The position numbers were made by a program, and so were the translations under genes. A DNA stretch of 64,000 bases from Allobosea sp. Lineage in GTDB: Bacteria > Pseudomonadota > Alphaproteobacteria > Rhizobiales > Beijerinckiaceae. Under the pieces are notes generated by a model that searched no databases, was not told the origin of the DNA, and saw nothing but the letters and a program-made list of their open reading frames with translations. This document shows positions 1 to 64,000 of this stretch, in pieces (position 1 is the first letter of the stretch; every line of letters begins with the position of its first letter). The DNA lies in contig NZ_JAFKFX010000025.1 in the NCBI RefSeq assembly GCF_017308075.1, forward strand, positions 124,001-188,000, read 5' to 3'.

Positions 1-179
1 ACCGCCAGGCCTGCTTCGTCGAGAGCGGCGTCTTCGACGTCACCATCGATGGTGAGACCAGCCGACTTTCCGCCGGCGACAGCTTCTTCGTGCCGGCGAA
101 CCTCGTCCATGGCGTCGTCGCCATCGAGGCCGGGCAGCTCGTCGATTCCTTCACGCCGATGCGGGAGGAATTTCTCTAG
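1..179 (+). CDS. KdgF-like cupin protein, C-terminal fragment
   Basis: Partial gene: the 5' part lies before the window and the reading frame (third frame) ends at TAG 177-179, leaving about 58 residues. They carry the second cupin motif, G-D-x-F-F-V-P followed by a His four residues on, and end in VDSFTPMREEFL. That ending is typical of KdgF-like cupins, which linearise ketouronates in uronate catabolism (family knowledge). The TRAP transporter and sugar-acid oxidoreductase just downstream on the same strand agree with a role in uronate use. Other small cupins cannot be excluded from this fragment. Confidence 0.6.
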   Translation, partial: RQACFVESGVFDVTIDGETSRLSAGDSFFVPANLVHGVVAIEAGQLVDSFTPMREEFL

Positions 180-271
180 ACATCGCCGCGCCGGCCCTCT
201 GCGGCCATGGCGCTCGCCACGGGCAAAAACGACCGGAAAATCCGGCAGGTTTCAACGGGAGGGACTTCAAC

Positions 272-1255
272 ATGATCACGAGACGGTATTTCGCCGCGCT
301 TGCGGGCGCGGCCTTCATCACCAGCTTCAGCCTGTCGGCTCAGGCACAGAACGTCACCCTGCGCTCCACCGACATCCATCCGACAGATTACCCGACGGTC
401 GAGGCCGTCCGCCACATGGGCAAGCTGCTCGACGAGCGCACCCAGGGCCGTATCAAGATCAACGTCTTCCACTCGGCCCAGCTCGGCCAGGAGAAGGACA
501 CGATCGACCAGACGCGTTTCGGCGTCATCGACATGAACCGCATCAACATGGCGCCGTTCAACAATCTGATCCCGGCGACCAATGTGCCTTCGCTGCCCTT
601 CATCTTCCGTTCGGTCGACCATATGCGGAAGGTGATGGACGGGCCGATCGGCGACAATCTCCTGAAGGATTTCGAGAAGCACGACCTGATCGGCCTCGCC
701 TTCTACGATTCCGGCTCGCGCTCCTTCTATAATTCCAAGAAGGCGATCAACACGCCCGCCGACATGAAGGGCATGAAGATCCGCGTCCAGCAGTCGGACA
801 TGTTCGTCGCGCTCGTCTCGGCGCTCGGCGCCAATGCGACGCCGATGCCCTTCGGCGAGGTCTATTCGGCGCTCCAGACCGGCGTCATCGACGGCGCCGA
901 GAACAACTGGCCGTCCTATGAATCGACCCGGCATTTCGAGGTCTCGAAATTCTATTCGCAGACCGAGCACTCGCTCTCGCCGGAGGTGCTGGTGATGTCG
1001 AAGAAGAGCTTCGACAAGTTCAACGCCGCCGACCAGGCGCTGATCAAGACGGCCGCCAAGGAATCCGTCGCCAAGATGCGCGAGCTCTGGGACGCTCGCG
1101 AAAAGGCTTCCGAAGCCAAGGTCAAGGCCGGCGGCGCCCAGGTGAACAGCGTCGAGAAGCAGCCCTTCATCGACGCGATGAAGCCGGTCTACGACAAGTT
1201 CGTCACCGATCCCAAGCTCAAGGACATGGTCGCCGCGATCCAGGCGGTGAAGTGA
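272..1255 (+). CDS. dctP: TRAP transporter substrate-binding protein, DctP family
   Basis: Periplasmic solute-binding component of a tripartite ATP-independent transporter, 327 aa, the usual size. Residues 1-26 form an export signal with TRRYF near the start, which could be Tat-type, and a cleavage-like AQA. The DctP signature is present: MKIR with Arg171, which in the family pairs with the ligand carboxylate, followed by PFGEVYSALQTGVIDGAENN (about 193-212). The start is supported by GGGAGGG 10 bases upstream. It is followed by the small and large TRAP permeases and a mannitol dehydrogenase-type enzyme, so the ligand is probably a sugar acid (inference). A hairpin with a T-run follows the stop. 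Confidence 0.93.
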   Translation: MITRRYFAALAGAAFITSFSLSAQAQNVTLRSTDIHPTDYPTVEAVRHMGKLLDERTQGRIKINVFHSAQLGQEKDTIDQTRFGVIDMNRINMAPFNNLIPATNVPSLPFIFRSVDHMRKVMDGPIGDNLLKDFEKHDLIGLAFYDSGSRSFYNSKKAINTPADMKGMKIRVQQSDMFVALVSALGANATPMPFGEVYSALQTGVIDGAENNWPSYESTRHFEVSKFYSQTEHSLSPEVLVMSKKSFDKFNAADQALIKTAAKESVAKMRELWDAREKASEAKVKAGGAQVNSVEKQPFIDAMKPVYDKFVTDPKLKDMVAAIQAVK

Positions 1256-1264
1256 GCTGAATGG

Positions 1265-1295
1265 CGGGGCGGCCTCCGGGCTGCCCCGTTTTTTT
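1265..1295 (+). terminator. hairpin plus T-run between dctP and dctQ
   Basis: CGGGGC at 1265-1270 pairs with GCCCCG at 1283-1288 and is followed by seven T. This is a classical intrinsic terminator inside the TRAP operon. Partial read-through would give more binding protein than permease (inference). Confidence 0.75.
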
Positions 1296-1387
1296 ATCGA
1301 GGAGGCCCCCATCCCGAGACGTCGCTTCGCGGCTCCTGAGAATGCGGGCTGAGCATAAGCAATCGGCAGACATCATCTGGACATCCC

Positions 1388-1921
1388 ATGCACGCCTTCA
1401 CCGCGCTTCTGACGCGCCTCGGCGCCAAGCTCAGCCTGTACTCGCTCGTCGCCGCCGGCACCGGCCTCGTCCTGATGACGGCCATGGTCGCCTGGGGGGT
1501 GTTCGGCCGCTACGTCCTCAACGACACGCCGATCTGGGTCGAGGCCGGCTCGCTCTTCCTGATGTCCTGGTTCATCCTGCTCGGCGCCGCCGTCGGCGTG
1601 CGCGAGAGCGACCATCTCGGCTTCGAGGTCGGGCTGATCATGTCGCCGCCACCCATGCGGGCCGCGCTGATCCTGATCGGCGAGGGGCTGGTCTGCGCCT
1701 TCGGCCTCGCCATGCTGGTCTACGGCACCCAGCTCGCCATGGGCACCTGGAGCGACCGCATGCCGATCATCGGCATCTCGCGCGGCTGGGACTATGTCCC
1801 GATCGCCGCGGGTGGCGCCCTGATCGCCCTGTTCGCACTCGAGAAGATGCTGCTCTTCGTCACAGGCCTGAAGCAGGCCCCGCTCGGCTTCGGCCATTTC
1901 GGCTCCGAGCAGGAGGTCTGA
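1388..1921 (+). CDS. dctQ: TRAP transporter small permease, DctQ family
   Basis: Small membrane subunit of the TRAP transporter, 177 aa, with four hydrophobic segments (about 18-40, 50-70, 90-112 and 135-158). WVEAGSLFLMSWFILLGAA in the first half is characteristic of DctQ. It lies 133 bases after dctP, beyond the terminator hairpin, and three bases before dctM, so it is probably co-translated with the large permease. No strong Shine-Dalgarno is seen at the ATG, so the start is moderately sure. The family associates with DctM in the inner membrane for Na+-driven uptake. Confidence 0.9.
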   Translation: MHAFTALLTRLGAKLSLYSLVAAGTGLVLMTAMVAWGVFGRYVLNDTPIWVEAGSLFLMSWFILLGAAVGVRESDHLGFEVGLIMSPPPMRAALILIGEGLVCAFGLAMLVYGTQLAMGTWSDRMPIIGISRGWDYVPIAAGGALIALFALEKMLLFVTGLKQAPLGFGHFGSEQEV

Positions 1922-1924
1922 GCC

Positions 1925-3205
1925 ATGGAACTCTGGGTTCTGTTCGGCTCCTTCTCGCTGCTGCTGCTGATCGGCGTGCCCGTCGCCTTCTGCCTCGGCA
2001 TCGCCTCGGTCGCGACCGTCGTCTATATGGGCCTGCCGCCGGTCGTCGTCTTCCAGCAGATGAATTCCGGCATGAACGCCTTCGCCATGATGGCGATCCC
2101 GTTCTTCATCTATGCCGGCGATCTGATGATCCGCGGCGGCATCGCCGAGCGCCTGATCCAGATGGCGGCGAGCCTGGTCGGCCACCTGCGCGGCGGCCTC
2201 GGCCAGGTCAATGTCGTGACCTGCACGCTCTTCGGCGGCATTTCCGGCTCGGCCGTCGCCGACGCCTCGGCGGTCGGCGGGCTGATGATCCCGCAGATGA
2301 AGAAGCGCGGCTACGATGCCGACTACGCCGTCAACGTCACCGCCAACGCGGCGATCATCGCGCTCCTGATCCCGCCTTCGCACAACATGATCATCTATTC
2401 GCTGGCGGCGGGTGGCAATCTCTCGATCGCCGACCTCTTCACCGCCGGCATCGTGCCCGGCCTGATGCTCTGCAGCGCGCTGATGGTCGCGGCCTGGGCT
2501 GTGGCGGTGAGGCGCGGCTACCCGCGCGAGGCCTTTCCGGGCTTCGCCGCTGTCGGCCGCTATGTCGTCGTCGCCACGCCCGGCATCCTCCTGATCGGCA
2601 TCATCTTCGGCGGCGTCCGCTCCGGCGTCTTCACCGCGACGGAATCCTCCTGCGTCGCGGTGGTCTACGCCATCCTCGTCACCATCCTGGTTTATCGGCA
2701 ACTGACCTGGACCGCCTTCGTCGAGGCGACGCTCGGCGCCGTCCGCACCACGGCAATGGTGCTCCTGGTCATCGGCGCCGCCGGCTCGTTCGGCTGGCTG
2801 ATGGCCTTCCTGCAGGTGCCGCAGGCGACGATCGCGGCGATGAAGGCGGTCTCCGACAACCCGCTCACCATCCTGCTGATGATCAACTTGATCCTTCTGG
2901 TGCTCGGCACCTTCATGGACATGGCGCCGATGATCATCATCTGCACGCCGATCTTCCTGCCGGTGGTCAAGGCCTTCGGCGTCGACCCGATCCATTTCGG
3001 CGTGATCCTGATTCTCAACGCCGGCATCGGCTTGAACACCCCGCCAGTCGGCTCGGTACAATTCGTCGCCTGCGCCATCGGGCGCATCTCGATCGGCGAA
3101 TCCATGCGCACGATCTGGCCCTTCTACGGCGCCTCGGTTGCCGTGCTCCTGCTCGTGACCTATGTGCCGGGCTTCTCCCTCTGGCTGCCGAGGCTGTTCC
3201 ATTGA
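1925..3205 (+). CDS. dctM: TRAP transporter large permease, DctM family
   Basis: Channel-forming subunit, 426 aa with about 12 membrane segments, the usual DctM length. Typical DctM stretches are visible: FGGISGSAVADASAVGGLMIP in the first third, and the closing GIGLNTPPVGSVQFVAC region. AGGAGG stands just before the dctQ stop and sets this ATG. The stop TGA overlaps the TTG start of the next gene, so uptake and first oxidation appear to be translationally coupled. The substrate cannot be read from the sequence; context favours a hexuronate or aldonate. Confidence 0.93.
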   Translation: MELWVLFGSFSLLLLIGVPVAFCLGIASVATVVYMGLPPVVVFQQMNSGMNAFAMMAIPFFIYAGDLMIRGGIAERLIQMAASLVGHLRGGLGQVNVVTCTLFGGISGSAVADASAVGGLMIPQMKKRGYDADYAVNVTANAAIIALLIPPSHNMIIYSLAAGGNLSIADLFTAGIVPGLMLCSALMVAAWAVAVRRGYPREAFPGFAAVGRYVVVATPGILLIGIIFGGVRSGVFTATESSCVAVVYAILVTILVYRQLTWTAFVEATLGAVRTTAMVLLVIGAAGSFGWLMAFLQVPQATIAAMKAVSDNPLTILLMINLILLVLGTFMDMAPMIIICTPIFLPVVKAFGVDPIHFGVILILNAGIGLNTPPVGSVQFVACAIGRISIGESMRTIWPFYGASVAVLLLVTYVPGFSLWLPRLFH

Positions 3206-4671
3206 CCCGCCTGTCTTCCGCCACGCTCGCCGCCCTGCCTGCCACCGTCCGACGGCCCGGCTATGATCGCGCTGCGCTCACACCCGGCATCGTCCATCTC
3301 GGGCTCGGCGCCTTCGCCCGTGCCCATCTCTGCGAATTCACCGACGATGCGCTGGAGACCGAATTCGGCGCCTGGGGCATCACCGGCGCCAGCCTGCAAA
3401 GGCCCGACCAGCGCGACCGGCTGAAACCCCAGGACGGGCTCTACACCTTCCTGAAGCGGGCCCCTGCCGGGCCTGAGCTGCGCGTCATCGGCTCGGTCCT
3501 CGACGTCCTGGTCGCGCCCGAGAGCCCGCAGGCGCTGGTGGCGAAGCTCGCCGCGCCGGAGACCAGAATCGTCTCGCTCACCGTCACCGAAAAGGGCTAT
3601 TGCCACGATCCGGCAACCGGCAGGCTCAGGGCCGACCATCCTGACATCGTCCGCGACCTCGCCGATCCCGGCGCGCCGCGCTCGGCCATCGGCCTGATCG
3701 TCGCCGGCCTCGCCGCCCGCAAGGCCGCCGGCCTTGGCCCGTTCACCGCGCTCTGTTGCGACAACCTGCCCGCCAACGGCCATGTCCTGGCCGGCCTCGT
3801 CCGCGATTTCGCTGCGCTGCACGACGACAAGCTCGCGGCCTGGATCGAGGCCAATGGCGCCTTTCCCTCGACCATGGTCGACCGGATCGTGCCGGCGACC
3901 ACCGAGGCCGATATCGCCGAGGTGGTGCGCCTCCTCGGTCAGGATGATGCCGCCCCGGTGATCGGCGAGCCCTTCCGGCAATGGGCGATCGAGGACCGCT
4001 TCGTCGCCGGAAGGCCGCGCTGGGACGCGGTCGGTGCCCAGATGGTTTCCGAGGTCGCGCCCTTCGAGTTCATGAAGCTGCGCATGCTCAATGGCGCCCA
4101 TTCGAGCCTCGCCTATCTCGGCTATCTCGCCGGCCATGAGACGGTCGCCGATGCCAGTCGCGATCCGGTCTTCGCGCGCTTCCTGCAGGGGCTCTGGAGC
4201 GAAATCATCCCGACCGTGCCGGCCCCGCAGGGCGTCGACCTCAAGGCCTATGCCGGCGACCTCCTCGCCCGCTTCCAGAATCCGGCGATCCGTCACCGCA
4301 CCTGGCAGATCGCCATGGACGGCTCGCAGAAGCTGCCGCAGCGCCTGCTCGGCACCATCCGCGAGCGCTTGAAGGCCGGTGCGCCGATCGATCACCTCGC
4401 GCTCGGCGTCGCCGCCTGGATGGCCTATGTCGCCGGCACCGACGAGAAGGGCGCCGCGATCGACGTGCGCGACCCGCTCGCCGCCGAGTTCGCGACGCGC
4501 GCCAAGGCGGTCGGCCGCAATGCCGCGGCACTGAGCGAAGCCCTGCTCGGCCTCGGCGCGATCTTCGGCGACGACCTGCCGCGCGAGCAGCGCTTCACGC
4601 AGGCCGTGGCGGGGCATCTCGGCAACCTGTTCCAGAAGGGTGCGAAGGCGACGGCGGCGACGCTGGGATGA
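3202..4671 (+). CDS. uxuB: mannitol dehydrogenase family oxidoreductase, fructuronate reductase-like
   Basis: NAD(P)-dependent polyol/sugar-acid dehydrogenase, 489 aa, full family length. The N-terminal Rossmann region begins PGIVHLGLGAFARAH. PSTMVDRIVPATT and KLRMLNGAHSSLAYLG give the family's catalytic Lys, Asn and His (K-x4-N-x2-H). The TTG start overlaps the dctM stop (TTGA), and the frame has no nearer ATG. Known family members reduce fructuronate or tagaturonate or oxidise mannitol. With a KdgF-like cupin and TRAP uptake, a D-mannonate/fructuronate step is favoured, but exact specificity is inference and the symbol is tentative. Confidence 0.75.
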   Translation: MTRLSSATLAALPATVRRPGYDRAALTPGIVHLGLGAFARAHLCEFTDDALETEFGAWGITGASLQRPDQRDRLKPQDGLYTFLKRAPAGPELRVIGSVLDVLVAPESPQALVAKLAAPETRIVSLTVTEKGYCHDPATGRLRADHPDIVRDLADPGAPRSAIGLIVAGLAARKAAGLGPFTALCCDNLPANGHVLAGLVRDFAALHDDKLAAWIEANGAFPSTMVDRIVPATTEADIAEVVRLLGQDDAAPVIGEPFRQWAIEDRFVAGRPRWDAVGAQMVSEVAPFEFMKLRMLNGAHSSLAYLGYLAGHETVADASRDPVFARFLQGLWSEIIPTVPAPQGVDLKAYAGDLLARFQNPAIRHRTWQIAMDGSQKLPQRLLGTIRERLKAGAPIDHLALGVAAWMAYVAGTDEKGAAIDVRDPLAAEFATRAKAVGRNAAALSEALLGLGAIFGDDLPREQRFTQAVAGHLGNLFQKGAKATAATLG

Positions 4672-4703
4672 ACGCTCGACGCTGCCGAGCCGAGCTCGGG
4701 GAA

Positions 4704-4841
4704 CCCTCTCCTGTAAGGAGAGGGCAGGGTGAGGTGTTGGCGGCAAGACCAGTTGCGTGAGCGCTGACCGCGGCTGCGTTGCGGCGAGCGTTTTCTCTCC
4801 CGAACACCTCACCCCTACCCCTCTCCTTACAGGAGAGGGGA
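4704..4841. repeat. inverted pair of palindromic repeats
   Basis: CCTCTCCTGTAAGGAGAGG lies inside 4704-4724, and the same unit in opposite orientation lies at 4818-4840. Flanking GGTGAGGTG and CACCTCACC extend the match. Each copy is itself a hairpin, and the two face each other about 95 bases apart. This looks like a dispersed extragenic palindrome, and it may also end transcription of the sugar-acid operon. Apart from the pair, the gap from 4672 to 4898 shows nothing recognisable. Confidence 0.75.
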
Positions 4842-4898
4842 TCCCGCGCCCTTTATGACGGCAACTGCCCCTTGATCCCCGCCCCGGCCTGGCGCCAG

Positions 4899-5768
4899 AT
4901 GCGGGCGATGATCGCCCGCATCACCAAAACCTTCGCCGGCAGCGCCCTCGCCGCCCTGCTGCTCCTGCCCGCGGGCGGAGCGATCGCCCAGGCGCAGCCG
5001 ACTCCCAGCTATGTCGTGCCGAACTTCTGGGATCCGAATGTCCGGCTCGAGCGGCCCGATCCCGGCCCACCGCGGGTCATCCGCTTCCTGACGGACGACG
5101 ACTTCCCGCCGATGCATTTCGCGACGCCGGAGGGCGGCGTCACCGGCTTCTCGGTCGAGCTCGCCCGCGCCGTCTGCGAGAAGCTCGCCATGAGCTGTAC
5201 GATCCAGGCGCGGCGCTTCGACACCCTGCTCGACTCGCTCGCCGAGGGCCGCGGCGACGTGCTCGCCGCGGCGATCCCGATCACCCGCGAATTGCGCGAG
5301 CGCTTTGCGGCGAGCCATCTCTATCATCGCTCGCCGGCCCGTTTCGTCACGACGCGCGGCAATGCGCGCGCGGATCTCGATCTCGCCGCTCTGCAGGGCA
5401 AGCGCGTCGCCGTGATCGCAGGCACGGCCCACCAGGCCTTCCTCGAGCGCGTCGCTCCCTTCGTCCAACGCCGCGAGGTTTCCGACATGCTGGCGGCGCT
5501 GACCCTGCTGCGCAGCGGCGACGCCGAATATGTCTTCGGCGACGGTTTCGGCTTGGCCCTCGCCCTCGCCGGCCGCGGCGGCAACGAGCTCGCCTTCGCC
5601 GGCGGCCCCTATCTGGAGTCGCGCTATTTCGGCGAAGGCGTCAGCTTCCTCCTGCGCAAGGACGAGCTGCCGTTGAAGCGCGCCATCGACTATGCGCTGC
5701 AATCGCTCTGGGACGACGGCACCTATGCGCGCCTGTTCATCCGCTTCTTCCCGGTGAGCCCCTATTGA
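4899..5768 (+). CDS. amino-acid ABC-type substrate-binding protein (SBP_bac_3)
   Basis: Type 2 periplasmic binding protein, 289 aa from this ATG. A longer reading from 4779 runs through the palindromic repeat and is unlikely. A signal peptide spans about residues 1-31 and ends AIAQ. The body has the family opening IRFLTDDDFPPMHF, then GGVTGFSVELARAVCEKLAMSC, and later LQGKRVAVIAGTAHQAFL and YVFGDG. No permease or ATPase gene adjoins it, so it is either an orphan that shares a remote transporter or a sensor-type protein. It converges on the M20 amidohydrolase with directly abutting stop codons. The ligand is unknown. Confidence 0.8.
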   Translation: MRAMIARITKTFAGSALAALLLLPAGGAIAQAQPTPSYVVPNFWDPNVRLERPDPGPPRVIRFLTDDDFPPMHFATPEGGVTGFSVELARAVCEKLAMSCTIQARRFDTLLDSLAEGRGDVLAAAIPITRELRERFAASHLYHRSPARFVTTRGNARADLDLAALQGKRVAVIAGTAHQAFLERVAPFVQRREVSDMLAALTLLRSGDAEYVFGDGFGLALALAGRGGNELAFAGGPYLESRYFGEGVSFLLRKDELPLKRAIDYALQSLWDDGTYARLFIRFFPVSPY

Positions 5769-6938
5769 TCAGCCCGGCGAGGCGTTGCTCAGCGCGCCCT
5801 CCAGCGCCTGGCGGGCCACCGCCGCCATCCAGCCCGCCGTCGCCGGCAGGATCGCGTCGTTGAAATCATAGCGCTCATTGTGCAGTTCGCCGCCATCCCG
5901 CGCCGGACCGTTGCCGATCCAGACATAGGCGCCCGGCCGATCCCGCGTCAGCATCGGAAAATCCTCCGAGGCCGTGCTCGGCGGCAGGTCGCGCCTGACC
6001 GCGAGGCCGAGGCTCCTGGCGGCCGAAACCGCGAGCTCCTCCTCGATCTCGCTGTTGACGGTCGGCGCCCCCATCGCGGTGAGCAGCACCTCTGCCCGCA
6101 TCTCGAAGGTCTCGGCGATGCCCTCGCTGATCTGCCTGATCCGGTCCATCACGCGCTCGCGCACCGACAGCCGATAGGTGCGGAACGTCCCCGAGAGCGT
6201 GACGCGGTCCGGAATCTGGTTAGGCGCCGTGCCGCCATGGATCGCCCCGACCGAGACGACGGCACTGTCGATCGGCTCGACATTGCGGGAGACGATGGTC
6301 TGCAAGGCGACGATCAGATAGCCGGCGGCGACGATCGGATCACGGGTCAGGTCGGGCTTGGCGCCATGCCCGGCCGTGCCATGCAGGGTGATCTCGAACC
6401 GCCCGGGATCGGCCATCACCGGCCCGCGATGAACCTGCACCGTGCCGGCTTCCAGCCCCGGCCAGTTGTGGAAGCCGAAGACACGCTCCATCGGGAAGCG
6501 CTCCAACAGCCCGTCGGCGATCATCGCCCTCGCGCCGGCGCCGTTCTCCTCGGAAGGCTGGAAGATCAGCTGGACCGTGCCGCTCCAGCTCTCGTCGCGC
6601 AAAAGGAGCGCCGCCGCTCCCAGCAGCGACACGGTGTGGCCGTCATGGCCGCAGGCATGCATCACCCCGCTACGCTGCGACGCATAGGGGACTGCGTTCG
6701 CCTCCTTGATCGGCAAGGCGTCGATATCGGCGCGCAGGCCGACGCTGCGATCCGAGTTGCCGCGCTTCAGCGTCGCGACCACGCCATGGCCGCCGATATT
6801 GGCGGTGAAGGGCACGCCGAGTTCCCGGAGCTTCTCCTGGATGAAGGCGCTGGTCTTCTCCTCCTGCATCGACAATTCCGGATTGGCGTGCAGATGCTGG
6901 CGCCAGGCGGTGAGTTCGTCGTGCAGATCGCGGTCCAA
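5769..6938 (-). CDS. M20 family amidohydrolase (hippurate hydrolase-like)
   Basis: Metal-dependent amidohydrolase, 389 aa, hydrolysing an N-acyl or N-carbamoyl amino acid type bond in the cytoplasm. Motifs in order: [14 protein letters not shown] near the N-terminus, [19 protein letters not shown] (metal ligands), [15 protein letters not shown] with the catalytic Glu, and a C-terminal TASEDFP. The start is TTG at 6936-6938. AAGGA lies seven bases upstream on the minus strand, and no in-frame ATG is near, which decides the start. It is divergent from lysS. The natural substrate cannot be inferred; indole-acetyl and hippurate amidases share this layout. Confidence 0.85.
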
Positions 6939-7102
6939 CGCAGCATCCTTTCAGGCATGGGCGGCCACAGCCTATACCCCTGCCAAGCTCCGGCAAGGCG
7001 TCCTTGCGGGGGCTGGCGAGGCGCGACAGCGCATTGACGTCGCCCACGCATATCTGCGAAACCGCCCGCTCCCCTGCCGCATTTGCGAGGATCCCAGGCC
7101 AA

Positions 7103-8815
7103 ATGTCCGTTTTCGAACCCGCGCTGATCGAAGCCGCCCGCGTCTCGGCCGCCTGGCCGTTCGAGGAAGCGAAGAAGCTCGTCGCGCGGCTGCAGAAATC
7201 GGGCAAGAAGGAGGTTCTGTTCGAGACCGGCTATGGCCCGTCGGGCCTGCCCCATATCGGCACCTTCGGCGAGGTCGCGCGCACCTCCATGGTCCGCCAC
7301 GCCTTTCGTGTGCTGACCGACGACGCCATCCCGTCCCGGCTGATCGCCTTCTCGGACGATATGGACGGCCTGCGCAAGGTTCCCGACAACGTCCCGAACA
7401 AGGAGCTGCTGGCACAGCATCTCGGCAAGCCGCTGACCGAGGTGCCCGATCCCTTCGGCACGCATGACTCCTTCGGCCGGCACAATAATGCCCGCCTCTG
7501 CGCCTTCCTCGACCAGTTCGGCTTCGACTACGAGTTCAAGTCCTCGACCGACGCCTATCGCGCCGGCGAGTTCGACGCGACCCTGCTGAAGATGCTCGCC
7601 CGCTTCGACAAGATCATGGCGATCATGCTGGCGACGCTGCGCGAGGAGCGCGCCGCGACCTATTCGCCCTTCCTGCCGATCCACCCGAAGACCCGGATCG
7701 TCATGCAGGTGCCGATCGAGGCGCGCGATGTCGAGGCCGGCACCATCACCTGGAGCGACCCCGCGACCGGCGAGCGCTTCACCACCCCGGTCACCGGCGG
7801 CCATGCCAAGCTGCAATGGAAGCCGGACTGGGCGATGCGCTGGGTCGCGCTCGGCGTCGACTACGAGATGGCCGGCAAGGACCTGATCGACTCCGTCAAG
7901 GTCTCCTCTCAGATCGCCCGCGCCCTCGACGGCACGCCGCCGGAGGGCTTCAACTACGAGCTCTTCCTGGACGAGCAGGGCCAGAAGATCTCGAAGTCGA
8001 AGGGCAACGGCCTGACTATCGAGGAATGGCTCGCTTACGGCTCGCCGGAAAGCCTGGCGCTGTTCATGTATGCGCGGCCGCGCGAGGCCAAGAAGCTGCA
8101 TTTCGACGTGATCCCGCGGGCGGTCGACGAATATCTGCAGTTCCTCGGCGGTTATGAGCGTCAGGACTGGAAGAACCGGCTCGGCAACCCGGCCTGGCAC
8201 ATCCATGCCGGCAATCCGCCCGCGCCCGAGCTGGTGGCGCAGGCCGGTTCGGGCGAGAACGCCACCCGCACGCAGATCAGCTTCGGCCTGCTGCTCAACC
8301 TCGTCGCCGTCGCCAATTCCGAGGACAAGGCGGTGCTCTGGGCATTCCTGCAGCGCTATGCGCCGGATGTCTCGGCGCAGACCCATCCGCGCCTCGATGC
8401 GCTGGTCGGCTATGCGATCGCCTATTTCCGCGACTTCGTGAAGCCGGCCAAGCACTACCGGCCGGCGGACGAGGTCGAGCGCCAGGCCTTTTCGGCACTG
8501 GCCGACGCGCTCGCAGCCCTGCCGGACGGGGCTTCCGCCGAGACCGTGCAGGACACCGCCCTGGACATCGCCCGCGCCATCCCGCGCTACCAGAACTTCC
8601 AGGCCAAGAGCGCGACGCCCGAGCGCCCCGCCGTCACCGGCGAATGGTGGAAGGCGATCTATCAGGTGCTGTTCGGCGAGGAGCAGGGCCCGCGCTTCGG
8701 CTCCTTCGCGGCGATCTACGGGCTCGAGAACACCCGCAAGCTGATCGCCCAGGCGCTCGCCGGCGATCTCCTGCGCGAGCATGAGGACTTCGTCGCGGCC
8801 CGCAAAGCGGGCTGA
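7103..8815 (+). CDS. lysS: lysyl-tRNA synthetase, class I
   Basis: Charges tRNA-Lys with lysine; 570 aa. This is the archaeal-type class I enzyme that many alphaproteobacteria use in place of class II LysRS (established). The HIGH-like motif is PSGLPHIGT (46-54) and the KMSKS loop is KISKSKGNG near residue 295. The start was chosen at ATSV-less ATG 7103 because [20 protein letters not shown] is the typical beginning; the upstream extension to 7004 has no family character. It has its own promoter region, opposite the amidohydrolase. A nitroreductase gene follows after 23 bases. Confidence 0.95.
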
Positions 8816-8838
8816 GGATCGGAAGTCGAGGACCCTGC

Positions 8839-9519
8839 ATGACCGACGCTGCGACTGTCGAACGCGCCATCGAGAGCCGCCGCGCCATCCGCGCCTTCCT
8901 GCCCGATCCGGTCGATCCGACGCTGGTCCGCCGCCTGCTCGAGCTGGCGGCCTGCTCGCCGAGCGGCACCAACATGCAGCCCTGGCGGGTGCGTGTGCTC
9001 GGCCCGCAAGCGCGCGCCCGGCTGGAACAGGGACTGATCGCGGGGCTGGATTCCCCCGATCTGCCGATCGAGGAAGAATACCGCTACTACCCGCAGACCT
9101 TCCGCGAGCCCTATCTGTCGCGCCGGCGCAAGGTCGGCTGGGACCTCTACTCGCTGCTCGGCGTGGTGCGCGGCGACCATGAAGGCATGAAGCGCCAAAC
9201 CCAGGCCAATCTGCGCTTCTTCGGGGCGCCGGTGGCGCTGATGGTGACGATCGACCGCGACCTGGAGATCGGCTCCTGGCTCGATCTCGGCATGTTCGTG
9301 CAGACCTTCCTGATCGCGGCGCAGGCGCATGGCCTCGATTCCTGCCCGCAGGCGATCTTCGCGCGCTTCCACCCTGTGGTGCGGCGTGAACTCGCGATCC
9401 CCGAGAGCGAGGTCGTGGTCTGCGGTATCGCCCTGGGCAAGGCAGACCCCGACGCCCCCGCCAACCGGCTGGTGCCGGAGCGCGAACCGGTCGAAGGCTT
9501 TACCAGCTGGCTGGGCTGA
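8839..9519 (+). CDS. nitroreductase family protein
   Basis: FMN-dependent NAD(P)H oxidoreductase, 226 aa. The N-terminal VERAIESRRAIRAFLPDPVD holds the SRRxxR phosphate-binding pattern. It is followed by LELAACSPSGTNMQPWRVRVL (split here only for reading), the standard flavin-binding opening of the family, and later LDLGMFVQTFLIAAQAHGLDSCPQ. It lies 23 bases after lysS on the same strand and converges on cysteine dioxygenase. Members reduce nitro groups, quinones or enones, and the substrate here is unknown. Confidence 0.9.
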   Translation: MTDAATVERAIESRRAIRAFLPDPVDPTLVRRLLELAACSPSGTNMQPWRVRVLGPQARARLEQGLIAGLDSPDLPIEEEYRYYPQTFREPYLSRRRKVGWDLYSLLGVVRGDHEGMKRQTQANLRFFGAPVALMVTIDRDLEIGSWLDLGMFVQTFLIAAQAHGLDSCPQAIFARFHPVVRRELAIPESEVVVCGIALGKADPDAPANRLVPEREPVEGFTSWLG

Positions 9520-9539
9520 CCCTCGGCGCCGGCGGCCCC

Positions 9540-10061
9540 TCAGCCGGCGACAGCAGTGTATTCTGTCTCGATCGAGGAGCTGTGGGCCTCGTGGTCGAAA
9601 CCGTAGATATGGATCGAGATCGCCTCGCCCGGTCCGCGATTCTGCATGCGGTGGATGTTCGGGCCGGTCGGTAGCATGCAGGCGACATAGCCGGCCTGCC
9701 GGTCATGTTCCTCGGTCGGCACCGCTCGGGCCGTGTCGACGGCGCGATACCAGGTTTCCGACACCGTGCCGGAGACGACGCCGAAGCAGCAGGAACAGTG
9801 ATGATCATGGATCGAGGTCGTCGCGCCCTCGGCCCAGACCATCGCCCAGACGCTGACGGCGTCGTTGCCGGCGAGAAGGTTGCGGGCATAGCCGCCGGGC
9901 TTGCGCAGCAGCGGCAAGCGCTGGACCAGATCGGGGATGGCGACGAGCTCGCGCAGGACATTGCGCGCAGCCGCCAGATAGTCGCGCGAACAGGTGCCCT
10001 CATGGGTCCGCAGATCGCGTAGCACCGCCCCGCGCCGCTCCTCGCTGAGGTAACCCTGCAT
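9540..10061 (-). CDS. cysteine dioxygenase, type I
   Basis: Non-haem iron cupin enzyme oxidising L-cysteine to cysteine sulfinate, 173 aa. The iron ligands are His85 and His87 in SIHDHHCSCCF and His137 in NIHRM, matching the three-His centre of mammalian CDO at nearly the same positions. Arg60 in YARNLL matches the carboxylate-binding Arg of true CDO; thiol dioxygenases for mercaptopropionate usually carry Gln there. Ser149, His151 and Tyr153 in AISIHIYGF match the S-H-Y triad, and Cys92 aligns with the cross-linking Cys. It is transcribed away from an Lrp/AsnC regulator, its probable controller. Confidence 0.88.
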   Translation of the reverse strand: MQGYLSEERRGAVLRDLRTHEGTCSRDYLAAARNVLRELVAIPDLVQRLPLLRKPGGYARNLLAGNDAVSVWAMVWAEGATTSIHDHHCSCCFGVVSGTVSETWYRAVDTARAVPTEEHDRQAGYVACMLPTGPNIHRMQNRGPGEAISIHIYGFDHEAHSSSIETEYTAVAG

Positions 10062-10244
10062 GTCCTGATCTCCCCGGTCTCGAACGCCGGGGCATGATAG
10101 GTCCGGCTCATGGGGAAGGATTTGCTACCTGACGCCAAAATCCATGAAAATTGAAAACTGATACCAATAATCAAACTGTAACGAGCATCAGATTCTCGCA
10201 CAGATAATTTCAGGCACGTTTCATTCCAGACTCGGAGAATTCCC
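10062..10244. promoter_or_regulatory. AT-rich divergent promoter region, cysteine dioxygenase / Lrp
   Basis: This 183-base gap is much richer in A and T (about 10135-10215) than its surroundings and lies between two divergent starts. Lrp/AsnC regulators usually bind degenerate AT-rich sites beside their own gene, so this is the likely operator. No crisp palindrome could be fixed by eye. Confidence 0.45.
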
Positions 10245-10724
10245 TTGGCCAAGCTCGACAGCTTCGATCTGCGCATCCTTGCGCTACTGCAGGCGGATGC
10301 GAGCCTGCCACTGGCCGACATCGCCGAAACCGTGGGGCTTTCCTCGACGCCCTGCTGGCGGCGCATCCAGAAGCTCGAAGCCGCCGGCTATATCCGGCGC
10401 CGCGTCGCAGTGCTCGACCGCGACAAGCTCAAGGCCGGGGTCACCGTCTTCATCGCGGTCAAGACCTCCAGGCATTCGATGGAATGGCTGGAGCGCTTCC
10501 ACACGGCGGTGCACGACCTGCCGGAAATCGTCGATTTCTACCGGATGAGCGGCGAGATCGACTATCTGCTCAAGGCCTATGTCTCGGACATCGCCGCCTA
10601 TGACGCGCTCTACAAGAAGCTGATCTCGCGCATCGACCTCAGCGACGTCACCTCGATGTTCGCCATGGAGGAACTGAAATCGACGACGGCAATCCCGCTC
10701 GGTTTCGCCGCCGAGGGGCGCTGA
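10245..10724 (+). CDS. Lrp/AsnC family transcriptional regulator
   Basis: 159-residue regulator. The N-terminal helix-turn-helix LDSFDLRILALLQADA then LPLADIAETVGLSSTPCWRR is typical. It is followed by the linker GYIRRRVAVLDR and a C-terminal RAM ligand-binding domain with a DLPEIVDFYRMSGEIDYLLK-like segment. The TTG start at 10245 is supported by GGAG about eight bases upstream. It is divergent from cysteine dioxygenase, which fits Lrp-type cysteine-responsive regulators that control cysteine breakdown (family knowledge). That it senses cysteine here is inference. Confidence 0.88.
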   Translation: MAKLDSFDLRILALLQADASLPLADIAETVGLSSTPCWRRIQKLEAAGYIRRRVAVLDRDKLKAGVTVFIAVKTSRHSMEWLERFHTAVHDLPEIVDFYRMSGEIDYLLKAYVSDIAAYDALYKKLISRIDLSDVTSMFAMEELKSTTAIPLGFAAEGR

Positions 10725-10731
10725 GCCCGGC

Positions 10732-11880
10732 TCAGGCCACCAGCCCGCCGGCAGCCGCAACCCGGCGCAGATGGTGCGGCGTGTCGCCGAACAGGCTCTC
10801 GATCATGGTCAGGCGCTTGAAATAGTGGGCGCCGATATACTCCATGGTCATGCCGATGCCGCCATGGAGCTGCACCGCCTCCTGCCCGACGAGGCGGCAG
10901 GAGCGGTTGATCTGGACCTTGGCCGCTGACAGCGCCGTGGCGCGCTCCTGCGCCTCGTCATGCTCGACCATCATCGCCGCGTAGAAGGCCATGGAACGGG
11001 CCTGTTCGAGCGCGATCAGCATGTCGACCGCCCGATGCTGCAGCACCTGGAAATTGCCGATCGGCATGCCGAACTGCGTGCGGGTCTTGAGATAGTCGAC
11101 GGTCAGGGCGTGCAGCGCCGCCATCGCGCCGACCGCCTCCGCGGCAAGCGCCGCGATCGCATGTTCGGAGAGGCGCTGCAGCACGGGCAGCCCCTTGCCC
11201 TCCTCCCCCAGCAGATCCGCATCGGCGACCCGCACCCCGGCAAAGCCGATCTCGGCCGCCCGCCCGCCATCCTGCGTCGGATAGCCCGTGATCCGCAGGC
11301 CCGGCGCATCGGCCGGCACCAGGAACAGGCTGATGCCCTGCGCATCGCGGCGCGCACCGGAGGTGCGAGCGCTGACCACCAGGAGCCCGGCACTGTCGCC
11401 ACTGAGCACGACGCTCTTGGCGCCATCCAGCACATAGCCGCCCTCGACCTTGCGTGCCGTCATGGCGATGTCGTTAAGATCGTAGCGCGCCTGTTTCTCG
11501 GTCTGCGCCAGAGCGAGCCGCAGCGAGCCGTCGACCACGGCCGGGATCAGCCGCTGCTTCTGCTCGGCCGAGCCGGCGAGCCGCAGGGCGGCGCCGCCGA
11601 GCACCACGCTCGCAAGGTAAGGCTCCAGCGCCAGCCCCTTGCCGAGCGCCTCCATCACCACCAGCGTCTCGACCGGCCCGCCGCCGAAACCGCCCTCGGC
11701 CTCGCTGAACGGAATCCCCAGAAGGCCCATCTCGGCGAATTGCGCCCAGCCCCGCTCGGAGAAGCCGAGCGGCTCGCGGGCGAGCTTCTGGCGCGTCTCC
11801 ACCGAAGGGTAACTCGCCGCGATCAGCCGCTCGACGCCGTCCTTTAGCTGCGCCTGTTCGGGGGAGAGGTCGAAATCCAT
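10732..11880 (-). CDS. pimD: acyl-CoA dehydrogenase, pimeloyl-CoA dehydrogenase small-subunit type
   Basis: FAD-dependent acyl-CoA dehydrogenase, 382 aa, starting MDFDLSPEQAQLKDGVERL. A longer frame runs upstream into a repeat element and is rejected. It lacks some landmarks of the large subunit and closes with QEAVQLHGGIGMTMEYIGAH, as in PimD-like proteins. It is the last gene of a minus-strand set in the order pimF, pimB, pimC, pimD, as in Rhodopseudomonas palustris, where PimC and PimD together dehydrogenate pimeloyl-CoA and other dicarboxyl-CoAs. A repeat separates it from pimC, so co-transcription is probable but not certain. Confidence 0.75.
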   Translation of the reverse strand: MDFDLSPEQAQLKDGVERLIAASYPSVETRQKLAREPLGFSERGWAQFAEMGLLGIPFSEAEGGFGGGPVETLVVMEALGKGLALEPYLASVVLGGAALRLAGSAEQKQRLIPAVVDGSLRLALAQTEKQARYDLNDIAMTARKVEGGYVLDGAKSVVLSGDSAGLLVVSARTSGARRDAQGISLFLVPADAPGLRITGYPTQDGGRAAEIGFAGVRVADADLLGEEGKGLPVLQRLSEHAIAALAAEAVGAMAALHALTVDYLKTRTQFGMPIGNFQVLQHRAVDMLIALEQARSMAFYAAMMVEHDEAQERATALSAAKVQINRSCRLVGQEAVQLHGGIGMTMEYIGAHYFKRLTMIESLFGDTPHHLRRVAAAGGLVA

Positions 11881-11921
11881 GGTGCGTCTCTTCGGTTCGC
11901 AGCGCAGTCGTCCCATCCGCA

Positions 11922-12019
11922 CCGTCATCCCGGACAAGCGGCAAAGCCGCGCCGCTCCGGGATCCATCGCAGGGCGTCGGCGCCCTAGTATGGATCCCGG
12001 CTCAGGCCCGGGATGACGG
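11922..12019. repeat. nested palindromic intergenic repeat
   Basis: The outer arms CCGTCATCCCGG (11922-11933) and CCGGGATGACGG (12008-12019) are exact reverse complements. The inner arms CCGGGATCCAT (11957-11967) and ATGGATCCCGG (11990-12000) pair as well. The whole element of 98 bases can fold as a long stem. This is a REP-like element of a kind common between genes in Bosea, Bradyrhizobium and relatives. Confidence 0.8.
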
Positions 12020-12048
12020 CGGCGGATAGCAAGGGGTCGAGCCCATCG

Positions 12049-13245
12049 TCACAAGCCCAGCACCGCCTTGGCGATGATGTTCTTCTGGATCTCGTTCGAG
12101 CCGCCATAGATCGAGACCTTGCGGTTGTTGAAATAGCTAGCGGCGGCCGCATCGGCCCAGTCATGGTCGAAGGGCCAGTCATTGGTCGGCTCGGCGCCGC
12201 GTTCCGGCGCCGCCAGCGCGAAGGGGCCGGCGACTTCGAGCAGGAGCTCCGTCGTCGCCTGCTGCAATTGCGAGCCCTTGATCTTGAGGATCGAGGAGGC
12301 CGGGTCCGGCCTGCCCGGGTCGCGCGCCTGTGCGGCGACGACCCGCATCTGGGTGATCTCCAGCGCCTTCAGTTCGATCTCGACGTCGGCGAAGCGCTCG
12401 CGGAAGTCGCGATCATCCCACATCGTGCCCTCACCCGCCGGCATCTCCTGCGCGAGACGCTTGATCCTTGCCATGCGCTCCTTGGAGAGGCCGATGCGGG
12501 CAATGCCCGTGCGCTCATTGGCGAGCAGGAACTTGGCATAGTCCCAGCCCTTGTTCTCCTCGCCGACGAGGTTCTCGGCGGGCACCCTGACCTTGTCGAA
12601 GAAGACCTCGTTGACCTCGTGCCGGCCTTCCAGCGTGATGATCGGCCGCAAGCTGATGCCCGGCGTCTTCATGTCGATCAGCAGGAAGGAGATACCGGCC
12701 TGCTTCTTCGCCGCCGGATCGGTCCTGACCAGGCAGAAGATCCAGTCGGCATGCTGGCCGAGCGTCGTCCAGGTCTTCTGCCCGTCGACGATGTAGTGGT
12801 CGCCCTCGCGCACCGCTCTGGTCTTGAGCGAGGCAAGGTCGGAGCCGGCGCCGGGCTCGGAAAAGCCCTGGCACCACCAGTCGTCGAGATTGGCGATGCG
12901 GGCGAGGTGGCGCTCCTTCTGCGCCTGCGAGCCGAAGGCGGCGATCACCGGCCCGACCATGTAGCAGTTGAACTGCTGCGGCAGCGGCACGGCGGCGAGC
13001 AGCATCTCCTCGGTGAAGATGTAGCGCTGGATCGCCGTCCAACCCTGCCCGCCCCATTCTCTCGGCCAGTGCGGCACCGCCCAGCCCCTGGCGTTCATGA
13101 TCCGCTGCGAGGTGACATAGTCCTCGCGTGAGAGCCCGCGCCCCTCCGAGACCTTGCGCCGGATCTCGGCCGGGATCTCATGGCGGAAGAACTGGCGCAC
13201 CTCGTCGCGGAAGGCCAGCTCCTCGGGCGTGAAGCGCAGGTCCAT
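12049..13245 (-). CDS. pimC: acyl-CoA dehydrogenase, pimeloyl-CoA dehydrogenase large-subunit type
   Basis: FAD-dependent dehydrogenase, 398 aa, full length. GFSEPGAGSDLASLKT (about 117-132) is the FAD/substrate signature, and the C-terminus SIYGGSNEIQKNIIAKAVLGL-like ending is the second family signature. The ATG is preceded by GGGAGGT. It works with the small-subunit paralogue downstream, introducing the 2,3 double bond into a long or dicarboxylic acyl-CoA. The assignment to dicarboxylates rests on gene order, not on a residue I can point to. Confidence 0.8.
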   Translation of the reverse strand: MDLRFTPEELAFRDEVRQFFRHEIPAEIRRKVSEGRGLSREDYVTSQRIMNARGWAVPHWPREWGGQGWTAIQRYIFTEEMLLAAVPLPQQFNCYMVGPVIAAFGSQAQKERHLARIANLDDWWCQGFSEPGAGSDLASLKTRAVREGDHYIVDGQKTWTTLGQHADWIFCLVRTDPAAKKQAGISFLLIDMKTPGISLRPIITLEGRHEVNEVFFDKVRVPAENLVGEENKGWDYAKFLLANERTGIARIGLSKERMARIKRLAQEMPAGEGTMWDDRDFRERFADVEIELKALEITQMRVVAAQARDPGRPDPASSILKIKGSQLQQATTELLLEVAGPFALAAPERGAEPTNDWPFDHDWADAAAASYFNNRKVSIYGGSNEIQKNIIAKAVLGL

Positions 13246-13320
13246 GGGTACCTCCCGTCATTCTCAGGCGAAGCGAAGCGCAGACCCGGGAATCTCGTGA
13301 CGCAAATGCTGGTTTCCGAG

Positions 13321-13343
13321 ATGGTCGGGTCGGGTCCGACCAT
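13321..13343. repeat. hairpin within an intergenic repeat
   Basis: ATGGTCGG (13321-13328) pairs with CCGACCAT (13336-13343). It sits in a 107-base gap between the thiolase gene and pimC that also holds a CATTCTCAGGCGAAGCGAAG stretch, a dispersed repeat motif in related genomes. It could act as a mRNA stabiliser or weak terminator inside the operon. Confidence 0.6.
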
Positions 13344-13352
13344 GACGCTCGC

Positions 13353-14537
13353 TTACGAATTGATCTCGAACAGCCCGGCGCAGCCCATGCCGCCGGCGAC
13401 GCACATGGTGACGACGGCATAGCGCGCCTTGCGCCGGCGGCCCTCGAGCAGCGCATGGCCGACGAGCCGCGCCCCGCTCATGCCGAAGGGATGGCCGATC
13501 GCGATCGCGCCGCCATTGACGTTGACCTTCTCGGGATCGATGCCGAGCTTGTCGCGGCAATAAAGCGACTGCGAGGCGAAGGCCTCGTTCAGCTCCCAGA
13601 GGTCGATGTCGGAGACCTTGAGACCGTTGCGTTCGAGCAGGCGCGGCACCGCGAAGACCGGGCCGATGCCCATCTCGTCGGGCTCGCAGCCGGCGGCGGC
13701 AAAACCGCGGAAGATGCCGAGCGGCTCCAGCCCGCGGCGCTTCGCCTCCTGCGCCGACATCACCACGCTGGCCGAGGCGCCGTCCGAAAGCTGGCTGGCA
13801 TTGCCGGCGGTGACGAACTGATCCTCGCCGCGCACCGGCTTCAGCTTGGCGAGCGCTTCCAGCGTCGTGTCCGGCCGGTTGCCCTCATCCTTCGCCAGCG
13901 TCACCGCCTCCTGGCGGACGTCGCCGGTCGCCTTGTCGGTCACCGCCATCACCGCGGTCATCGGCACGATCTCGTCGTCGAAGAGCCTGCGCTGCTGGGC
14001 GGCGGCGGTGCGGCGCTGGCTTTCCAGCGAGAAGACGTCCTGCGCCTCGCGCGAAATGCCATAGCGTTGCGCGACATTATCGGCGGTCTCGATCATCGTC
14101 GTGTAGATTGAGGGCTTATTGGCGGTCAGCCAGTCGTTCAGCGCCAGCTCGCGCCTCGTCACCGGCTGCACGAGGCTGATCGACTCGACGCCGCCGCCGA
14201 CCGCGACCGGCACGCCGTCCATCACGACGCGCCGCGCCGCATGGGCGATCGCCTCCAGCCCGGAGGCGCAGAAGCGGCTGACCGTGACGCCGGCCGACTG
14301 TACCGGAATCCCGGCGACCAGCGCGGCATGGCGCGCGACGTTCAGCCCCGTCGCGGCTTCCGGATAGCCGCAACCCATCACGACTTCCTCGACCGCCTCC
14401 GGCTCGAGCTTCGCCCGCGCCATGGCATGGCGGATCGCATGGGCGGCCATGTCGGCGCCCCGCACCTGGTTGAAGGCGCCGCGATGGGCCTTGCCGATCG
14501 GCGTGCGGGCAGTCGAGACGATGACGGCTTCGGTCAT
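13353..14537 (-). CDS. pimB: acetyl-CoA acyltransferase (thiolase)
   Basis: Thiolytic cleavage of 3-ketoacyl-CoA, 394 aa. The acyl-accepting Cys90 is in [32 protein letters not shown] carries the catalytic His, and [13 protein letters not shown] near the end carries the second catalytic Cys. All three thiolase signatures are intact. It sits between the bifunctional hydratase/dehydrogenase and the acyl-CoA dehydrogenase pair, matching the pimB place in pimFBCD. It closes each beta-oxidation round, releasing acetyl-CoA. Confidence 0.88.
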
Positions 14538-14603
14538 GGCGCTGGGGTGTCCTCTATCGATGATCTGATCTGTCTTCGTCCGAACGGCCGACAGAAATGC
14601 CTT

Positions 14604-16679
<2,076 letters not shown>

Positions 16680-16812
16680 CTGCGGGCTCCCCCGAATCTC
16701 GCGCACGTTCCGCCAAGCGGAATGTTCTTCTGTAGGTTTCCCTGCTAGGGACCCGGCCGCACCCGCTCTTGTCAAGCTCGCATCGGCGTCGCAATTTCGA
16801 AAGGCGCGCTTC

Positions 16813-16829
16813 ATTCTGCTATGCAGAAT
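16813..16829. promoter_or_regulatory. 17-bp perfect palindrome, candidate IclR operator
   Basis: ATTCTGC (16813-16819), TAT, then GCAGAAT (16823-16829). It lies in the divergent gap between pimF (start 16679) and the nitronate monooxygenase gene (start 16919). An IclR-family regulator is encoded 1.9 kb downstream in the same cluster. IclR proteins bind short palindromes of this size (family knowledge); the link is inference. Confidence 0.6.
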
Positions 16830-16918
16830 AACGTCTGGCAGTGCTTGACCGCCCGCGACCGCTCGAACATCGTCGGCCCCGGTCGACCCACTGCAACGCC
16901 TGCCTAAGAGCCGTCCGC

Positions 16919-17869
16919 ATGTCCCTCCCGCCTGGCCTCGCGCAATCGCTCTCGCTGCCGGTGATCGGCTCGCCGATGTTCATCGTCTCCGGCCCGGAAC
17001 TGGTGATCGCGCAATGCCTCAACGGCGTGGTCGGCTCGTTCCCGGCGCTCAATGCCCGTCCAGCCGACCAGCTCGACATCTGGCTGACGCGCATCAAGGC
17101 CGAGCTCGCCGCCGCCAAGGCAGCCGACCCCGCCCGCAAGATCGCGCCCTTCGCCGTCAACCAGATCGTCCACGCCTCTAACGACCGGCTCCAGCACGAC
17201 ATGGAAGCCTGCGTCCGCCATCAGGTGCCGATCGTCATCACCTCGCTGCGTGCGCCCGATGCGGTGGTCAAGGCGGTCCACTCCTATGGCGGCCTCGTCT
17301 TCCATGACGTGACCACGATCCGCCATGCGGAAAAGGCGCTGGAGGCCGGCGTCGACGGGCTGATCCTGGTCTGCGCCGGCGCCGGCGGCCATGCCGGCAC
17401 GCTGTCGCCCTTCGCTCTCGTCGGCGAGGTCCGGCGCTTCTATGACGGCCCGATCATCCTGTCGGGCGCGATCGCCAGCGGCGGCGCCATCCTGGCGGCG
17501 CAGGCGATGGGGGCAGACCTCGCCTATATCGGCACCCGCTTCATCGCGACCCGGGAGGCGAACGCCGCCGAGGGCTACAAGGAGATGATCGTCGGCGCCT
17601 CGGCCGCCGACATCGTCTACACCCCCTATTTCACCGGCGTGCCCGGCAATTACCTCAAGCCGAGCATCGCGGCTCAGGGGCTGGACCCCGACGACCTGCC
17701 CCATGCCGACAAGAGCAAGATGAGCTTCGGCTCCGGCTCGGCCAAGGCCTGGCGCGACATCTGGGGCTCCGGCCAGGGCGTCGGCCTGATCGACGACGCC
17801 CCGCCCGTGGCCGAGGTGATCGCCCGCCTGAAGAGCGAATACGAGCAGGCGAGGGCCCGCCTGCTCTGA
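16919..17869 (+). CDS. nitronate monooxygenase family flavoprotein
   Basis: TIM-barrel FMN protein of the nitronate monooxygenase / 2-nitropropane dioxygenase family, 316 aa. LPVIGSPMFIVSGPELVIAQ opens the barrel. LILVCAGAGGHAG (about 149-161) and GAIASGGAILAAQAMGADLAYIGTRF-like segments bind FMN phosphate. The start at ATG 16919 matches the family beginning; a GTG at 16841 in the promoter palindrome region is the longer alternative. It leads a run with an enoyl-CoA hydratase, IclR regulator and CoA-transferase, opposite the pim-like operon. Its role in acyl-CoA catabolism is unclear; some members act as enoyl reductases. Confidence 0.85.
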   Translation: MSLPPGLAQSLSLPVIGSPMFIVSGPELVIAQCLNGVVGSFPALNARPADQLDIWLTRIKAELAAAKAADPARKIAPFAVNQIVHASNDRLQHDMEACVRHQVPIVITSLRAPDAVVKAVHSYGGLVFHDVTTIRHAEKALEAGVDGLILVCAGAGGHAGTLSPFALVGEVRRFYDGPIILSGAIASGGAILAAQAMGADLAYIGTRFIATREANAAEGYKEMIVGASAADIVYTPYFTGVPGNYLKPSIAAQGLDPDDLPHADKSKMSFGSGSAKAWRDIWGSGQGVGLIDDAPPVAEVIARLKSEYEQARARLL

Positions 17870-17935
17870 CCGATACCGGACTGCGGTTGCCGGATTTCCA
17901 CCCCTGCCCGGCCCTTTGAAAAAGAGAACAGGACA

Positions 17936-18688
17936 ATGACCGAGACGGTGCTGACCGAAGACGTTGCCGAGGGCGTTCGGCAGATCACCATGAACCGGCC
18001 GGACCGGCGCAATGCGCTCGACCGGGCAACCTATCAGGGCCTGATCGACGCGCTCGCCGCCGCCGATGCCGATGCGGGCGTCCGCGCCATCGTCCTGACC
18101 GGTGCCGGCGGCTGCTTCACCAGCGGCAACGACATCAAGGATTTCGCCGCCGCGGCCGCCACCGGCGTCGGGGCGCGCATCGCCATCGACTTCCTCGGCG
18201 CGATCTCGACCACGAAGAAGCCGATCGTCGCCGCGGTCGAGGGCTTCGCCGTCGGCATCGGCACGACCATGCTGCTGCATTGCGACCTCGCCTTCGCCGG
18301 CAAGGGCGCGAGCTTCCGCCTGCCTTTCGTCGCGCTCGGCCTCTGCCCGGAGGGCGGATCGAGCTATCTCCTGCCGCTAATCGCCGGCTCCAAGCGCGCC
18401 GCCGAACTCCTGATGCTCGGCGAGGTCTTCAGCCCGGAGGTGGCGCAGGAGGCCGGTCTCCTCAACGCCGTCACCGAAGCCGGCGAGGCGCTCCCCTTGG
18501 CGGTCGAGAAGGCGAAGGCGCTCGCCGCCCTGCCACCGCAATCCGTCGCGCTGACCAAGATGCTGCTGAAGCGCGGCAGCGCCGCCGCAACCGCCGAGAC
18601 CATCGCCACCGAAGCCCGCCATTTCGGCGAGCGCCTGATGTCGGCCGAAGCGCAGGCCGCCTTCGCCGCCTTCCTGATGAAGCGCTGA
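17936..18688 (+). CDS. enoyl-CoA hydratase/isomerase family protein
   Basis: Crotonase-fold protein, 250 aa. [18 protein letters not shown] (about 58-75) and [21 protein letters not shown] (about 99-119) form the oxyanion hole and CoA site. The catalytic Glu pair of classical hydratases is not obvious; [17 protein letters not shown] has Glu at the second position, as in several isomerase-like members. AGGA precedes the ATG. It is the second gene of the run led by the nitronate monooxygenase, with a 66-base gap, and IclR follows four bases after its stop. It likely hydrates or isomerises an enoyl-CoA intermediate. Confidence 0.85.
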
Positions 18689-18692
18689 GGCG

Positions 18693-19523
18693 ATGCCCGC
18701 GGCCGCTCCTCAGCAGCGCGCAAGGCCCGGGCGGCCGGCGCGCACGGCTGCGAGCGAGGCGGGCGAGGAGCGGCATTTCATCACGGCGCTGGCGCGTGGG
18801 CTCGAACTGCTTTCCTGCTTCCGGCGCGGCGAGGAGGCGCTCGCCAATTCCGAGATCGCCCGGCGCTGCGGCCTCGCGCGCTCGACGGTCTCGCGCCTGA
18901 CCCATACGCTGACCCGGCTCGGCTATCTCCAGGCCATGCCGGAAAGCGGCAGCTACCGGCTCGGCACCGCGACGATCGCGCTCGGTGCCACCGCCCTCGC
19001 CGGGCTCGACGTGCGTCGCATCGCCCGGCCCGGCATGCGCGAGCTCGCCGCCTTCTCCAACGCCTCGGTCGGCCTCGGCGTCCGCGACCGGCTCGGCATG
19101 CGCTATGTCGAATGCTGCCGCGGCGAGGCGGCGATCGCGCTCAACATCGATGTCGGCTCGCGGCTCTCGCTCTGCCGCAGCGCCATGGGCCGGGCCTATC
19201 TCGCTATCTGCGACGAGGCCGAGCGCGAGGCGATCCTCGAAGATGTGCGCTCGGTCGACGAGACCGCCTGGCCGCGCCTGCGCGAAGGCGTCGAGCGGGC
19301 GTTGGCCGAATACCGCGAGACCGGCTGCGTACGCTCCTTCGGCGAATGGCAGCCGACAGTGAGCTCGATCGCGGTTGGCTTCCGCCCCGGCGGCGGCCTG
19401 CCGCCGATGTCGATCAATTGCGGCGCGCCGACCGTCATCCTCGACGAGGGCTTCCTGCTCGATGAGGTGCGCCCGCGCCTGATCGCCTTCGCCGCCGGCC
19501 TGGAAGGCGTGATGGGCTCATGA
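18693..19523 (+). CDS. IclR family transcriptional regulator
   Basis: 276 aa. A basic Ala-rich N-terminal arm of about 25 residues precedes the winged helix-turn-helix (LANSEIARRCGLARSTVSRL, about 51-70), followed by LGYLQAMPESGSYRLG. The C-terminal effector domain carries SRLSLCRSAMGRAYLA and closes with an LAAFAAG-like helix. The gene overlaps the CoA-transferase start by four bases (ATGA), so regulator and enzyme are co-translated. The likely target is the palindrome at 16813-16829, controlling both divergent operons. An acyl or dicarboxylate effector is inferred from context only. Confidence 0.88.
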   Translation: MPAAAPQQRARPGRPARTAASEAGEERHFITALARGLELLSCFRRGEEALANSEIARRCGLARSTVSRLTHTLTRLGYLQAMPESGSYRLGTATIALGATALAGLDVRRIARPGMRELAAFSNASVGLGVRDRLGMRYVECCRGEAAIALNIDVGSRLSLCRSAMGRAYLAICDEAEREAILEDVRSVDETAWPRLREGVERALAEYRETGCVRSFGEWQPTVSSIAVGFRPGGGLPPMSINCGAPTVILDEGFLLDEVRPRLIAFAAGLEGVMGS

Positions 19524-20725
19524 GCGAACTCGACCTGCCGCTTGCCGGCATCCGTGTGCTCGATCTCTCGCGCATCCTTGCCGGCCCCTGGTGCGGCCAG
19601 GTGCTCGGCGATCTCGGCGCCGAGGTCATCAAGATCGAGCATCCGCTGCGCGGCGACGACACCCGCGACTGGGGCATCCGCGTCGGCGGCCGCAACACCT
19701 GCTATTTCAACAGCGTCAACCGCAACAAGCGCTCGGTCGGCGTCGATCTCGCCCAGCCCGAGGGCCTCGCCATCGTGCGTGCGCTGGCGGCGAAGGCGGA
19801 CGTGGTAATCCAGAACTTCAAGACCGGCGGCGCCGACAGGCTCGGCCTCGGCTATGCCGCGCTCAGCGCCGAAAACCCCGGACTGATCTACTGCTCGATC
19901 GCCGGCTATGACTCGGATGGGCCGGAGGCGACCCGGCCGGGCTATGACCTCGTGATCCAGGGCGAAGCCGGGCTGATGGCGCTGAATGGCGAGCCGACCC
20001 AGCCGCCGCTGAAATTCGGCGTCGCCGCCGTCGACCTCTTCACCGGGCAATATGCGGCGCAGGCCGTGCTAGCCGCGCTCGTCCAGCGCGGCCGCACCGG
20101 CAAGGGCCGCCATGTCGAGCTCGCTCTGTTCGATTCCGGCATGACCATCGGCGCCTATTATGCGCTGGAGGCTCTGGCGCTCGGCCAGGATCCGCCGCGC
20201 TATGGCAATGCCCATCCCTCGATCGTGCCCTATGGCGTGTTCGAGGCGGCCGATGGCGCCCTCGTCGTCACCGTCGGCAACAATGCCCAGTTCGAGCGTT
20301 TCTGCCGTCAAGTGATCGAGCGGCTCGATCTGCTCGAGGATGAGCGCTTCCGCACCAATCTGCAGCGCACCGTGCATCGCGCCGCCCTGATCACGGTGAT
20401 CGAGGCCGAACTGCGCGCCCGGCCCCGCGCCGAACTGCTGGCGCGGATGAGCGCGCAAGCCATCCCCTGCGGCGAGGTGCTCGGGCTGCACGAAGCCTTG
20501 CGTTCGGCCCGCGCGCAGGAGGCCGGCATGGTGGTCGAGAGCCAGCGGCCGGACGGCAGCGCCGGCACCGTGCTCGCGCCGCCCTACCGGCTCGACGGCG
20601 CGCGCGCCCCGGTGGGACGTCTGCCGCCCGATCTCGGCCAGGACACGCGGGAGGTGCTCACCGCCGAGCTCGGGCTCGACGCGGAACGCCTCGCGCTCTT
20701 GCAGGGAGCGGGCGTGATCGCCTGA
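19520..20725 (+). CDS. CaiB/BaiF (class III) CoA-transferase
   Basis: 401 aa, full family length. The N-terminal VLDLSRILAGPWCGQVLGDL and GAEVIKIEHP are the classic opening. RPGYDLVIQGEAGLM carries the catalytic Asp143, which forms the aspartyl anhydride, and NRNKRSVGVDL follows the family pattern. It transfers CoA between a donor thioester and a carboxylic acid. Because the adjacent pim-like operon has no acid-CoA ligase gene in view, this enzyme may activate the substrate acid (inference). It overlaps the IclR gene by four bases. Substrate not determinable. Confidence 0.9.
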   Translation: MSELDLPLAGIRVLDLSRILAGPWCGQVLGDLGAEVIKIEHPLRGDDTRDWGIRVGGRNTCYFNSVNRNKRSVGVDLAQPEGLAIVRALAAKADVVIQNFKTGGADRLGLGYAALSAENPGLIYCSIAGYDSDGPEATRPGYDLVIQGEAGLMALNGEPTQPPLKFGVAAVDLFTGQYAAQAVLAALVQRGRTGKGRHVELALFDSGMTIGAYYALEALALGQDPPRYGNAHPSIVPYGVFEAADGALVVTVGNNAQFERFCRQVIERLDLLEDERFRTNLQRTVHRAALITVIEAELRARPRAELLARMSAQAIPCGEVLGLHEALRSARAQEAGMVVESQRPDGSAGTVLAPPYRLDGARAPVGRLPPDLGQDTREVLTAELGLDAERLALLQGAGVIA

Positions 20726-20764
20726 TCGCACGGCCGGCCAGCGGGGCCGGGCGCGCGACGGTGC

Positions 20765-21022
20765 TCAATCGTCGTAGTCGTCGTAATCGCGGCGACGGCG
20801 ATAATAGCGCTCGCGTTCACGCTGCCGCCAATACTGGCGCTCACGTTCACGCTCCCGCCAGTAGCGGCGCCGACGGCGACGGCGGTCATCATCATCGTCG
20901 TCGTCATCATCGTCCGCCCGCGCCGGGGCGCTACCGATCACCGTCGCAAAGACGGCGAGCAAGGGTAGCCCGAACAGGCTGCCGCGCAGCAGGCGGCGGC
21001 GGTCGAGATCGGTTTCGGCCAT
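20765..21022 (-). CDS. small exported Asp/Arg-rich polyampholyte
   Basis: 85 aa, family not recognised. Residues 1-36 form a Tat-like export signal (DRRRLLRG, a hydrophobic core, then SAPARA). The mature part begins with ten Asp, then seven Arg, then two imperfect copies of an aromatic pair plus alternating Arg/Glu (YWRERERERQ and YWRQRERER), and ends YYRRRRDYDDYDD. All Asp codons mix GAC and GAT and the Arg codons vary, so the tract is not a simple triplet slippage array. GAGGAG lies about 11 bases before the ATG. It sits between the CoA-transferase and sitD. A metal or polyanion binding role is possible but unproven. Confidence 0.7.
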   Translation of the reverse strand: MAETDLDRRRLLRGSLFGLPLLAVFATVIGSAPARADDDDDDDDDDRRRRRRRYWRERERERQYWRQRERERYYRRRRDYDDYDD

Positions 21023-21101
21023 GATCCACGCGCTCCTCGAAGGCCGACACGGAGATGCCGGCCGATGCCAAACGCCCCAGCCGAGCCATTATTCCTGGCG
21101 A

Positions 21102-21971
21102 TCACGCTTTCGTGAAGTCTCCCGCGACGGCGCTCGAGGCCCGGCGCCGGCTCGCCCGCCAGAGATTGGCGGCGAGCGCCAGGGCGAAGAACCCGCCCTG
21201 GACCACCACGATGCAGGGGCCGGTCGCGGCATCGAGATGGAAGGAGAGGATCGTGCCGGCGACGCTCGACAAGGTCGCCGAGGCGATCGCGACCAGCAGC
21301 ATCAGGTCGAAACGGCGGCTCGTCAGGTAACCGATCGCGCCCGGCGCCACCAGCATGGCGACGACCAGGATGATGCCGACCGCCTTCAGCGCCGCGACGA
21401 TGGTCAAAGCCAGCAAGGCGAGCAGGCCGAAATGCAGCGCCCTGACCGGCAGACCGATGGCGCGCGCATGACCGGGATCGAAGGCGTGCAGCAGGAAGTC
21501 GCGCCGCTTCAGCAGCATGATCGCAGTGACCGGCAGCGCGATCAGCGCGGTTTCGGCGATGTCGGCCCAGGTCACACCGAGCATGTTGCCGAAGAGGATG
21601 TGCATCAGGTGCTGGTCGCTATCGACCTTGACGAAGAGCACGAGGCCGAGCGCGAACATGCCGGAGAAGACGATGCCCATCACCGTGTCCTCCTTCACCC
21701 GGCTGTTCTCCTTGAGATAGCCGATGCCGAAGGCGCAGCCGAGCCCGGCGGCGAAGGCGCCGAGCGCCAGCGGCAGGCTGGCGACATGGGCGAGCACGAT
21801 GCCGGGCAGCACCGCATGCGAGACCGCATCGCCCATCAGCGACCAGCCCTTGAGCACGAGGAAGCAGGAGAGCACGGCGCAGACCAGGCCGACCATCACC
21901 GCGACGATCAGGCCGCGCTGCATAAACTCGTGCGCGAAGGGGGAGAGCAGCCAGGTCTGGACGAGGCTCAT
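21102..21971 (-). CDS. sitD: manganese/iron ABC transporter permease
   Basis: Inner-membrane permease of the ABC-3 family, 289 aa with about eight or nine hydrophobic segments. [20 protein letters not shown] near the N-terminus is the family signature that contacts the ATPase. The start was chosen at ATG 21971, which overlaps the sitC stop by four bases. A longer open frame to 22931 is an artefact over sitC. It is last in sitABCD. With two permease genes the system is SitABCD-type (Mn2+/Fe2+) rather than the single-permease znuABC type. Confidence 0.92.
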   Translation of the reverse strand: MSLVQTWLLSPFAHEFMQRGLIVAVMVGLVCAVLSCFLVLKGWSLMGDAVSHAVLPGIVLAHVASLPLALGAFAAGLGCAFGIGYLKENSRVKEDTVMGIVFSGMFALGLVLFVKVDSDQHLMHILFGNMLGVTWADIAETALIALPVTAIMLLKRRDFLLHAFDPGHARAIGLPVRALHFGLLALLALTIVAALKAVGIILVVAMLVAPGAIGYLTSRRFDLMLLVAIASATLSSVAGTILSFHLDAATGPCIVVVQGGFFALALAANLWRASRRRASSAVAGDFTKA

Positions 21972-22822
21972 GCGGAAGCCCTCGCACTCGCCGCCCGCCG
22001 CGCCGCCAGCCTTCCATGCTTTGGCGCGAAGACGAAGGCAGCGAGGAAGAGCAGGGTCTGGAAGACGACGATAAGCCCGCCGGTCGAGCCGTCGAGGAAG
22101 TAGCTGACATAGGCGCCGACCGCCGAGGTGACGACGCCCATCGTCACCGCGATCGCGATCAGCCGGCCGAAACGATCGGTCATGAGATAGGCGGTGGCCC
22201 CCGGCGTCACCACCATGGCGATGACGAGGCAGGCACCGACCGTCTGCAGCGCAGCGACCGTGCAGGCACTGAGCAGGACGAAGAACAGGATCTTCAGCCT
22301 GAGCGGGTTCAGCCCGACGCTGCGGGCATGGTTCTCGTCGAAGAAGACCAGCATCAGGTCCTTCCAGCGCGCCAGCAGGATCGCGAGCGAGACTAGCGTG
22401 ATGATCGCGACCTGGATCACGTCCTCGTCGGAAATGCCGAGGATGTTGCCGAGCACGATCGACTGGACATTGACCGAGGTCGGGTTGATCGAGACGATCA
22501 GCAGGCCGATGGCGAAGAAGCTGGTGAAGACGATGCCGATCACCGCGTCCTCGCGCAGTTGCGTGCGCACCCTGACCAGCGCCATGGCGAGCGCCGCGAG
22601 CAGCCCGGAAAAGAAGGCGCCGGCGGCATAGGGCACCTTCAGCAGATAGGCGAGCGCAACGCCGGGGACGATCGCATGCGCCAGCGCGTCGCCCATCAGC
22701 GACCAGCCCTTCAGCATCAGATAGCAGGAGAGGAAGGCGCAGACCCCGCCGACCAGGGCCGAGACCCAGATCGCCTTGACCATGTACTGGTAGCCGAAGG
22801 GCTCGAGCAGGAATTCGATCAT
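21968..22822 (-). CDS. sitC: manganese/iron ABC transporter permease
   Basis: First permease of the pair, 284 aa. [19 protein letters not shown] repeats the ABC-3 signature seen in sitD, showing the two are paralogues. There are about eight membrane segments and a basic, Ala-rich C-terminal tail (about 268-284). Four-base ATGA overlaps on both sides (sitB stop with sitC start, sitC stop with sitD start) indicate strict translational coupling. It forms the heterodimeric channel with SitD. Confidence 0.92.
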
Positions 22823-23730
22823 GGCTTGTCGTCCGTGCTGCCGCTCGCCAGCTTCTCATGGTCGCGCTCGCCATAGAGCACGAGCGGCCTCTCATCGTCG
22901 GTGAGCACGGTGATCCGCCGGGCATCGGCATCGTCGTGCAGGGCCGTGCCCTCGAGCCGGAAATGCCGGAGCGCGCCGCCGAAGGCCCGCTGCAGGTTCT
23001 CCTGGGTGAAGGTGGTCTCGGTCGGCCCCGCCGCCAGCACGGTCTTGTTGATGATCACGACCTGGTCGCAGAATTCCGGGATCGAGCCGAGATTATGGGT
23101 CGAGACCAGCATCAGCCGCCCTTCGGCCCTGAGCTCGCGCATCAGCGAGACGATCTGGTCCTCGGTCTTGACGTCGACGCCGGTGAAGGGCTCGTCGAGC
23201 AGGATCACCTGCCCGCCCTGCGCCAAAGCGCGCGCCAGGAAGACGCGCTTGCGCTGCCCGCCCGAGAGCTCGCCGATCTGGCGGCGGCGGAAATCGAGCA
23301 TGTTGACCCGGGCCAGCGCCTGCTCCACCGCCTCGCGATCGGCCTTTCGCGGCAGGCGCAGGAAGCCCATATGGCCATAGCGCCCCATCATCACGACGTC
23401 CTCGACCAGAACCGGAAAGGTCCAGTCGACCTCCTCAGCCTGGGGTACATAGGCGACAAGGCCACGCTTCAGCGCCCGCTGCACCTCGAGTCCGGCGATC
23501 CGCACAAGGCCGGCAGCCGGCTTCAGGAAGCCCATCAGCGTCTTGAAGATCGTCGACTTGCCGGAGCCGTTGATGCCGACCAGCGCGCAGATCGTGCCCG
23601 GCCCGAGCCCGAAGGAGGCGTCGTTCACGGCGGTGACGCCGTTGGCATAGCTCACGGTGACGCCCTCCACCGTGATCGAGGGCGCGCCTTCCGCCGCGAG
23701 CCGCGGCGCTATCGGGCGATGCAGGTTCAC
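22819..23730 (-). CDS. sitB: manganese/iron ABC transporter ATP-binding protein
   Basis: 303 aa ATPase. Walker [10 protein letters not shown] (about 52-60), signature [15 protein letters not shown], and Walker [13 protein letters not shown] are intact. A C-terminal extension of about 40 residues beyond the usual ABC core ends in charged residues. The start overlaps the sitA stop by four bases. It powers import of Mn2+ or Fe2+ through SitCD. Confidence 0.93.
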
Positions 23731-24647
23731 TGACCGAACCCCTTGGCGATGGTGTCGACGGTGACTTCCAGCAGCTTCAGATAGGTCGGCACGGCGCCGC
23801 GCGCATCGGAGAGCGAGTCGACATAGAGCACGCCGCCATATTTCGCCCCGGTCTCGCGCGCCACCTGCTTGGCGGCGCGGTCCGAGATCGTGCTCTCGCT
23901 GAACACAGCCGGGAGCTTGTTCTTGCGGACGAGGTCGATCAGCCGGCGCACCTGCTGCGGCGTGCCCTGCTCATCGGCATTGATCGGCCAGAGATAGGCT
24001 TCGCGCCAGCCATAGTCGCGCGTGAGATAGCTGAAGGCGCCCTCGCTGGAGACGAGCCAGCGCTTGTCCTCCGGCACCTTGTCGAGCCTTGCGCGCAGCG
24101 GCGCGTCCATCGCCTGGATCTGCGCGGCATAGGCGGCGGCGTTCCTGGCATAGGTCTCGGCATTGGCCGGATCGGCCTCGCTCAGCGCCTTGCGGATATT
24201 CTCGACATAGATCAGCGCGCTTGCCGTCGACATCCAGGCATGCGGGTTGGGCTTGCCCTCATAGGGCCCCTCCTTGATGCCCATCGGCACGATGCCCTCG
24301 GTCACCACCGCGCTCTTCACGTTCTTCACATTGTCGAAGAAGCGCTCGAACCAGCGCTCGAGATTCATCCCGTTCCAGAGCACGAGATCGGCCGACTGCG
24401 CCTTGACCACGTCGAGCGGCGTCGGCTGGTAGTCGTGGATCTCGGCGCCGGGCTTGGTGATCGACTCGACGATCGCCGCCGTGCCGGCGACGTTCTGGGC
24501 GATGTCCTGGATCACCGTGAAAGTGGTGACGACACGCAACGGCTTGCCGGACACGGCCTGCGCCAGCGCGGTCAGAGGATCGAAGGCGAGGCCCAGCGCC
24601 AGCGGGGCAGCAGCGAGCAGGCTCAGGAAACGGCGGCGCGGGGACAT
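23727..24647 (-). CDS. sitA: manganese/iron ABC transporter substrate-binding protein
   Basis: Cluster 9 (ZnuA/SitA-like) periplasmic metal-binding protein, 306 aa. The N-terminal [18 protein letters not shown] fits a Tat-type signal (RRxFL). Metal ligands expected in the family are visible: His in EIHDYQPTP, His in NPHAWMSTA, Glu in the SEGAFSYL region, and Asp in YVDSLSD. The region between the first two His is short and lacks a His-rich loop, which favours Mn/Fe over Zn. The start is ATG 24647 with GGAG upstream. It is first in sitABCD, behind two Mur-like boxes. Confidence 0.92.
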
Positions 24648-24685
24648 GCTTTCTCCAGCGTTCGATGGCGCATGGCCGAACGCTA

Positions 24686-24701
24686 TTGCAAACCACTTGC
24701 A
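24686..24701. promoter_or_regulatory. Mur/Fur-type box 1
   Basis: TTGCAAACCACTTGCA lies in the gap between sitA and the Fur/Mur regulator gene. It resembles the TTGCAA-rich Mur-responsive sequences known upstream of rhizobial sit operons. A very similar 16-mer follows 29 bases away. Confidence 0.6.
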
Positions 24702-24714
24702 TCTGTCAACGCAG

Positions 24715-24730
24715 TTGCGAACGATTTGCG
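24715..24730. promoter_or_regulatory. Mur/Fur-type box 2
   Basis: TTGCGAACGATTTGCG, the same pattern as box 1 (shared form TTGCRAACSAYTTGCR). A further TTTGCAAATGC occurs at 24740-24750. Tandem sites in a divergent promoter suggest joint control of sitABCD and the regulator. Confidence 0.6.
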
Positions 24731-24775
24731 ATAACTGCTTTTGCAAATGCCTCTCAGCGTTGCTACCTCTCTGCC

Positions 24776-25228
24776 ATGAAGGGAATCGACCAGCGCGTGG
24801 AGGCTTTCGAGGGCCAGCTCCGCCAGGCGGGGCTGCGCATGACGCAGCAGCGCCGGCTGATCCTGCGCGTGCTCGCCGAAGCCGACGACCATCCGGACGC
24901 CAAGGGCATCTTCACCCGCGCCTTCGCGCATGATCCGACACTCTCGCTGTCGACGGTCTACCGGACGATGAAGCTTTTGGAGACGCAAGGCGCGATCGAG
25001 CGCCACGCCTTCGAGGACGGCGTCTCGCGCTATGAGCACGCCGACCAGGAGCATCACGACCACCTGATCGATGTCGAGACCGGAACGGTGGTGGAGTTCT
25101 CCTCGCCCGAGATCGAGGCGCTGCAGGCCAAGATCGCCGCCGAGCTCGGCTATGAGATCGTGCGCCACCGGCTGGAGCTCTATGGGCGCAAGATCAAGGC
25201 GCCGCGCCGCAAGCCTGCCGCAAAGTAA
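24776..25228 (+). CDS. mur: Fur/Mur family metalloregulator
   Basis: 150 aa. The winged helix is QQRRLILRVLAEADDHPDAKGIF then PTLSLSTVYRTMKLLE; the latter is the Fur recognition helix. The metal/dimerisation part has HADQEHHDHLIDVETGTVVEF. There is no cysteine in the protein, so the structural CxxC zinc site of Zur and many Fur proteins is absent, as in rhizobial Mur. It is divergent from sitABCD with Mur-like boxes between, hence manganese-responsive control is likely. The start has a weak Shine-Dalgarno; a 37-residue upstream extension would overlap the boxes and is rejected. Confidence 0.85.
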   Translation: MKGIDQRVEAFEGQLRQAGLRMTQQRRLILRVLAEADDHPDAKGIFTRAFAHDPTLSLSTVYRTMKLLETQGAIERHAFEDGVSRYEHADQEHHDHLIDVETGTVVEFSSPEIEALQAKIAAELGYEIVRHRLELYGRKIKAPRRKPAAK

Positions 25229-25290
25229 GCCTGAGGCGCCCCGCAGCGACCTCGGCCGCCGCCGGCGATCGCGTCATGAGGAATTAAAAG

Positions 25291-25319
25291 AAAATGGCCG
25301 GATCGGATCCGGCCATTTT
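25291..25319. terminator. perfect 14-bp hairpin, bidirectional terminator
   Basis: AAAATGGCCGGATC (25291-25304), one G, then GATCCGGCCATTTT (25306-25319). GC-rich stem with A and T ends on either side. It serves both the Fur/Mur gene (plus) and acs (minus, stop at 25338). Confidence 0.85.
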
Positions 25320-25337
25320 CCGTGTCGTTTTCGGGAC

Positions 25338-27290
<1,953 letters not shown>

Positions 27291-27554
27291 ATCAGACATC
27301 TCCCCAGACTTCGGCCGTCGGCGTGAGCCGGAGGCGGCTCTGGGCGGCATGGCGCCGTCGTCGCGATCCGACGCGGCTTCGTTCAAGTTCATCACATCAT
27401 AAGACGCAAGCCATCGGCGACAAGCGCCGGCGGCTCGCACTTTCGTTGCTGCGACTTTCGGCGGGGGAGCGAGCTCCGCCGCTGCGCCCGGGTCGCTCCG
27501 GATACGCCGTCGCGTGCCCTGCCGGCCTCCCGGTGGACGCACGCGGAAACGGTC

Positions 27555-27965
27555 TCAGAGCCCGCCCATCCTGCAGACGATCGCCCATTCCTCGTCGGTC
27601 ACGGGCTGCACCGACAGGCGGAAGGAGGTGACCAGCGACATCTTGGCGAGGCTCGGCTCGGCCTTCACCGCGGCGAGCGTCACCGGCTTGGGCAAGGGCT
27701 TCACCGCCTTGAAATCGACCAGCACCCAGGGCGGGCCCGCTTCGCTCCAGGGATAGTGCTCCTTGATGACCTCGACGATGCCGACCACCGCGAGCCCTTC
27801 ATTGGAATGGTAGAAGAAGACCTGCTCGCCCTTCTTCATCGCCATCAGGTTGAGCTTGGCGGTGTGGTTCTTCACCCCGTCCCAGCGCGTGCCCTCGGCC
27901 CCGGCCTTGACCTGGTCCTCCCAGGACCAGACCGAGGGTTCCGATTTGATCAGCCAGTGAGCCAT
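27555..27965 (-). CDS. EVE domain protein
   Basis: 136 aa, a single EVE (PUA-like) domain from end to end: MAHWLIKSEPSVWSW at the start, then VKNHTAKLNLMAMKKGEQVFFYHSNE, and PSLAKMSLVTSFRLSVQPV near the end. These are the family's characteristic stretches. EVE domains bind modified bases in DNA or RNA (family knowledge); the role of the stand-alone bacterial form is not settled. The start overlaps the stop of the upstream 110-residue gene by one base (TGATG), so the two are co-translated. Confidence 0.9.
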   Translation of the reverse strand: MAHWLIKSEPSVWSWEDQVKAGAEGTRWDGVKNHTAKLNLMAMKKGEQVFFYHSNEGLAVVGIVEVIKEHYPWSEAGPPWVLVDFKAVKPLPKPVTLAAVKAEPSLAKMSLVTSFRLSVQPVTDEEWAIVCRMGGL

Positions 27966-28297
27966 CAGGCGTCGTCCTCTTCTTCCTTCAAAGGCGCCGG
28001 CGGCCGCGAGGCGGCCTCGCCCTGCTCGTTCCAGAACCGCACCATCTCGCGGGTCAGCGCGGCGTAGTCCTGCGGGCTGAGCTCGATCCTGGTCTCGCCC
28101 TCGCCGAAGGGCAGGATCAGCACGAAGCGATGCGTGTCCTCGCGGCGGCGGCGGCGCAGTTCGATCACCCGCCCGGCGATCCGCCCGGCCAGAGGCACGG
28201 GCTGGCTCTCGGCCACCAGCTCCGCGCCGGTGGTCTTGCGTACCTCGGCGATGCCGCGGGCCACGCGTTTCGTCAGGTCGGACCAGTCATTGGCCAT
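27965..28297 (-). CDS. conserved hypothetical protein
   Basis: 110 aa, family not recognised with certainty. It begins MANDWSDLTKRVARGIAEVR, has a basic RRRRREDTHRFVLILP segment and ends in an acidic Glu/Asp tail (LKEEEDDA). No signal peptide or membrane segment. GGGGAG precedes the ATG. It lies between gpsA and the EVE gene and is coupled to the latter by a one-base overlap. Similar small proteins often accompany tsaD-gpsA in this order. Confidence 0.75.
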   Translation of the reverse strand: MANDWSDLTKRVARGIAEVRKTTGAELVAESQPVPLAGRIAGRVIELRRRRREDTHRFVLILPFGEGETRIELSPQDYAALTREMVRFWNEQGEAASRPPAPLKEEEDDA

Positions 28298-28326
28298 TAT
28301 TCGCTCCCCGCCCGGTTCCAGCCGTT

Positions 28327-29325
28327 TCAGTTTTCGGAACGGATCGGCCGCGCCAGCAGCCCGGCGACCGCCTCGCGGACCCCGATCTTTCCGGCGATGA
28401 TCGCCGCGACCGCTTCCGCGATCGGCGTCTCGATTCCTCGCGCCCGCGCCATCTCCGCCAGGATCGCCGCCGTGAAGGCGCCTTCGGCGAGCTTGCCGCC
28501 GGCTGCCTCGGCCGGCGTGCTGCCCTGCCCCAGCGCCAGCCCATAGGCAAAATTGCGCGATTGTGCCGAGGCACAGGAGAGCACGACGTCGCCCAGGCCC
28601 GAAAGCCCCATCAGCGTCTCCGACTGCGCCCCGAAGGCCTCGCCGAAACGGCGCAGCTCGGAAAAGCCGCGCGCCACCAGCGCCGCCCGGGCGCTCTCGC
28701 CATAACCGAGCCCGATCGCGATGCCCGCAGCGATGGCGAGCACGTTCTTGGCGGCGCCGCCGATCTCGACGCCGCGCGGGTCGTTGCTGTGATAGATGCG
28801 CAGCGAAGACGAACTCAGCACCTCGGCGAGCTTCTGCGCCAGCACGGGCTCGCTCGCCGCCAGGGTCAGCGCCGTCGGCAGGCCGCGGGCGATGTCGACG
28901 GCGAAGCTCGGGCCCGACAGGATCGCCGGCACCGCGCCCGGCCAGAGCTCGGCGATGATCTGCGTGGTGAACAGGCCGCTCTTCTGCTCGATGCCCTTGG
29001 CGGCCGAGATCGCCGGCAACCCGGAAGGCAAGGCTTGCGCGAGGCTCGTGCAGACCGGCCGCAGCGACTGGGTCGGCACCGCCAGGATCAGCGCCTGCGC
29101 CGCGGCCAGCGCCGTCAGCTCGGCGGCCGGCTCGACGGCCTCCGGCAGGATCGCGCCCGGCAGGCGCGGCACTTCGCGGCGTGCGCGCATCGCCGCGACC
29201 GCCTCGCCGTCGCGGGCCCAAAGGATCACGCGCCGTCCGGCCCGTGCCGCCGCCAAGGCAAGCGCCGCGCCGAAGGCGCCGCCACCGACGACGCCGATCG
29301 TGGCGAACCGATCCGCTGCCATCAC
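28327..29325 (-). CDS. gpsA: glycerol-3-phosphate dehydrogenase [NAD(P)+]
   Basis: Makes sn-glycerol-3-phosphate for phospholipid synthesis from dihydroxyacetone phosphate; 332 aa. The N-terminal [17 protein letters not shown] binds NAD(P). [30 protein letters not shown] and [20 protein letters not shown] are the typical catalytic regions, the last with the catalytic Lys. The start overlaps the tsaD stop by four bases (ATGA). Confidence 0.95.
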
Positions 29326-30365
29326 ACGGCGGCCTTGAGCTCGTCGAGCGGCCAGCGCGGCCGGGCGACCGCGCTCATATCGTCGATCATGCCGAGCCGC
29401 AGCCGCTCCAGCCCGGCCCAGGCGATCATCGCGCCATTATCGCCGCAGAGCGCCAGCGGCGGCGCGACCATCGGCAGCCCGGCCTCGGTGGCAAGCCGCA
29501 TCAGCCCGGAACGGATCGTCTGGTTGGCGGCGACGCCGCCGGCGACGACGAGCGTCGACGGGCTGATCCCGGCCTCGCGGCAGGCGCGCAGCCCGGCCCG
29601 GGTCCGGTCGACCAGAACATCGACAACCGCGGCCTGGAAGGAGGCGCAGAGATCGGCGACATCGCGATCGGAAAGCGGCGCGATCCGCTCCGCCAGCAGC
29701 CGCACCGCCGTCTTCAGGCCCGACAGCGAGAAATCCGGCTTGGGTCGCCCGGTCATCGGCCGCGGGAACTCGAAACGCTCGGAATCGCCCTTGAGTGCCT
29801 CGCGCTCGACCGAGGGGCCGCCGGGATAGGGCAGGCCCAGCATCTTGGCGATCTTGTCGAAGGCTTCGCCGACCGCGTCGTCGATGGTCGTGCCCAGCCG
29901 AAGGTAGTCGCCGACGCCGCGCACGGCGAGCAATTGCGTGTGCCCGCCGGAAACCAGCAGCAGCAGATAGGGGAAGGCGACATCGTCGGTCAGCCGCGCG
30001 GTCAGGGCATGGCCCTCGAGATGGTTGACCGCGATGAAGGGCTTGCCGGTCACCAGAGCGATCGCCTTGGCGCTGGTCAGGCCGACCATCACGCCGCCGA
30101 CCAATCCCGGCCCGGCCGCCGCCGCGACCGCGTCGATCTCCGAGGCCTTGAGCCCGGCATTTTCGAAGGCGCGCGCGACGATCCGGTCGATTGCCTCGAC
30201 ATGGGCGCGTGCCGCGATCTCCGGAACGACCCCGCCATAGGCGGCATGCGCCGCGATCTGGCTCAGGATCTCGTTGGACAAAATCTTGGCCGCGCCGCCG
30301 CGCTCGACGCCGACGATCGCGGCGGCGGTCTCGTCGCAGGTGGTCTCTATGCCCAGAACTCGCAT
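29322..30365 (-). CDS. tsaD: tRNA N6-adenosine threonylcarbamoyltransferase
   Basis: Transfers the threonylcarbamoyl group to A37 of ANN-decoding tRNAs, with TsaB, TsaE and TsaC elsewhere. 347 aa, full length. [18 protein letters not shown] at the N-terminus, the metal pair in [12 protein letters not shown] (HxxxH), [11 protein letters not shown] and [13 protein letters not shown] match the Kae1/YgjD core. It is the first gene of a minus-strand run with gpsA, divergent from hemC. The ATG at 30365 is supported by the conserved beginning. Confidence 0.95.
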
Positions 30366-30523
30366 GGCCGGTCGGTCGGAAAGCTCGCTGGTTTAAGGTC
30401 CCGGCAGCGGGGTGGCTGACAGGTGCGCGGTTTCGCGCGGGGATTTCCTTCGTATAGTGCTGCAGAAAGAGAAGGCCAATGGCGCGCGGGACGTTGCGCC
30501 GGGAAACGGAGAATTTGCGCCGA

Positions 30524-31483
30524 ATGAGCGAACAGCCCACCCCCCCGCGGCAGCAGCGCCTGCCCGGCCGCTTCGTCATCGGTACGCGCGCCAGCCCGCT
30601 CGCCATGGCGCAGGCCCGGGAATTCGCCGGCCGGCTGATGGAGGCCCATGGCTGGGCCGCCGAGGACCTGCCCTTCGACCCGATCGTCACCACCGGCGAT
30701 TCGATCCAGAATCGCTCGCTCGCCGCGGCCGGCGGCAAGGGATTGTTCACCAAGGAACTCGATGTCGCCCAGCTCGCCGGGATGATCGATTTCGCCGTGC
30801 ACTCCTCCAAGGACCTGCAGACCGAGCTGCCGCCCGGCCTCGTGGTCGGCGGCTATCTGCCGCGCGAGGATGCGCGCGACGTGCTGATCTCACGCGGCAT
30901 CTCCCGCCTCGCCGACCTGCCGCAGGGCGCCGTGATCGGCTCGGCCTCGCTGCGCCGGCAGGCGATGCTGCGCCGAATCCGGCCCGATCTGAAGGTCGTT
31001 CTGCTGCGCGGCAATGTCGCGCGGCGCATGGAGAAGGTCGCCAGCGGCGAGATCGACGCGACGCTGCTGGCGCTCGCCGGGCTGCGCCGGCTCGGCCTCG
31101 AGGACAAGGCGAGCGGCATCCTGTCCATCGCGGAATCGCTACCGGCGGTCGGCCAGGGCGCGATCGGCATCGTGATCCGCGAGGACGACGCCGCCGCGAT
31201 CGCGGCACTCGCCCCGGTGATCTGCCGTGAAACCGGGATCGCGGTCACGGCCGAGCGCGCCTTCCTGGCCGAGGTCGACGGCTCCTGCCGCATGCCGATC
31301 GCCGGCCATGCCGTCGTCGACGGCGAACGCGTGCATCTGCGCGCCCAGCTGCTCTCGCCCGACGGCTCGCAATGCGCCGAGGGTGAGCGCCATGGTTCCG
31401 TCACGGAAGCCGCGCAACTGGGAGCCGATCTCGGGCGCGAATTGCGCGCCCGCGCCCCGGCCGGCATCTACGATCCGGCCTGA
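30524..31483 (+). CDS. hemC: porphobilinogen deaminase (hydroxymethylbilane synthase)
   Basis: Joins four porphobilinogens to hydroxymethylbilane; 319 aa. FVIGTRASPLAMAQARE opens the protein. DFAVHSSKDLQTELPPGL holds the catalytic Asp region, and EVDGSCRMPIAGHA carries the Cys that binds the dipyrromethane cofactor. A start 15 codons earlier (30479) is possible, with AGAAGG close upstream; 30524 was chosen because it fits the family length, though the evidence is not decisive. It is first of a heme operon with hemD-Mic60 and hemY, divergent from tsaD. Confidence 0.93.
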   Translation: MSEQPTPPRQQRLPGRFVIGTRASPLAMAQAREFAGRLMEAHGWAAEDLPFDPIVTTGDSIQNRSLAAAGGKGLFTKELDVAQLAGMIDFAVHSSKDLQTELPPGLVVGGYLPREDARDVLISRGISRLADLPQGAVIGSASLRRQAMLRRIRPDLKVVLLRGNVARRMEKVASGEIDATLLALAGLRRLGLEDKASGILSIAESLPAVGQGAIGIVIREDDAAAIAALAPVICRETGIAVTAERAFLAEVDGSCRMPIAGHAVVDGERVHLRAQLLSPDGSQCAEGERHGSVTEAAQLGADLGRELRARAPAGIYDPA

Positions 31484-31515
31484 GCCTCTACGACCGGCCG
31501 AAACGAGGAGACGAC

Positions 31516-33531
31516 ATGCGCGTTCTGGTGTTGAGACCGCAGCCCGATGCCGAGCGCACCGCCAAGGTGCTGCGCGAGCGCGGCCAGGAGCCGGTCCTGG
31601 CGCCGCTCTTCAGCATCGTCCCAGGCGCGGAGCCGGCACCGAAAGGCCCGTTCGACGCGATCGTGCTGACCAGCGCCAACGCCGTTCCGGCGCTGGAGCA
31701 GTTGCCGAAGGCCTGGCGCAAGGCGCTTCCTGCATTCTGTGTCGGCAGCCGCACCGCCGATGCGGCCGGGGAACTCGGCTTCGCGACCCGCAACGCCAAG
31801 GGCAACCGCGCCGATCTCCTCGCTTTGATCTCCAGCCAATTGCCGGCGCCGAAGAAGCTGCTCTTCGTCGCCGGGCAGGACCGCCATGACGATCTGCCGG
31901 AGCAATTGCGCGCCGCCGGCCATGAGGTCGCGATCTGGACGGCCTATGAGGCCAGGGCGGTCGAGAGCCTGCCCGAGGCCGCCGTCGAGGCCCTGCGCCG
32001 CCGCGAGGTCGATGCCGCCCTGCATTATTCTCCGCGCAGCGCCCAGACTTTCCTTTCGCTGGCCGGCGCTGCCGGCCTGACCGAGCAGGCGCTCGCCTTG
32101 CCTCAGGTCGCGCTTTCGGCCGAGATCGCCGCACCGCTGATCGGCGCCGGCGCCGGCACCGTGCTGGTCGCCGAGCATGCCGAGGAGGCCGCTCTGCTCG
32201 CCGCACTCGACCAACTGCCGGCTCGCATTCTGCTCGATGGCGGTGCTAGAGAGGAAACGGCGGCGGCCGAACCGGCTGCCGAGACGGAAAAGGATGCCAT
32301 GAGCGAGCCGAGCAGCGAACAGAGCCCGGCCGCAAAGCGTCGCAGCCGCTCGGGCCGCACCCCGCCGACCATCGAATTGCAGCCGCAGGGCGAACCGACC
32401 GCCGAGGTCTCCCCCGAAGCCGCGACGCCTGAGCCGGAGTCCGCCGCGAGCCCCGCCGCCGAAACCGAGCGCGCCGCCGAGGCCGTATTGCCCAGCGAGG
32501 CCCTCCCCCGCGAGTTCGAGCCGCCCCCGCCTCCCCTGCCTGAGCGCCGCCCCGGCCTGCCGGCGCTTGCTCTCGCCGGACTGATCGGCGGCGCGGTCGG
32601 CGCCGGGCTGGTGCTGCTCGGCCTCAAGCTCGCCGGCCCCGACGACGCCGCCCGCCTCGCCGAGTTGAACCGTCGGATCGAGGCGCTGCAGGCCCAGAGC
32701 GCCGCCTTGCCCAGCCGCGCCGCACTCGAGGCGATCGAGCGCAAGGCCAGCGCCGCCGCCGACAGCGCGGCCAAGGCCGACGCCGTGGCGCAGAGCAATG
32801 CGAGCCGCCTCGCCGAGCTCGCCAAGGCCGCCCCCGCGGTCGCGGCGGGCGACGCCGCCGCCCTGGCCCAGGTCACCGAAAAGCTCAGCCAGGCCGACAG
32901 CAACGCCGCCGCCGCCCGCACTGCCGCAACCGAACTCGAGCGCCGCCTCGGCGAGACCGGGCAACGCCTCGCCGCTGTCGAGACCACCGCCAAGAACGCT
33001 CTGGTGCCGAGCCGGCAGGCACTCGCCGCCACCCGCATCGTCCTCGCCGAGCGCGTGCGCGACGCGATCGCCGTCGGCCGGCCATTCCAGCAGGACGTCG
33101 CCGCGCTCGCAGCAGGCGGCATCCCGGCCGCCGAGCTGACCGCACTCGATACGGTCGCCGCCAAGGGCGCCTCGACCGGCGACGCCCTGCTCGCCCAGTT
33201 CCGCAGCCACCGCGCATTGTTTGCCCGCGAGAGCGCCCCGCCGGCCAGCAGCTGGGAGGACAAGCTGCTCGGGCTCGCCAGCCGGATCGTCACCATCCGC
33301 CCGGTCGGCGACACCGGCGCGAACGATCCGGCGACGCTGCCGATCCGGCTGGAGAACGCTCTGGTGCAGAACGACATCGCCACTGCGGCGGCGCTCTGGG
33401 CGCAGCTGCCGGAGCCGGCCCGCCGCCCCAGCGAGGCGTTCGGGACGGCGCTCAAGCAACGTGCGGCAGCCGAGGCCGCCATCGCCGCGATCGCGCGCAA
33501 TGCGGTCGCCGCCCTGGGTTCGGCAGGCTGA
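31516..33531 (+). CDS. hemD: uroporphyrinogen-III synthase fused to Mic60/mitofilin-like membrane protein
   Basis: 671 aa in one uninterrupted frame. Residues about 1-245 are HemD (opening MRVLVLRPQPDAERTA; PFDAIVLTSANAV; DAALHYSPRSAQTFLSL), which cyclises hydroxymethylbilane. A Pro/Glu/Ala-rich linker (246-345) is followed by one membrane span (about 350-372), a long Ala-rich coiled coil (about 380-490), and a C-terminal mitofilin-like domain (about 498-671; ALAATRIVLAERVRDAI). Alphaproteobacterial Mic60 genes are known to lie beside hem genes. Here both parts share a frame. An internal ATG at 32299 has AAAGGA upstream and could yield Mic60 alone. GAGGAG precedes the 31516 start. Confidence 0.85.
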   Translation: MRVLVLRPQPDAERTAKVLRERGQEPVLAPLFSIVPGAEPAPKGPFDAIVLTSANAVPALEQLPKAWRKALPAFCVGSRTADAAGELGFATRNAKGNRADLLALISSQLPAPKKLLFVAGQDRHDDLPEQLRAAGHEVAIWTAYEARAVESLPEAAVEALRRREVDAALHYSPRSAQTFLSLAGAAGLTEQALALPQVALSAEIAAPLIGAGAGTVLVAEHAEEAALLAALDQLPARILLDGGAREETAAAEPAAETEKDAMSEPSSEQSPAAKRRSRSGRTPPTIELQPQGEPTAEVSPEAATPEPESAASPAAETERAAEAVLPSEALPREFEPPPPPLPERRPGLPALALAGLIGGAVGAGLVLLGLKLAGPDDAARLAELNRRIEALQAQSAALPSRAALEAIERKASAAADSAAKADAVAQSNASRLAELAKAAPAVAAGDAAALAQVTEKLSQADSNAAAARTAATELERRLGETGQRLAAVETTAKNALVPSRQALAATRIVLAERVRDAIAVGRPFQQDVAALAAGGIPAAELTALDTVAAKGASTGDALLAQFRSHRALFARESAPPASSWEDKLLGLASRIVTIRPVGDTGANDPATLPIRLENALVQNDIATAAALWAQLPEPARRPSEAFGTALKQRAAAEAAIAAIARNAVAALGSAG

Positions 33532-33541
33532 GGAAGGCTCC

Positions 33542-35227
33542 ATGGTTCGCGTACTGACCTATCTCCTCGTCATCGCCGCGCTGGCAGCCGGCGCCGTCTG
33601 GCTCGCCGACCGCCCGGGCGAGGTCTCGGTGCTCTGGCAGGGCTACCGGATCGAGACCAGCGTCGCGATCGCCGCGATCGGCGTCATCTTGCTCGCCTTC
33701 CTGGCCTTGGTCGTCTGGGCGGTGCTGCGCTTCGTGCTCGGCCTGCCCTCGGCCTTCAGCTTCGCCTCACGGTCGCGCCGCCGGGCGCGCGGCTTCGAGG
33801 CGGTATCCCGCGGCATGGTCGCGATCGGCGCCGGCGATCCCATCGCCGCCGGCCGCCACGCCCATGACGCCCGCAAATTCGCGGCCGAGGAGCCGCTGAC
33901 CCTGCTGCTCGAGGCCCAGACCGCCCAGCTCACCGGCGATCGCGGCCGCGCCGAGGCCGCCTTCAAGGCGATGCTCGACAAGCCCGAGACCCGGGTGCTC
34001 GGCCTGCGCGGCCTGTTCGTCGAGGCGCGCCGCCGCGGCGACATGGCTGCGGCCCGCGCCTTCGCCGACGAGGCGGTGCGCCGCTCGCCCTCGCTCGCCT
34101 GGGCCAATGATGCCCTGCTCGATTTCCACACCAGCGCCGGCGACTGGCAGGCGGCGCGCACCGCCGTCGAGCGCCGAGCCGCGCTGCGCCTCGCCGACAA
34201 GGCCGAGGCCAAGCGCCAGCGCGCCGTTCTGCTCGCCGCCGAGGCGCTCGAAGCCAAGGGCCGCGAACCCGAGAAGGCGCTCGCCGCCGCACTCGAAGCC
34301 GCCAAGCTCGCCCCGGGGCTGACCCCGGCGGCGGCCCTGGCCGGGCGCATGCTCTCCGAGCGCGGCGACGTCAAGAAGGCGGCGAGGCTGCTCGAAGCCG
34401 CCTGGAAGGAAGCTTCCCACCCCGATATCGCCGCCGCCTATCTCGATGTCCGCCCCGGCGACAGCGCCCGCGATCGCCTCGCCCGCGCCGAGACGCTGAC
34501 CCGGCTGCGTCCCTCCGACCCGGAGGGCGTGCTGGCGCTCGCCGGCGCGGCGATCCACGCCCAGGACTTCGGGAAGGCGCGCGCGGCGCTGAAGCCGCTG
34601 CTCGCCGGTGGCGCCTCGGTCCGGGTCTGCCTGCTGATGGCCGAGCTCGAAGAGGCCGAGCACGGCGCCGCCGGGCGCGTCCGCGAATGGCTCGCTCGTG
34701 CCACCCGTGCCCCGCGCGACGCGGCCTGGGTCGCCGATGGACTGGTCTCCGACCATTGGCTGCCGGTTTCGCCGATCTCCGGCCGCCTCGATGCCTTCGT
34801 CTGGACGATGCCGCCGGTGACGCTCGGCCGCCCCGCCGCCGATCTCGACGACGTGCTCGCCGATCTCGACGAGTCCGCGCCGCTCCTCGAAGGACGTGTC
34901 GAAACCGCGACGCCGGAGCCCGCCGCCGCGATCGTCGAGGCCGTTCCGGCCGCCACCGTGGCCGAGACGGTCACACCCACCCCGACGCCTGCCGCTGTGG
35001 AGACCCGAGCCGAATCTACGCCGGAAGCCAAGCCCGAACCCGTTGCCAAGCCGAAGCCCGAACCGGCGGCTACCGCGCCCGCCGAGGCGGCTCCGAGCCC
35101 CGCCAAGCCAGCCGGACAGGCCCGGCCATCGCCGGTGGTCTTCCCGGTCGCCCACGCTCCCGACGATCCGGGACCGGAACAGGCAAAGCCGGAAGAACCG
35201 AAGGGCCGCTTCCGCCTCTTCGGCTGA
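33542..35227 (+). CDS. hemY: HemY-like membrane TPR protein
   Basis: 561 aa. Two N-terminal membrane segments (about 4-22 and 42-66) with the HemY_N pattern ADRPGEVSVLWQGYRIETSV, then a helical repeat region of TPR type (about 90-420). The Ala/Pro/Glu/Lys-rich low-complexity tail (about 450-545) is presumably disordered. The gene lies ten bases after hemD-Mic60. HemY of the gamma/alpha type is not an enzyme of known activity and is thought to assist heme synthesis complexes. An upstream extension to 33221 overlaps the fusion gene and is rejected. Confidence 0.9.
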   Translation: MVRVLTYLLVIAALAAGAVWLADRPGEVSVLWQGYRIETSVAIAAIGVILLAFLALVVWAVLRFVLGLPSAFSFASRSRRRARGFEAVSRGMVAIGAGDPIAAGRHAHDARKFAAEEPLTLLLEAQTAQLTGDRGRAEAAFKAMLDKPETRVLGLRGLFVEARRRGDMAAARAFADEAVRRSPSLAWANDALLDFHTSAGDWQAARTAVERRAALRLADKAEAKRQRAVLLAAEALEAKGREPEKALAAALEAAKLAPGLTPAAALAGRMLSERGDVKKAARLLEAAWKEASHPDIAAAYLDVRPGDSARDRLARAETLTRLRPSDPEGVLALAGAAIHAQDFGKARAALKPLLAGGASVRVCLLMAELEEAEHGAAGRVREWLARATRAPRDAAWVADGLVSDHWLPVSPISGRLDAFVWTMPPVTLGRPAADLDDVLADLDESAPLLEGRVETATPEPAAAIVEAVPAATVAETVTPTPTPAAVETRAESTPEAKPEPVAKPKPEPAATAPAEAAPSPAKPAGQARPSPVVFPVAHAPDDPGPEQAKPEEPKGRFRLFG

Positions 35228-35392
35228 CGCAATTCGGCGTCCTTCCTCGGCCAGAGCGCCATGACGAGCCGGCCACCTCCTGACGGGAGGGGGCCGACTC
35301 GCGCCTCGCGCGGCCCGAGCTGCCGATTAAGGCCCGCACATGATCTGTGATCTTTGGGTGCGATTTTCTTCCCTTGCGCCTATAGACGGGAC

Positions 35393-36421
35393 ATGAACGC
35401 GCCCAACCCCACTGATGTCCCGACTGAACTCGTCATTGCCGCCGAGCATGCCGGCCTGCGCCTCGACAAAGCGCTGGCGCTGCTCGCCGGCGAGATTTCC
35501 CGTGCCCGGCTGCAGCAGGTGATCAAGGAGGGCGGCGTCAGCATCGACGGCGCCGTGATCGCCGACCCCAGCCGCAAGGTCGCCGAGGGACAGAAGCTCA
35601 CTCTGGTGATGCCCGAGGCCAAGCCCGCCGCGCCGGTCGGCCAGGCGATCCCGCTCGACGTCGTCTTCGAGGACGAGCACCTGATCGTCATCGACAAGCC
35701 CGCCGGCCTCGTCGTCCACCCCGCCGGCGGCCATGAGGACGGCACGCTGGTCAATGCGCTGATCGCCCATTGCGGCGCGAGCCTCTCCGGCATTGGCGGC
35801 GTGCGCCGACCCGGCATCGTCCACCGCCTCGACAAGGACACCAGCGGCCTGCTCGTCGTCGCTAAGCACGACAAGGCGCATCAGGGGCTGGCCAAGCAAT
35901 TCGCCGATCACGGCCGCACGGGGCCGCTCGAACGGGCCTACCTGGCCCTGGTCTGGGGAGCGCCGCGCCGCCATAGCGGCACGATCGACGCACCGATCGA
36001 ACGCTCCAACCGCAATCGCGAGAAGATGATGGTGGTCGGCGAAGGCCGGGGCCGCGAGGCCATCACCCATATCGAATTGATCGAGCGCTATCCGCCCTTG
36101 CTGCGCGGCCATGAGGAGGTCGAAGCACTGGCGAGCCTGGTCGAATGCCAGCTCGAGACCGGCCGCACCCACCAGATCCGCGTCCATATGAGCCATATCG
36201 GCCACCCCCTGCTCGGCGACCAGCTCTATGGCTCGGGCTTCATGACCAAGGCCAGCCGCCTGCCGGAAGGCGCACGCGCCGCGCTCACCGCTCTCGGCCG
36301 CCAGGCTCTGCATGCGCGCCTGCTCGGTTTTGCGCATCCGGTCACCCGCGAGGAGCTGCATTTCGAGTCGGAACCACCGGACGACTTTGCACGTTTGCAA
36401 AGAGAACTCGCGATCCTGTGA
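35393..36421 (+). CDS. RluA/RluD family 23S rRNA pseudouridine synthase
   Basis: 342 aa. An N-terminal S4 RNA-binding domain (GLRLDKALALLAGEISRARL, then IKEGGVSIDG) is followed by the catalytic domain with HRLDKDTSGLLVVAK, in which the Asp is the catalytic residue. ETGRTHQIRVHMSHIGHPLLGD is the second family signature. ATG 35393 is favoured over an upstream TTG. The size and S4 domain fit RluD (positions 1911/1915/1917 in E. coli numbering), but RluC-type specificity cannot be excluded. Confidence 0.9.
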   Translation: MNAPNPTDVPTELVIAAEHAGLRLDKALALLAGEISRARLQQVIKEGGVSIDGAVIADPSRKVAEGQKLTLVMPEAKPAAPVGQAIPLDVVFEDEHLIVIDKPAGLVVHPAGGHEDGTLVNALIAHCGASLSGIGGVRRPGIVHRLDKDTSGLLVVAKHDKAHQGLAKQFADHGRTGPLERAYLALVWGAPRRHSGTIDAPIERSNRNREKMMVVGEGRGREAITHIELIERYPPLLRGHEEVEALASLVECQLETGRTHQIRVHMSHIGHPLLGDQLYGSGFMTKASRLPEGARAALTALGRQALHARLLGFAHPVTREELHFESEPPDDFARLQRELAIL

Positions 36422-36627
36422 CGGTTTTTTGCTGCGCCGCCCACTTTCGGTCACTCTCGCATTGAATATACTGCACTGCGAAGCGGATGGCTGAAGGGGC
36501 GCCGCTGGGAGCGCTACCCGCGAATTGACGACGGTCTTCGTCGAGGCAGCGCGCCGCACAATCCTGCCCGATGGATCATCGGGTGGTCGGCTCGCCGCTG
36601 TGCGGGAGCCTGGAGAGGAGTACGAGC
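36422..36627 (+). promoter_or_regulatory. rpoH upstream region
   Basis: The 206-base gap holds TATACT at 36467-36472, a good -10 match, but no convincing -35 at 17 bases. GGAGAGGAG lies ahead of the rpoH ATG. No other structure was seen. Confidence 0.3.
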
Positions 36628-37524
36628 ATGGCGATTGCGTCGCTGCCCGTCATGTCCGCCGAGGGCGGACTTTCACGCTATCTGGAAGAGATCCGTCGGT
36701 TCCCGATGCTGGAACCGAACGAGGAATTCATGCTGGCCAAGCGCTGGCGCGAGCATGGCGACCGCGACGCGGCGCACAAGCTCGTCACCTCGCATCTGCG
36801 CCTCGTCGCCAAGATCGCCATGGGCTATCGCGGCTACGGGCTGCCGATCGGCGAGGTCGTGTCCGAGGGCAATGTCGGCCTGATGCAGGCGGTCAAGCGC
36901 TTCGAGCCCGACAAGGGCTTCCGGCTCGCGACCTATGCGATGTGGTGGATCAAGGCCTCGATCCAGGAATATATCCTGCGTTCCTGGTCGCTGGTGAAGA
37001 TGGGTACCACCGCCAACCAGAAGAAGCTGTTCTTCAACCTGCGCAAGGCCAAGAGCAAGATCTCGGCGCTCGGCGACGGCGATCTGCGGCCCGACCAGGT
37101 CAAGAGCATCGCCACCAAGCTCGGCGTCGGCGAACAGGACGTCGTCGACATGAATCGTCGCCTCGGCGGCGACGCCTCGCTCAACACGCCGCTGCGCGAG
37201 GATGGCGAGGGTGAATGGCAGGACTGGCTGGTCGACGACAGCGAGAGCCAGGAGAACCGGCTCGCCGAATCCGAGGAAAGCGACAATCGCCATTCGGCGC
37301 TGCGCGAGGCCTTGAACGTCCTCAACCCGCGCGAGCGCCGCATCTTCGAGGCGCGCCGCCTCGCCGAGGACCCGATCACCCTCGAGCAGCTCTCGGAGGA
37401 GTTCGGCGTCTCGCGCGAGCGCGTCCGTCAGATCGAGGTCCGTGCCTTCGAGAAGGTGCAGGAGGCGGTCAAGAAGGCGCTGGTGCGGATCGAGGCGCCG
37501 CGCGCCGCGATCGGCGCTCAGTAG
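36628..37524 (+). CDS. rpoH: RNA polymerase sigma-32 factor
   Basis: Heat-shock sigma factor, 298 aa. Region 2 (SHLRLVAKIAMGYRGYGLPI; GEVVSEGNVGLMQAVKRFEP; ATYAMWWIKASIQEYI), the RpoH box QKKLFFNLRKAK that separates sigma-32 from other group factors, and region 4 (LEQLSEEFGVSRERVRQIE) are all present. The start was set at ATG 36628 by GGAGAGGAG upstream. It converges with the DUF2125 gene, and the last seven bases of the two genes overlap. Alphaproteobacteria often carry two rpoH genes, so this may be one of a pair. Confidence 0.94.
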   Translation: MAIASLPVMSAEGGLSRYLEEIRRFPMLEPNEEFMLAKRWREHGDRDAAHKLVTSHLRLVAKIAMGYRGYGLPIGEVVSEGNVGLMQAVKRFEPDKGFRLATYAMWWIKASIQEYILRSWSLVKMGTTANQKKLFFNLRKAKSKISALGDGDLRPDQVKSIATKLGVGEQDVVDMNRRLGGDASLNTPLREDGEGEWQDWLVDDSESQENRLAESEESDNRHSALREALNVLNPRERRIFEARRLAEDPITLEQLSEEFGVSRERVRQIEVRAFEKVQEAVKKALVRIEAPRAAIGAQ

Positions 37525-38582
37525 AGCGGCCGCAGCGGTTGCAGGGGCAGCCGCACCGGCCCGAGAAAGACCCTGCCCTCGCGCAGGACGACCGGCGGCA
37601 GCGGCGTGAGCCCTGCCGCCGCATTGCTTTGCGCCGCATTGGCCCGCCCGCCCAGCAGCGCGCCGAGCCCCGCGGTCAGCCCCCCGACCCTGATGCCGGC
37701 GACGCGCTCGATCCCGGCGACCGCGGCATCGACCTGCCCGGCCGGCCGATGCGCCTCGTCGAGCCCGAGCCGGCCGGAAGCCTCGAACCGGGCCGTGCCT
37801 TTGAGCAGGCTAAGCCGCGTGATCTCGATCCCGCCATTGGCCGTGCGCCAGCTTTCCAGCGCATCGGGATTGAAGCCGCGCCGAAAAGCGTAGGATTGCA
37901 AGACGGTCGCCTGCACGTCGAGATCGCTCGGTGCGGCATCGCCGAGCAGGGCATCGAGCACCGGCAAGACCGCTCCCTTCGTGCTCAGCGCGACATCGAC
38001 CGCCTGCTGACTGGCATAATTCTGCTGGTTCGGCCGCAGATGCGCCTCGAACAGCGCCGAGCGCAGCGTTTCGCTACGCAGGCCGCCGCTCTCGTCCGGA
38101 GTGCGCAGCGTCGCGACCGGGTCGTGCACGACGAGCGAAATGCGCTCGAAACCGGTCGTGGTCAGGCGCAGGCTGGCCTCGAGCGCGCTCCAGTTGAGAT
38201 CGGCGTTCTGCCTGGCCGGGAGAGTCGCGGTCAGCGGCCCGGTGGCTTGCAGGATCAGATGCCCCGGCGCGGTCGCCTGGGCTACGGCGACGGCGGGGCC
38301 GGTCTCGACCTTAACCTCGTCGCCCCAGCGCGAGGAGACCAGCGTCACGCCGGCGCAGCGCAGCTCGATCCGGAACGGGTAGCCGCCGATGCTGCGATCG
38401 CGGCAGGTCCAGTTGCGACCGGCAGCCGCCTCGCGCGCGATTCCCGCGTCGAGATGCTGCTCGACCTTGCCACGCGCCATCACCCAGAGCCCCGACCAGC
38501 CCGCGGCGAGGATGGCGAGCAGGACGAAGGGAGCATAGAGCCAGAAACGGCTGTTCCGTCGCGCGGTGATGTCGGCAGGCAT
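37518..38582 (-). CDS. DUF2125 domain protein
   Basis: 354 aa. One N-terminal membrane span (about 13-35, FWLYAPFVLLAILAAGWSGL) is followed by a periplasmic body with CRDRSIGGYPFRIELRCAG, the DUF2125 hallmark including paired Cys. The rest is beta-rich and Ala/Leu-rich and ends at RPLY. GGGAG precedes the ATG by nine bases. The function of this alphaproteobacterial family is unknown; the AsmA-like strand pattern hints at an envelope or lipid-related role (inference). Its 3' end overlaps rpoH tail to tail by seven bases. Confidence 0.85.
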   Translation of the reverse strand: MPADITARRNSRFWLYAPFVLLAILAAGWSGLWVMARGKVEQHLDAGIAREAAAGRNWTCRDRSIGGYPFRIELRCAGVTLVSSRWGDEVKVETGPAVAVAQATAPGHLILQATGPLTATLPARQNADLNWSALEASLRLTTTGFERISLVVHDPVATLRTPDESGGLRSETLRSALFEAHLRPNQQNYASQQAVDVALSTKGAVLPVLDALLGDAAPSDLDVQATVLQSYAFRRGFNPDALESWRTANGGIEITRLSLLKGTARFEASGRLGLDEAHRPAGQVDAAVAGIERVAGIRVGGLTAGLGALLGGRANAAQSNAAAGLTPLPPVVLREGRVFLGPVRLPLQPLRPLY

Positions 38583-38713
38583 GCGCGGTCGCTCCCTTGC
38601 AAGGATTCCGGCGGATTGATAGCGACCGGGGCGGCAAGAGGCCAGCGCCGATCCGCTTGCGGATCGTGGCGTCCTGTCTGCCGAGGCAAGCGGGCCAAAT
38701 TGTGAGGGTACGG

Positions 38714-39271
38714 ATGACCGAAGCGGAAACGCCGGAGGATCTCTGGGTCTTCGGCTATGGCTCGCTGATCTGGCGACCGGGCTTTGATTTCGTCGAGCGG
38801 GCCGGAGCACGCCTGCACGGCTTCCATCGCTCGCTCTGCATCTATTCGCATGTGCATCGCGGCACGCCCGAGACACCCGGCCTGGTGCTGGGGCTGGATC
38901 GCGGCGGCATCTGCCGCGGCGTCGCCTTTCGCGTGCCGGTCGACCAGGCCGCGGAAACCATCGATTATCTGCGAGCCCGCGAGCAGGCGACCGCGGTCTA
39001 TCTCGAAAGGCGGCTCGCCATCCGCCTCGACGACGGGCGGCGCCTGAATGCGCTCACCTATATCGCCGACCGGGCCCACGGCCAGTATGCCGGCCGCTTG
39101 CCGGAAGCGGCGGTGCTCGGCTTCGTACGGCAGGGCAAGGGCGTCTCAGGCGAGAATCCGGACTATGTCCGGCGCACCCAGGAGCACCTGCATGAGATGG
39201 GCATCCACGACCCGCTGCTGACCCACCTCGTCGCCGAACTCGACAAGAGCGCGGGTCCTGCCTCGACCTGA
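38714..39271 (+). CDS. ChaC-like gamma-glutamylcyclotransferase
   Basis: 185 aa. DLWVFGYGSLIWRPGFDF near the N-terminus is the ChaC signature with the YGSL substrate loop. It is followed by RGICRG-type VAFRVP, and YLERRLAIRL holds a Glu that may be catalytic. Family members degrade glutathione to 5-oxoproline and Cys-Gly in the cytoplasm. The ATG at 38714 follows GAGGG by a few bases. It is divergent from DUF2125 and converges with the SOS-box gene, with only four bases between stops. Confidence 0.88.
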   Translation: MTEAETPEDLWVFGYGSLIWRPGFDFVERAGARLHGFHRSLCIYSHVHRGTPETPGLVLGLDRGGICRGVAFRVPVDQAAETIDYLRAREQATAVYLERRLAIRLDDGRRLNALTYIADRAHGQYAGRLPEAAVLGFVRQGKGVSGENPDYVRRTQEHLHEMGIHDPLLTHLVAELDKSAGPAST

Positions 39272-39275
39272 GCCT

Positions 39276-39662
39276 TCAGGCCTCGGGCATCAGATCGGCG
39301 AGCGCGGCGCGCCGGCTCGCGCCGTCCTCTGCCAGCAAATGCACATGGATTTCGCAGGCACCGGCCATGGCGGCCGCGTCGCGCCAACGGGTCAGCGCCG
39401 CATCGATGCCGAAGGCTCCGCTGTCGCGCGCCGCGACGATCGTCCGCTCCGGCGAGACGGCGAGCAGCACGGCATCGGTGAAATTCAGCGCATGCCCGTC
39501 CTGCACGGCAAAGACCGAGGCGACATAGCGCCGCCCCGAGCGGCCCCGCCAGGCCGTGAAGCGCCGTTCGGCCAGTTGCGCCGCACCGCGCAGCGGCGCC
39601 TCACGCGCGGTCCGCACCGGGCTATCCTCGCAAGGGCCGGCCAGAAGAGCCAGAGCAGCCAT
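39276..39662 (-). CDS. hypothetical protein behind a LexA-like operator
   Basis: 128 aa, family not recognised. It has no membrane span and no signal peptide. Small residues and Arg dominate; RRFTAWRGRSGRRYVASVFAV and FTDAVLLAVSPERTIVAARD suggest one compact alpha/beta domain. The Shine-Dalgarno is strong (AAGGAGG). It is transcribed alone and converges with the ChaC-like gene. Four GAAC/GTTC half-sites in the promoter suggest control by LexA as part of the DNA-damage response (inference). It is also close to plsC on the same strand, separated by a 59-base gap that holds the operator. Confidence 0.75.
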   Translation of the reverse strand: MAALALLAGPCEDSPVRTAREAPLRGAAQLAERRFTAWRGRSGRRYVASVFAVQDGHALNFTDAVLLAVSPERTIVAARDSGAFGIDAALTRWRDAAAMAGACEIHVHLLAEDGASRRAALADLMPEA

Positions 39663-39664
39663 CG

Positions 39665-39696
39665 GTTCCTCCTTTGTTCCAGAACAAAATCAGAAC
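39665..39696 (-). promoter_or_regulatory. double LexA-type box (GAAC/GTTC, 7-base spacing)
   Basis: Read on the plus strand: GTTC at 39665, GTTC at 39676, GAAC at 39682, GAAC at 39693. Each pair has seven bases between half-sites, the alphaproteobacterial SOS box. The array is symmetric about 39680/39681. A TTGACA (-35) lies at 39710-39715 on the minus strand, so the boxes cover the -10 and start region. Confidence 0.65.
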
Positions 39697-39721
39697 ATAG
39701 TGACGCTGCTGTCAAGTTCAA

Positions 39722-40504
39722 TCAGCCATTGCGCGTCGCTTCCTGCCGCGGACTGACAGGAGCCGGCACGCCGAGGCGGGCGAGTTCGGCCCGGCCCTCG
39801 CTGACCAGACGGTCGGTGGCGCTCTCGATCTGCTCCTGCAGCAGCATGTGGAAGGCCTTCTTGTCCATGCCGGGCTGGATCGCCGGCAGGATCTCGACGC
39901 GGATCGTCCCCGGGCGGCGCAGAAAGGAGCGCCGCGGCCAGAACAGGCCGGCATTGAGCGCGACCGGCACGCAGGGTACGCCGAGCTCGCCATAAAGATG
40001 GGAAACCCCGAACTTGTAGGCGGGCGGGGCTCCGACGGGGCGACGCGTCCCCTCCGGGAAGATCAGCAATTGCCGCCCGTTCTGCCCGAGCTCGACCTTG
40101 GCCCGGCGCGTCGCCATCTGCAGCGCGCGGCTGCCGGCGCTGCGATCGACCGGGATCATCTTCATCTTCAGCAGCGCCCAGCCGAAGAAGGGGAGCCAGG
40201 TCAGCTCGCGCTTCAGGATGTAGACGGGGTTCCGGAACACCGTGATCAGCGCGAAGGTCTCCCAGGCCGACTGGTGCTTCGCCGCCATGATGATGCCGCC
40301 GGGCGGAATGTTCTCGATACCGCTGATCTCGCAGCGCGTGCCGACGATCACCCGCATCAGCCAGAGCGAGCTGCTCGCCCAATTCAGGGCGACGCCGAGC
40401 AGGAAGCGCTTCGGCAGCACCATGGTCACCATGGCGCAGACCAGCCAGAAGGCGAGGTTGAGGTAGAAGGCGATATTGAAGAGGAGCGAGCGGAGCACGA
40501 GCAT
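39722..40504 (-). CDS. plsC: 1-acyl-sn-glycerol-3-phosphate acyltransferase family protein
   Basis: 260 aa with a hydrophobic N-terminal anchor (about 2-32). The acyltransferase block I reads AAKHQSAWETFAL, i.e. His followed by Glu at the fifth place rather than the more common Asp. FPEGTRRPVG is block III, and VPVALNAG is block IV. It makes phosphatidic acid or acylates a related lysolipid. The ATG at 40504 is preferred to TTG 40513. It lies in the run ftsE-ftsX-ydcF-plsC, a conserved order in this group. Confidence 0.85.
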   Translation of the reverse strand: MLVLRSLLFNIAFYLNLAFWLVCAMVTMVLPKRFLLGVALNWASSSLWLMRVIVGTRCEISGIENIPPGGIIMAAKHQSAWETFALITVFRNPVYILKRELTWLPFFGWALLKMKMIPVDRSAGSRALQMATRRAKVELGQNGRQLLIFPEGTRRPVGAPPAYKFGVSHLYGELGVPCVPVALNAGLFWPRRSFLRRPGTIRVEILPAIQPGMDKKAFHMLLQEQIESATDRLVSEGRAELARLGVPAPVSPRQEATRNG

Positions 40505-40552
40505 GCGGGGCAAGAACCTCGCCGGCGCGCGCCCGTCAAGAGCACCGCGGCC

Positions 40553-41350
40553 TCAGGCGCCCGGCACCTGCCCTGCGGAGCGCGAACGCTTGTCCTGCTC
40601 CGGTCCCATCTGGTCGCCCGGCTTGGGCGAAACCGGCTTTCGTCCGCCGATGATCACCGAAAGCCGCGAGGTTTCGGGATCGTCCTCGACCAGGCTGCGC
40701 AGGAAGGCCACCAGGTATTTGGCATATTCAGGCACCAGCAGCCTGATCGTGTGCCAGTCCTTCCACCAGGCCGTGACGTCGACCTGGTCGGTGACCACCG
40801 GATAGGGCACGATCCGCACGCCGGGCATGGCGTGATTGAATTCCAGCATGGTGCGCGGCATGTGGTAATTGGAGGTCACCAGCAGCAGCGAGCGGAAGCC
40901 GTGCTGGCGGATCCAGCGCCGGGTCTCGATGGCGTTGCCGATGGTGTTGCGGGCGCGATAGTCGAGATCGACGCAGCAGGTCAGCACCTCGCGCGCCCGT
41001 GGGTTGAGCTTCGCCAGCTCCTCTCGCCCGGTCCGCTCATTGACGCCGCTGATCAGCAATCGCGTACCACGATCCGCATGCAGCAGGCCGATCGCGTCGC
41101 CGACGCGCTGGGCACCGCCGGTCACCACGACGATCGCGTCGGTTCGAGGCGCCCTGGCCTCGCTCTGGGCCAGGCGCATCGCGAAATGCACATAGCCGGC
41201 GACAAGCGCCAGAGTTCCCAGCAAGGCGAGCCAAAGCAGCGCACGTCCCAACCTGCGGCGGAACGACGCCTTCGTCACGATGGCGCGCGCATCGGCCACA
41301 TCGCCCTCAGCACGCGTAGGATGAGCTGGCCTCGCTGCGATCATCGCCAT
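40553..41350 (-). CDS. YdcF/DUF218 family protein
   Basis: 265 aa from this ATG; an ATG eight codons earlier (41374) is possible and neither has a good Shine-Dalgarno. A single N-terminal membrane span (about 35-58) precedes the DUF218 domain: DAIVVVTGGAQRVGDAI, LLISGVNERTG, ETRRWIRQHGFRSLLLVTSNYHMPR. These are the family's conserved Asp, Gly and His-containing strands. E. coli relatives act in envelope maintenance, and ElyC is one. It lies between ftsX and plsC, consistent with an envelope role. Confidence 0.85.
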   Translation of the reverse strand: MAMIAARPAHPTRAEGDVADARAIVTKASFRRRLGRALLWLALLGTLALVAGYVHFAMRLAQSEARAPRTDAIVVVTGGAQRVGDAIGLLHADRGTRLLISGVNERTGREELAKLNPRAREVLTCCVDLDYRARNTIGNAIETRRWIRQHGFRSLLLVTSNYHMPRTMLEFNHAMPGVRIVPYPVVTDQVDVTAWWKDWHTIRLLVPEYAKYLVAFLRSLVEDDPETSRLSVIIGGRKPVSPKPGDQMGPEQDKRSRSAGQVPGA

Positions 41351-41419
41351 GACCACTGCAAGATACTCGCCCATTCGGGCGCAATAGCGGCATGATCGCA
41401 GGCCCCCCCTTGCAATACA

Positions 41420-42406
41420 TCACGACATCGCCCGCAGATAATGCCGAACCGTCACGCGAGAGACGAGACCGGCAATGGCGGCAACGATTGCCGCAACCAG
41501 AATGACGACGCCATAGCCCGACCAGCCGATCTCGAAGGCGCCGAACATAGCCTGCAACTGATCTGCCTCGGGGGTCGCGCTCCAGGCCGAAGCCAGCCAG
41601 CCGAGCAGCGCGATGACGATGACGGCCGCGAATCCACCGGCGCCGCCGCCCCGCAACCCTAGCGTGATGAACCGGTTCTGGAACTCTCGGGCGATGAACT
41701 CGTCATCGGCGCCGACCAGATGCAGCACCTCGACGCTGTCGCGACTGCCAGCCATCGCACCGCGCGTGGCGAAGGCGACGGCGAGCGCCGCCGCCACCAG
41801 CACCAGCATCACCACACCGACCCCCGCGACGATGATCGTGTTCGCCATGGTCGAAAGCCGGCGCACCCAGAGCCGATGATCGTCCAGCGTCGCGCTCGGC
41901 ACCTCGCGCCGCAATGTCTGGCTGAAGGCGACGAGGTCGTTCGCCACGCTGGCATTGAGGCGCAGCACGATCAGGCGCGGCACCGGCAGCTCGATCAGAT
42001 CGAGCCCCGCGCCGAGCCATGGCTCGAGCAGCCTGTCCGATTCGTCCCGCGGCATCGCCCGTACCTCGGCGACGCTCGGAACCGCGCGGGCGAGCTCGAC
42101 GGCCCGGGCGAGATCGGCCTCGATATTGCGGCGCGGATCGGGCCTGACCTGGATCGTCATCTCGTTGGCGACCGCGCCGCGCCATTGCTCCGAAGCCCGC
42201 GCCGCCATCAAGGCGCCACCGGCACTGAGCGCGGCCAGGAAGGTGAGGATCGCGATCACCACCACCAGGGCACGCCCGGCGACCGTGTCGACCGGGACCA
42301 GCGGCTGATCGCGCCGCAGATTATCCGGCAACCGCGATCGCGGCCGGGCGAACTCCTCGCCCTCCTCATGCTCGGCCGGCTCGGCGCCCCGGTCAGGCGT
42401 CGACAT
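41420..42406 (-). CDS. ftsX: cell division protein FtsX
   Basis: 328 aa. A Pro/Arg/Glu-rich cytoplasmic N-terminal arm of about 45 residues precedes the first span (about 55-80). The periplasmic loop holds TIQVRPDPRRNIEADLAR and the SVAEVRAM region, and three further spans fill the C-terminal half (about 195-325). This is the FtsX topology. With FtsE it forms an ABC-type complex that activates septal peptidoglycan hydrolases. The start at ATG 42406 lies inside ftsE, a 14-base overlap. Confidence 0.9.
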   Translation of the reverse strand: MSTPDRGAEPAEHEEGEEFARPRSRLPDNLRRDQPLVPVDTVAGRALVVVIAILTFLAALSAGGALMAARASEQWRGAVANEMTIQVRPDPRRNIEADLARAVELARAVPSVAEVRAMPRDESDRLLEPWLGAGLDLIELPVPRLIVLRLNASVANDLVAFSQTLRREVPSATLDDHRLWVRRLSTMANTIIVAGVGVVMLVLVAAALAVAFATRGAMAGSRDSVEVLHLVGADDEFIAREFQNRFITLGLRGGGAGGFAAVIVIALLGWLASAWSATPEADQLQAMFGAFEIGWSGYGVVILVAAIVAAIAGLVSRVTVRHYLRAMS

Positions 42407-43052
42407 GAAGATGCCCGTCGGCAAGCACCAGGCGCGGTGCGTCATAGAGCTCCATCAGCGCCAGGTCATGGGTCGCGATCACCACCGCGGTGCCGAGCGT
42501 CTGCAACTCCATGAACAGGCGCAGCAGGCGCCGGCCCAGCCCCGGATCCACATTGCCGGTCGGCTCGTCGGCAAGCAGCAGCTGCGGCCGCGAGATCAGC
42601 GCCCTGGCGATCGCCGCGCGCTGCTTCTCGCCACCGGACAGAACCGAGGGCACCGCATGCATGCGCTCGCCGAGCCCGACCCAGCGCAGCAATTCGACGA
42701 CCTCGGCGCGATAGCCGGCCTCTTCCTTGCCGAGCACGCGCAGCGGCAGGGCGACGTTCTCGTAGACGGTGAGATGGTCGAGCAGGCGGAAATCCTGGAA
42801 GACGACGCCCATCTTGCGCCGGAAATCGGTCAGCGTCGTCGCCTCGAGCCGCGAGACGTCCTGGCCGAAGAGGTGCACGAGGCCGCGCGTCGGCTTCAGC
42901 GCCATCAGGATCAGCCGGATCAGCGTGGTCTTGCCGGCTCCCGAAGGCCCGGTCAGATATTGGAACGAACGCGGCGCGATGCTGAAATTGATGTCTTTCA
43001 GCACCTCCGGCCCCATACCGTATCGCAGCCCGACATTTTCGAACCGAACCAA
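42393..43052 (-). CDS. ftsE: cell division ATP-binding protein FtsE
   Basis: 219 aa ABC ATPase. It starts MVRFENVGLRYGMGPEVLKD, with Walker A GPSGAGKTTL, signature LSGGEKQRAAIARAL, and Walker B LLLADEPTGNVD with the FtsE-typical GNVDP. Length and motifs separate it from LolD. It is first in the ftsE-ftsX-ydcF-plsC run, divergent from the MJ0042 zinc-finger gene. Confidence 0.93.
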   Translation of the reverse strand: MVRFENVGLRYGMGPEVLKDINFSIAPRSFQYLTGPSGAGKTTLIRLILMALKPTRGLVHLFGQDVSRLEATTLTDFRRKMGVVFQDFRLLDHLTVYENVALPLRVLGKEEAGYRAEVVELLRWVGLGERMHAVPSVLSGGEKQRAAIARALISRPQLLLADEPTGNVDPGLGRRLLRLFMELQTLGTAVVIATHDLALMELYDAPRLVLADGHLHVDA

Positions 43053-43197
43053 CTCTGCTCCTATCCCGTCACCCGCCGAATCGCGCTTCGCCGGTCTCGC
43101 CGCAGTGCGATCCTACACCCGGAGCGGCCGCCCGCGGGAAGGGTCATGCCGTCGCTCCCCGCAATTCTTCGCCTGAAAGCACCCGCTTTACGCGACG

Positions 43198-43210
43198 TTA
43201 ACCATAAATT
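43198..43210. promoter_or_regulatory. CtrA-like site
   Basis: TTAACCATAAATT, i.e. TTAA with seven bases before TTGC, close to the CtrA consensus TTAA-N7-TTAA and to the TTAACCAT half-site. It lies in the 294-base divergent gap between ftsE and the MJ0042 gene; the gap holds no gene. Confidence 0.4.
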
Positions 43211-43346
43211 GCGCCAATGACTGGACGAACCGCCTCCCGGCATGCCGGCGCTTGCGCGCCGCCCGGAACCGAGGAGGTTCGAACATCATCGCCGCGCCTT
43301 CCAGCCGGCTGCAGACCAACGCCGCGCGGAGCGACCACCCAAGACC

Positions 43347-44207
43347 ATGCTGATCGTCTGCCCCTCCTGCGCCAGCCGCTATGAGCTCGACGAGGCCAAG
43401 ATCGGCCCTTCCGGGCGCAAGGTCCGTTGCGCGTCCTGCCAGACGACCTGGCAGGTCGAGGCCCCGGCACTGGCCGCACCCCCGCCCGAGCCGCAGCAGG
43501 CGGAGGCGCCAGGGGCCGAGCCGGAGGCCGATCTCGGCGAGATCGCGGCCCAGGACTTCCCCAGCGCCCCCAGCGAGGACGAGACCAACGCCCTGCTGGC
43601 CGAGGAGTTGCGCCAGGCCGCCGAGATCGAGCAAAGCGTCTCGGCGCTCGCCGCCGAACGCAGCGACGCCGCGGCGGCGGCGCCTGCCGCGCCGACCAGA
43701 CGGCGCCGCAAGCCTGCGGCGAAAGGCTGGCTCGAAAGGCTCCGGCCGGCCGGGCGCCTGCCGCTCGGCACACCCGCTGCCATCGCCCTCGCGGGGGTCT
43801 GCGTCCTTGGCCTGGCTCTCTGGCAGCGCGGCGCAGTGGTGCGTACCCTGCCGCAATTTGCCGCGCTCTATGAAAAGCTCGGCCTGCCCGTCAATCTGCG
43901 CGGGCTCGCCTTCAGCGCCGTCGAGAGCGAACTCGTGCAGGATGCGCAGGGGCGCTTCCTGGTCGTCGAGGGCGACGTCACCAACATCACCCGCGAGAAG
44001 ACGAAACTGCCGCCGATCACGGTCGCCGTGAAGGACGAGGCCGGCCAGGTGCTCTACACTTGGACCGCAGATCCTCCGCGGCCCGTACTCGAGCCGGCGG
44101 AGTTGGTCCGCTTCCGGGCTCGGCTGGCCGCGCCGCCGGAGAACGGCCGCTCGGTACAGGTCCGTTTCGGGCCGCTCGCCCAGGCGACGCTCGCCAGCGC
44201 GCGGTGA
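43347..44207 (+). CDS. MJ0042-type zinc-finger membrane protein
   Basis: 286 aa. The N-terminal zinc ribbon has Cys5, Cys8, Cys28 and Cys31 (MLIVCPSCASRYEL and KVRCASCQTTWQV), the MJ0042 pattern. An Ala/Glu/Pro-rich linker (about 38-130) precedes one membrane span (about 148-166). A periplasmic domain of DUF3426 type follows, with LVVVEGDVTNITRE-like strands. The start was set at the MLIVCPSC Met; the 35-residue upstream extension is not conserved in character. It is divergent from ftsEX, as in related genomes. Function unknown. Confidence 0.85.
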   Translation: MLIVCPSCASRYELDEAKIGPSGRKVRCASCQTTWQVEAPALAAPPPEPQQAEAPGAEPEADLGEIAAQDFPSAPSEDETNALLAEELRQAAEIEQSVSALAAERSDAAAAAPAAPTRRRRKPAAKGWLERLRPAGRLPLGTPAAIALAGVCVLGLALWQRGAVVRTLPQFAALYEKLGLPVNLRGLAFSAVESELVQDAQGRFLVVEGDVTNITREKTKLPPITVAVKDEAGQVLYTWTADPPRPVLEPAELVRFRARLAAPPENGRSVQVRFGPLAQATLASAR

Positions 44208-44333
44208 TTCCCCCACCGCATTGCCGTGGCGGACTTCAATTATCCGCGCTCCGGCGTTATCGATAGGTCCAGTTTCAGCCGCGATCATGGGGCGGCGCTA
44301 GCGGGCGCCGGAGCCCGGAAGGAATGCCAGACC

Positions 44334-44894
44334 ATGCCGCCATCCCAGCGTATCCGGGTGCTCTACGACGAGGCGACCATTGCCGCCCGCAACGCCGAGA
44401 TGGCTGCGGCGATCGCGGCTGATTCGCCCGCCGACCTGCTGGTCGTCGCGGTGCTGAAGGGCAGCTTCATGTTCGTGGCCGATCTGATCCGCGCGATGCA
44501 CCGCGCCGGCATGGCGCCCCAGGTCGAGTTCGTCCATCTCTCCAGCTACCGCGCCGCCACCATCTCCTCCGGTCAGGTCGAGATCCTGCGCGACGTGCAG
44601 AGCGATGTCCGCGGCCGCCAGGTCCTGCTCGTCGACGACATCCTCGAATCCGGCCGCACCCTCGCCTTCGCCAAGGACCTGCTGGCGGCGCGCGGTGCGG
44701 CCAAGGTTTCGAGCGCCGTCCTGCTGGAAAAGCCGGGCAAGCGTGCCGTCAACATCAAGGCCGATTATGTCGGCTTCGAATGCCCGGATTATTTCGTCGT
44801 CGGCTACGGCATGGACGTCGCCCATTCCTATCGCCAACTCCCCTATGTCGGCGTGATCGAGACCGCCGACCAGGCCGGCTTGCCGGGGATCTGA
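44334..44894 (+). CDS. hpt: hypoxanthine phosphoribosyltransferase
   Basis: Purine salvage, converting hypoxanthine or guanine plus PRPP to IMP or GMP; 186 aa. LLVVAVLKGSFMFVADL is the N-terminal loop, and RQVLLVDDILESGRTLAF is the PRPP-binding motif with paired Asp. ADYVGFECPDYFVVGYGMD closes the active site. GGAAGGA lies ten bases upstream of ATG 44334. It is followed four bases later by cpdR, so the two may be co-transcribed, an arrangement also seen in other alphaproteobacteria. Confidence 0.93.
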   Translation: MPPSQRIRVLYDEATIAARNAEMAAAIAADSPADLLVVAVLKGSFMFVADLIRAMHRAGMAPQVEFVHLSSYRAATISSGQVEILRDVQSDVRGRQVLLVDDILESGRTLAFAKDLLAARGAAKVSSAVLLEKPGKRAVNIKADYVGFECPDYFVVGYGMDVAHSYRQLPYVGVIETADQAGLPGI

Positions 44895-44898
44895 ACCC

Positions 44899-45273
44899 AT
44901 GTCGCGCATTCTCGTGGTCGATGACGAGGAGACCCTGCGCATGCTCGTCGCGCGCGGCCTCGCCATGGACGGGCACGATTGCATGATGGCGGGCGATGGC
45001 GCCGAGGCGCTGGAGATCCTGACCGCCGAACAGGGCCGGTTCGACCTTGTGCTCACCGATATCCGCATGCCGCTGATGGACGGCATCGCGCTCGCCCTCG
45101 CCGCGAAGCGCGAATTCCCCGACCTCACCATCATGCTGATGACCGGCTATGCCGAGCAGCGCGAGCGCGCCAAGAGCCTCGAGACGATCGTCGCGGAGGT
45201 GATGGCCAAGCCCTTCACCATCGCCGAGCTGCGCGAGACCGTGATGCGGGTGATCGAACGCTCGATCGGTTGA
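44899..45273 (+). CDS. cpdR: single-domain response regulator CpdR
   Basis: 124 aa receiver domain without an output domain. The acidic pair Asp8/Asp9, phospho-acceptor Asp54 in LVLTDIRMP, Thr82 and Lys104 in VMAKPFT are in place. In Caulobacter and Sinorhizobium, unphosphorylated CpdR directs ClpXP to cell-cycle substrates, phosphorylated through CckA/ChpT. Size, sequence start [14 protein letters not shown] and C-terminal [15 protein letters not shown] fit CpdR better than other orphan receivers. It starts five bases after the hpt stop. Confidence 0.88.
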
Positions 45274-45301
45274 AGCCCTTTGTCCATTGACGCCAGACGA
45301 G

Positions 45302-45326
45302 CGATATCTATCTTTGGTAGATATCG
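45302..45326. promoter_or_regulatory. 9-bp inverted repeat operator of vapBC
   Basis: CGATATCTA (45302-45310), a seven-base spacer, and TAGATATCG (45318-45326), an exact inverted repeat 17 bases before the antitoxin ATG. Type II antitoxins with an AbrB-like fold bind such sites to repress their own operon. Confidence 0.75.
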
Positions 45327-45343
45327 ACCCTGGAGGCGTCGTG

Positions 45344-45613
45344 ATGAGCACAGTGTCATCGGCAAGGGCCAAGCTCTTCATGCACGGCCGCAGCCAGGCT
45401 GTCCGGCTGCCCAAGGAGTTCCGTTTCGAGGGCAGCGAAGTACGGGTCAGCAAGGTCGGCGACAAGGTCATCCTGGAACCTGTCACGCGCCCGCCTTTCG
45501 ACGCCGTAGCCTGGCGCGCCCGCCTCGATGCGCTTGGTGCACGCGATTTCCTGGTCGATGAGCTGCCGGATGATCCGCCACCGGGGAACGAGGACGAGAT
45601 CGTATTCGGCTGA
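45344..45613 (+). CDS. vapB: VapB-type antitoxin (AbrB/SpoVT fold)
   Basis: 89 aa. [19 protein letters not shown] and [15 protein letters not shown] (about 10-45) form a swapped-hairpin AbrB DNA-binding domain. The C-terminal half, with acidic and Pro-rich stretches ([13 protein letters not shown]), would wrap the toxin. GGAGG lies seven bases before ATG 45344; a GTG directly before it is possible. It precedes vapC by nine bases. The module is autoregulated in known systems through the palindrome upstream. Confidence 0.9.
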
Positions 45614-45622
45614 GCTGGTCCG

Positions 45623-46030
45623 ATGTTCTGTCTCGATACCAATGTGATCGTGTTCGCAATCAATGGCCGCGTTCCGGCCGTCGAACAGCGACTTCAGCAG
45701 GAGCTGGCGGCAGGAACGACGCTGCTCATCCCAACCATCGTCCTCTTCGAATTGCGCTATGGCATCGCCAAGAGCGTTCGGCGCGAAGCGTCCACCCGGG
45801 TACTCGACGCCTTCCTTGCGGAAGGCTTCGAGGCACTTCTCTTCGACGCTGAGGACGCCGCCGAGGCCGGCGACATCCGCGCCGCGCTCGAATCCTCCGG
45901 CATGCCGATCGGCGCCTACGACGTCCTGATCGCTGCCCAGGCCCGTCGCCGCGGCGCGGTTCTCGTCACGGGTAATCGTCGCGAATTCGAGCGCATCCCC
46001 GGCTTGATGGTCACCGACTGGGCAGCGTGA
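45623..46030 (+). CDS. vapC: VapC-type PIN domain ribonuclease toxin
   Basis: 135 aa PIN nuclease. Expected acidic residues are Asp5 in FCLDTNVIV, Glu43 in LFELRYGIAK and Asp100 in GAYDVLIAAQ, with the TGNRREF turn near 117-122. All are intact, so the toxin is probably active. VapC toxins cleave tRNA or rRNA at single sites; the target is not predictable here. It lies nine bases after vapB and converges on tspO with four bases between stops. This is the only mobile-type cargo in an otherwise housekeeping stretch. Confidence 0.92.
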   Translation: MFCLDTNVIVFAINGRVPAVEQRLQQELAAGTTLLIPTIVLFELRYGIAKSVRREASTRVLDAFLAEGFEALLFDAEDAAEAGDIRAALESSGMPIGAYDVLIAAQARRRGAVLVTGNRREFERIPGLMVTDWAA

Positions 46031-46034
46031 TCGT

Positions 46035-46544
46035 TCAGCGGTTCAACCACCAGATCGAGAGGTTGAGCACCGCGGCGAACGAGACCCAGGCGAGATAGGG
46101 CGCGAGCAGCCAAGCCGCGAACCGGTCCGGCAGGGCCGCAAAGCGCCTGATCGTCCAGATGATCGCGGCGATCAGCAGGGCGATGACGACGAGCCCGCTC
46201 GCCGGGCTGTTCAGCCCGAAGAAGACACAGGACCAGGCGAGATTGAGCGCGAGCTGGACATGATAGGCCAGCAGCGCCCGGCCACGACCGATCGTGCCTG
46301 ACGGGCGGCGCAGCACGCGGAAGGCGGCGAGGCCCATCAGCGCGAACAGGACGGTCCAGACCGGGGCGAACAGCCAGTTCGGCGGGTTGAAGGGCGGCTT
46401 GGCGAGCCCGGCATACCAGCCCGGGATCTGCGGCACCGTCGCCGCGCTGCCGATCAGCGACGCCGCCGCCACGGGTACGATGGCGAGGATAATGGCCAGC
46501 CATGCGGGCAGCTGGCGATCGGCCCTATAGGTCTGTGTGCTCAT
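46035..46544 (-). CDS. tspO: TspO/MBR family protein
   Basis: 169 aa with five membrane segments, the TspO topology. Typical stretches are WYAGLAKPPFNPPNWLFAPVW, HVQLALNLAWSCVFFGLNSP and WVSFAAVLNLSIWWLN, rich in Trp. Family members bind porphyrins and cholesterol-like molecules and act in tetrapyrrole or stress signalling. ATG 46544 fits the start. It sits between vapBC and a divergent transsulfuration-type enzyme. No local tetrapyrrole gene adjoins it, although a heme operon lies about 12 kb away. Confidence 0.92.
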   Translation of the reverse strand: MSTQTYRADRQLPAWLAIILAIVPVAAASLIGSAATVPQIPGWYAGLAKPPFNPPNWLFAPVWTVLFALMGLAAFRVLRRPSGTIGRGRALLAYHVQLALNLAWSCVFFGLNSPASGLVVIALLIAAIIWTIRRFAALPDRFAAWLLAPYLAWVSFAAVLNLSIWWLNR

Positions 46545-46648
46545 GCGGCAAGGATGGGGTATCCCTGCGCTCCTCGCAAGACGAGCCTATTGCACCGCAG
46601 CAAAGACAGTGAGATGAATCGTCTCTCATAGTGGAAACTGGATCACCG

Positions 46649-47803
46649 ATGACCAAGCGCCCGCTGCATCCCCGCTCGCTCGCCGCCCAGGCCATGGGCA
46701 AGATCGACCCGCTGACCAAGGCGGTCGTGCCGCCGATCCATGTCGCCACCACTTATATCCGCGACGCGGACAACGCCTATTCCTCGGGCTTCGTCTATGG
46801 CCGTCCCGACAATGAGACGGTGCACGAGGCGCAGGCCGTGCTCGCCATGCTCGAGGAGGCCAAGGCCGGCGCCCTGCTGTTCGGCTCCGGCATGGCCGCG
46901 GCGACCGCAGTGTTCCAGGCGCTCTCCCCGGGTGACCATGTCGTCGCCTCCAAGGTGATGTACTGGGCGCTGCGGGCCTGGCTCCTGACCGAGGCGACGC
47001 GCTGGGGGCTGAAGATCGAGTTCGTCGAGACCGACGATCTCGCCGCTTTGAAGGCAGCCGTGAAGCCCGGCATCACCAAGCTCATCTGGGCGGAGACGCC
47101 GTCGAACCCGCTCTGGACCATCACCGACATCGCCGCCGCCGCCGAGATCGCCCACGCCGCCGGCGCCAAGCTCGCGGTCGATTCGACCTGTGCCTCGCCG
47201 GTCCATACCCGGCCGCTGACCCTCGGCGCCGACATCGTCATGCATGCCGCGACCAAGGTGCTGAACGGCCATTCCGACGTCGTCGCCGGTGCGCTCTGCG
47301 CCAGCGAGGACGACGAGTTCTGGGGCAGGGTCAAGACCGTCCGCAAGATGCAGGGCGGCATCCTCGGCCCGTTCGAGGCCTATCTCCTGATGCGCGGCAT
47401 GCGCACGCTCCATCTCCGGCAGGAGCGCCAGTCGGCCTCGGCCATGGCGCTGGCCCAGAAGCTCTCGGCCCATCCGCTGGTCTCACGCGTGCTCTATCCC
47501 GGCCTGCCGCAGCATCCCGGCCACGACATCGCGGCGCGCCAGATGCAGGGCGGCTTCGGTTACATGCTCTCGATCCAGGTCAGCGGCGGTGAGCAGGCGG
47601 CCGTTGCCGCAGCGGCTCGCGTCGAACTTTACAAGAGAGCGACCTCGCTCGGCGGCGTCGAGAGCCTGATCGAGCATCGCGCCTCGATCGAGGGCGCCGG
47701 CTCACCATGCCCGCCCGATCTGCTGCGGCTTTCGACCGGCATCGAGGATGTCGAGGACCTCTATGCCGATCTCGACCAGGCGTTGAAGGCGGGACACGGC
47801 TGA
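46649..47803 (+). CDS. Cys/Met metabolism PLP-dependent enzyme (cystathionine beta-lyase/gamma-synthase type)
   Basis: 384 aa. YGRPDNETVHEAQAVLAMLE and LFGSGMAAATAVFQAL bind substrate and PLP phosphate. HAATKVLNGHSDVVAGAL carries the Schiff-base Lys. The C-terminal SLGGVESLIEHRASIEG has the family Arg-binding loop, although the usual Pro-Ala is replaced by His-Arg. It may be a cystathionine beta-lyase, gamma-synthase or gamma-lyase; the sequence does not decide. ATG 46649 is chosen over GTG 46631. It is divergent from tspO. Confidence 0.85.
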   Translation: MTKRPLHPRSLAAQAMGKIDPLTKAVVPPIHVATTYIRDADNAYSSGFVYGRPDNETVHEAQAVLAMLEEAKAGALLFGSGMAAATAVFQALSPGDHVVASKVMYWALRAWLLTEATRWGLKIEFVETDDLAALKAAVKPGITKLIWAETPSNPLWTITDIAAAAEIAHAAGAKLAVDSTCASPVHTRPLTLGADIVMHAATKVLNGHSDVVAGALCASEDDEFWGRVKTVRKMQGGILGPFEAYLLMRGMRTLHLRQERQSASAMALAQKLSAHPLVSRVLYPGLPQHPGHDIAARQMQGGFGYMLSIQVSGGEQAAVAAAARVELYKRATSLGGVESLIEHRASIEGAGSPCPPDLLRLSTGIEDVEDLYADLDQALKAGHG

Positions 47804-47895
47804 GCAGCGCGGCTGTTTCGCATCGGTTTCCGCAGGCCGATGCGATAACAAAAAGATCGATCACCGTAACCGCGTCCGGACGGACGCGCGGCGAT

Positions 47896-49110
47896 CTAGC
47901 CGACCTTGAGCCGGACGCGCTCGACGACATCGCGCCGCCCCTCCGGCAATGGCCGGCTGCTGGCCGGAGGTTCCGTGTCGCCCGCACGGGCGACCCGATC
48001 GCGGCCATTCCGCTTGGCGGCATAGAGCGCCTTGTCGGCATTGTGCAGGAGCGCCTCGAAATCAATGAGGGCATCCTCGGACCAGGCGACGCCGGCGCTG
48101 ACCGTGCTCGCAAACGAACCACCATTCCCGCTGAAATTGCGCTTAGCGAGGCGCCTGCGCACGCCATCGGCGAGATTTGCCGCCATGATCAGCGAGGCTC
48201 CCGGCAACAGCAGCGCGAATTCCTCGCCGCCGAGCCGCGCCGCGAGCCCCTGCGATCGGCTGGTCAGCGCCAGAATCTTCCCGAAGCTTCGCAGCACTTC
48301 ATCGCCCGCCAGATGACCATGGACATCATTGGTCGTCTTGAAGTGGTCCATGTCGAAAACGATCAATGCCGCGGGACCTCTGACGTCGCCTGAGAGGCGA
48401 CTGAGCAGCGCCCGCCGGTTGAGCAGGCCGGTCAAAGGATCGGTCTCGGCATCGCGCTTGTGGCCGCGCGCCAGCCGCGCCTGGTTCAGCGCCAGGGAAA
48501 GCGCGCCGATACCGGACAGGGTGAGCAGGCAGATGACGATGTTGAGGTCTTCGGCCCAGTTCGATGGAGCCTGCGACAAGCGCCATTCGCCATCCAGTAG
48601 CAGCAGGACGGCACAGGGGACGAAGGAAAGCCCCGTCAGCACGTAGAGGACCGTCAGCAGCGGGATGGCCAACCGGGCCTCGGCGCGCCCGAGCCAGTAA
48701 TCCCAGGCCGTGATCAGAAGAATGACCGTCGCTGCGACGTTGAGCATGACGATGGCGGCGCCGTTGTAGCCGGCCAGCATCGGGACGGCCATGGCGACGG
48801 AGGACACCACCGCCATGACGACCATGCTGCGCCAGGGCAGGACGCCGGTGCGGAACTCACGGCCGGCGCCGAACACGAAGGCGAGGCCGGTCAGCAGGAT
48901 CGTGTATCCGGCGGCGCCGATGGCCGGCACCATGGTCTGCGCGTACCAGCTGTAGATCAGCACGCCGAGCGCCATGAACGCCACGCCGAAAGTCCAGGCG
49001 ATCAGGAAGCGTTCCGTTCTGGAGGCCAACCAGCTGACGAAAAAGGTGATCGCCAATCCGCAACCGGAAAGGGCGAAGGCCGTCAGCAGCGAATGGTAGT
49101 CCAGCGGCAA
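47896..49110 (-). CDS. membrane diguanylate cyclase (GGDEF)
   Basis: 404 aa. The N-terminal half (about 1-215) has six or seven hydrophobic segments and no recognised sensor motif. The GGDEF domain follows: TDPLTGLLNRRALLSRL (about 233-249), VFDMDHFKTTND, then RLGGEEFALLLPG with an active GGEEF site. The residues nine to six before it read R-S-Q-G, so the RxxD product-inhibition site is missing its Asp. The start is TTG at 49110, with no strong Shine-Dalgarno. It probably makes cyclic di-GMP at the inner membrane without feedback. Confidence 0.88.
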   Translation of the reverse strand: MPLDYHSLLTAFALSGCGLAITFFVSWLASRTERFLIAWTFGVAFMALGVLIYSWYAQTMVPAIGAAGYTILLTGLAFVFGAGREFRTGVLPWRSMVVMAVVSSVAMAVPMLAGYNGAAIVMLNVAATVILLITAWDYWLGRAEARLAIPLLTVLYVLTGLSFVPCAVLLLLDGEWRLSQAPSNWAEDLNIVICLLTLSGIGALSLALNQARLARGHKRDAETDPLTGLLNRRALLSRLSGDVRGPAALIVFDMDHFKTTNDVHGHLAGDEVLRSFGKILALTSRSQGLAARLGGEEFALLLPGASLIMAANLADGVRRRLAKRNFSGNGGSFASTVSAGVAWSEDALIDFEALLHNADKALYAAKRNGRDRVARAGDTEPPASSRPLPEGRRDVVERVRLKVG

Positions 49111-49254
49111 GGCACACTCTGCGGCAGGTGGCGATAGCTGCGCAGCTTATCGCCGCCTGCCCTTGCGAAAGCTTTAAGCCGACCGCGTGGATTCCGAGCT
49201 ATCGCGGCCGAGGCCGATCCTGATCGATTTCGGCCCCTGGACTGGCTGCCCGGT

Positions 49255-49887
49255 CTAAATCCAGATGCCCTTCGCCGTCGCCAGCAATTGCCGGCGGTCG
49301 GCGAGACCGTTGGCGCCGCCATTGATCAGCTGCGTGACGCGGGCCGCATCGTCGCGGTCTGCGGCGGCGTTGAGGTTGCGGTCGCGCCAATAGGCGAAGG
49401 CGATCTGGATCGAGATGCGCGGATCGAGCGCGAGTTCCGGCCGGCCCTCGAGATCGACGTTCAGCATCCGGCCATAACGCCGGTAGTTGGCCCGGCCGGT
49501 CAGCTGGAAGACGCCGCGGCCACGATAGCGCGCCCCATCCCCGGCTTCGCTGTTGCCGAGATCCGCGCGCCCTTCATAGCGCGCGAACTGCGCCGGCCCA
49601 CCCTGCTCCTCGAGCGTCCGGAAACGGTTGGTCTCATGCGCGGCCTGGGCGAGGAAATGGCAGAGGCGCAGCCGCGTCGTGATCTCGGCCTGAACGGCGA
49701 GCCGCTCGAAATGCAGCGCGATGTTCGCCATGATCTCGGCCTTGCCGACCGGGGCGAGCCGGGCGAGCCGCGCCACCGTCACGGCGAGGTCCGGCTCGGC
49801 GACGGCCTCCGGCATCTCGGCCGGAAGGTCCTCGGCGGGCACCGGCGTGGCGGGCTTCCCGCGGCTTCGCGATCCCTTCATCGTCAT
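49255..49887 (-). CDS. GH19 chitinase/lysozyme-like protein
   Basis: 210 aa. A charged, Pro-rich N-terminal region of about 45 residues without a signal peptide precedes the GH19 core: FLAQAAHETNRFRTLEEQGG with catalytic Glu85, and RYRGRGVFQLTGRANYRRYG. These fit phage-type endolysins more than plant-like chitinases. The protein ends TAKGIWI. GGGGAG lies before ATG 49887. No holin or phage gene is adjacent. It may be a domesticated endolysin acting on peptidoglycan. Confidence 0.85.
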   Translation of the reverse strand: MTMKGSRSRGKPATPVPAEDLPAEMPEAVAEPDLAVTVARLARLAPVGKAEIMANIALHFERLAVQAEITTRLRLCHFLAQAAHETNRFRTLEEQGGPAQFARYEGRADLGNSEAGDGARYRGRGVFQLTGRANYRRYGRMLNVDLEGRPELALDPRISIQIAFAYWRDRNLNAAADRDDAARVTQLINGGANGLADRRQLLATAKGIWI

Positions 49888-50028
49888 GACGGCGCTCCCC
49901 GTGGCTGCGGGGATTATGCACCAGCTTCGCGGCACGGGGATAAGTCTCCCGCGGTTTCCGGCGCGGTCTGTCACCCTGCTGAAACAGCCAGGGGCTAGGC
50001 GGGGCCCTCCATCCCTGAGGAACCCGTC

Positions 50029-51336
50029 ATGTCCAACAAACCCGGCATCGATCTCAGCCGCCGCTCCCTGCTGACCGGTATTGGAGCCGCAGCTCTGGCG
50101 GCCAGCGCCGCTCCGGCGCTCGCGCGCGGCCTGCCGCCGCAGCCCAGCGCCGCCATCGGCACCGACGCCTCCTACTGGAATGCGGTACGCGGCCTCTACA
50201 GCGTCACCCCCGACATGGTGAATCTCGAGAACGGCTACTGGGGCATCATGGCAGAGCCGGTGAAGGCCGAATACAAGCGTCTGACCGACTTCGTGAACTT
50301 CGAAAACACGGTCTACGCCCGCACCAGGATCGGCAAGGATCTCGACGATGTCCGCACGCCACTCGCCGAGTTCCTCGGCGTGGCGCGCGAGGAGATCGCT
50401 CTGACGCGCGGCGCCACCGAGGCGCTGCAGACGCTGATCGCCGGCTACAACAAGCTCAATGCCGGCGATGGCGTGCTCTACGCCGATCTCGACTATGACT
50501 CGATGCAATACGCCATGAACTGGCTGAAGGACCGGCGCGGCGTCGAGGTCGCGAAATTCGATATTCCCGAGCCCGCGACCAAGGCCAATGTCCTCGCCGC
50601 CTATGAGGCCGCGCTCAAGGCCAATCCGAAGACCAAGCTGCTGCTGCTCACCCATCTCAGCCATCGCACCGGGCTGATGATGCCCGTCCGCGAGATCGCC
50701 GCCATGGCCAAGGCGCGCGGCGTCGACGTGATCCTCGACGCGGCCCATAGCTGGGGCCAGGTCGATTTCAGGGCAAAGGAGCTCGGCGTCGACTTCATCG
50801 GCTTCAACCTGCACAAATGGATCGGCGCGCCGCTCGGCGTCGGCCTGATCTACATCGCCCGCGAACGCCTCGCCGACATCGACACCCATTTCGGCGACGA
50901 GGATTTCAAACCCGACGATATCCGCTCGCGCATTCACACCGGGACGCCGAACTTCGCGGCCCAACTCACGGTTCCGGCGGCGCTCGCCCTGCACCGCGAG
51001 ATTGGCCCGCAGGCCAAGGAGGCGCGCTATCGCCATCTGCGCAATTACTGGGTTGCCAGGGCGCGGGAACTCAAGGGCATCGAGATCCAGACGCCGGACG
51101 ATCCGGAAATGGTAGCCGGGATCACCTCCTTCGCGATCGCCGGCAAGCGCTCGCCAGCCGACTGCAACGCCATCGTCGCGGCGCTGCGCGACCAGCACAA
51201 GGTGATGACCGTGCGCCGCGGCGGCATCGCCAAGGGCAATACCATCCGCATCTCGCCGACGCCCTATCTCGGCGAAGCCGATCTCGACCGCTTCATCGCG
51301 GCGCTGGCGATGGTCTCGGGCAACCGGGCCGGCTGA
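50029..51336 (+). CDS. class V aminotransferase with Tat signal
   Basis: 435 aa PLP enzyme of the class V / isopenicillin N epimerase-like group. The N-terminal DLSRRSLLTGIGAAALAASAA ending PALA is a Tat signal with twin Arg (about 9-31). VILDAAHSWGQVDF and GFNLHKWIGAPLGVGLIYI place the PLP-binding Lys. The C-terminal TIRISPTPYLGEADLDRFI is typical. Tat export suggests that folding with PLP occurs before transport to the periplasm. The substrate is unknown. It is divergent from the GH19 gene; the 141-base gap between them holds the promoter. Confidence 0.88.
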   Translation: MSNKPGIDLSRRSLLTGIGAAALAASAAPALARGLPPQPSAAIGTDASYWNAVRGLYSVTPDMVNLENGYWGIMAEPVKAEYKRLTDFVNFENTVYARTRIGKDLDDVRTPLAEFLGVAREEIALTRGATEALQTLIAGYNKLNAGDGVLYADLDYDSMQYAMNWLKDRRGVEVAKFDIPEPATKANVLAAYEAALKANPKTKLLLLTHLSHRTGLMMPVREIAAMAKARGVDVILDAAHSWGQVDFRAKELGVDFIGFNLHKWIGAPLGVGLIYIARERLADIDTHFGDEDFKPDDIRSRIHTGTPNFAAQLTVPAALALHREIGPQAKEARYRHLRNYWVARARELKGIEIQTPDDPEMVAGITSFAIAGKRSPADCNAIVAALRDQHKVMTVRRGGIAKGNTIRISPTPYLGEADLDRFIAALAMVSGNRAG

Positions 51337-51508
51337 GCAGCCTCGGCCTCCTTCCGGGCCGCCGCGAGGCGGCGAGCCCGGTCTGCCAGAGCGCAGTCAT
51401 GGCCTGATGAGGACACCGCGGTCTCCGGGCCCTTGCCGAGATCGCCCTTAATTGGACGGCTTCCGGACGGATGCCTCGGCATGCCCCCGAACGACGGCAC
51501 TGCGGCGC

Positions 51509-54202
51509 TCAGTTCCGCCGCAGCAGGCGCTCGAGATAGTCGAGTTCTTCCAGCGGCCGCGAGGGATCGCCGAGGCGGCGGCGCAGCTCTTCGAGGATGC
51601 GCCGTGCGCGCTGCGTCGCGCTCTCGTCGGCGCCGGGCACGCGGACCCGGCCATCGGCCCAGTCGCGCTGGCGCTGCGGCCGGCCGAGCGGGTCGTCGCG
51701 GGTGCGCTGCTGGGCTGAAGGCCGCCCCGCCGGGCGCCCATCGGGCTCGCCAAAGGCGTTGTCATTGCCCTCACCCTCGCCGGGCTGGCCCTGCATCTGC
51801 TGGGCGAGGTTCTGGCCGCCCTTGCGCAGCGCGTCGAGCGCCCGTCCCTGCGCATCGACGGCCTCGCCTTCCTGGCCCTGGCCGAGCTGTCCCTCCGCCT
51901 CGCGCATCGCCTCCTCGGCCTCGCCGAGCTCCCCCGGATCGGCGCCCATGCCGCGCATGCGCCGCTGGAGGTCCTGCAGGCGCTCGCGCAGGGCCTGCTG
52001 CCGCTGCGACAGGCCCTGCCCCTGGCCCTGGCCGCCCTCGGCGTTCTGGCCGTCCTCGCCCTCGCCTTCGTCGCCCTGCTCGCCGGGTTGCTGGCCGCGT
52101 TGCCCACGCTGGCCCTGCTGCCCTTGCTGGCGCTGGCCCTGCTGGCCGGGGCGGGCCTGCTGCTGGCCCGGCCGCTGGCCACGCTGGGCCCGGTTCTGGC
52201 GCTGCTGCTCCTGCTGATAGGTCTCGTCGCGCAATTGCTGCTGCTCGCGCGTCATCCGATCGAGATCGCCGAGCGCCTGGTTCATCTCGCGCTGGCGCGG
52301 ATCCTGCTGGCCGGGCCTTGCCGTCTTGAGGTTGTTGAGGAGGTTGTTGAGCTCCTCCATCAGCCGCTGCGCCTCGGCGAGATCGCCGCGCTTCGACAAT
52401 TCCTCGATCCGGTCGAGCATGTTCTGCAGGTCGCGCGGCGTCACCGAGCGGAAATTCTCCGGCAGCTGCGCCTGGTTCTGCTCGCCATTCTGCTGCTGGC
52501 GCTGCATCTGCTGGGCGAGCTCGCGCATATAGCGATCCATCGCCCGCCGCATTTCCTCGGTGAGCTTGCGGATCTCCTCCTCGGAAGCGCCGCGTTCCAG
52601 CGCCTGCTGCAGGTTCTCCTGAGCGGCGCGCAGTGCCTTCTCGGCATCGGAGAGATCGCCATCCTCGAGCTGCAAGGCGAGCCCCCACATCAGGTCGGCG
52701 GTCTCGCGCAGCTGATCGTCGCTCGTCGCACGGCGCAGGCGCTCGCCGATCATCCGCATGGCGAGATAGACCCCGGTCTCCTTCATGAAGCGCTCGGGCT
52801 CGATCATCAGCGCGTCCATGGCGAGCTGAACGCGCTTGCGGGTCTCGACATTCATCACCAGACGGCGGCGCTCCTCGACCAGCGCCTTGGCCAGCGGCTT
52901 GGTGAAGACGCGCTGCGGCAGAACCACTTCGAGCGTCTCGCTACGGCCCTCCTGGCCGGCCTCGTCGCGCGCCAGCAGACTCATATTGACCTTGGCGCCG
53001 GCCCAGGGATGGGCCGAAAAATCGACCGTGCTCTTCATCTCCTCCTCACCGGAGGCGGAGGATGGCGGCGGCAGGCTCTGCTTCGGCGCTTCGACCAGAG
53101 AACGCCCGCTCGTGACCGGGCCGGCGCGCGAGACGATCACCTCGATCGCCGCGATTCCGTAATCATCCTTGGCGCGGTAGCCGATCCCGAGCCCGCCCTG
53201 CACGCCGCTCACGGGCTTGGGGGCATCGACGAAAGCGATCTCGGGCTTGGCGTCGATGACGGCGTGCAGGCTCAGCGTCTGCTCCGGGGCGCCGCTGCCT
53301 GTGATGCGCAGCGTGCCGTCACCGGCGAGGAGATAGCGCTTCTCGACGACCGCGACGGCAGGCTCGGCTGACCTGGCAGCCCCGCTTGGGCCGGCGCCGG
53401 CCGGCGCCGCCTTGTCATCGGCCGGCAGCGCGTCGAGCCGGCCTGTCGTGGCGACGTCCATGGCGCTGCGACCGGCGATACGCACGACCACCGTCGACTT
53501 CTCGGGAACGTTGAAGCGCGGGCTGGCGAGCCTGGAGAAATCGATCAGGATCGGCGGCAGGCGCGTATAGGCCGGCGGATCGATCCAGGCATCGATCCGC
53601 GCCGGTGCCGTCGCCGCGGCCGGGCCGCGCCAGTCGAAAGCCGCCGAGAGCCGGGGCCAGACCTCGTGGCCGGCGACGAAGAAGCCGGTGACCGCCGCGA
53701 GCAGCGGTACGGCGCGCAGCGCGCGACGGTCGCGTGCGGCCATCAGCGGCCGAGGCGCGCTCACCTTCAGCGCCGCGACATGTTCGCTCTGGCGCTGCAG
53801 GTGCAGCTTCCACAGCGCCTGCGAGACCGGATCGCGCCCACCGACGGCGAGGCTGTCCTCGAGCGCCGTCGCCGGACGATGGCCGCCCGCCACCGAGCGG
53901 TCGAGCCGGGCCAGCGCCTCGCGCCGGCCCGGCCAACGGTCGCGGACGATCGGCCAGAAACTCGCAAGAAAGGCGCCGGCGAACAGAAGCGCGCCTCCGG
54001 CCCGACCCCACCAGGGCAGATGCAGCCAGAGCCCGAGCCAGGAAACGGCGAGGAAGGCGAAGGCGACGGAAAGCGGTGCCCAGAGCCGCGGCCAGAGCCG
54101 CTCCCAGGCCAGCGACAGTCGCGACACCACCGCGAGGCGATCGAGCCTGCGGCGGATCAATGCGAGCGGATCGAGCGCCGTGTGGCGCGGCCTGTCATTC
54201 AT
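51509..54202 (-). CDS. TIGR02302/DUF4175 family large membrane protein
   Basis: 897 aa. Three N-terminal hydrophobic segments (about 48-68, 74-92 and 170-190) precede a large periplasm-like domain (about 195-440). The C-terminal half is almost wholly charged helix and low-complexity Gln/Arg/Gly sequence (about 560-800), including QQQRQNRAQRGQRPGQQQ and an acidic GEGEDGQ patch. It ends PLEELDYLERLLRRN. The start is ATG 54202 with GGAG six bases upstream. The family is confined largely to alphaproteobacteria and is usually next to lysA, as here. Function unknown. Confidence 0.85.
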   Translation of the reverse strand: MNDRPRHTALDPLALIRRRLDRLAVVSRLSLAWERLWPRLWAPLSVAFAFLAVSWLGLWLHLPWWGRAGGALLFAGAFLASFWPIVRDRWPGRREALARLDRSVAGGHRPATALEDSLAVGGRDPVSQALWKLHLQRQSEHVAALKVSAPRPLMAARDRRALRAVPLLAAVTGFFVAGHEVWPRLSAAFDWRGPAAATAPARIDAWIDPPAYTRLPPILIDFSRLASPRFNVPEKSTVVVRIAGRSAMDVATTGRLDALPADDKAAPAGAGPSGAARSAEPAVAVVEKRYLLAGDGTLRITGSGAPEQTLSLHAVIDAKPEIAFVDAPKPVSGVQGGLGIGYRAKDDYGIAAIEVIVSRAGPVTSGRSLVEAPKQSLPPPSSASGEEEMKSTVDFSAHPWAGAKVNMSLLARDEAGQEGRSETLEVVLPQRVFTKPLAKALVEERRRLVMNVETRKRVQLAMDALMIEPERFMKETGVYLAMRMIGERLRRATSDDQLRETADLMWGLALQLEDGDLSDAEKALRAAQENLQQALERGASEEEIRKLTEEMRRAMDRYMRELAQQMQRQQQNGEQNQAQLPENFRSVTPRDLQNMLDRIEELSKRGDLAEAQRLMEELNNLLNNLKTARPGQQDPRQREMNQALGDLDRMTREQQQLRDETYQQEQQRQNRAQRGQRPGQQQARPGQQGQRQQGQQGQRGQRGQQPGEQGDEGEGEDGQNAEGGQGQGQGLSQRQQALRERLQDLQRRMRGMGADPGELGEAEEAMREAEGQLGQGQEGEAVDAQGRALDALRKGGQNLAQQMQGQPGEGEGNDNAFGEPDGRPAGRPSAQQRTRDDPLGRPQRQRDWADGRVRVPGADESATQRARRILEELRRRLGDPSRPLEELDYLERLLRRN

Positions 54203-54351
54203 CCCGCTGCTCCGGGCCACGCCATACGGCCCTCTGCCTCCGATATGGAACAAAGGCTAGCACGGGAATATGGCATGACCAGCGCGGAAGCGCGGCAGCC
54301 CACAGGCGCTCCGGGAATCGTGAAGCCGCCAGAGCGATCATCATGCGCGGT

Positions 54352-55641
54352 CTAGGACAGCCAGGGCGGCGACCGATCGGTGCCGATCAGCTCCTCATAG
54401 CTCTGCCTGGGCCGCGTCACCGCGAACTGATCACCCTTCACCAGGACCTCGGCGACCAGCAGGCGCTGGTTATAGGTCGAAGACATGCTGGCGCCATAGG
54501 CGCCGGCGGTCATGAAGGCGATCAGATCGCCCTGCCGGAGCTGCGGCAGCTCGCGCCCGGTGGTGAAGGTGTCGCCTGATTCGCAGATCGGCCCGACCAC
54601 ATCATAGGCGACCGTCTTTGCGCCCTCCGCGGGCTCCGCGACCGGCCAGATCTCGTGATAGGCCTCGTACATCGCCGGCCGCATCAGATCGTTCATCGCA
54701 GCGTCGACGACGAGGAATTGCTTGGTCGGCCGCGGATTGAGGTGCAGCACCCGCGTCAGCAGGATGCCGGCATTGCCGACGATCAGCCGGCCCGGCTCGA
54801 AGCCGAGCTCGACATCGAGTCCCGCCGTCAGCTTGCCGACCATCCCGGCATAGGCTTCGATCAGCCCCGGGCCATGGTCGAAGTCCCGCGGGACTTCATA
54901 GGGAATGCCGAGGCCGCCGCCGAGATCGAGCCGGTCGACCCGGTGCCCCTCCTCGCGCAGCGCCAGGACGAGGTCGCGCATCTTGGCATAGGCCGCCTCG
55001 AAGGCTCCGGTCTCGCGGATCTGGCTGCCGATATGCACGGCGAGTCCCATGATCCGGACGCCGGCCAGGTTGGCCGCGCGGGCGTAGAGCCGGTGCACGT
55101 CCTCGAAGGAGACGCCGAACTTGTTGGCCGAGGAGCCGGTGGTGATCTTGGCGTGGCCGCCGGCCCCGATATCGGGGTTGACCCGGAACACCGCCTCCTG
55201 GCGCCGGCCGAGCCGCTCGCCGATGCGCGACAGCAAGTCGAGCTCGCTCTCGCTCTCGATATTGACCTGGTAGATTCCAGCCTCGACGGCGAAGGCGAGC
55301 TCGCCCTCGCTCTTGCCGACACCGGAGAAGACGATGCGTTCCGGCGGGAAGCCGGCCGCCAGCGCCTTGCGGATCTCGCCTTCGGAAACCGTGTCCGCCC
55401 CTGCTCCCAGCCCCGCCAGCGTCTTCAGCACGCCGAGATTGCTGTTCGCCTTCATGGCATAGAAGACATGCGGCTTCCGCCCCGCCGTGATCGACGTCAT
55501 CGCCTGCTCGTAGAGCCGGTAATGCCGCTCGATCGTGGCCGAGGAATAGACGTAGACGGGGGTTCCGACCTTCTCCGCGATCTCGCGCAGGTCGACATCC
55601 TCGGCGAAGAGCGCGCCGTCGCGATAGGCGAAATGGTGCAT
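54352..55641 (-). CDS. lysA: diaminopimelate decarboxylase
   Basis: Last step of lysine synthesis, meso-diaminopimelate to lysine; 429 aa. HVFYAMKANSNLGVLKTL carries the PLP Lys. LDLGGGLGIPYEV and YDVVGPICESGDTFT form the phosphate-binding Gly loop and catalytic Cys site. The start is at MHHFAYRDGALFAEDV, 8 bases after the lptM stop. A longer frame to 55839 overlaps lptM and is rejected. It is in a run argH-lptM-lysA. Confidence 0.95.
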   Translation of the reverse strand: MHHFAYRDGALFAEDVDLREIAEKVGTPVYVYSSATIERHYRLYEQAMTSITAGRKPHVFYAMKANSNLGVLKTLAGLGAGADTVSEGEIRKALAAGFPPERIVFSGVGKSEGELAFAVEAGIYQVNIESESELDLLSRIGERLGRRQEAVFRVNPDIGAGGHAKITTGSSANKFGVSFEDVHRLYARAANLAGVRIMGLAVHIGSQIRETGAFEAAYAKMRDLVLALREEGHRVDRLDLGGGLGIPYEVPRDFDHGPGLIEAYAGMVGKLTAGLDVELGFEPGRLIVGNAGILLTRVLHLNPRPTKQFLVVDAAMNDLMRPAMYEAYHEIWPVAEPAEGAKTVAYDVVGPICESGDTFTTGRELPQLRQGDLIAFMTAGAYGASMSSTYNQRLLVAEVLVKGDQFAVTRPRQSYEELIGTDRSPPWLS

Positions 55642-55648
55642 TGTCAGC

Positions 55649-55912
55649 TCAGAGCAGCGGGTCGAGCACGAAGGGCGTCTCGGGAATCTGCAACGCCTTG
55701 CTCGCCTTCGCCGGCTTGCCGAGCGGCGAGGCGTCCATGGCGGTCGGCGGCGTGTTCTCGACGGCGCCGATCTGCTTGTCCGGCAGCGCGATGGCGTTCT
55801 TGGCGTTGGGAGGGGCCTCGAGCGGGCCCTTGCGGCCACAGGCCGCGAGCGCGAGTCCGAGCAGGCCGGCCAGCAGAACGGCGCGGCCGAATTTCAGGCG
55901 GGAATGCGGCAC
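55649..55912 (-). CDS. lptM: LptM-like small lipoprotein
   Basis: 87 aa from GTG 55912. The signal sequence has a lipobox LALAAC with lipidated Cys25, immediately followed by GRKGPLEAPP, the conserved LptM (YifL) motif C-G-x-K-G-P-L-x-x-P. In E. coli, LptM is an outer-membrane lipoprotein that helps assemble LptDE. GAGGA lies about nine bases before the GTG. A longer frame to 56068 runs through a repeat. It is between argH and lysA and would be co-transcribed with lysA. Confidence 0.85.
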   Translation of the reverse strand: MPHSRLKFGRAVLLAGLLGLALAACGRKGPLEAPPNAKNAIALPDKQIGAVENTPPTAMDASPLGKPAKASKALQIPETPFVLDPLL

Positions 55913-55980
55913 GAAAGAAAATCCTCGGACTAGGTTCGAGCGGCAGTGTAGCGAATGGCGCCGCGGCTTGCGAGCCTCGG

Positions 55981-56060
55981 CGGCGTCATTCTCGGGCGCG
56001 GCGCAGCGCCGGCCCGAGAAAATGGGGCGGTAGAGGCTCGGGTCAAGCCCGGGACTGACG
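55981..56060. repeat. palindromic repeat reaching into the argH 3' end
   Basis: TTCTCGGGC (55989-55997) pairs with GCCCGAGAA (56012-56020). The element continues through GGGTCAAGCCCGGGACTGACG, split at 56039-56059, which resembles the repeat at 11922-12019. The argH stop (56043-56045) lies within it. Confidence 0.65.
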
Positions 56061-57449
56061 GCCGGCATCCCTGGCGAGCAGCTTCAGCCAGCGCTTGGCC
56101 TGCCGCTTCACATTGGCGGGCGCGGTGCCGCCATAGCTGACCCTGCTCTTCACCGACTGCTCGACACCGAGCACCGCGAAGACCGCCTCGGTGATCGTCG
56201 GCTCGACCTGCTGCATCTCGGCCAGCGAGAGCTTCTCCAACCCGACGCCACGCTCCGAGGCCAGGCCGACGAGGCGCCCGGTGACATGGTGCGCGTCGCG
56301 GAACGGCATCTTGAGGACGCGCACCAGCCAGTCGGCGAGATCGGTCGCGGTGGCGTAGCCGAGGCCGGCCGCCTTCTTCATCACCTTGAGGTCCGGCTGC
56401 ATGTCGCGGACCATTCCGGTGGTCGCGGCCAGACAGAGCGACAGGGTCTGCACCGCGTCGAAGGTGCCTTCCTTGTCCTCCTGCATGTCCTTCGAATAGG
56501 TCAGCGGCAAGCCCTTCATCATCGTCAGCAGAGCCTGCAGCGCGCCGAAGATGCGCCCGGCCTTGCCGCGCACCAGCTCGGCCGCGTCCGGATTGCGCTT
56601 CTGCGGCATGATCGAGGAGCCGGTCGAGAACTTGTCGGAGAGCTTGACGAAGCCGAATTGCGGCGTCGCCCAGAGCACGATCTCCTCGGCGAAGCGCGAC
56701 AGATGCATCGCGCAGATCGAGGCGGCCGACAGGGTCTCCAGCACGAAATCGCGGTCCGAGACCGAATCGAGCGAATTCGCCGTCGGGCGGGCGAAGCCGA
56801 GCGCCTCCGCCGTCATGTGCCGGTCGATCGGGAAGGAGGTGCCGGCGAGCGCGGCGGCGCCGAGCGGGCATTCGTTCATGCGCTCGCGGGCATCCCTGAG
56901 CCGGCTGCGGTCGCGCGCCAGCATCTCGACATAGGCGAGCAGATGATGGCCGAAGGTGACGGGCTGCGCCGATTGCAGATGGGTGAAGCCCGGCATCACC
57001 GCCCCCGCATAGGCCTCGGCCTTCTCGGCGAGGGCGAGCTGGAGATCGGCGACCTGCTCGTCGAGCTGGTCGAGCGCGTCGCGCACCCAGAGCCGCATAT
57101 CGGTCGCGACCTGGTCGTTGCGCGAGCGGGCGGTGTGCAGGCGCCCGGCGGCGAGGCCGATCTGCTCGCGCAGATTGCCCTCGATGTTCATGTGGATGTC
57201 CTCGAGCGCACGCGAGAACGTGAAGCGCCCGGCCTCGATCTCGGCCTCGATGCCCTTGAGTCCCTTGGTGATGACGTCCACGTCGTCCTGCGTCAGGATC
57301 CCCGTCGCGGCCAGCATGGCCGCATGCGCGAGCGAGCCCCTGATGTCCTGCCGCCACAGACGCTGGTCGAAATCGATGGAGGCGTTGATCTCCTCCATGA
57401 TGGCGTCTGGACCTGTGGCGAAACGCCCACCCCACATGCGGTTGCTCAC
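56043..57449 (-). CDS. argH: argininosuccinate lyase
   Basis: Splits argininosuccinate to arginine and fumarate; 468 aa. It begins at GTG 57449 ([16 protein letters not shown]), with AGGAAAGA upstream. [14 protein letters not shown] is the substrate region, and [16 protein letters not shown] is the fumarase-superfamily signature. The C-terminal AGRQSRA tail and stop codon are encoded by an intergenic repeat sequence. It is divergent from the TlpA-type gene, with 30 bases between the starts. Confidence 0.95.
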
Positions 57450-57479
57450 GGCGATCTTTCCTGCTCTTGAGGACGCACG

Positions 57480-58106
57480 ATGACGTCTCGTTCGAAAATG
57501 GCGGTGGCCCTCGGCGCGCTGGTTCTGGTCGCGCTCGGCGGCGTGGCCGCCTTCTACTCCGGGCAGGACGGAGCCGGCAATTCCACTTGCAGCGCCGCGA
57601 CGACGAAGCTCGCCCAGCTGCGACCGCTGGTGAAGGGCGAAATCGCCGCCATCCAGGTGCCGCAAAAGTCGACGCCCGTGCCCGATCTCGCCTTCAACGG
57701 CCCGGACGGCAAGCCGACCAGCCTCTCGGCGATGCGCGGGCGGACCGTGCTGGTCAATCTCTGGGCGACCTGGTGCCCGCCCTGCCTGCTCGAAATGCCG
57801 GCGCTGGCCAAGCTCCAGAAGACGCTCGGCGGTCCGGATTTCGAGGTCGTCACCGTCAATATCGACACGCGCAACCTCGACAAGCCGAAGGAGTGGCTGG
57901 CGAAGAAGGACATCGCCGGTCTCGCCTATTACGCCGACCCCGAAGCCAAGGTCTTCCAGGACCTGCGCGCCGCCAAGAAGGCGGAGGGCATGCCGGTGAG
58001 CCTCCTGGTCGATCCGCAGGGCTGCGAGCTCGCGACATTGCAGGGGCCCGCCGAATGGGCCGGCACCGAAGCCCTCGCCCTGATCCGGACGGCGCTCGGC
58101 CGCTGA
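57480..58106 (+). CDS. tlpA: TlpA-type thioredoxin-fold protein
   Basis: 208 aa. One N-terminal membrane anchor (about 7-27), then a periplasmic thioredoxin fold with [16 protein letters not shown] (CxxC active site) and a cis-Pro region MPVSLLVDP. TlpA reduces partners in cytochrome c oxidase assembly (ScoI, CoxB in Bradyrhizobium). Two extra cysteines occur: one at about 39 in STCSAAT and one in PQGCELATL near the end, as in TlpA. ATG 57480 lies 30 bases from the divergent argH start. Confidence 0.88.
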
Positions 58107-58149
58107 GCCGAGCTTTCGCCGCCCCGGCCGGAACCTCTGCCCGCGACGC

Positions 58150-60363
58150 CTATGGCTTGCCCGCCGACGCTCCGGCGAGCGCGAGCTGGCCCGAAAGGTT
58201 GAGCGGCGGCGCCGCGCCCGCCTTGTCGGCGCCCATATAGAGCGTCAGATGCGGGAACGGGATTTCGATGCCGCGGCGGTCGAAGACCTCCTTGAGCAGC
58301 TCGTTATAGGCGCGCCCGGCCGCCCATTGCGCGCCCGGCAAGGTCTTGATCCGCGCCCGCACGGTGATGGCGGAATCGCCGAAAGCGGTAATGCCCTGCA
58401 TCTCGAGCGGCCCGATGATCCGCTCGCCATGCTCGCTCGCCTGCAGGCTGGCGAAGGCCTCCGCCATCGCCTCCTTCACCTCGGGGATGCTCTCGCGATA
58501 GGCGACCCCCATTTCGGCGACGTGGAAGGAGAAGCCCTTCATCATGTTCGAGACTTGATCGACCGAAGAGAACGGGATCAGGTGCAGCGTGCCGTCGAGC
58601 GAGCGGACCGAGACCGAACGAATGGTCAGGCGCTCGACCACGCCGGACTTGCCGCCGACCTCGACGACATCGCCCTCGTTCATGACGTTCTCGAACTGGA
58701 TGAAGACGCCGGTGATGATGTCCTGCACGAATTTCTGCGCACCGAAGCCGATCGCCAGGCCCAGCACCCCGGCGCCGGCCAGCAATGGCGCGATGTTCAG
58801 GCCGAGCTGCCCCAGCGCGAGCATGAGGACGAGGACCGCGAGCGCCGTGGTGAAGGCATTGCGGAACAGGGCAAGCAGGGTCTTTTCGCGGGCGGTCGGG
58901 ACCGTCCCGAAATCGGGATTGAGCCGATATTCGACCCAGGACAGCATCGCGACATAGATGCCCATGCCGACGAGGACGATCAGCGCCGCCGCGATCACCG
59001 AACCGGTCAGCCTCTGGCCGGACGCGCTCGCCAGCCATCCCGCAAAATCGAGCAGCTGCCAGGCCTGCGCGACGGCGAGAAGAACACCGAGGACGACCAG
59101 GGTCCTGACGATCTGCAGCACCCGCGGCGTGAAGGCCTGAAGCCGCGGCTCGAGCAGCGGCAGGCGCAGGCGGATATCCTCGGGCAGGCGAACGCCGACA
59201 TTGGCCAGCCGCGAGACGAAGGCGACCACCAGCCCGCCGATCAGCGCGACGACCAAGGACTGGACCGTCGCAGCCATGACGAACGGCAAGGCACGCGCCG
59301 GGTTGACCAGCCAGACGAGGAAGATGCCGACGAGATAGGTGATGACAAGGATGTGCCAGTAGCGCCCGAAGACGTGGCCGGCGCGGGCCAGCAGGTCGCG
59401 CCGGCCGGCCTCCATCCGCGCGAACAGCCGGCGGCGCACGCTGTGCCGGTTCTGCAGGATGATGATGATCGTGATCACCAGGGCCGTCAGCGTCACCAGG
59501 ACCTTGAGTGCCTGCGCCGCGGCGGCCGGGAGGTAGAGCGCCATGACCGGTGCCGCGAACAGGAATGTGTAGCCCATCAGCGAAACCAGCCGCGCCAGCC
59601 AGAAATACCAGTACGCCGCCATCGTATCGTCGAGCCGCAGGACGCGCAGTCCCGGATGGCGTGGCTCGAGCACGGCCCGCATCGCCACCTTGACGAATTC
59701 GATCACCAGAAAGGCGTTGAGCAGCAGGGTCTGGTCCAGCGTCATGCGGCGGGTTGCGCCGCCGACAAGCTGGAGGGCGATCAGATAGCCCGCCCCCCAG
59801 GCGAGGGCGACGCCCGCCAGATCCAGGATCCCCGCGCCGATGAGCGCGGCCAGCCGGGGCGCCCAGGATGCCCGCTCGACCCGCCTCGCCAGGCTGCCCT
59901 GCACCGCCTCGACGGCGAACCTGACGACCAGAAAGCTGGCGAACAGCCCCGCCGCGACCAGCGCCAGTGCCAGCCCGGCATCGCGCAGGCGCACCATGTC
60001 GAGCCCTGAATCGCCCGAAAACACCGACCCGATCTGCCGCGCCGCCTGCAGCGCTGCCGAGACCGCCTCGGCGCTCTGCTCGGCCACCGCTCTGGTGTAT
60101 TCCGCGACACGTTGCGCCAGCCCTGCCTCGCTCGGCTGCGCCGGTGCCGCCTGCCCCGGCGGACGTTGCCGCAGGCGCTGGAGCAGATCCGCGCGCAGCT
60201 TGTCGTCCTCGAGCACGCGCACGAGATCGTCGAGCGACGCAGCCCCGCGCTCAACCGTCGAATCAGAAGTAGAACTAGAATTGCCAGGGACAATACCTTG
60301 AGCAAGGCAGATATTAGAAAATACAGAAAAAATAAAAGATAGAAAAAATAGAAATTTCGACAT
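58150..60363 (-). CDS. large MscS-type mechanosensitive channel
   Basis: 737 aa. A signal peptide (about 1-22) precedes a periplasmic linker and about ten membrane segments. The C-terminal MscS core holds [20 protein letters not shown], which lines the pore, and [20 protein letters not shown]. It is longer than MscS (about 290 aa) and resembles YbdG/MscM-type proteins. The first 35 or so codons are unusually AT-rich (Phe, Ser, Ile codons ending in T or A). ATG 60363 is chosen over TTG 60366. It is divergent from the carbamoyltransferase. Confidence 0.9.
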
Positions 60364-60565
60364 CAAAAAGGACCTGCGGGCGAATTTTGGGAGACGCGCA
60401 GCCTAGGCGCATCATATGTCCAGTCAACGAAAATAAAATTATACAAACAAATACAATACGATAACGGAAAATTCGTGAAAATCAACTCGCAAGGAGCGCT
60501 GGCGCGTCGCAATCTCGACATCCCTCATGTTAGAGTATCGGCCACCCCATCACTTGCCCGAGTAC
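60364..60565. promoter_or_regulatory. AT-rich divergent gap
   Basis: 202 bases between the MscS and carbamoyltransferase starts, with an A/T-rich core at about 60425-60480 that contrasts with the surrounding GC-rich sequence. It is presumably a promoter region. No good Shine-Dalgarno was found for the carbamoyltransferase. Confidence 0.4.
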
Positions 60566-62311
60566 ATGACCTACACGATCGGCCTCGCCACCACCTTCCA
60601 CGACCCCGCCATCGCCATCGTCGGCCCGGATGGCGAGGTCGTCTTCGCGGAAGCGGCCGAGCGCTATCTCCAGTACAAGCGCGCCCCCAATTGCGAGCCG
60701 GACACCACGGCGCGGATGGACTCTCTGCTCAGGCGCTACATTCCGCGCGGTGCCGAGATCCGCCTCGCCACCAGCTGGGGCGCCGAGTTCACCGACTTCC
60801 TGGCACAGATGGACCGCAGCGGCGCCTTCACGCTCGATGCCCTGCTCAAGCTCTCGCCGGGTTTCAACCGCTCGATGGTGCCGGCGCGCTCCGAGCGGGC
60901 CTTCATCGCCTCGCTCCATCTCGCCCAGCAGCGCGCCGGGATCGGCACGCTGATCGGGCTCGACCGCGCCTTCGGCGAGGCCAGGATCATCGGCCTCGCG
61001 CGCTATGGCCACCATCTCAGCCATGCGGCCTATGCCTGCTGGTCCTCGCCCTTCCGCGACGCCGCCTGCCTGGTGGTCGACGGCATGGGCGAAACCGGCG
61101 CTTCGGCGATCTTTGCGTTGAGGGACGGCGAGATCACCGAGCTCAGGCGCCATAGCGGCCGTGCCTCGATCGGCTTCTATTTCGGCTTCGTCACGGACCT
61201 CGCCGGCTTCGATCAGGCCAAGGGCGAGGAATGGAAGATCATGGGGCTCGCCCCCTATGGCCGGCAGGACCCGGAATTGCTGACGCTGCTCCGCCGGCTC
61301 TACCGGATCGAGGGCACCAAGCTCTCCTTCGCCGACGCCGCGACGGTCAGGGAGGTCGGCGCCGAGATCCTCGCCCGCCGTCCGGCCGATGCGCTCGACA
61401 AGGGCTGGGCCGATCTCGCCCGCTGCGGCCAGGACGTCTTCGCCGAGATGATGACGGCGCTGTTGGCCGAGACCGCGGCGCTCTGCCCTTCCGAGAACCT
61501 CGTCCTCGCCGGCGGCTGCGCCCTGAACTCTTCTTTCAACGGCAAGATCTGCAACGACAAGATCGCGGGCCGCCACGGTTTCGCCCGTGTCCATGTGCCC
61601 TCGGCGCCAGCCGATGACGGCAATGCGCTCGGTGCCGCCTGGCTCGCCTATGCCGAAGCCAATCCCGGCTGGCGCCCGCCGGCGGGACCGCTGAGCCCCT
61701 ATCTTGGCTCGACCGTCTCGACCGAGCCGTTCGAGCGGATGGCTGCCTGGGAGCCGCGGCTGCGCAAGCTCGCGGCCGATGAGATCGCGCCCGCGACCGC
61801 AAGCCTGCTCGCCGAAGGCAAGCTCGTCGGCTGGGTCCAGGGCCGCGCCGAATTCGGCCCGCGCGCCCTCGGCAACCGCTCGATCCTCGCCGATCCGCGC
61901 CCGGCGAACGCCAAGGACCTGCTCAACGCCAAGGTGAAGTATCGCGAGGCCTTCCGGCCCTTCGCCCCGTCGATCCTAGCCGAACATGGCCCCGACTGGT
62001 TCGAGGACTACCAGGACTCGCCCTATATGGAACGCACTCTAAGCTGGAAGGAAGCGGTCCGCGCCCGCGTCCCGGCCGTCGTCCATGAGGACGGCACCGG
62101 CCGGCTGCAGAGCGTCACGGCGCAGCGCAATCCGCGCTATCACGCGCTGATCTCGGCCTTCCACGATCTGACCAGGGTGCCGGTGATCCTCAACACCTCC
62201 TTCAACATCATGGGCAAGCCGATCCTGCATACGAGCGAGGATGCGATCCTGATGTTCTACACCTCGGGCCTCGACGCGCTGGTCGTCGAGGACTGGCTGC
62301 TGGTGAAGTGA
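60566..62311 (+). CDS. carbamoyltransferase, NodU/CmcH/TobZ family
   Basis: 581 aa. The N-terminal Kae1-like domain starts at YTIGLATTFHDPAIAIVG. YGHHLSHAAYACWSSPF carries the HxxxH metal pair, and LVVDGMGETGASAIF binds nucleotide. The YrdC-associated C-terminal domain includes GRAEFGPRALGNRSILADPR and FNIMGKPILHTSEDAI. Family members carbamoylate hydroxyls of antibiotics or Nod factors. No antibiotic, nod or sugar cluster adjoins it, so the acceptor is unknown. Start choice: 60566 or 60527, both without Shine-Dalgarno. Confidence 0.88.
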   Translation: MTYTIGLATTFHDPAIAIVGPDGEVVFAEAAERYLQYKRAPNCEPDTTARMDSLLRRYIPRGAEIRLATSWGAEFTDFLAQMDRSGAFTLDALLKLSPGFNRSMVPARSERAFIASLHLAQQRAGIGTLIGLDRAFGEARIIGLARYGHHLSHAAYACWSSPFRDAACLVVDGMGETGASAIFALRDGEITELRRHSGRASIGFYFGFVTDLAGFDQAKGEEWKIMGLAPYGRQDPELLTLLRRLYRIEGTKLSFADAATVREVGAEILARRPADALDKGWADLARCGQDVFAEMMTALLAETAALCPSENLVLAGGCALNSSFNGKICNDKIAGRHGFARVHVPSAPADDGNALGAAWLAYAEANPGWRPPAGPLSPYLGSTVSTEPFERMAAWEPRLRKLAADEIAPATASLLAEGKLVGWVQGRAEFGPRALGNRSILADPRPANAKDLLNAKVKYREAFRPFAPSILAEHGPDWFEDYQDSPYMERTLSWKEAVRARVPAVVHEDGTGRLQSVTAQRNPRYHALISAFHDLTRVPVILNTSFNIMGKPILHTSEDAILMFYTSGLDALVVEDWLLVK

Positions 62312-62359
62312 GCCTCCGACGTGGCATCGGTAGACCGCCACCCGGCGCCAAATGCAAAA

Positions 62360-62382
62360 GGGCGGCGCCGGATGCGCCGCCC
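62360..62382 (-). terminator. hairpin terminator of grxD
   Basis: GGGCGGCGC (62360-62368), five-base loop, GCGCCGCCC (62374-62382). On the minus strand it is followed by TTTTGC. It lies 29 bases beyond the grxD stop and probably serves the carbamoyltransferase from the other side. Confidence 0.75.
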
Positions 62383-62410
62383 TCTCGAAGGCTTCGACAA
62401 ATTGAGAGCG

Positions 62411-62746
62411 TCAGCTCGCCTGCTTGACGGTGATGCCCTTCTCCGCCAGCAGCGTCTGCAGCTCGCCGGCCTGGAACATCTCGCGGGCGATGTCGCAGCC
62501 GCCGACGAACTCGCCCTTGACGTAGAGCTGCGGGATCGTCGGCCAGTTCGAATAGGCCTTGATGCCCTCGCGGATCTCCTGATCCTCGAGCACGTTGACG
62601 CCCTTGAACGGCACGCCGACGTAATTGAGGATCTGCACCACCTGGCCGGAGAAGCCGCACATCGGGAATTGCGGCGTGCCCTTCATGAAGAGCACGACGT
62701 CCTCGGACTTCACCTCGGCGTCGATGCGGGCATTGATGTCGGTCAT
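62411..62746 (-). CDS. grxD: monothiol glutaredoxin Grx4-type
   Basis: 111 aa. The [10 protein letters not shown] active site has the CGFS motif. [19 protein letters not shown] binds glutathione. AGGAGA precedes ATG 62746. It coordinates a [2Fe-2S] cluster with BolA partners. It follows purL and bolA on the minus strand, with 47 bases after bolA. The CGFS-BolA pair is a typical iron-sulfur trafficking module. Confidence 0.95.
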
Positions 62747-62793
62747 GTCCTGATCTCCTGGGGCGGGTTCAAGGCCCGCTGGATGCATTCGTT

Positions 62794-63030
62794 CTAATTC
62801 TGGGGAACCGCCGTCGTCAGCGCAAGGGCGTGCAACACGCCGCCCATGCGGCCTTGCAGCGCGGCATAGACCATCTGGTGCTGCTGCACCCGGGACTTGC
62901 CCTTGAAGGCCGCCGAGGTCACCGTCGCGGCGTAGTGATCGCCGTCGCCGGCGAGGTCCTTGATCTCGACCACCGCATCGGGCAGCGCCGCCTTGATCAT
63001 GTTCTCGATTTCGTGGGCGTCCATCGCCAT
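62794..63030 (-). CDS. BolA/IbaG family protein
   Basis: 78 aa. It has an alpha-beta fold: [24 protein letters not shown], with the conserved His in [13 protein letters not shown], and [13 protein letters not shown] with the second His. These are cluster-binding positions of BolA-like proteins. GAGGAGA lies before the ATG. It is between purL and grxD and is the expected partner of GrxD. Confidence 0.92.
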
Positions 63031-63044
63031 GTCTTTAGGTCTCC

Positions 63045-64000
63045 TCAGGCAGCCTTGCCGGCCATGTAGTCCGGCAGCCAGCTCTCATGCGCCTTGCGCA
63101 GAGCCACGATCGAAACGGCGGCCTCGCCCGGCAGGGCAAGATCGGCGCCGCCGGTCTGCCCGATCAGCTGCGCCGGAACGCCCGCCGCTTTTGCCTCGGC
63201 GATGAGCGCCTCTGCGGCACCGGCCGGCACCGTGACGAGATAGCGACCCTGATCCTCGCCGAACAGCACCGCATGGGCGGGACCAGCCGGCAGGGCCGCG
63301 ACCTTGGCGCCGACGCCCTTCGCCATCGCCATCTCGGCGAGCGCGACCGCAAGTCCGCCATCCGAGAGGTCATGGCAGGCGCTGACGCGGCCGGCCGTGA
63401 CCAGCGGGCGGACGAAATCGCCATTGCGCCGCTCGATGGCAAGATCGACCGGCGGCGGCGCGCCCTCTTCGCGGCCGCAGATCGTCGCGAGATAGGCGCT
63501 CTGGCCGAGCCAGCCATTGGTCTCGCCGATCAGGATGATCGCCTCGCCCTCGGCCTTGAAGCCGACGGTCGCATGCTTGGTCACATCGGCGAGGACGCCG
63601 ACGCCGCCGATCGTCGGGGTCGGCAGGATCGAGACGCCATTGGTCTCGTTGTAGAGCGAGACATTGCCGGAGACGACCGGGAAATCGAGCGCCCGGCAGG
63701 CCTCGCCGATGCCCTTGATGCAGCCGACGAGCTGGCCCATCACCTCGGGCCGCTCGGGATTGCCGAAGTTGAGATTATCGGTGACGGCGAGCGGCAGGGC
63801 GCCGACCGCAGTCAGATTGCGCCAGGCCTCGGCGACGGCCTGCTTGCCGCCCTCGAACGGGTCGGCCTCGCAATAGCGCGGCGTCACATCGGCGGTCATC
63901 GCGAGGCCCTTCGGCCCGTCCTCGACCCGCACGATGCCGGCGTCGCCACCCGGCGTCACCGCCGAATTGCCGAGGATCAGCGTGTCGTATTGCTCCCAGA
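63045..64000 (-). CDS. purL: phosphoribosylformylglycinamidine synthase subunit PurL, C-terminal part
   Basis: Partial at the window edge; the frame stays open to 64000 and the N-terminal half lies outside. About 318 residues are visible. It includes [54 protein letters not shown] and [19 protein letters not shown], all typical of PurL. It makes FGAM with PurQ and PurS in purine synthesis. It is co-directional with bolA and grxD. Confidence 0.95.

Follow-up and report, generated by a model that had tools for sequence, protein, structure and literature searches.

The gene examined here lies on the minus strand of the window, the whole 64-kb stretch of DNA that was analysed, and encodes a protein of 128 residues with its start codon at 39660-39662. 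Its neighbours are a ChaC-like gene at 38597-39271, on the opposite strand, and an acyltransferase gene at 39722-40513, on its own strand. Between an exact TTGACA hexamer and the start codon sit two copies of a LexA-like motif, GTTC-N7-GTTC (box 1) and GAAC-N7-GAAC on the minus strand (box 2), which are mirror-symmetric and separated by a gap of 2 bp (Table 1). Both the back-to-back arrangement and the perfect TTGACA had been described in an earlier note on this DNA, and both are present in the sequence. The same note had the array span the region from the -10 element to the Shine-Dalgarno sequence. The second end of this span holds, with AGGAGG lying inside box 2, but the first is less firm: the -10 hexamer TGATTT is placed by its spacing, and a mechanical consensus scan for sigma-70 promoters between 39200 and 39800 returned none, with TTGACA exact and no adequate -10 after it.

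Table 1. Features of the 128-residue gene and its promoter, in positions of the window
Feature	Position	Strand	Basis and remarks
CDS, 128 aa; predicted LexA-box gene for a catalytically degenerate GIY-YIG-derived protein	39276..39662	-	Open reading frame; orthologues; no Pfam/NCBIfam family
Degenerate GIY-YIG core, residues 65-124	39291..39470	-	AlphaFold2 model; alignment to GIY-YIG relatives
W-x-G-x-S-G-x-R-Y beta hairpin, residues 35-52	39507..39560	-	Best conserved element, along with the E-x-H-x-H strand
Putative LexA box 2, GAACAAAGGAGGAAC (GTTCCTCCTTTGTTC on the plus strand)	39665..39679	-	Covers the Shine-Dalgarno sequence; intact in 19/38 Bosea-type orthologues, sole intact box in 9
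Shine-Dalgarno AGGAGG	39668..39673	-	In box 2; kept in most listed Bosea-type orthologues (changed e.g. in L025, L027, L028, L037, L038)
Putative LexA box 1, GTTCTGATTTTGTTC	39682..39696	-	Among the 14 copies of GTTCNNNWTNTGTTC in the genome (control 0); intact in 29/38 Bosea-type orthologues
Probable -10 hexamer TGATTT	39687..39692	-	Placed by 17 nt spacing to TTGACA; within box 1 spacer
-35 hexamer TTGACA	39710..39715	-	Exact match in the sequence

Boxes 1 and 2 are the only two matches to GTTC-N7-GTTC in the window, where 0.81 would be expected from dinucleotide shuffles; the earlier estimate of about two chance matches per window was too high. As a number, two matches per window are not unusual because at least two occurred in 16 of 100 such shuffles. 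It is the closeness of the two boxes that is unusual: not one of 300 first-order Markov sequences of window length, with a mean of 1.04 matches each, contained two matches starting 15-20 bp apart. The earlier note had called two abutting matches with a -35 unlikely.

Over the whole genome, the bare motif is weak evidence because its 122 copies, compared with 70 for the reversed pattern, represent a mild enrichment. The refined motif GTTCNNNWTNTGTTC occurs 14 times against 0 for its control, and boxes of this type precede recA (GTTCTTTTTTTGTTC), ssb, rmuC and lexA, with less perfect boxes before comM and dnaB. The LexA encoded in this genome has a DNA-binding domain and a peptidase S24 domain (C15:113103 onward). 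A scoring matrix was derived from 68 boxes found in relatives of other genera and applied to 45 of the 122 motif copies. Box 1 came joint fifth with 21.1 and box 2 eleventh with 18.9, and the copies at comM, dnaB and lexA (16.4, 16.8 and 12.8) all scored below both. In excerpts of two papers, GTTC-N7-GTTC is given as the LexA motif for the Alphaproteobacteria as a class, and the 128-residue gene is not named in those excerpts (PMC3323433, PMC8565304). A search of the open-licence literature, with RegPrecise and subscription papers outside its scope, likewise found neither the family or gene nor its regulon named among the matches listed, and the gene may already be recorded somewhere as an unnamed LexA target.

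The closest named locus belongs to Bosea sp. WAO (93% identity). Of 297 genomes of the order, 134 contain the protein family, as do 75 of 119 of the taxonomic family; a sample of the class has it in only six of 385 genomes, and two of those six are the window's own genome and another genome of the same taxonomic family. With a 104-aa fragment as the single query, 200 genomes of the phylum gave no match, a result that is uninformative because the query also missed genomes that were matched by alignment. Within the order, 90 loci were read, namely the window's own and those of 89 of the 133 other matching genomes, with 44 left out. An exact box in either orientation lies within 400 nt upstream of the conserved core at 63 of these 90 loci, and the reversed control at none. 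A later check covered 20 loci of the taxonomic family, taken as the best-scoring hits outside the earlier set with no random draw (L303, L304 and L305 are treated as repeats of L040, L041 and L043, and 17 loci are new); the box was found at all 20 and the control at one. The earlier note had proposed conservation of the array with orthologues as a check; at least one box is present at 38 of 38 Bosea-type, 63 of 90 order and 20 of 20 later loci. The family also occurs on viral contigs of IMG/VR (17 loci, L240-L256), several of which share an N-terminal stretch before VREERL. An exact box within 300 nt is present at only two of these 17, so phage-borne copies seem to be mostly outside LexA control.

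At the 27 order loci without an exact box, the best matrix score did not exceed the best of 20 shuffles in 23 cases; it did so in L116, L124 and L127 and in L119, where a near-box is present. In a tree with 106 rows, built from few columns and with 40 of 103 inner branches open, the box label needs five to seven changes, compared with means of 26-31 for shuffled labels. This tree leaves out L180 and L183, and carries L041 as boxless on a read of 150 nt although a longer read (L304) shows a box. The small number of changes indicates that LexA control is probably old in the family; it would be either ancestral with later losses or an early gain by some of its members.

TTGAC occurs 5-30 nt before the box at 47 of the 63 box-bearing loci, in 40 of them 13-15 nt before a forward box, and the reversed word occurs within 40 nt at four of the 63. 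At the first two spacer positions T and A are favoured (39 and 37 of the 68 boxes of relatives), the place at which a -10 element would start, and LexA would then cover the -10 itself. In addition, 39 of 58 forward boxes have an ATG 1-3 nt after them (for example at L161, L163, L166 and L178), which suggests that many relatives probably make leaderless, LexA-controlled messengers.

The double box varies among close relatives. Among 38 Bosea-type promoters, which are closely related and far from independent, both boxes are intact in 10, only box 1 in 19, only box 2 in nine, and neither in none; L026 and L042 were left out of this count, their contigs beginning inside or just before the gene. 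Boxes 1 and 2 thus appear to back each other up in these promoters. Back-to-back pairs are also present in L307 (of the same genus as the window's genome) and L317, with gaps of 3 and 2 bp, and with a gap of 4 bp in L147, L149 and L150 of another taxonomic family, and the remaining lineages carry a single orientation, one or the other. In box 2 it is the second half-site that overlaps the Shine-Dalgarno sequence, and this half-site is kept even where the box is otherwise broken (e.g. L011, L013). The simplest reading of this pattern would be turnover of the repressor site through a two-box stage, and the double box offers a natural series for studying how a repressor site moves along a promoter.

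LexA control of the 128-residue gene is strongly supported by these comparisons. An operator in the promoter, LexA in the genome, resemblance to the boxes of core SOS genes and conservation among relatives place the gene in the predicted LexA regulon. The proposal in the earlier note that the array is LexA-like is upheld by the lexA gene of this genome, by the similar boxes at recA, ssb, rmuC and comM, and by the boxes kept in relatives. The gene shares with the alphaproteobacterial LexA regulon its operator type and genome-wide motif, conserved with its orthologues; it differs in the back-to-back double box found in part of the family and in a product family that is absent from Pfam and NCBIfam.

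No Pfam or NCBIfam family model matches the 128-residue protein or its family, and to this extent the earlier suggestion of a possible new SOS function stands; that note had not seen that the product carries a degenerate GIY-YIG domain. The domain is hardly visible to direct searches. Pfam GIY-YIG gave no match at E 0.1 among 48 family members, the window protein included, and direct hhalign comparisons of the family with UvrC or small GIY-YIG domains, made without a bridge, gave 0.1-0.7%, inside the decoy range. In the AlphaFold2 model, the core at residues 65-124 is composed of two strands, a helix, the E-x-H-x-H strand and a D-L helix.

The link is provided by a plasmid protein of Bradyrhizobium barranii, P0001, which is annotated as a GIY-YIG nuclease and is a family member: at a threshold of 1e-6 it finds matches in 92 of the 297 genomes (the best at 6.6e-19), the window's own genome being without a match in the same search. 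P0001 was used from 18 codons before its annotated start, so that the hairpin is included. This protein (L257:3001-3366) also weakly matches PDC-S14, a candidate defence family (PADLOC E 1.5e-4). Seven further relatives of P0001 carry GIY-YIG active-site letters, and most of them also have the W-x-G-x-S-G hairpin; with P0001 they form a bridging set of eight. The seven were picked from 10 fetched loci; L292 was left out for want of a real match, and L296 and L297 because they are of the family type and lack the active site. The GIY tyrosine, YIG glycine, arginine, histidine and glutamate are present in eight of eight, a count that reflects our own choice because those three loci were left out, and the YIG tyrosine in seven, with phenylalanine in one. 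The hairpin tryptophan and the glycine of SG are likewise found in seven of the eight. None of the eight reaches the Pfam GIY-YIG cut-off. In hhalign, the family matched the bridging set at 99.4% (score 119; 60 column-shuffled decoys up to 22.4), and the bridging set matched true GIY-YIG domains at 88.5% (score 35.7; 60 column-shuffled decoys up to 18.6). Descent of the family from GIY-YIG domains is thus supported through the bridge.

The active site appears to have been lost along the way. Among 100 aligned members, the YIG tyrosine is kept in none (phenylalanine or tryptophan in 29), the GIY tyrosine in 41, the arginine in 10, the histidine in one and the glutamate in 33; not a single member has even three of the two tyrosines, arginine and glutamate, and the window protein has lost all four. 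Because the family descends from GIY-YIG domains and lacks their active site, it is best described as a degenerate GIY-YIG protein and not as a GIY-YIG nuclease. The GIY-YIG superfamily, including the N-terminal domains of UvrC and GrxS16 and small GIY-YIG proteins, gives the lead to the fold, with descent by way of the bridge; in contrast to it, the family has lost the catalytic residues and keeps the W-x-G-x-S-G hairpin, E-x-H-x-H and D-L instead. Cho of E. coli likewise combines a GIY-YIG domain with SOS control. Cho is an active second UvrC-like nuclease, whereas the present family has neither an intact active site nor a curated family match. In an excerpt of one paper cho is called a homologue of uvrC, and a title cited there describes it as a second endonuclease of excision repair (PMC5521853).

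On this evidence, the gene probably belongs to the SOS regulon and encodes a GIY-YIG domain without catalytic residues, which most likely acts without cutting. In the regulatory steps that we infer, LexA on box 1 would cover the -10 element, and a second LexA dimer, or binding at box 2 as an alternative, would cover the transcript start and the ribosome-binding site. LexA cleavage is stimulated by RecA after DNA damage, and such cleavage would free the promoter. The product would keep the GIY-YIG scaffold together with a set of its own, the W-x-G-x-S-G-x-R-Y hairpin, E-x-H-x-H and D-L, and may act as a non-cutting binder of DNA that is damaged, nicked or branched, or of a repair protein; in some relatives a tail motif might hold it to the sliding clamp. 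A fuller reading can be offered tentatively, as one possibility: that a widespread SOS gene of one order encodes a pseudo-nuclease which lost its cutting site, kept LexA control, serves as a damage-induced DNA- or replisome-binding factor, and gained a clamp tail at either end in different lineages, with operator turnover still visible in lineages that carry box 1, box 2 or the pair. If true, a dead nuclease under damage control would represent a non-enzymatic SOS function. The box is found in most of the relatives read across a large order (63/90), yet no Pfam or NCBIfam model covers them, and this gene makes a so far unstudied part of the damage response open to test.

The tails of some members hint at where the family proteins act. 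Motifs of the QLxLF type are beta-clamp (sliding-clamp) binding motifs. Tail motifs of the form Q-x-[DSN]-L-[FLW] occur in 18 of 132 family proteins, 15 of them N-terminal in Bosea-type proteins and three C-terminal in other members; the core contains none, and 200 shuffles of the tails gave at most three. QLNLL, QxDLF, QxSLDF or DLF without the Q is present in 37 of 40 Bosea-type N-termini, and these clamp-motif counts are not independent because the Bosea sequences are near relatives. It is accordingly conceivable, though rather unlikely, that the product works as a client of the sliding clamp and slows or remodels replication in the SOS response, with the GIY-YIG core as a scaffold; 114 of the 132 proteins are without the Q-type motif and, unlike beta-clamp-binding proteins, the window protein has no clamp-type motif, nor do its nearest relative L001 and L038.

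A second alternative keeps LexA control and makes the product an active nuclease that processes damaged DNA with a rebuilt site, for example E-x-H-x-H plus an aspartate. The GIY-YIG ancestry, the persistence of single catalytic positions in part of the 100 members, and the invariance or near-invariance of E104, H106, H108 and D123 in 48 diverse members would fit it. However, both histidines are on the same strand, where their role could be structural, and with the window protein stripped of both tyrosines, arginine and glutamate, the YIG tyrosine absent throughout and three of the four residues never found together, we regard this reading as unlikely.

The genes upstream give a weaker hint than the clamp motifs. 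A ribonucleotide-reductase-like ORF lies upstream at 32 of 89 non-Bosea loci (Pfam confirms one such ORF, the one used as query), which might suggest that the gene serves nucleotide supply by regulating a B12-dependent ribonucleotide reductase, which we take to be NrdJ. This is very unlikely for the present gene: Bosea-type loci lie behind the acyltransferase gene and not a reductase, and the linkage is stronger without the box (16 of 27 boxless compared with 16 of 62 box-bearing loci). That the boxes arose by chance or serve another repressor is the least credible reading, since the modest excess of the bare motif (122 vs 70) and the two or more matches in 16 of 100 shuffled windows are outweighed by the conservation (63/90 vs 0/90; 20/20 vs 1/20), by the refined motif (14 vs 0) and by losses that never take both boxes from any of the 38 Bosea-type promoters.

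Several other boxes in the same genome were observed along the way. L083 (C35:28200-32200) has a second back-to-back GTTC-N7-GTTC pair at 1984-2014, outward-pointing with a 1 bp gap, upstream of a 115-residue ORF whose product looks secreted by eye. Two tandem boxes in the same direction lie at 2053-2088 of L079 (C15:88000-92100), with an EamA transporter gene on one side and, on the other, an ORF that by eye resembles DNA polymerase III alpha. A top-scoring box, GTTCTTATTTTGTTC, adjoins a 112-residue ORF in L082 (C34:35200-39200, box at 1958-1972), which is a candidate SOS gene. A box GTTCTTATTTTGTTC is also found at 2071-2085 of L081 (C28:3200-7300), about 300 bp upstream of an ORF (2-1774, minus strand) with a Cas9 alpha-lobe match (Pfam E 2.2e-6); this box overlaps a small ORF on the other strand, and it would be unusual for a Cas9 locus to be under damage control.
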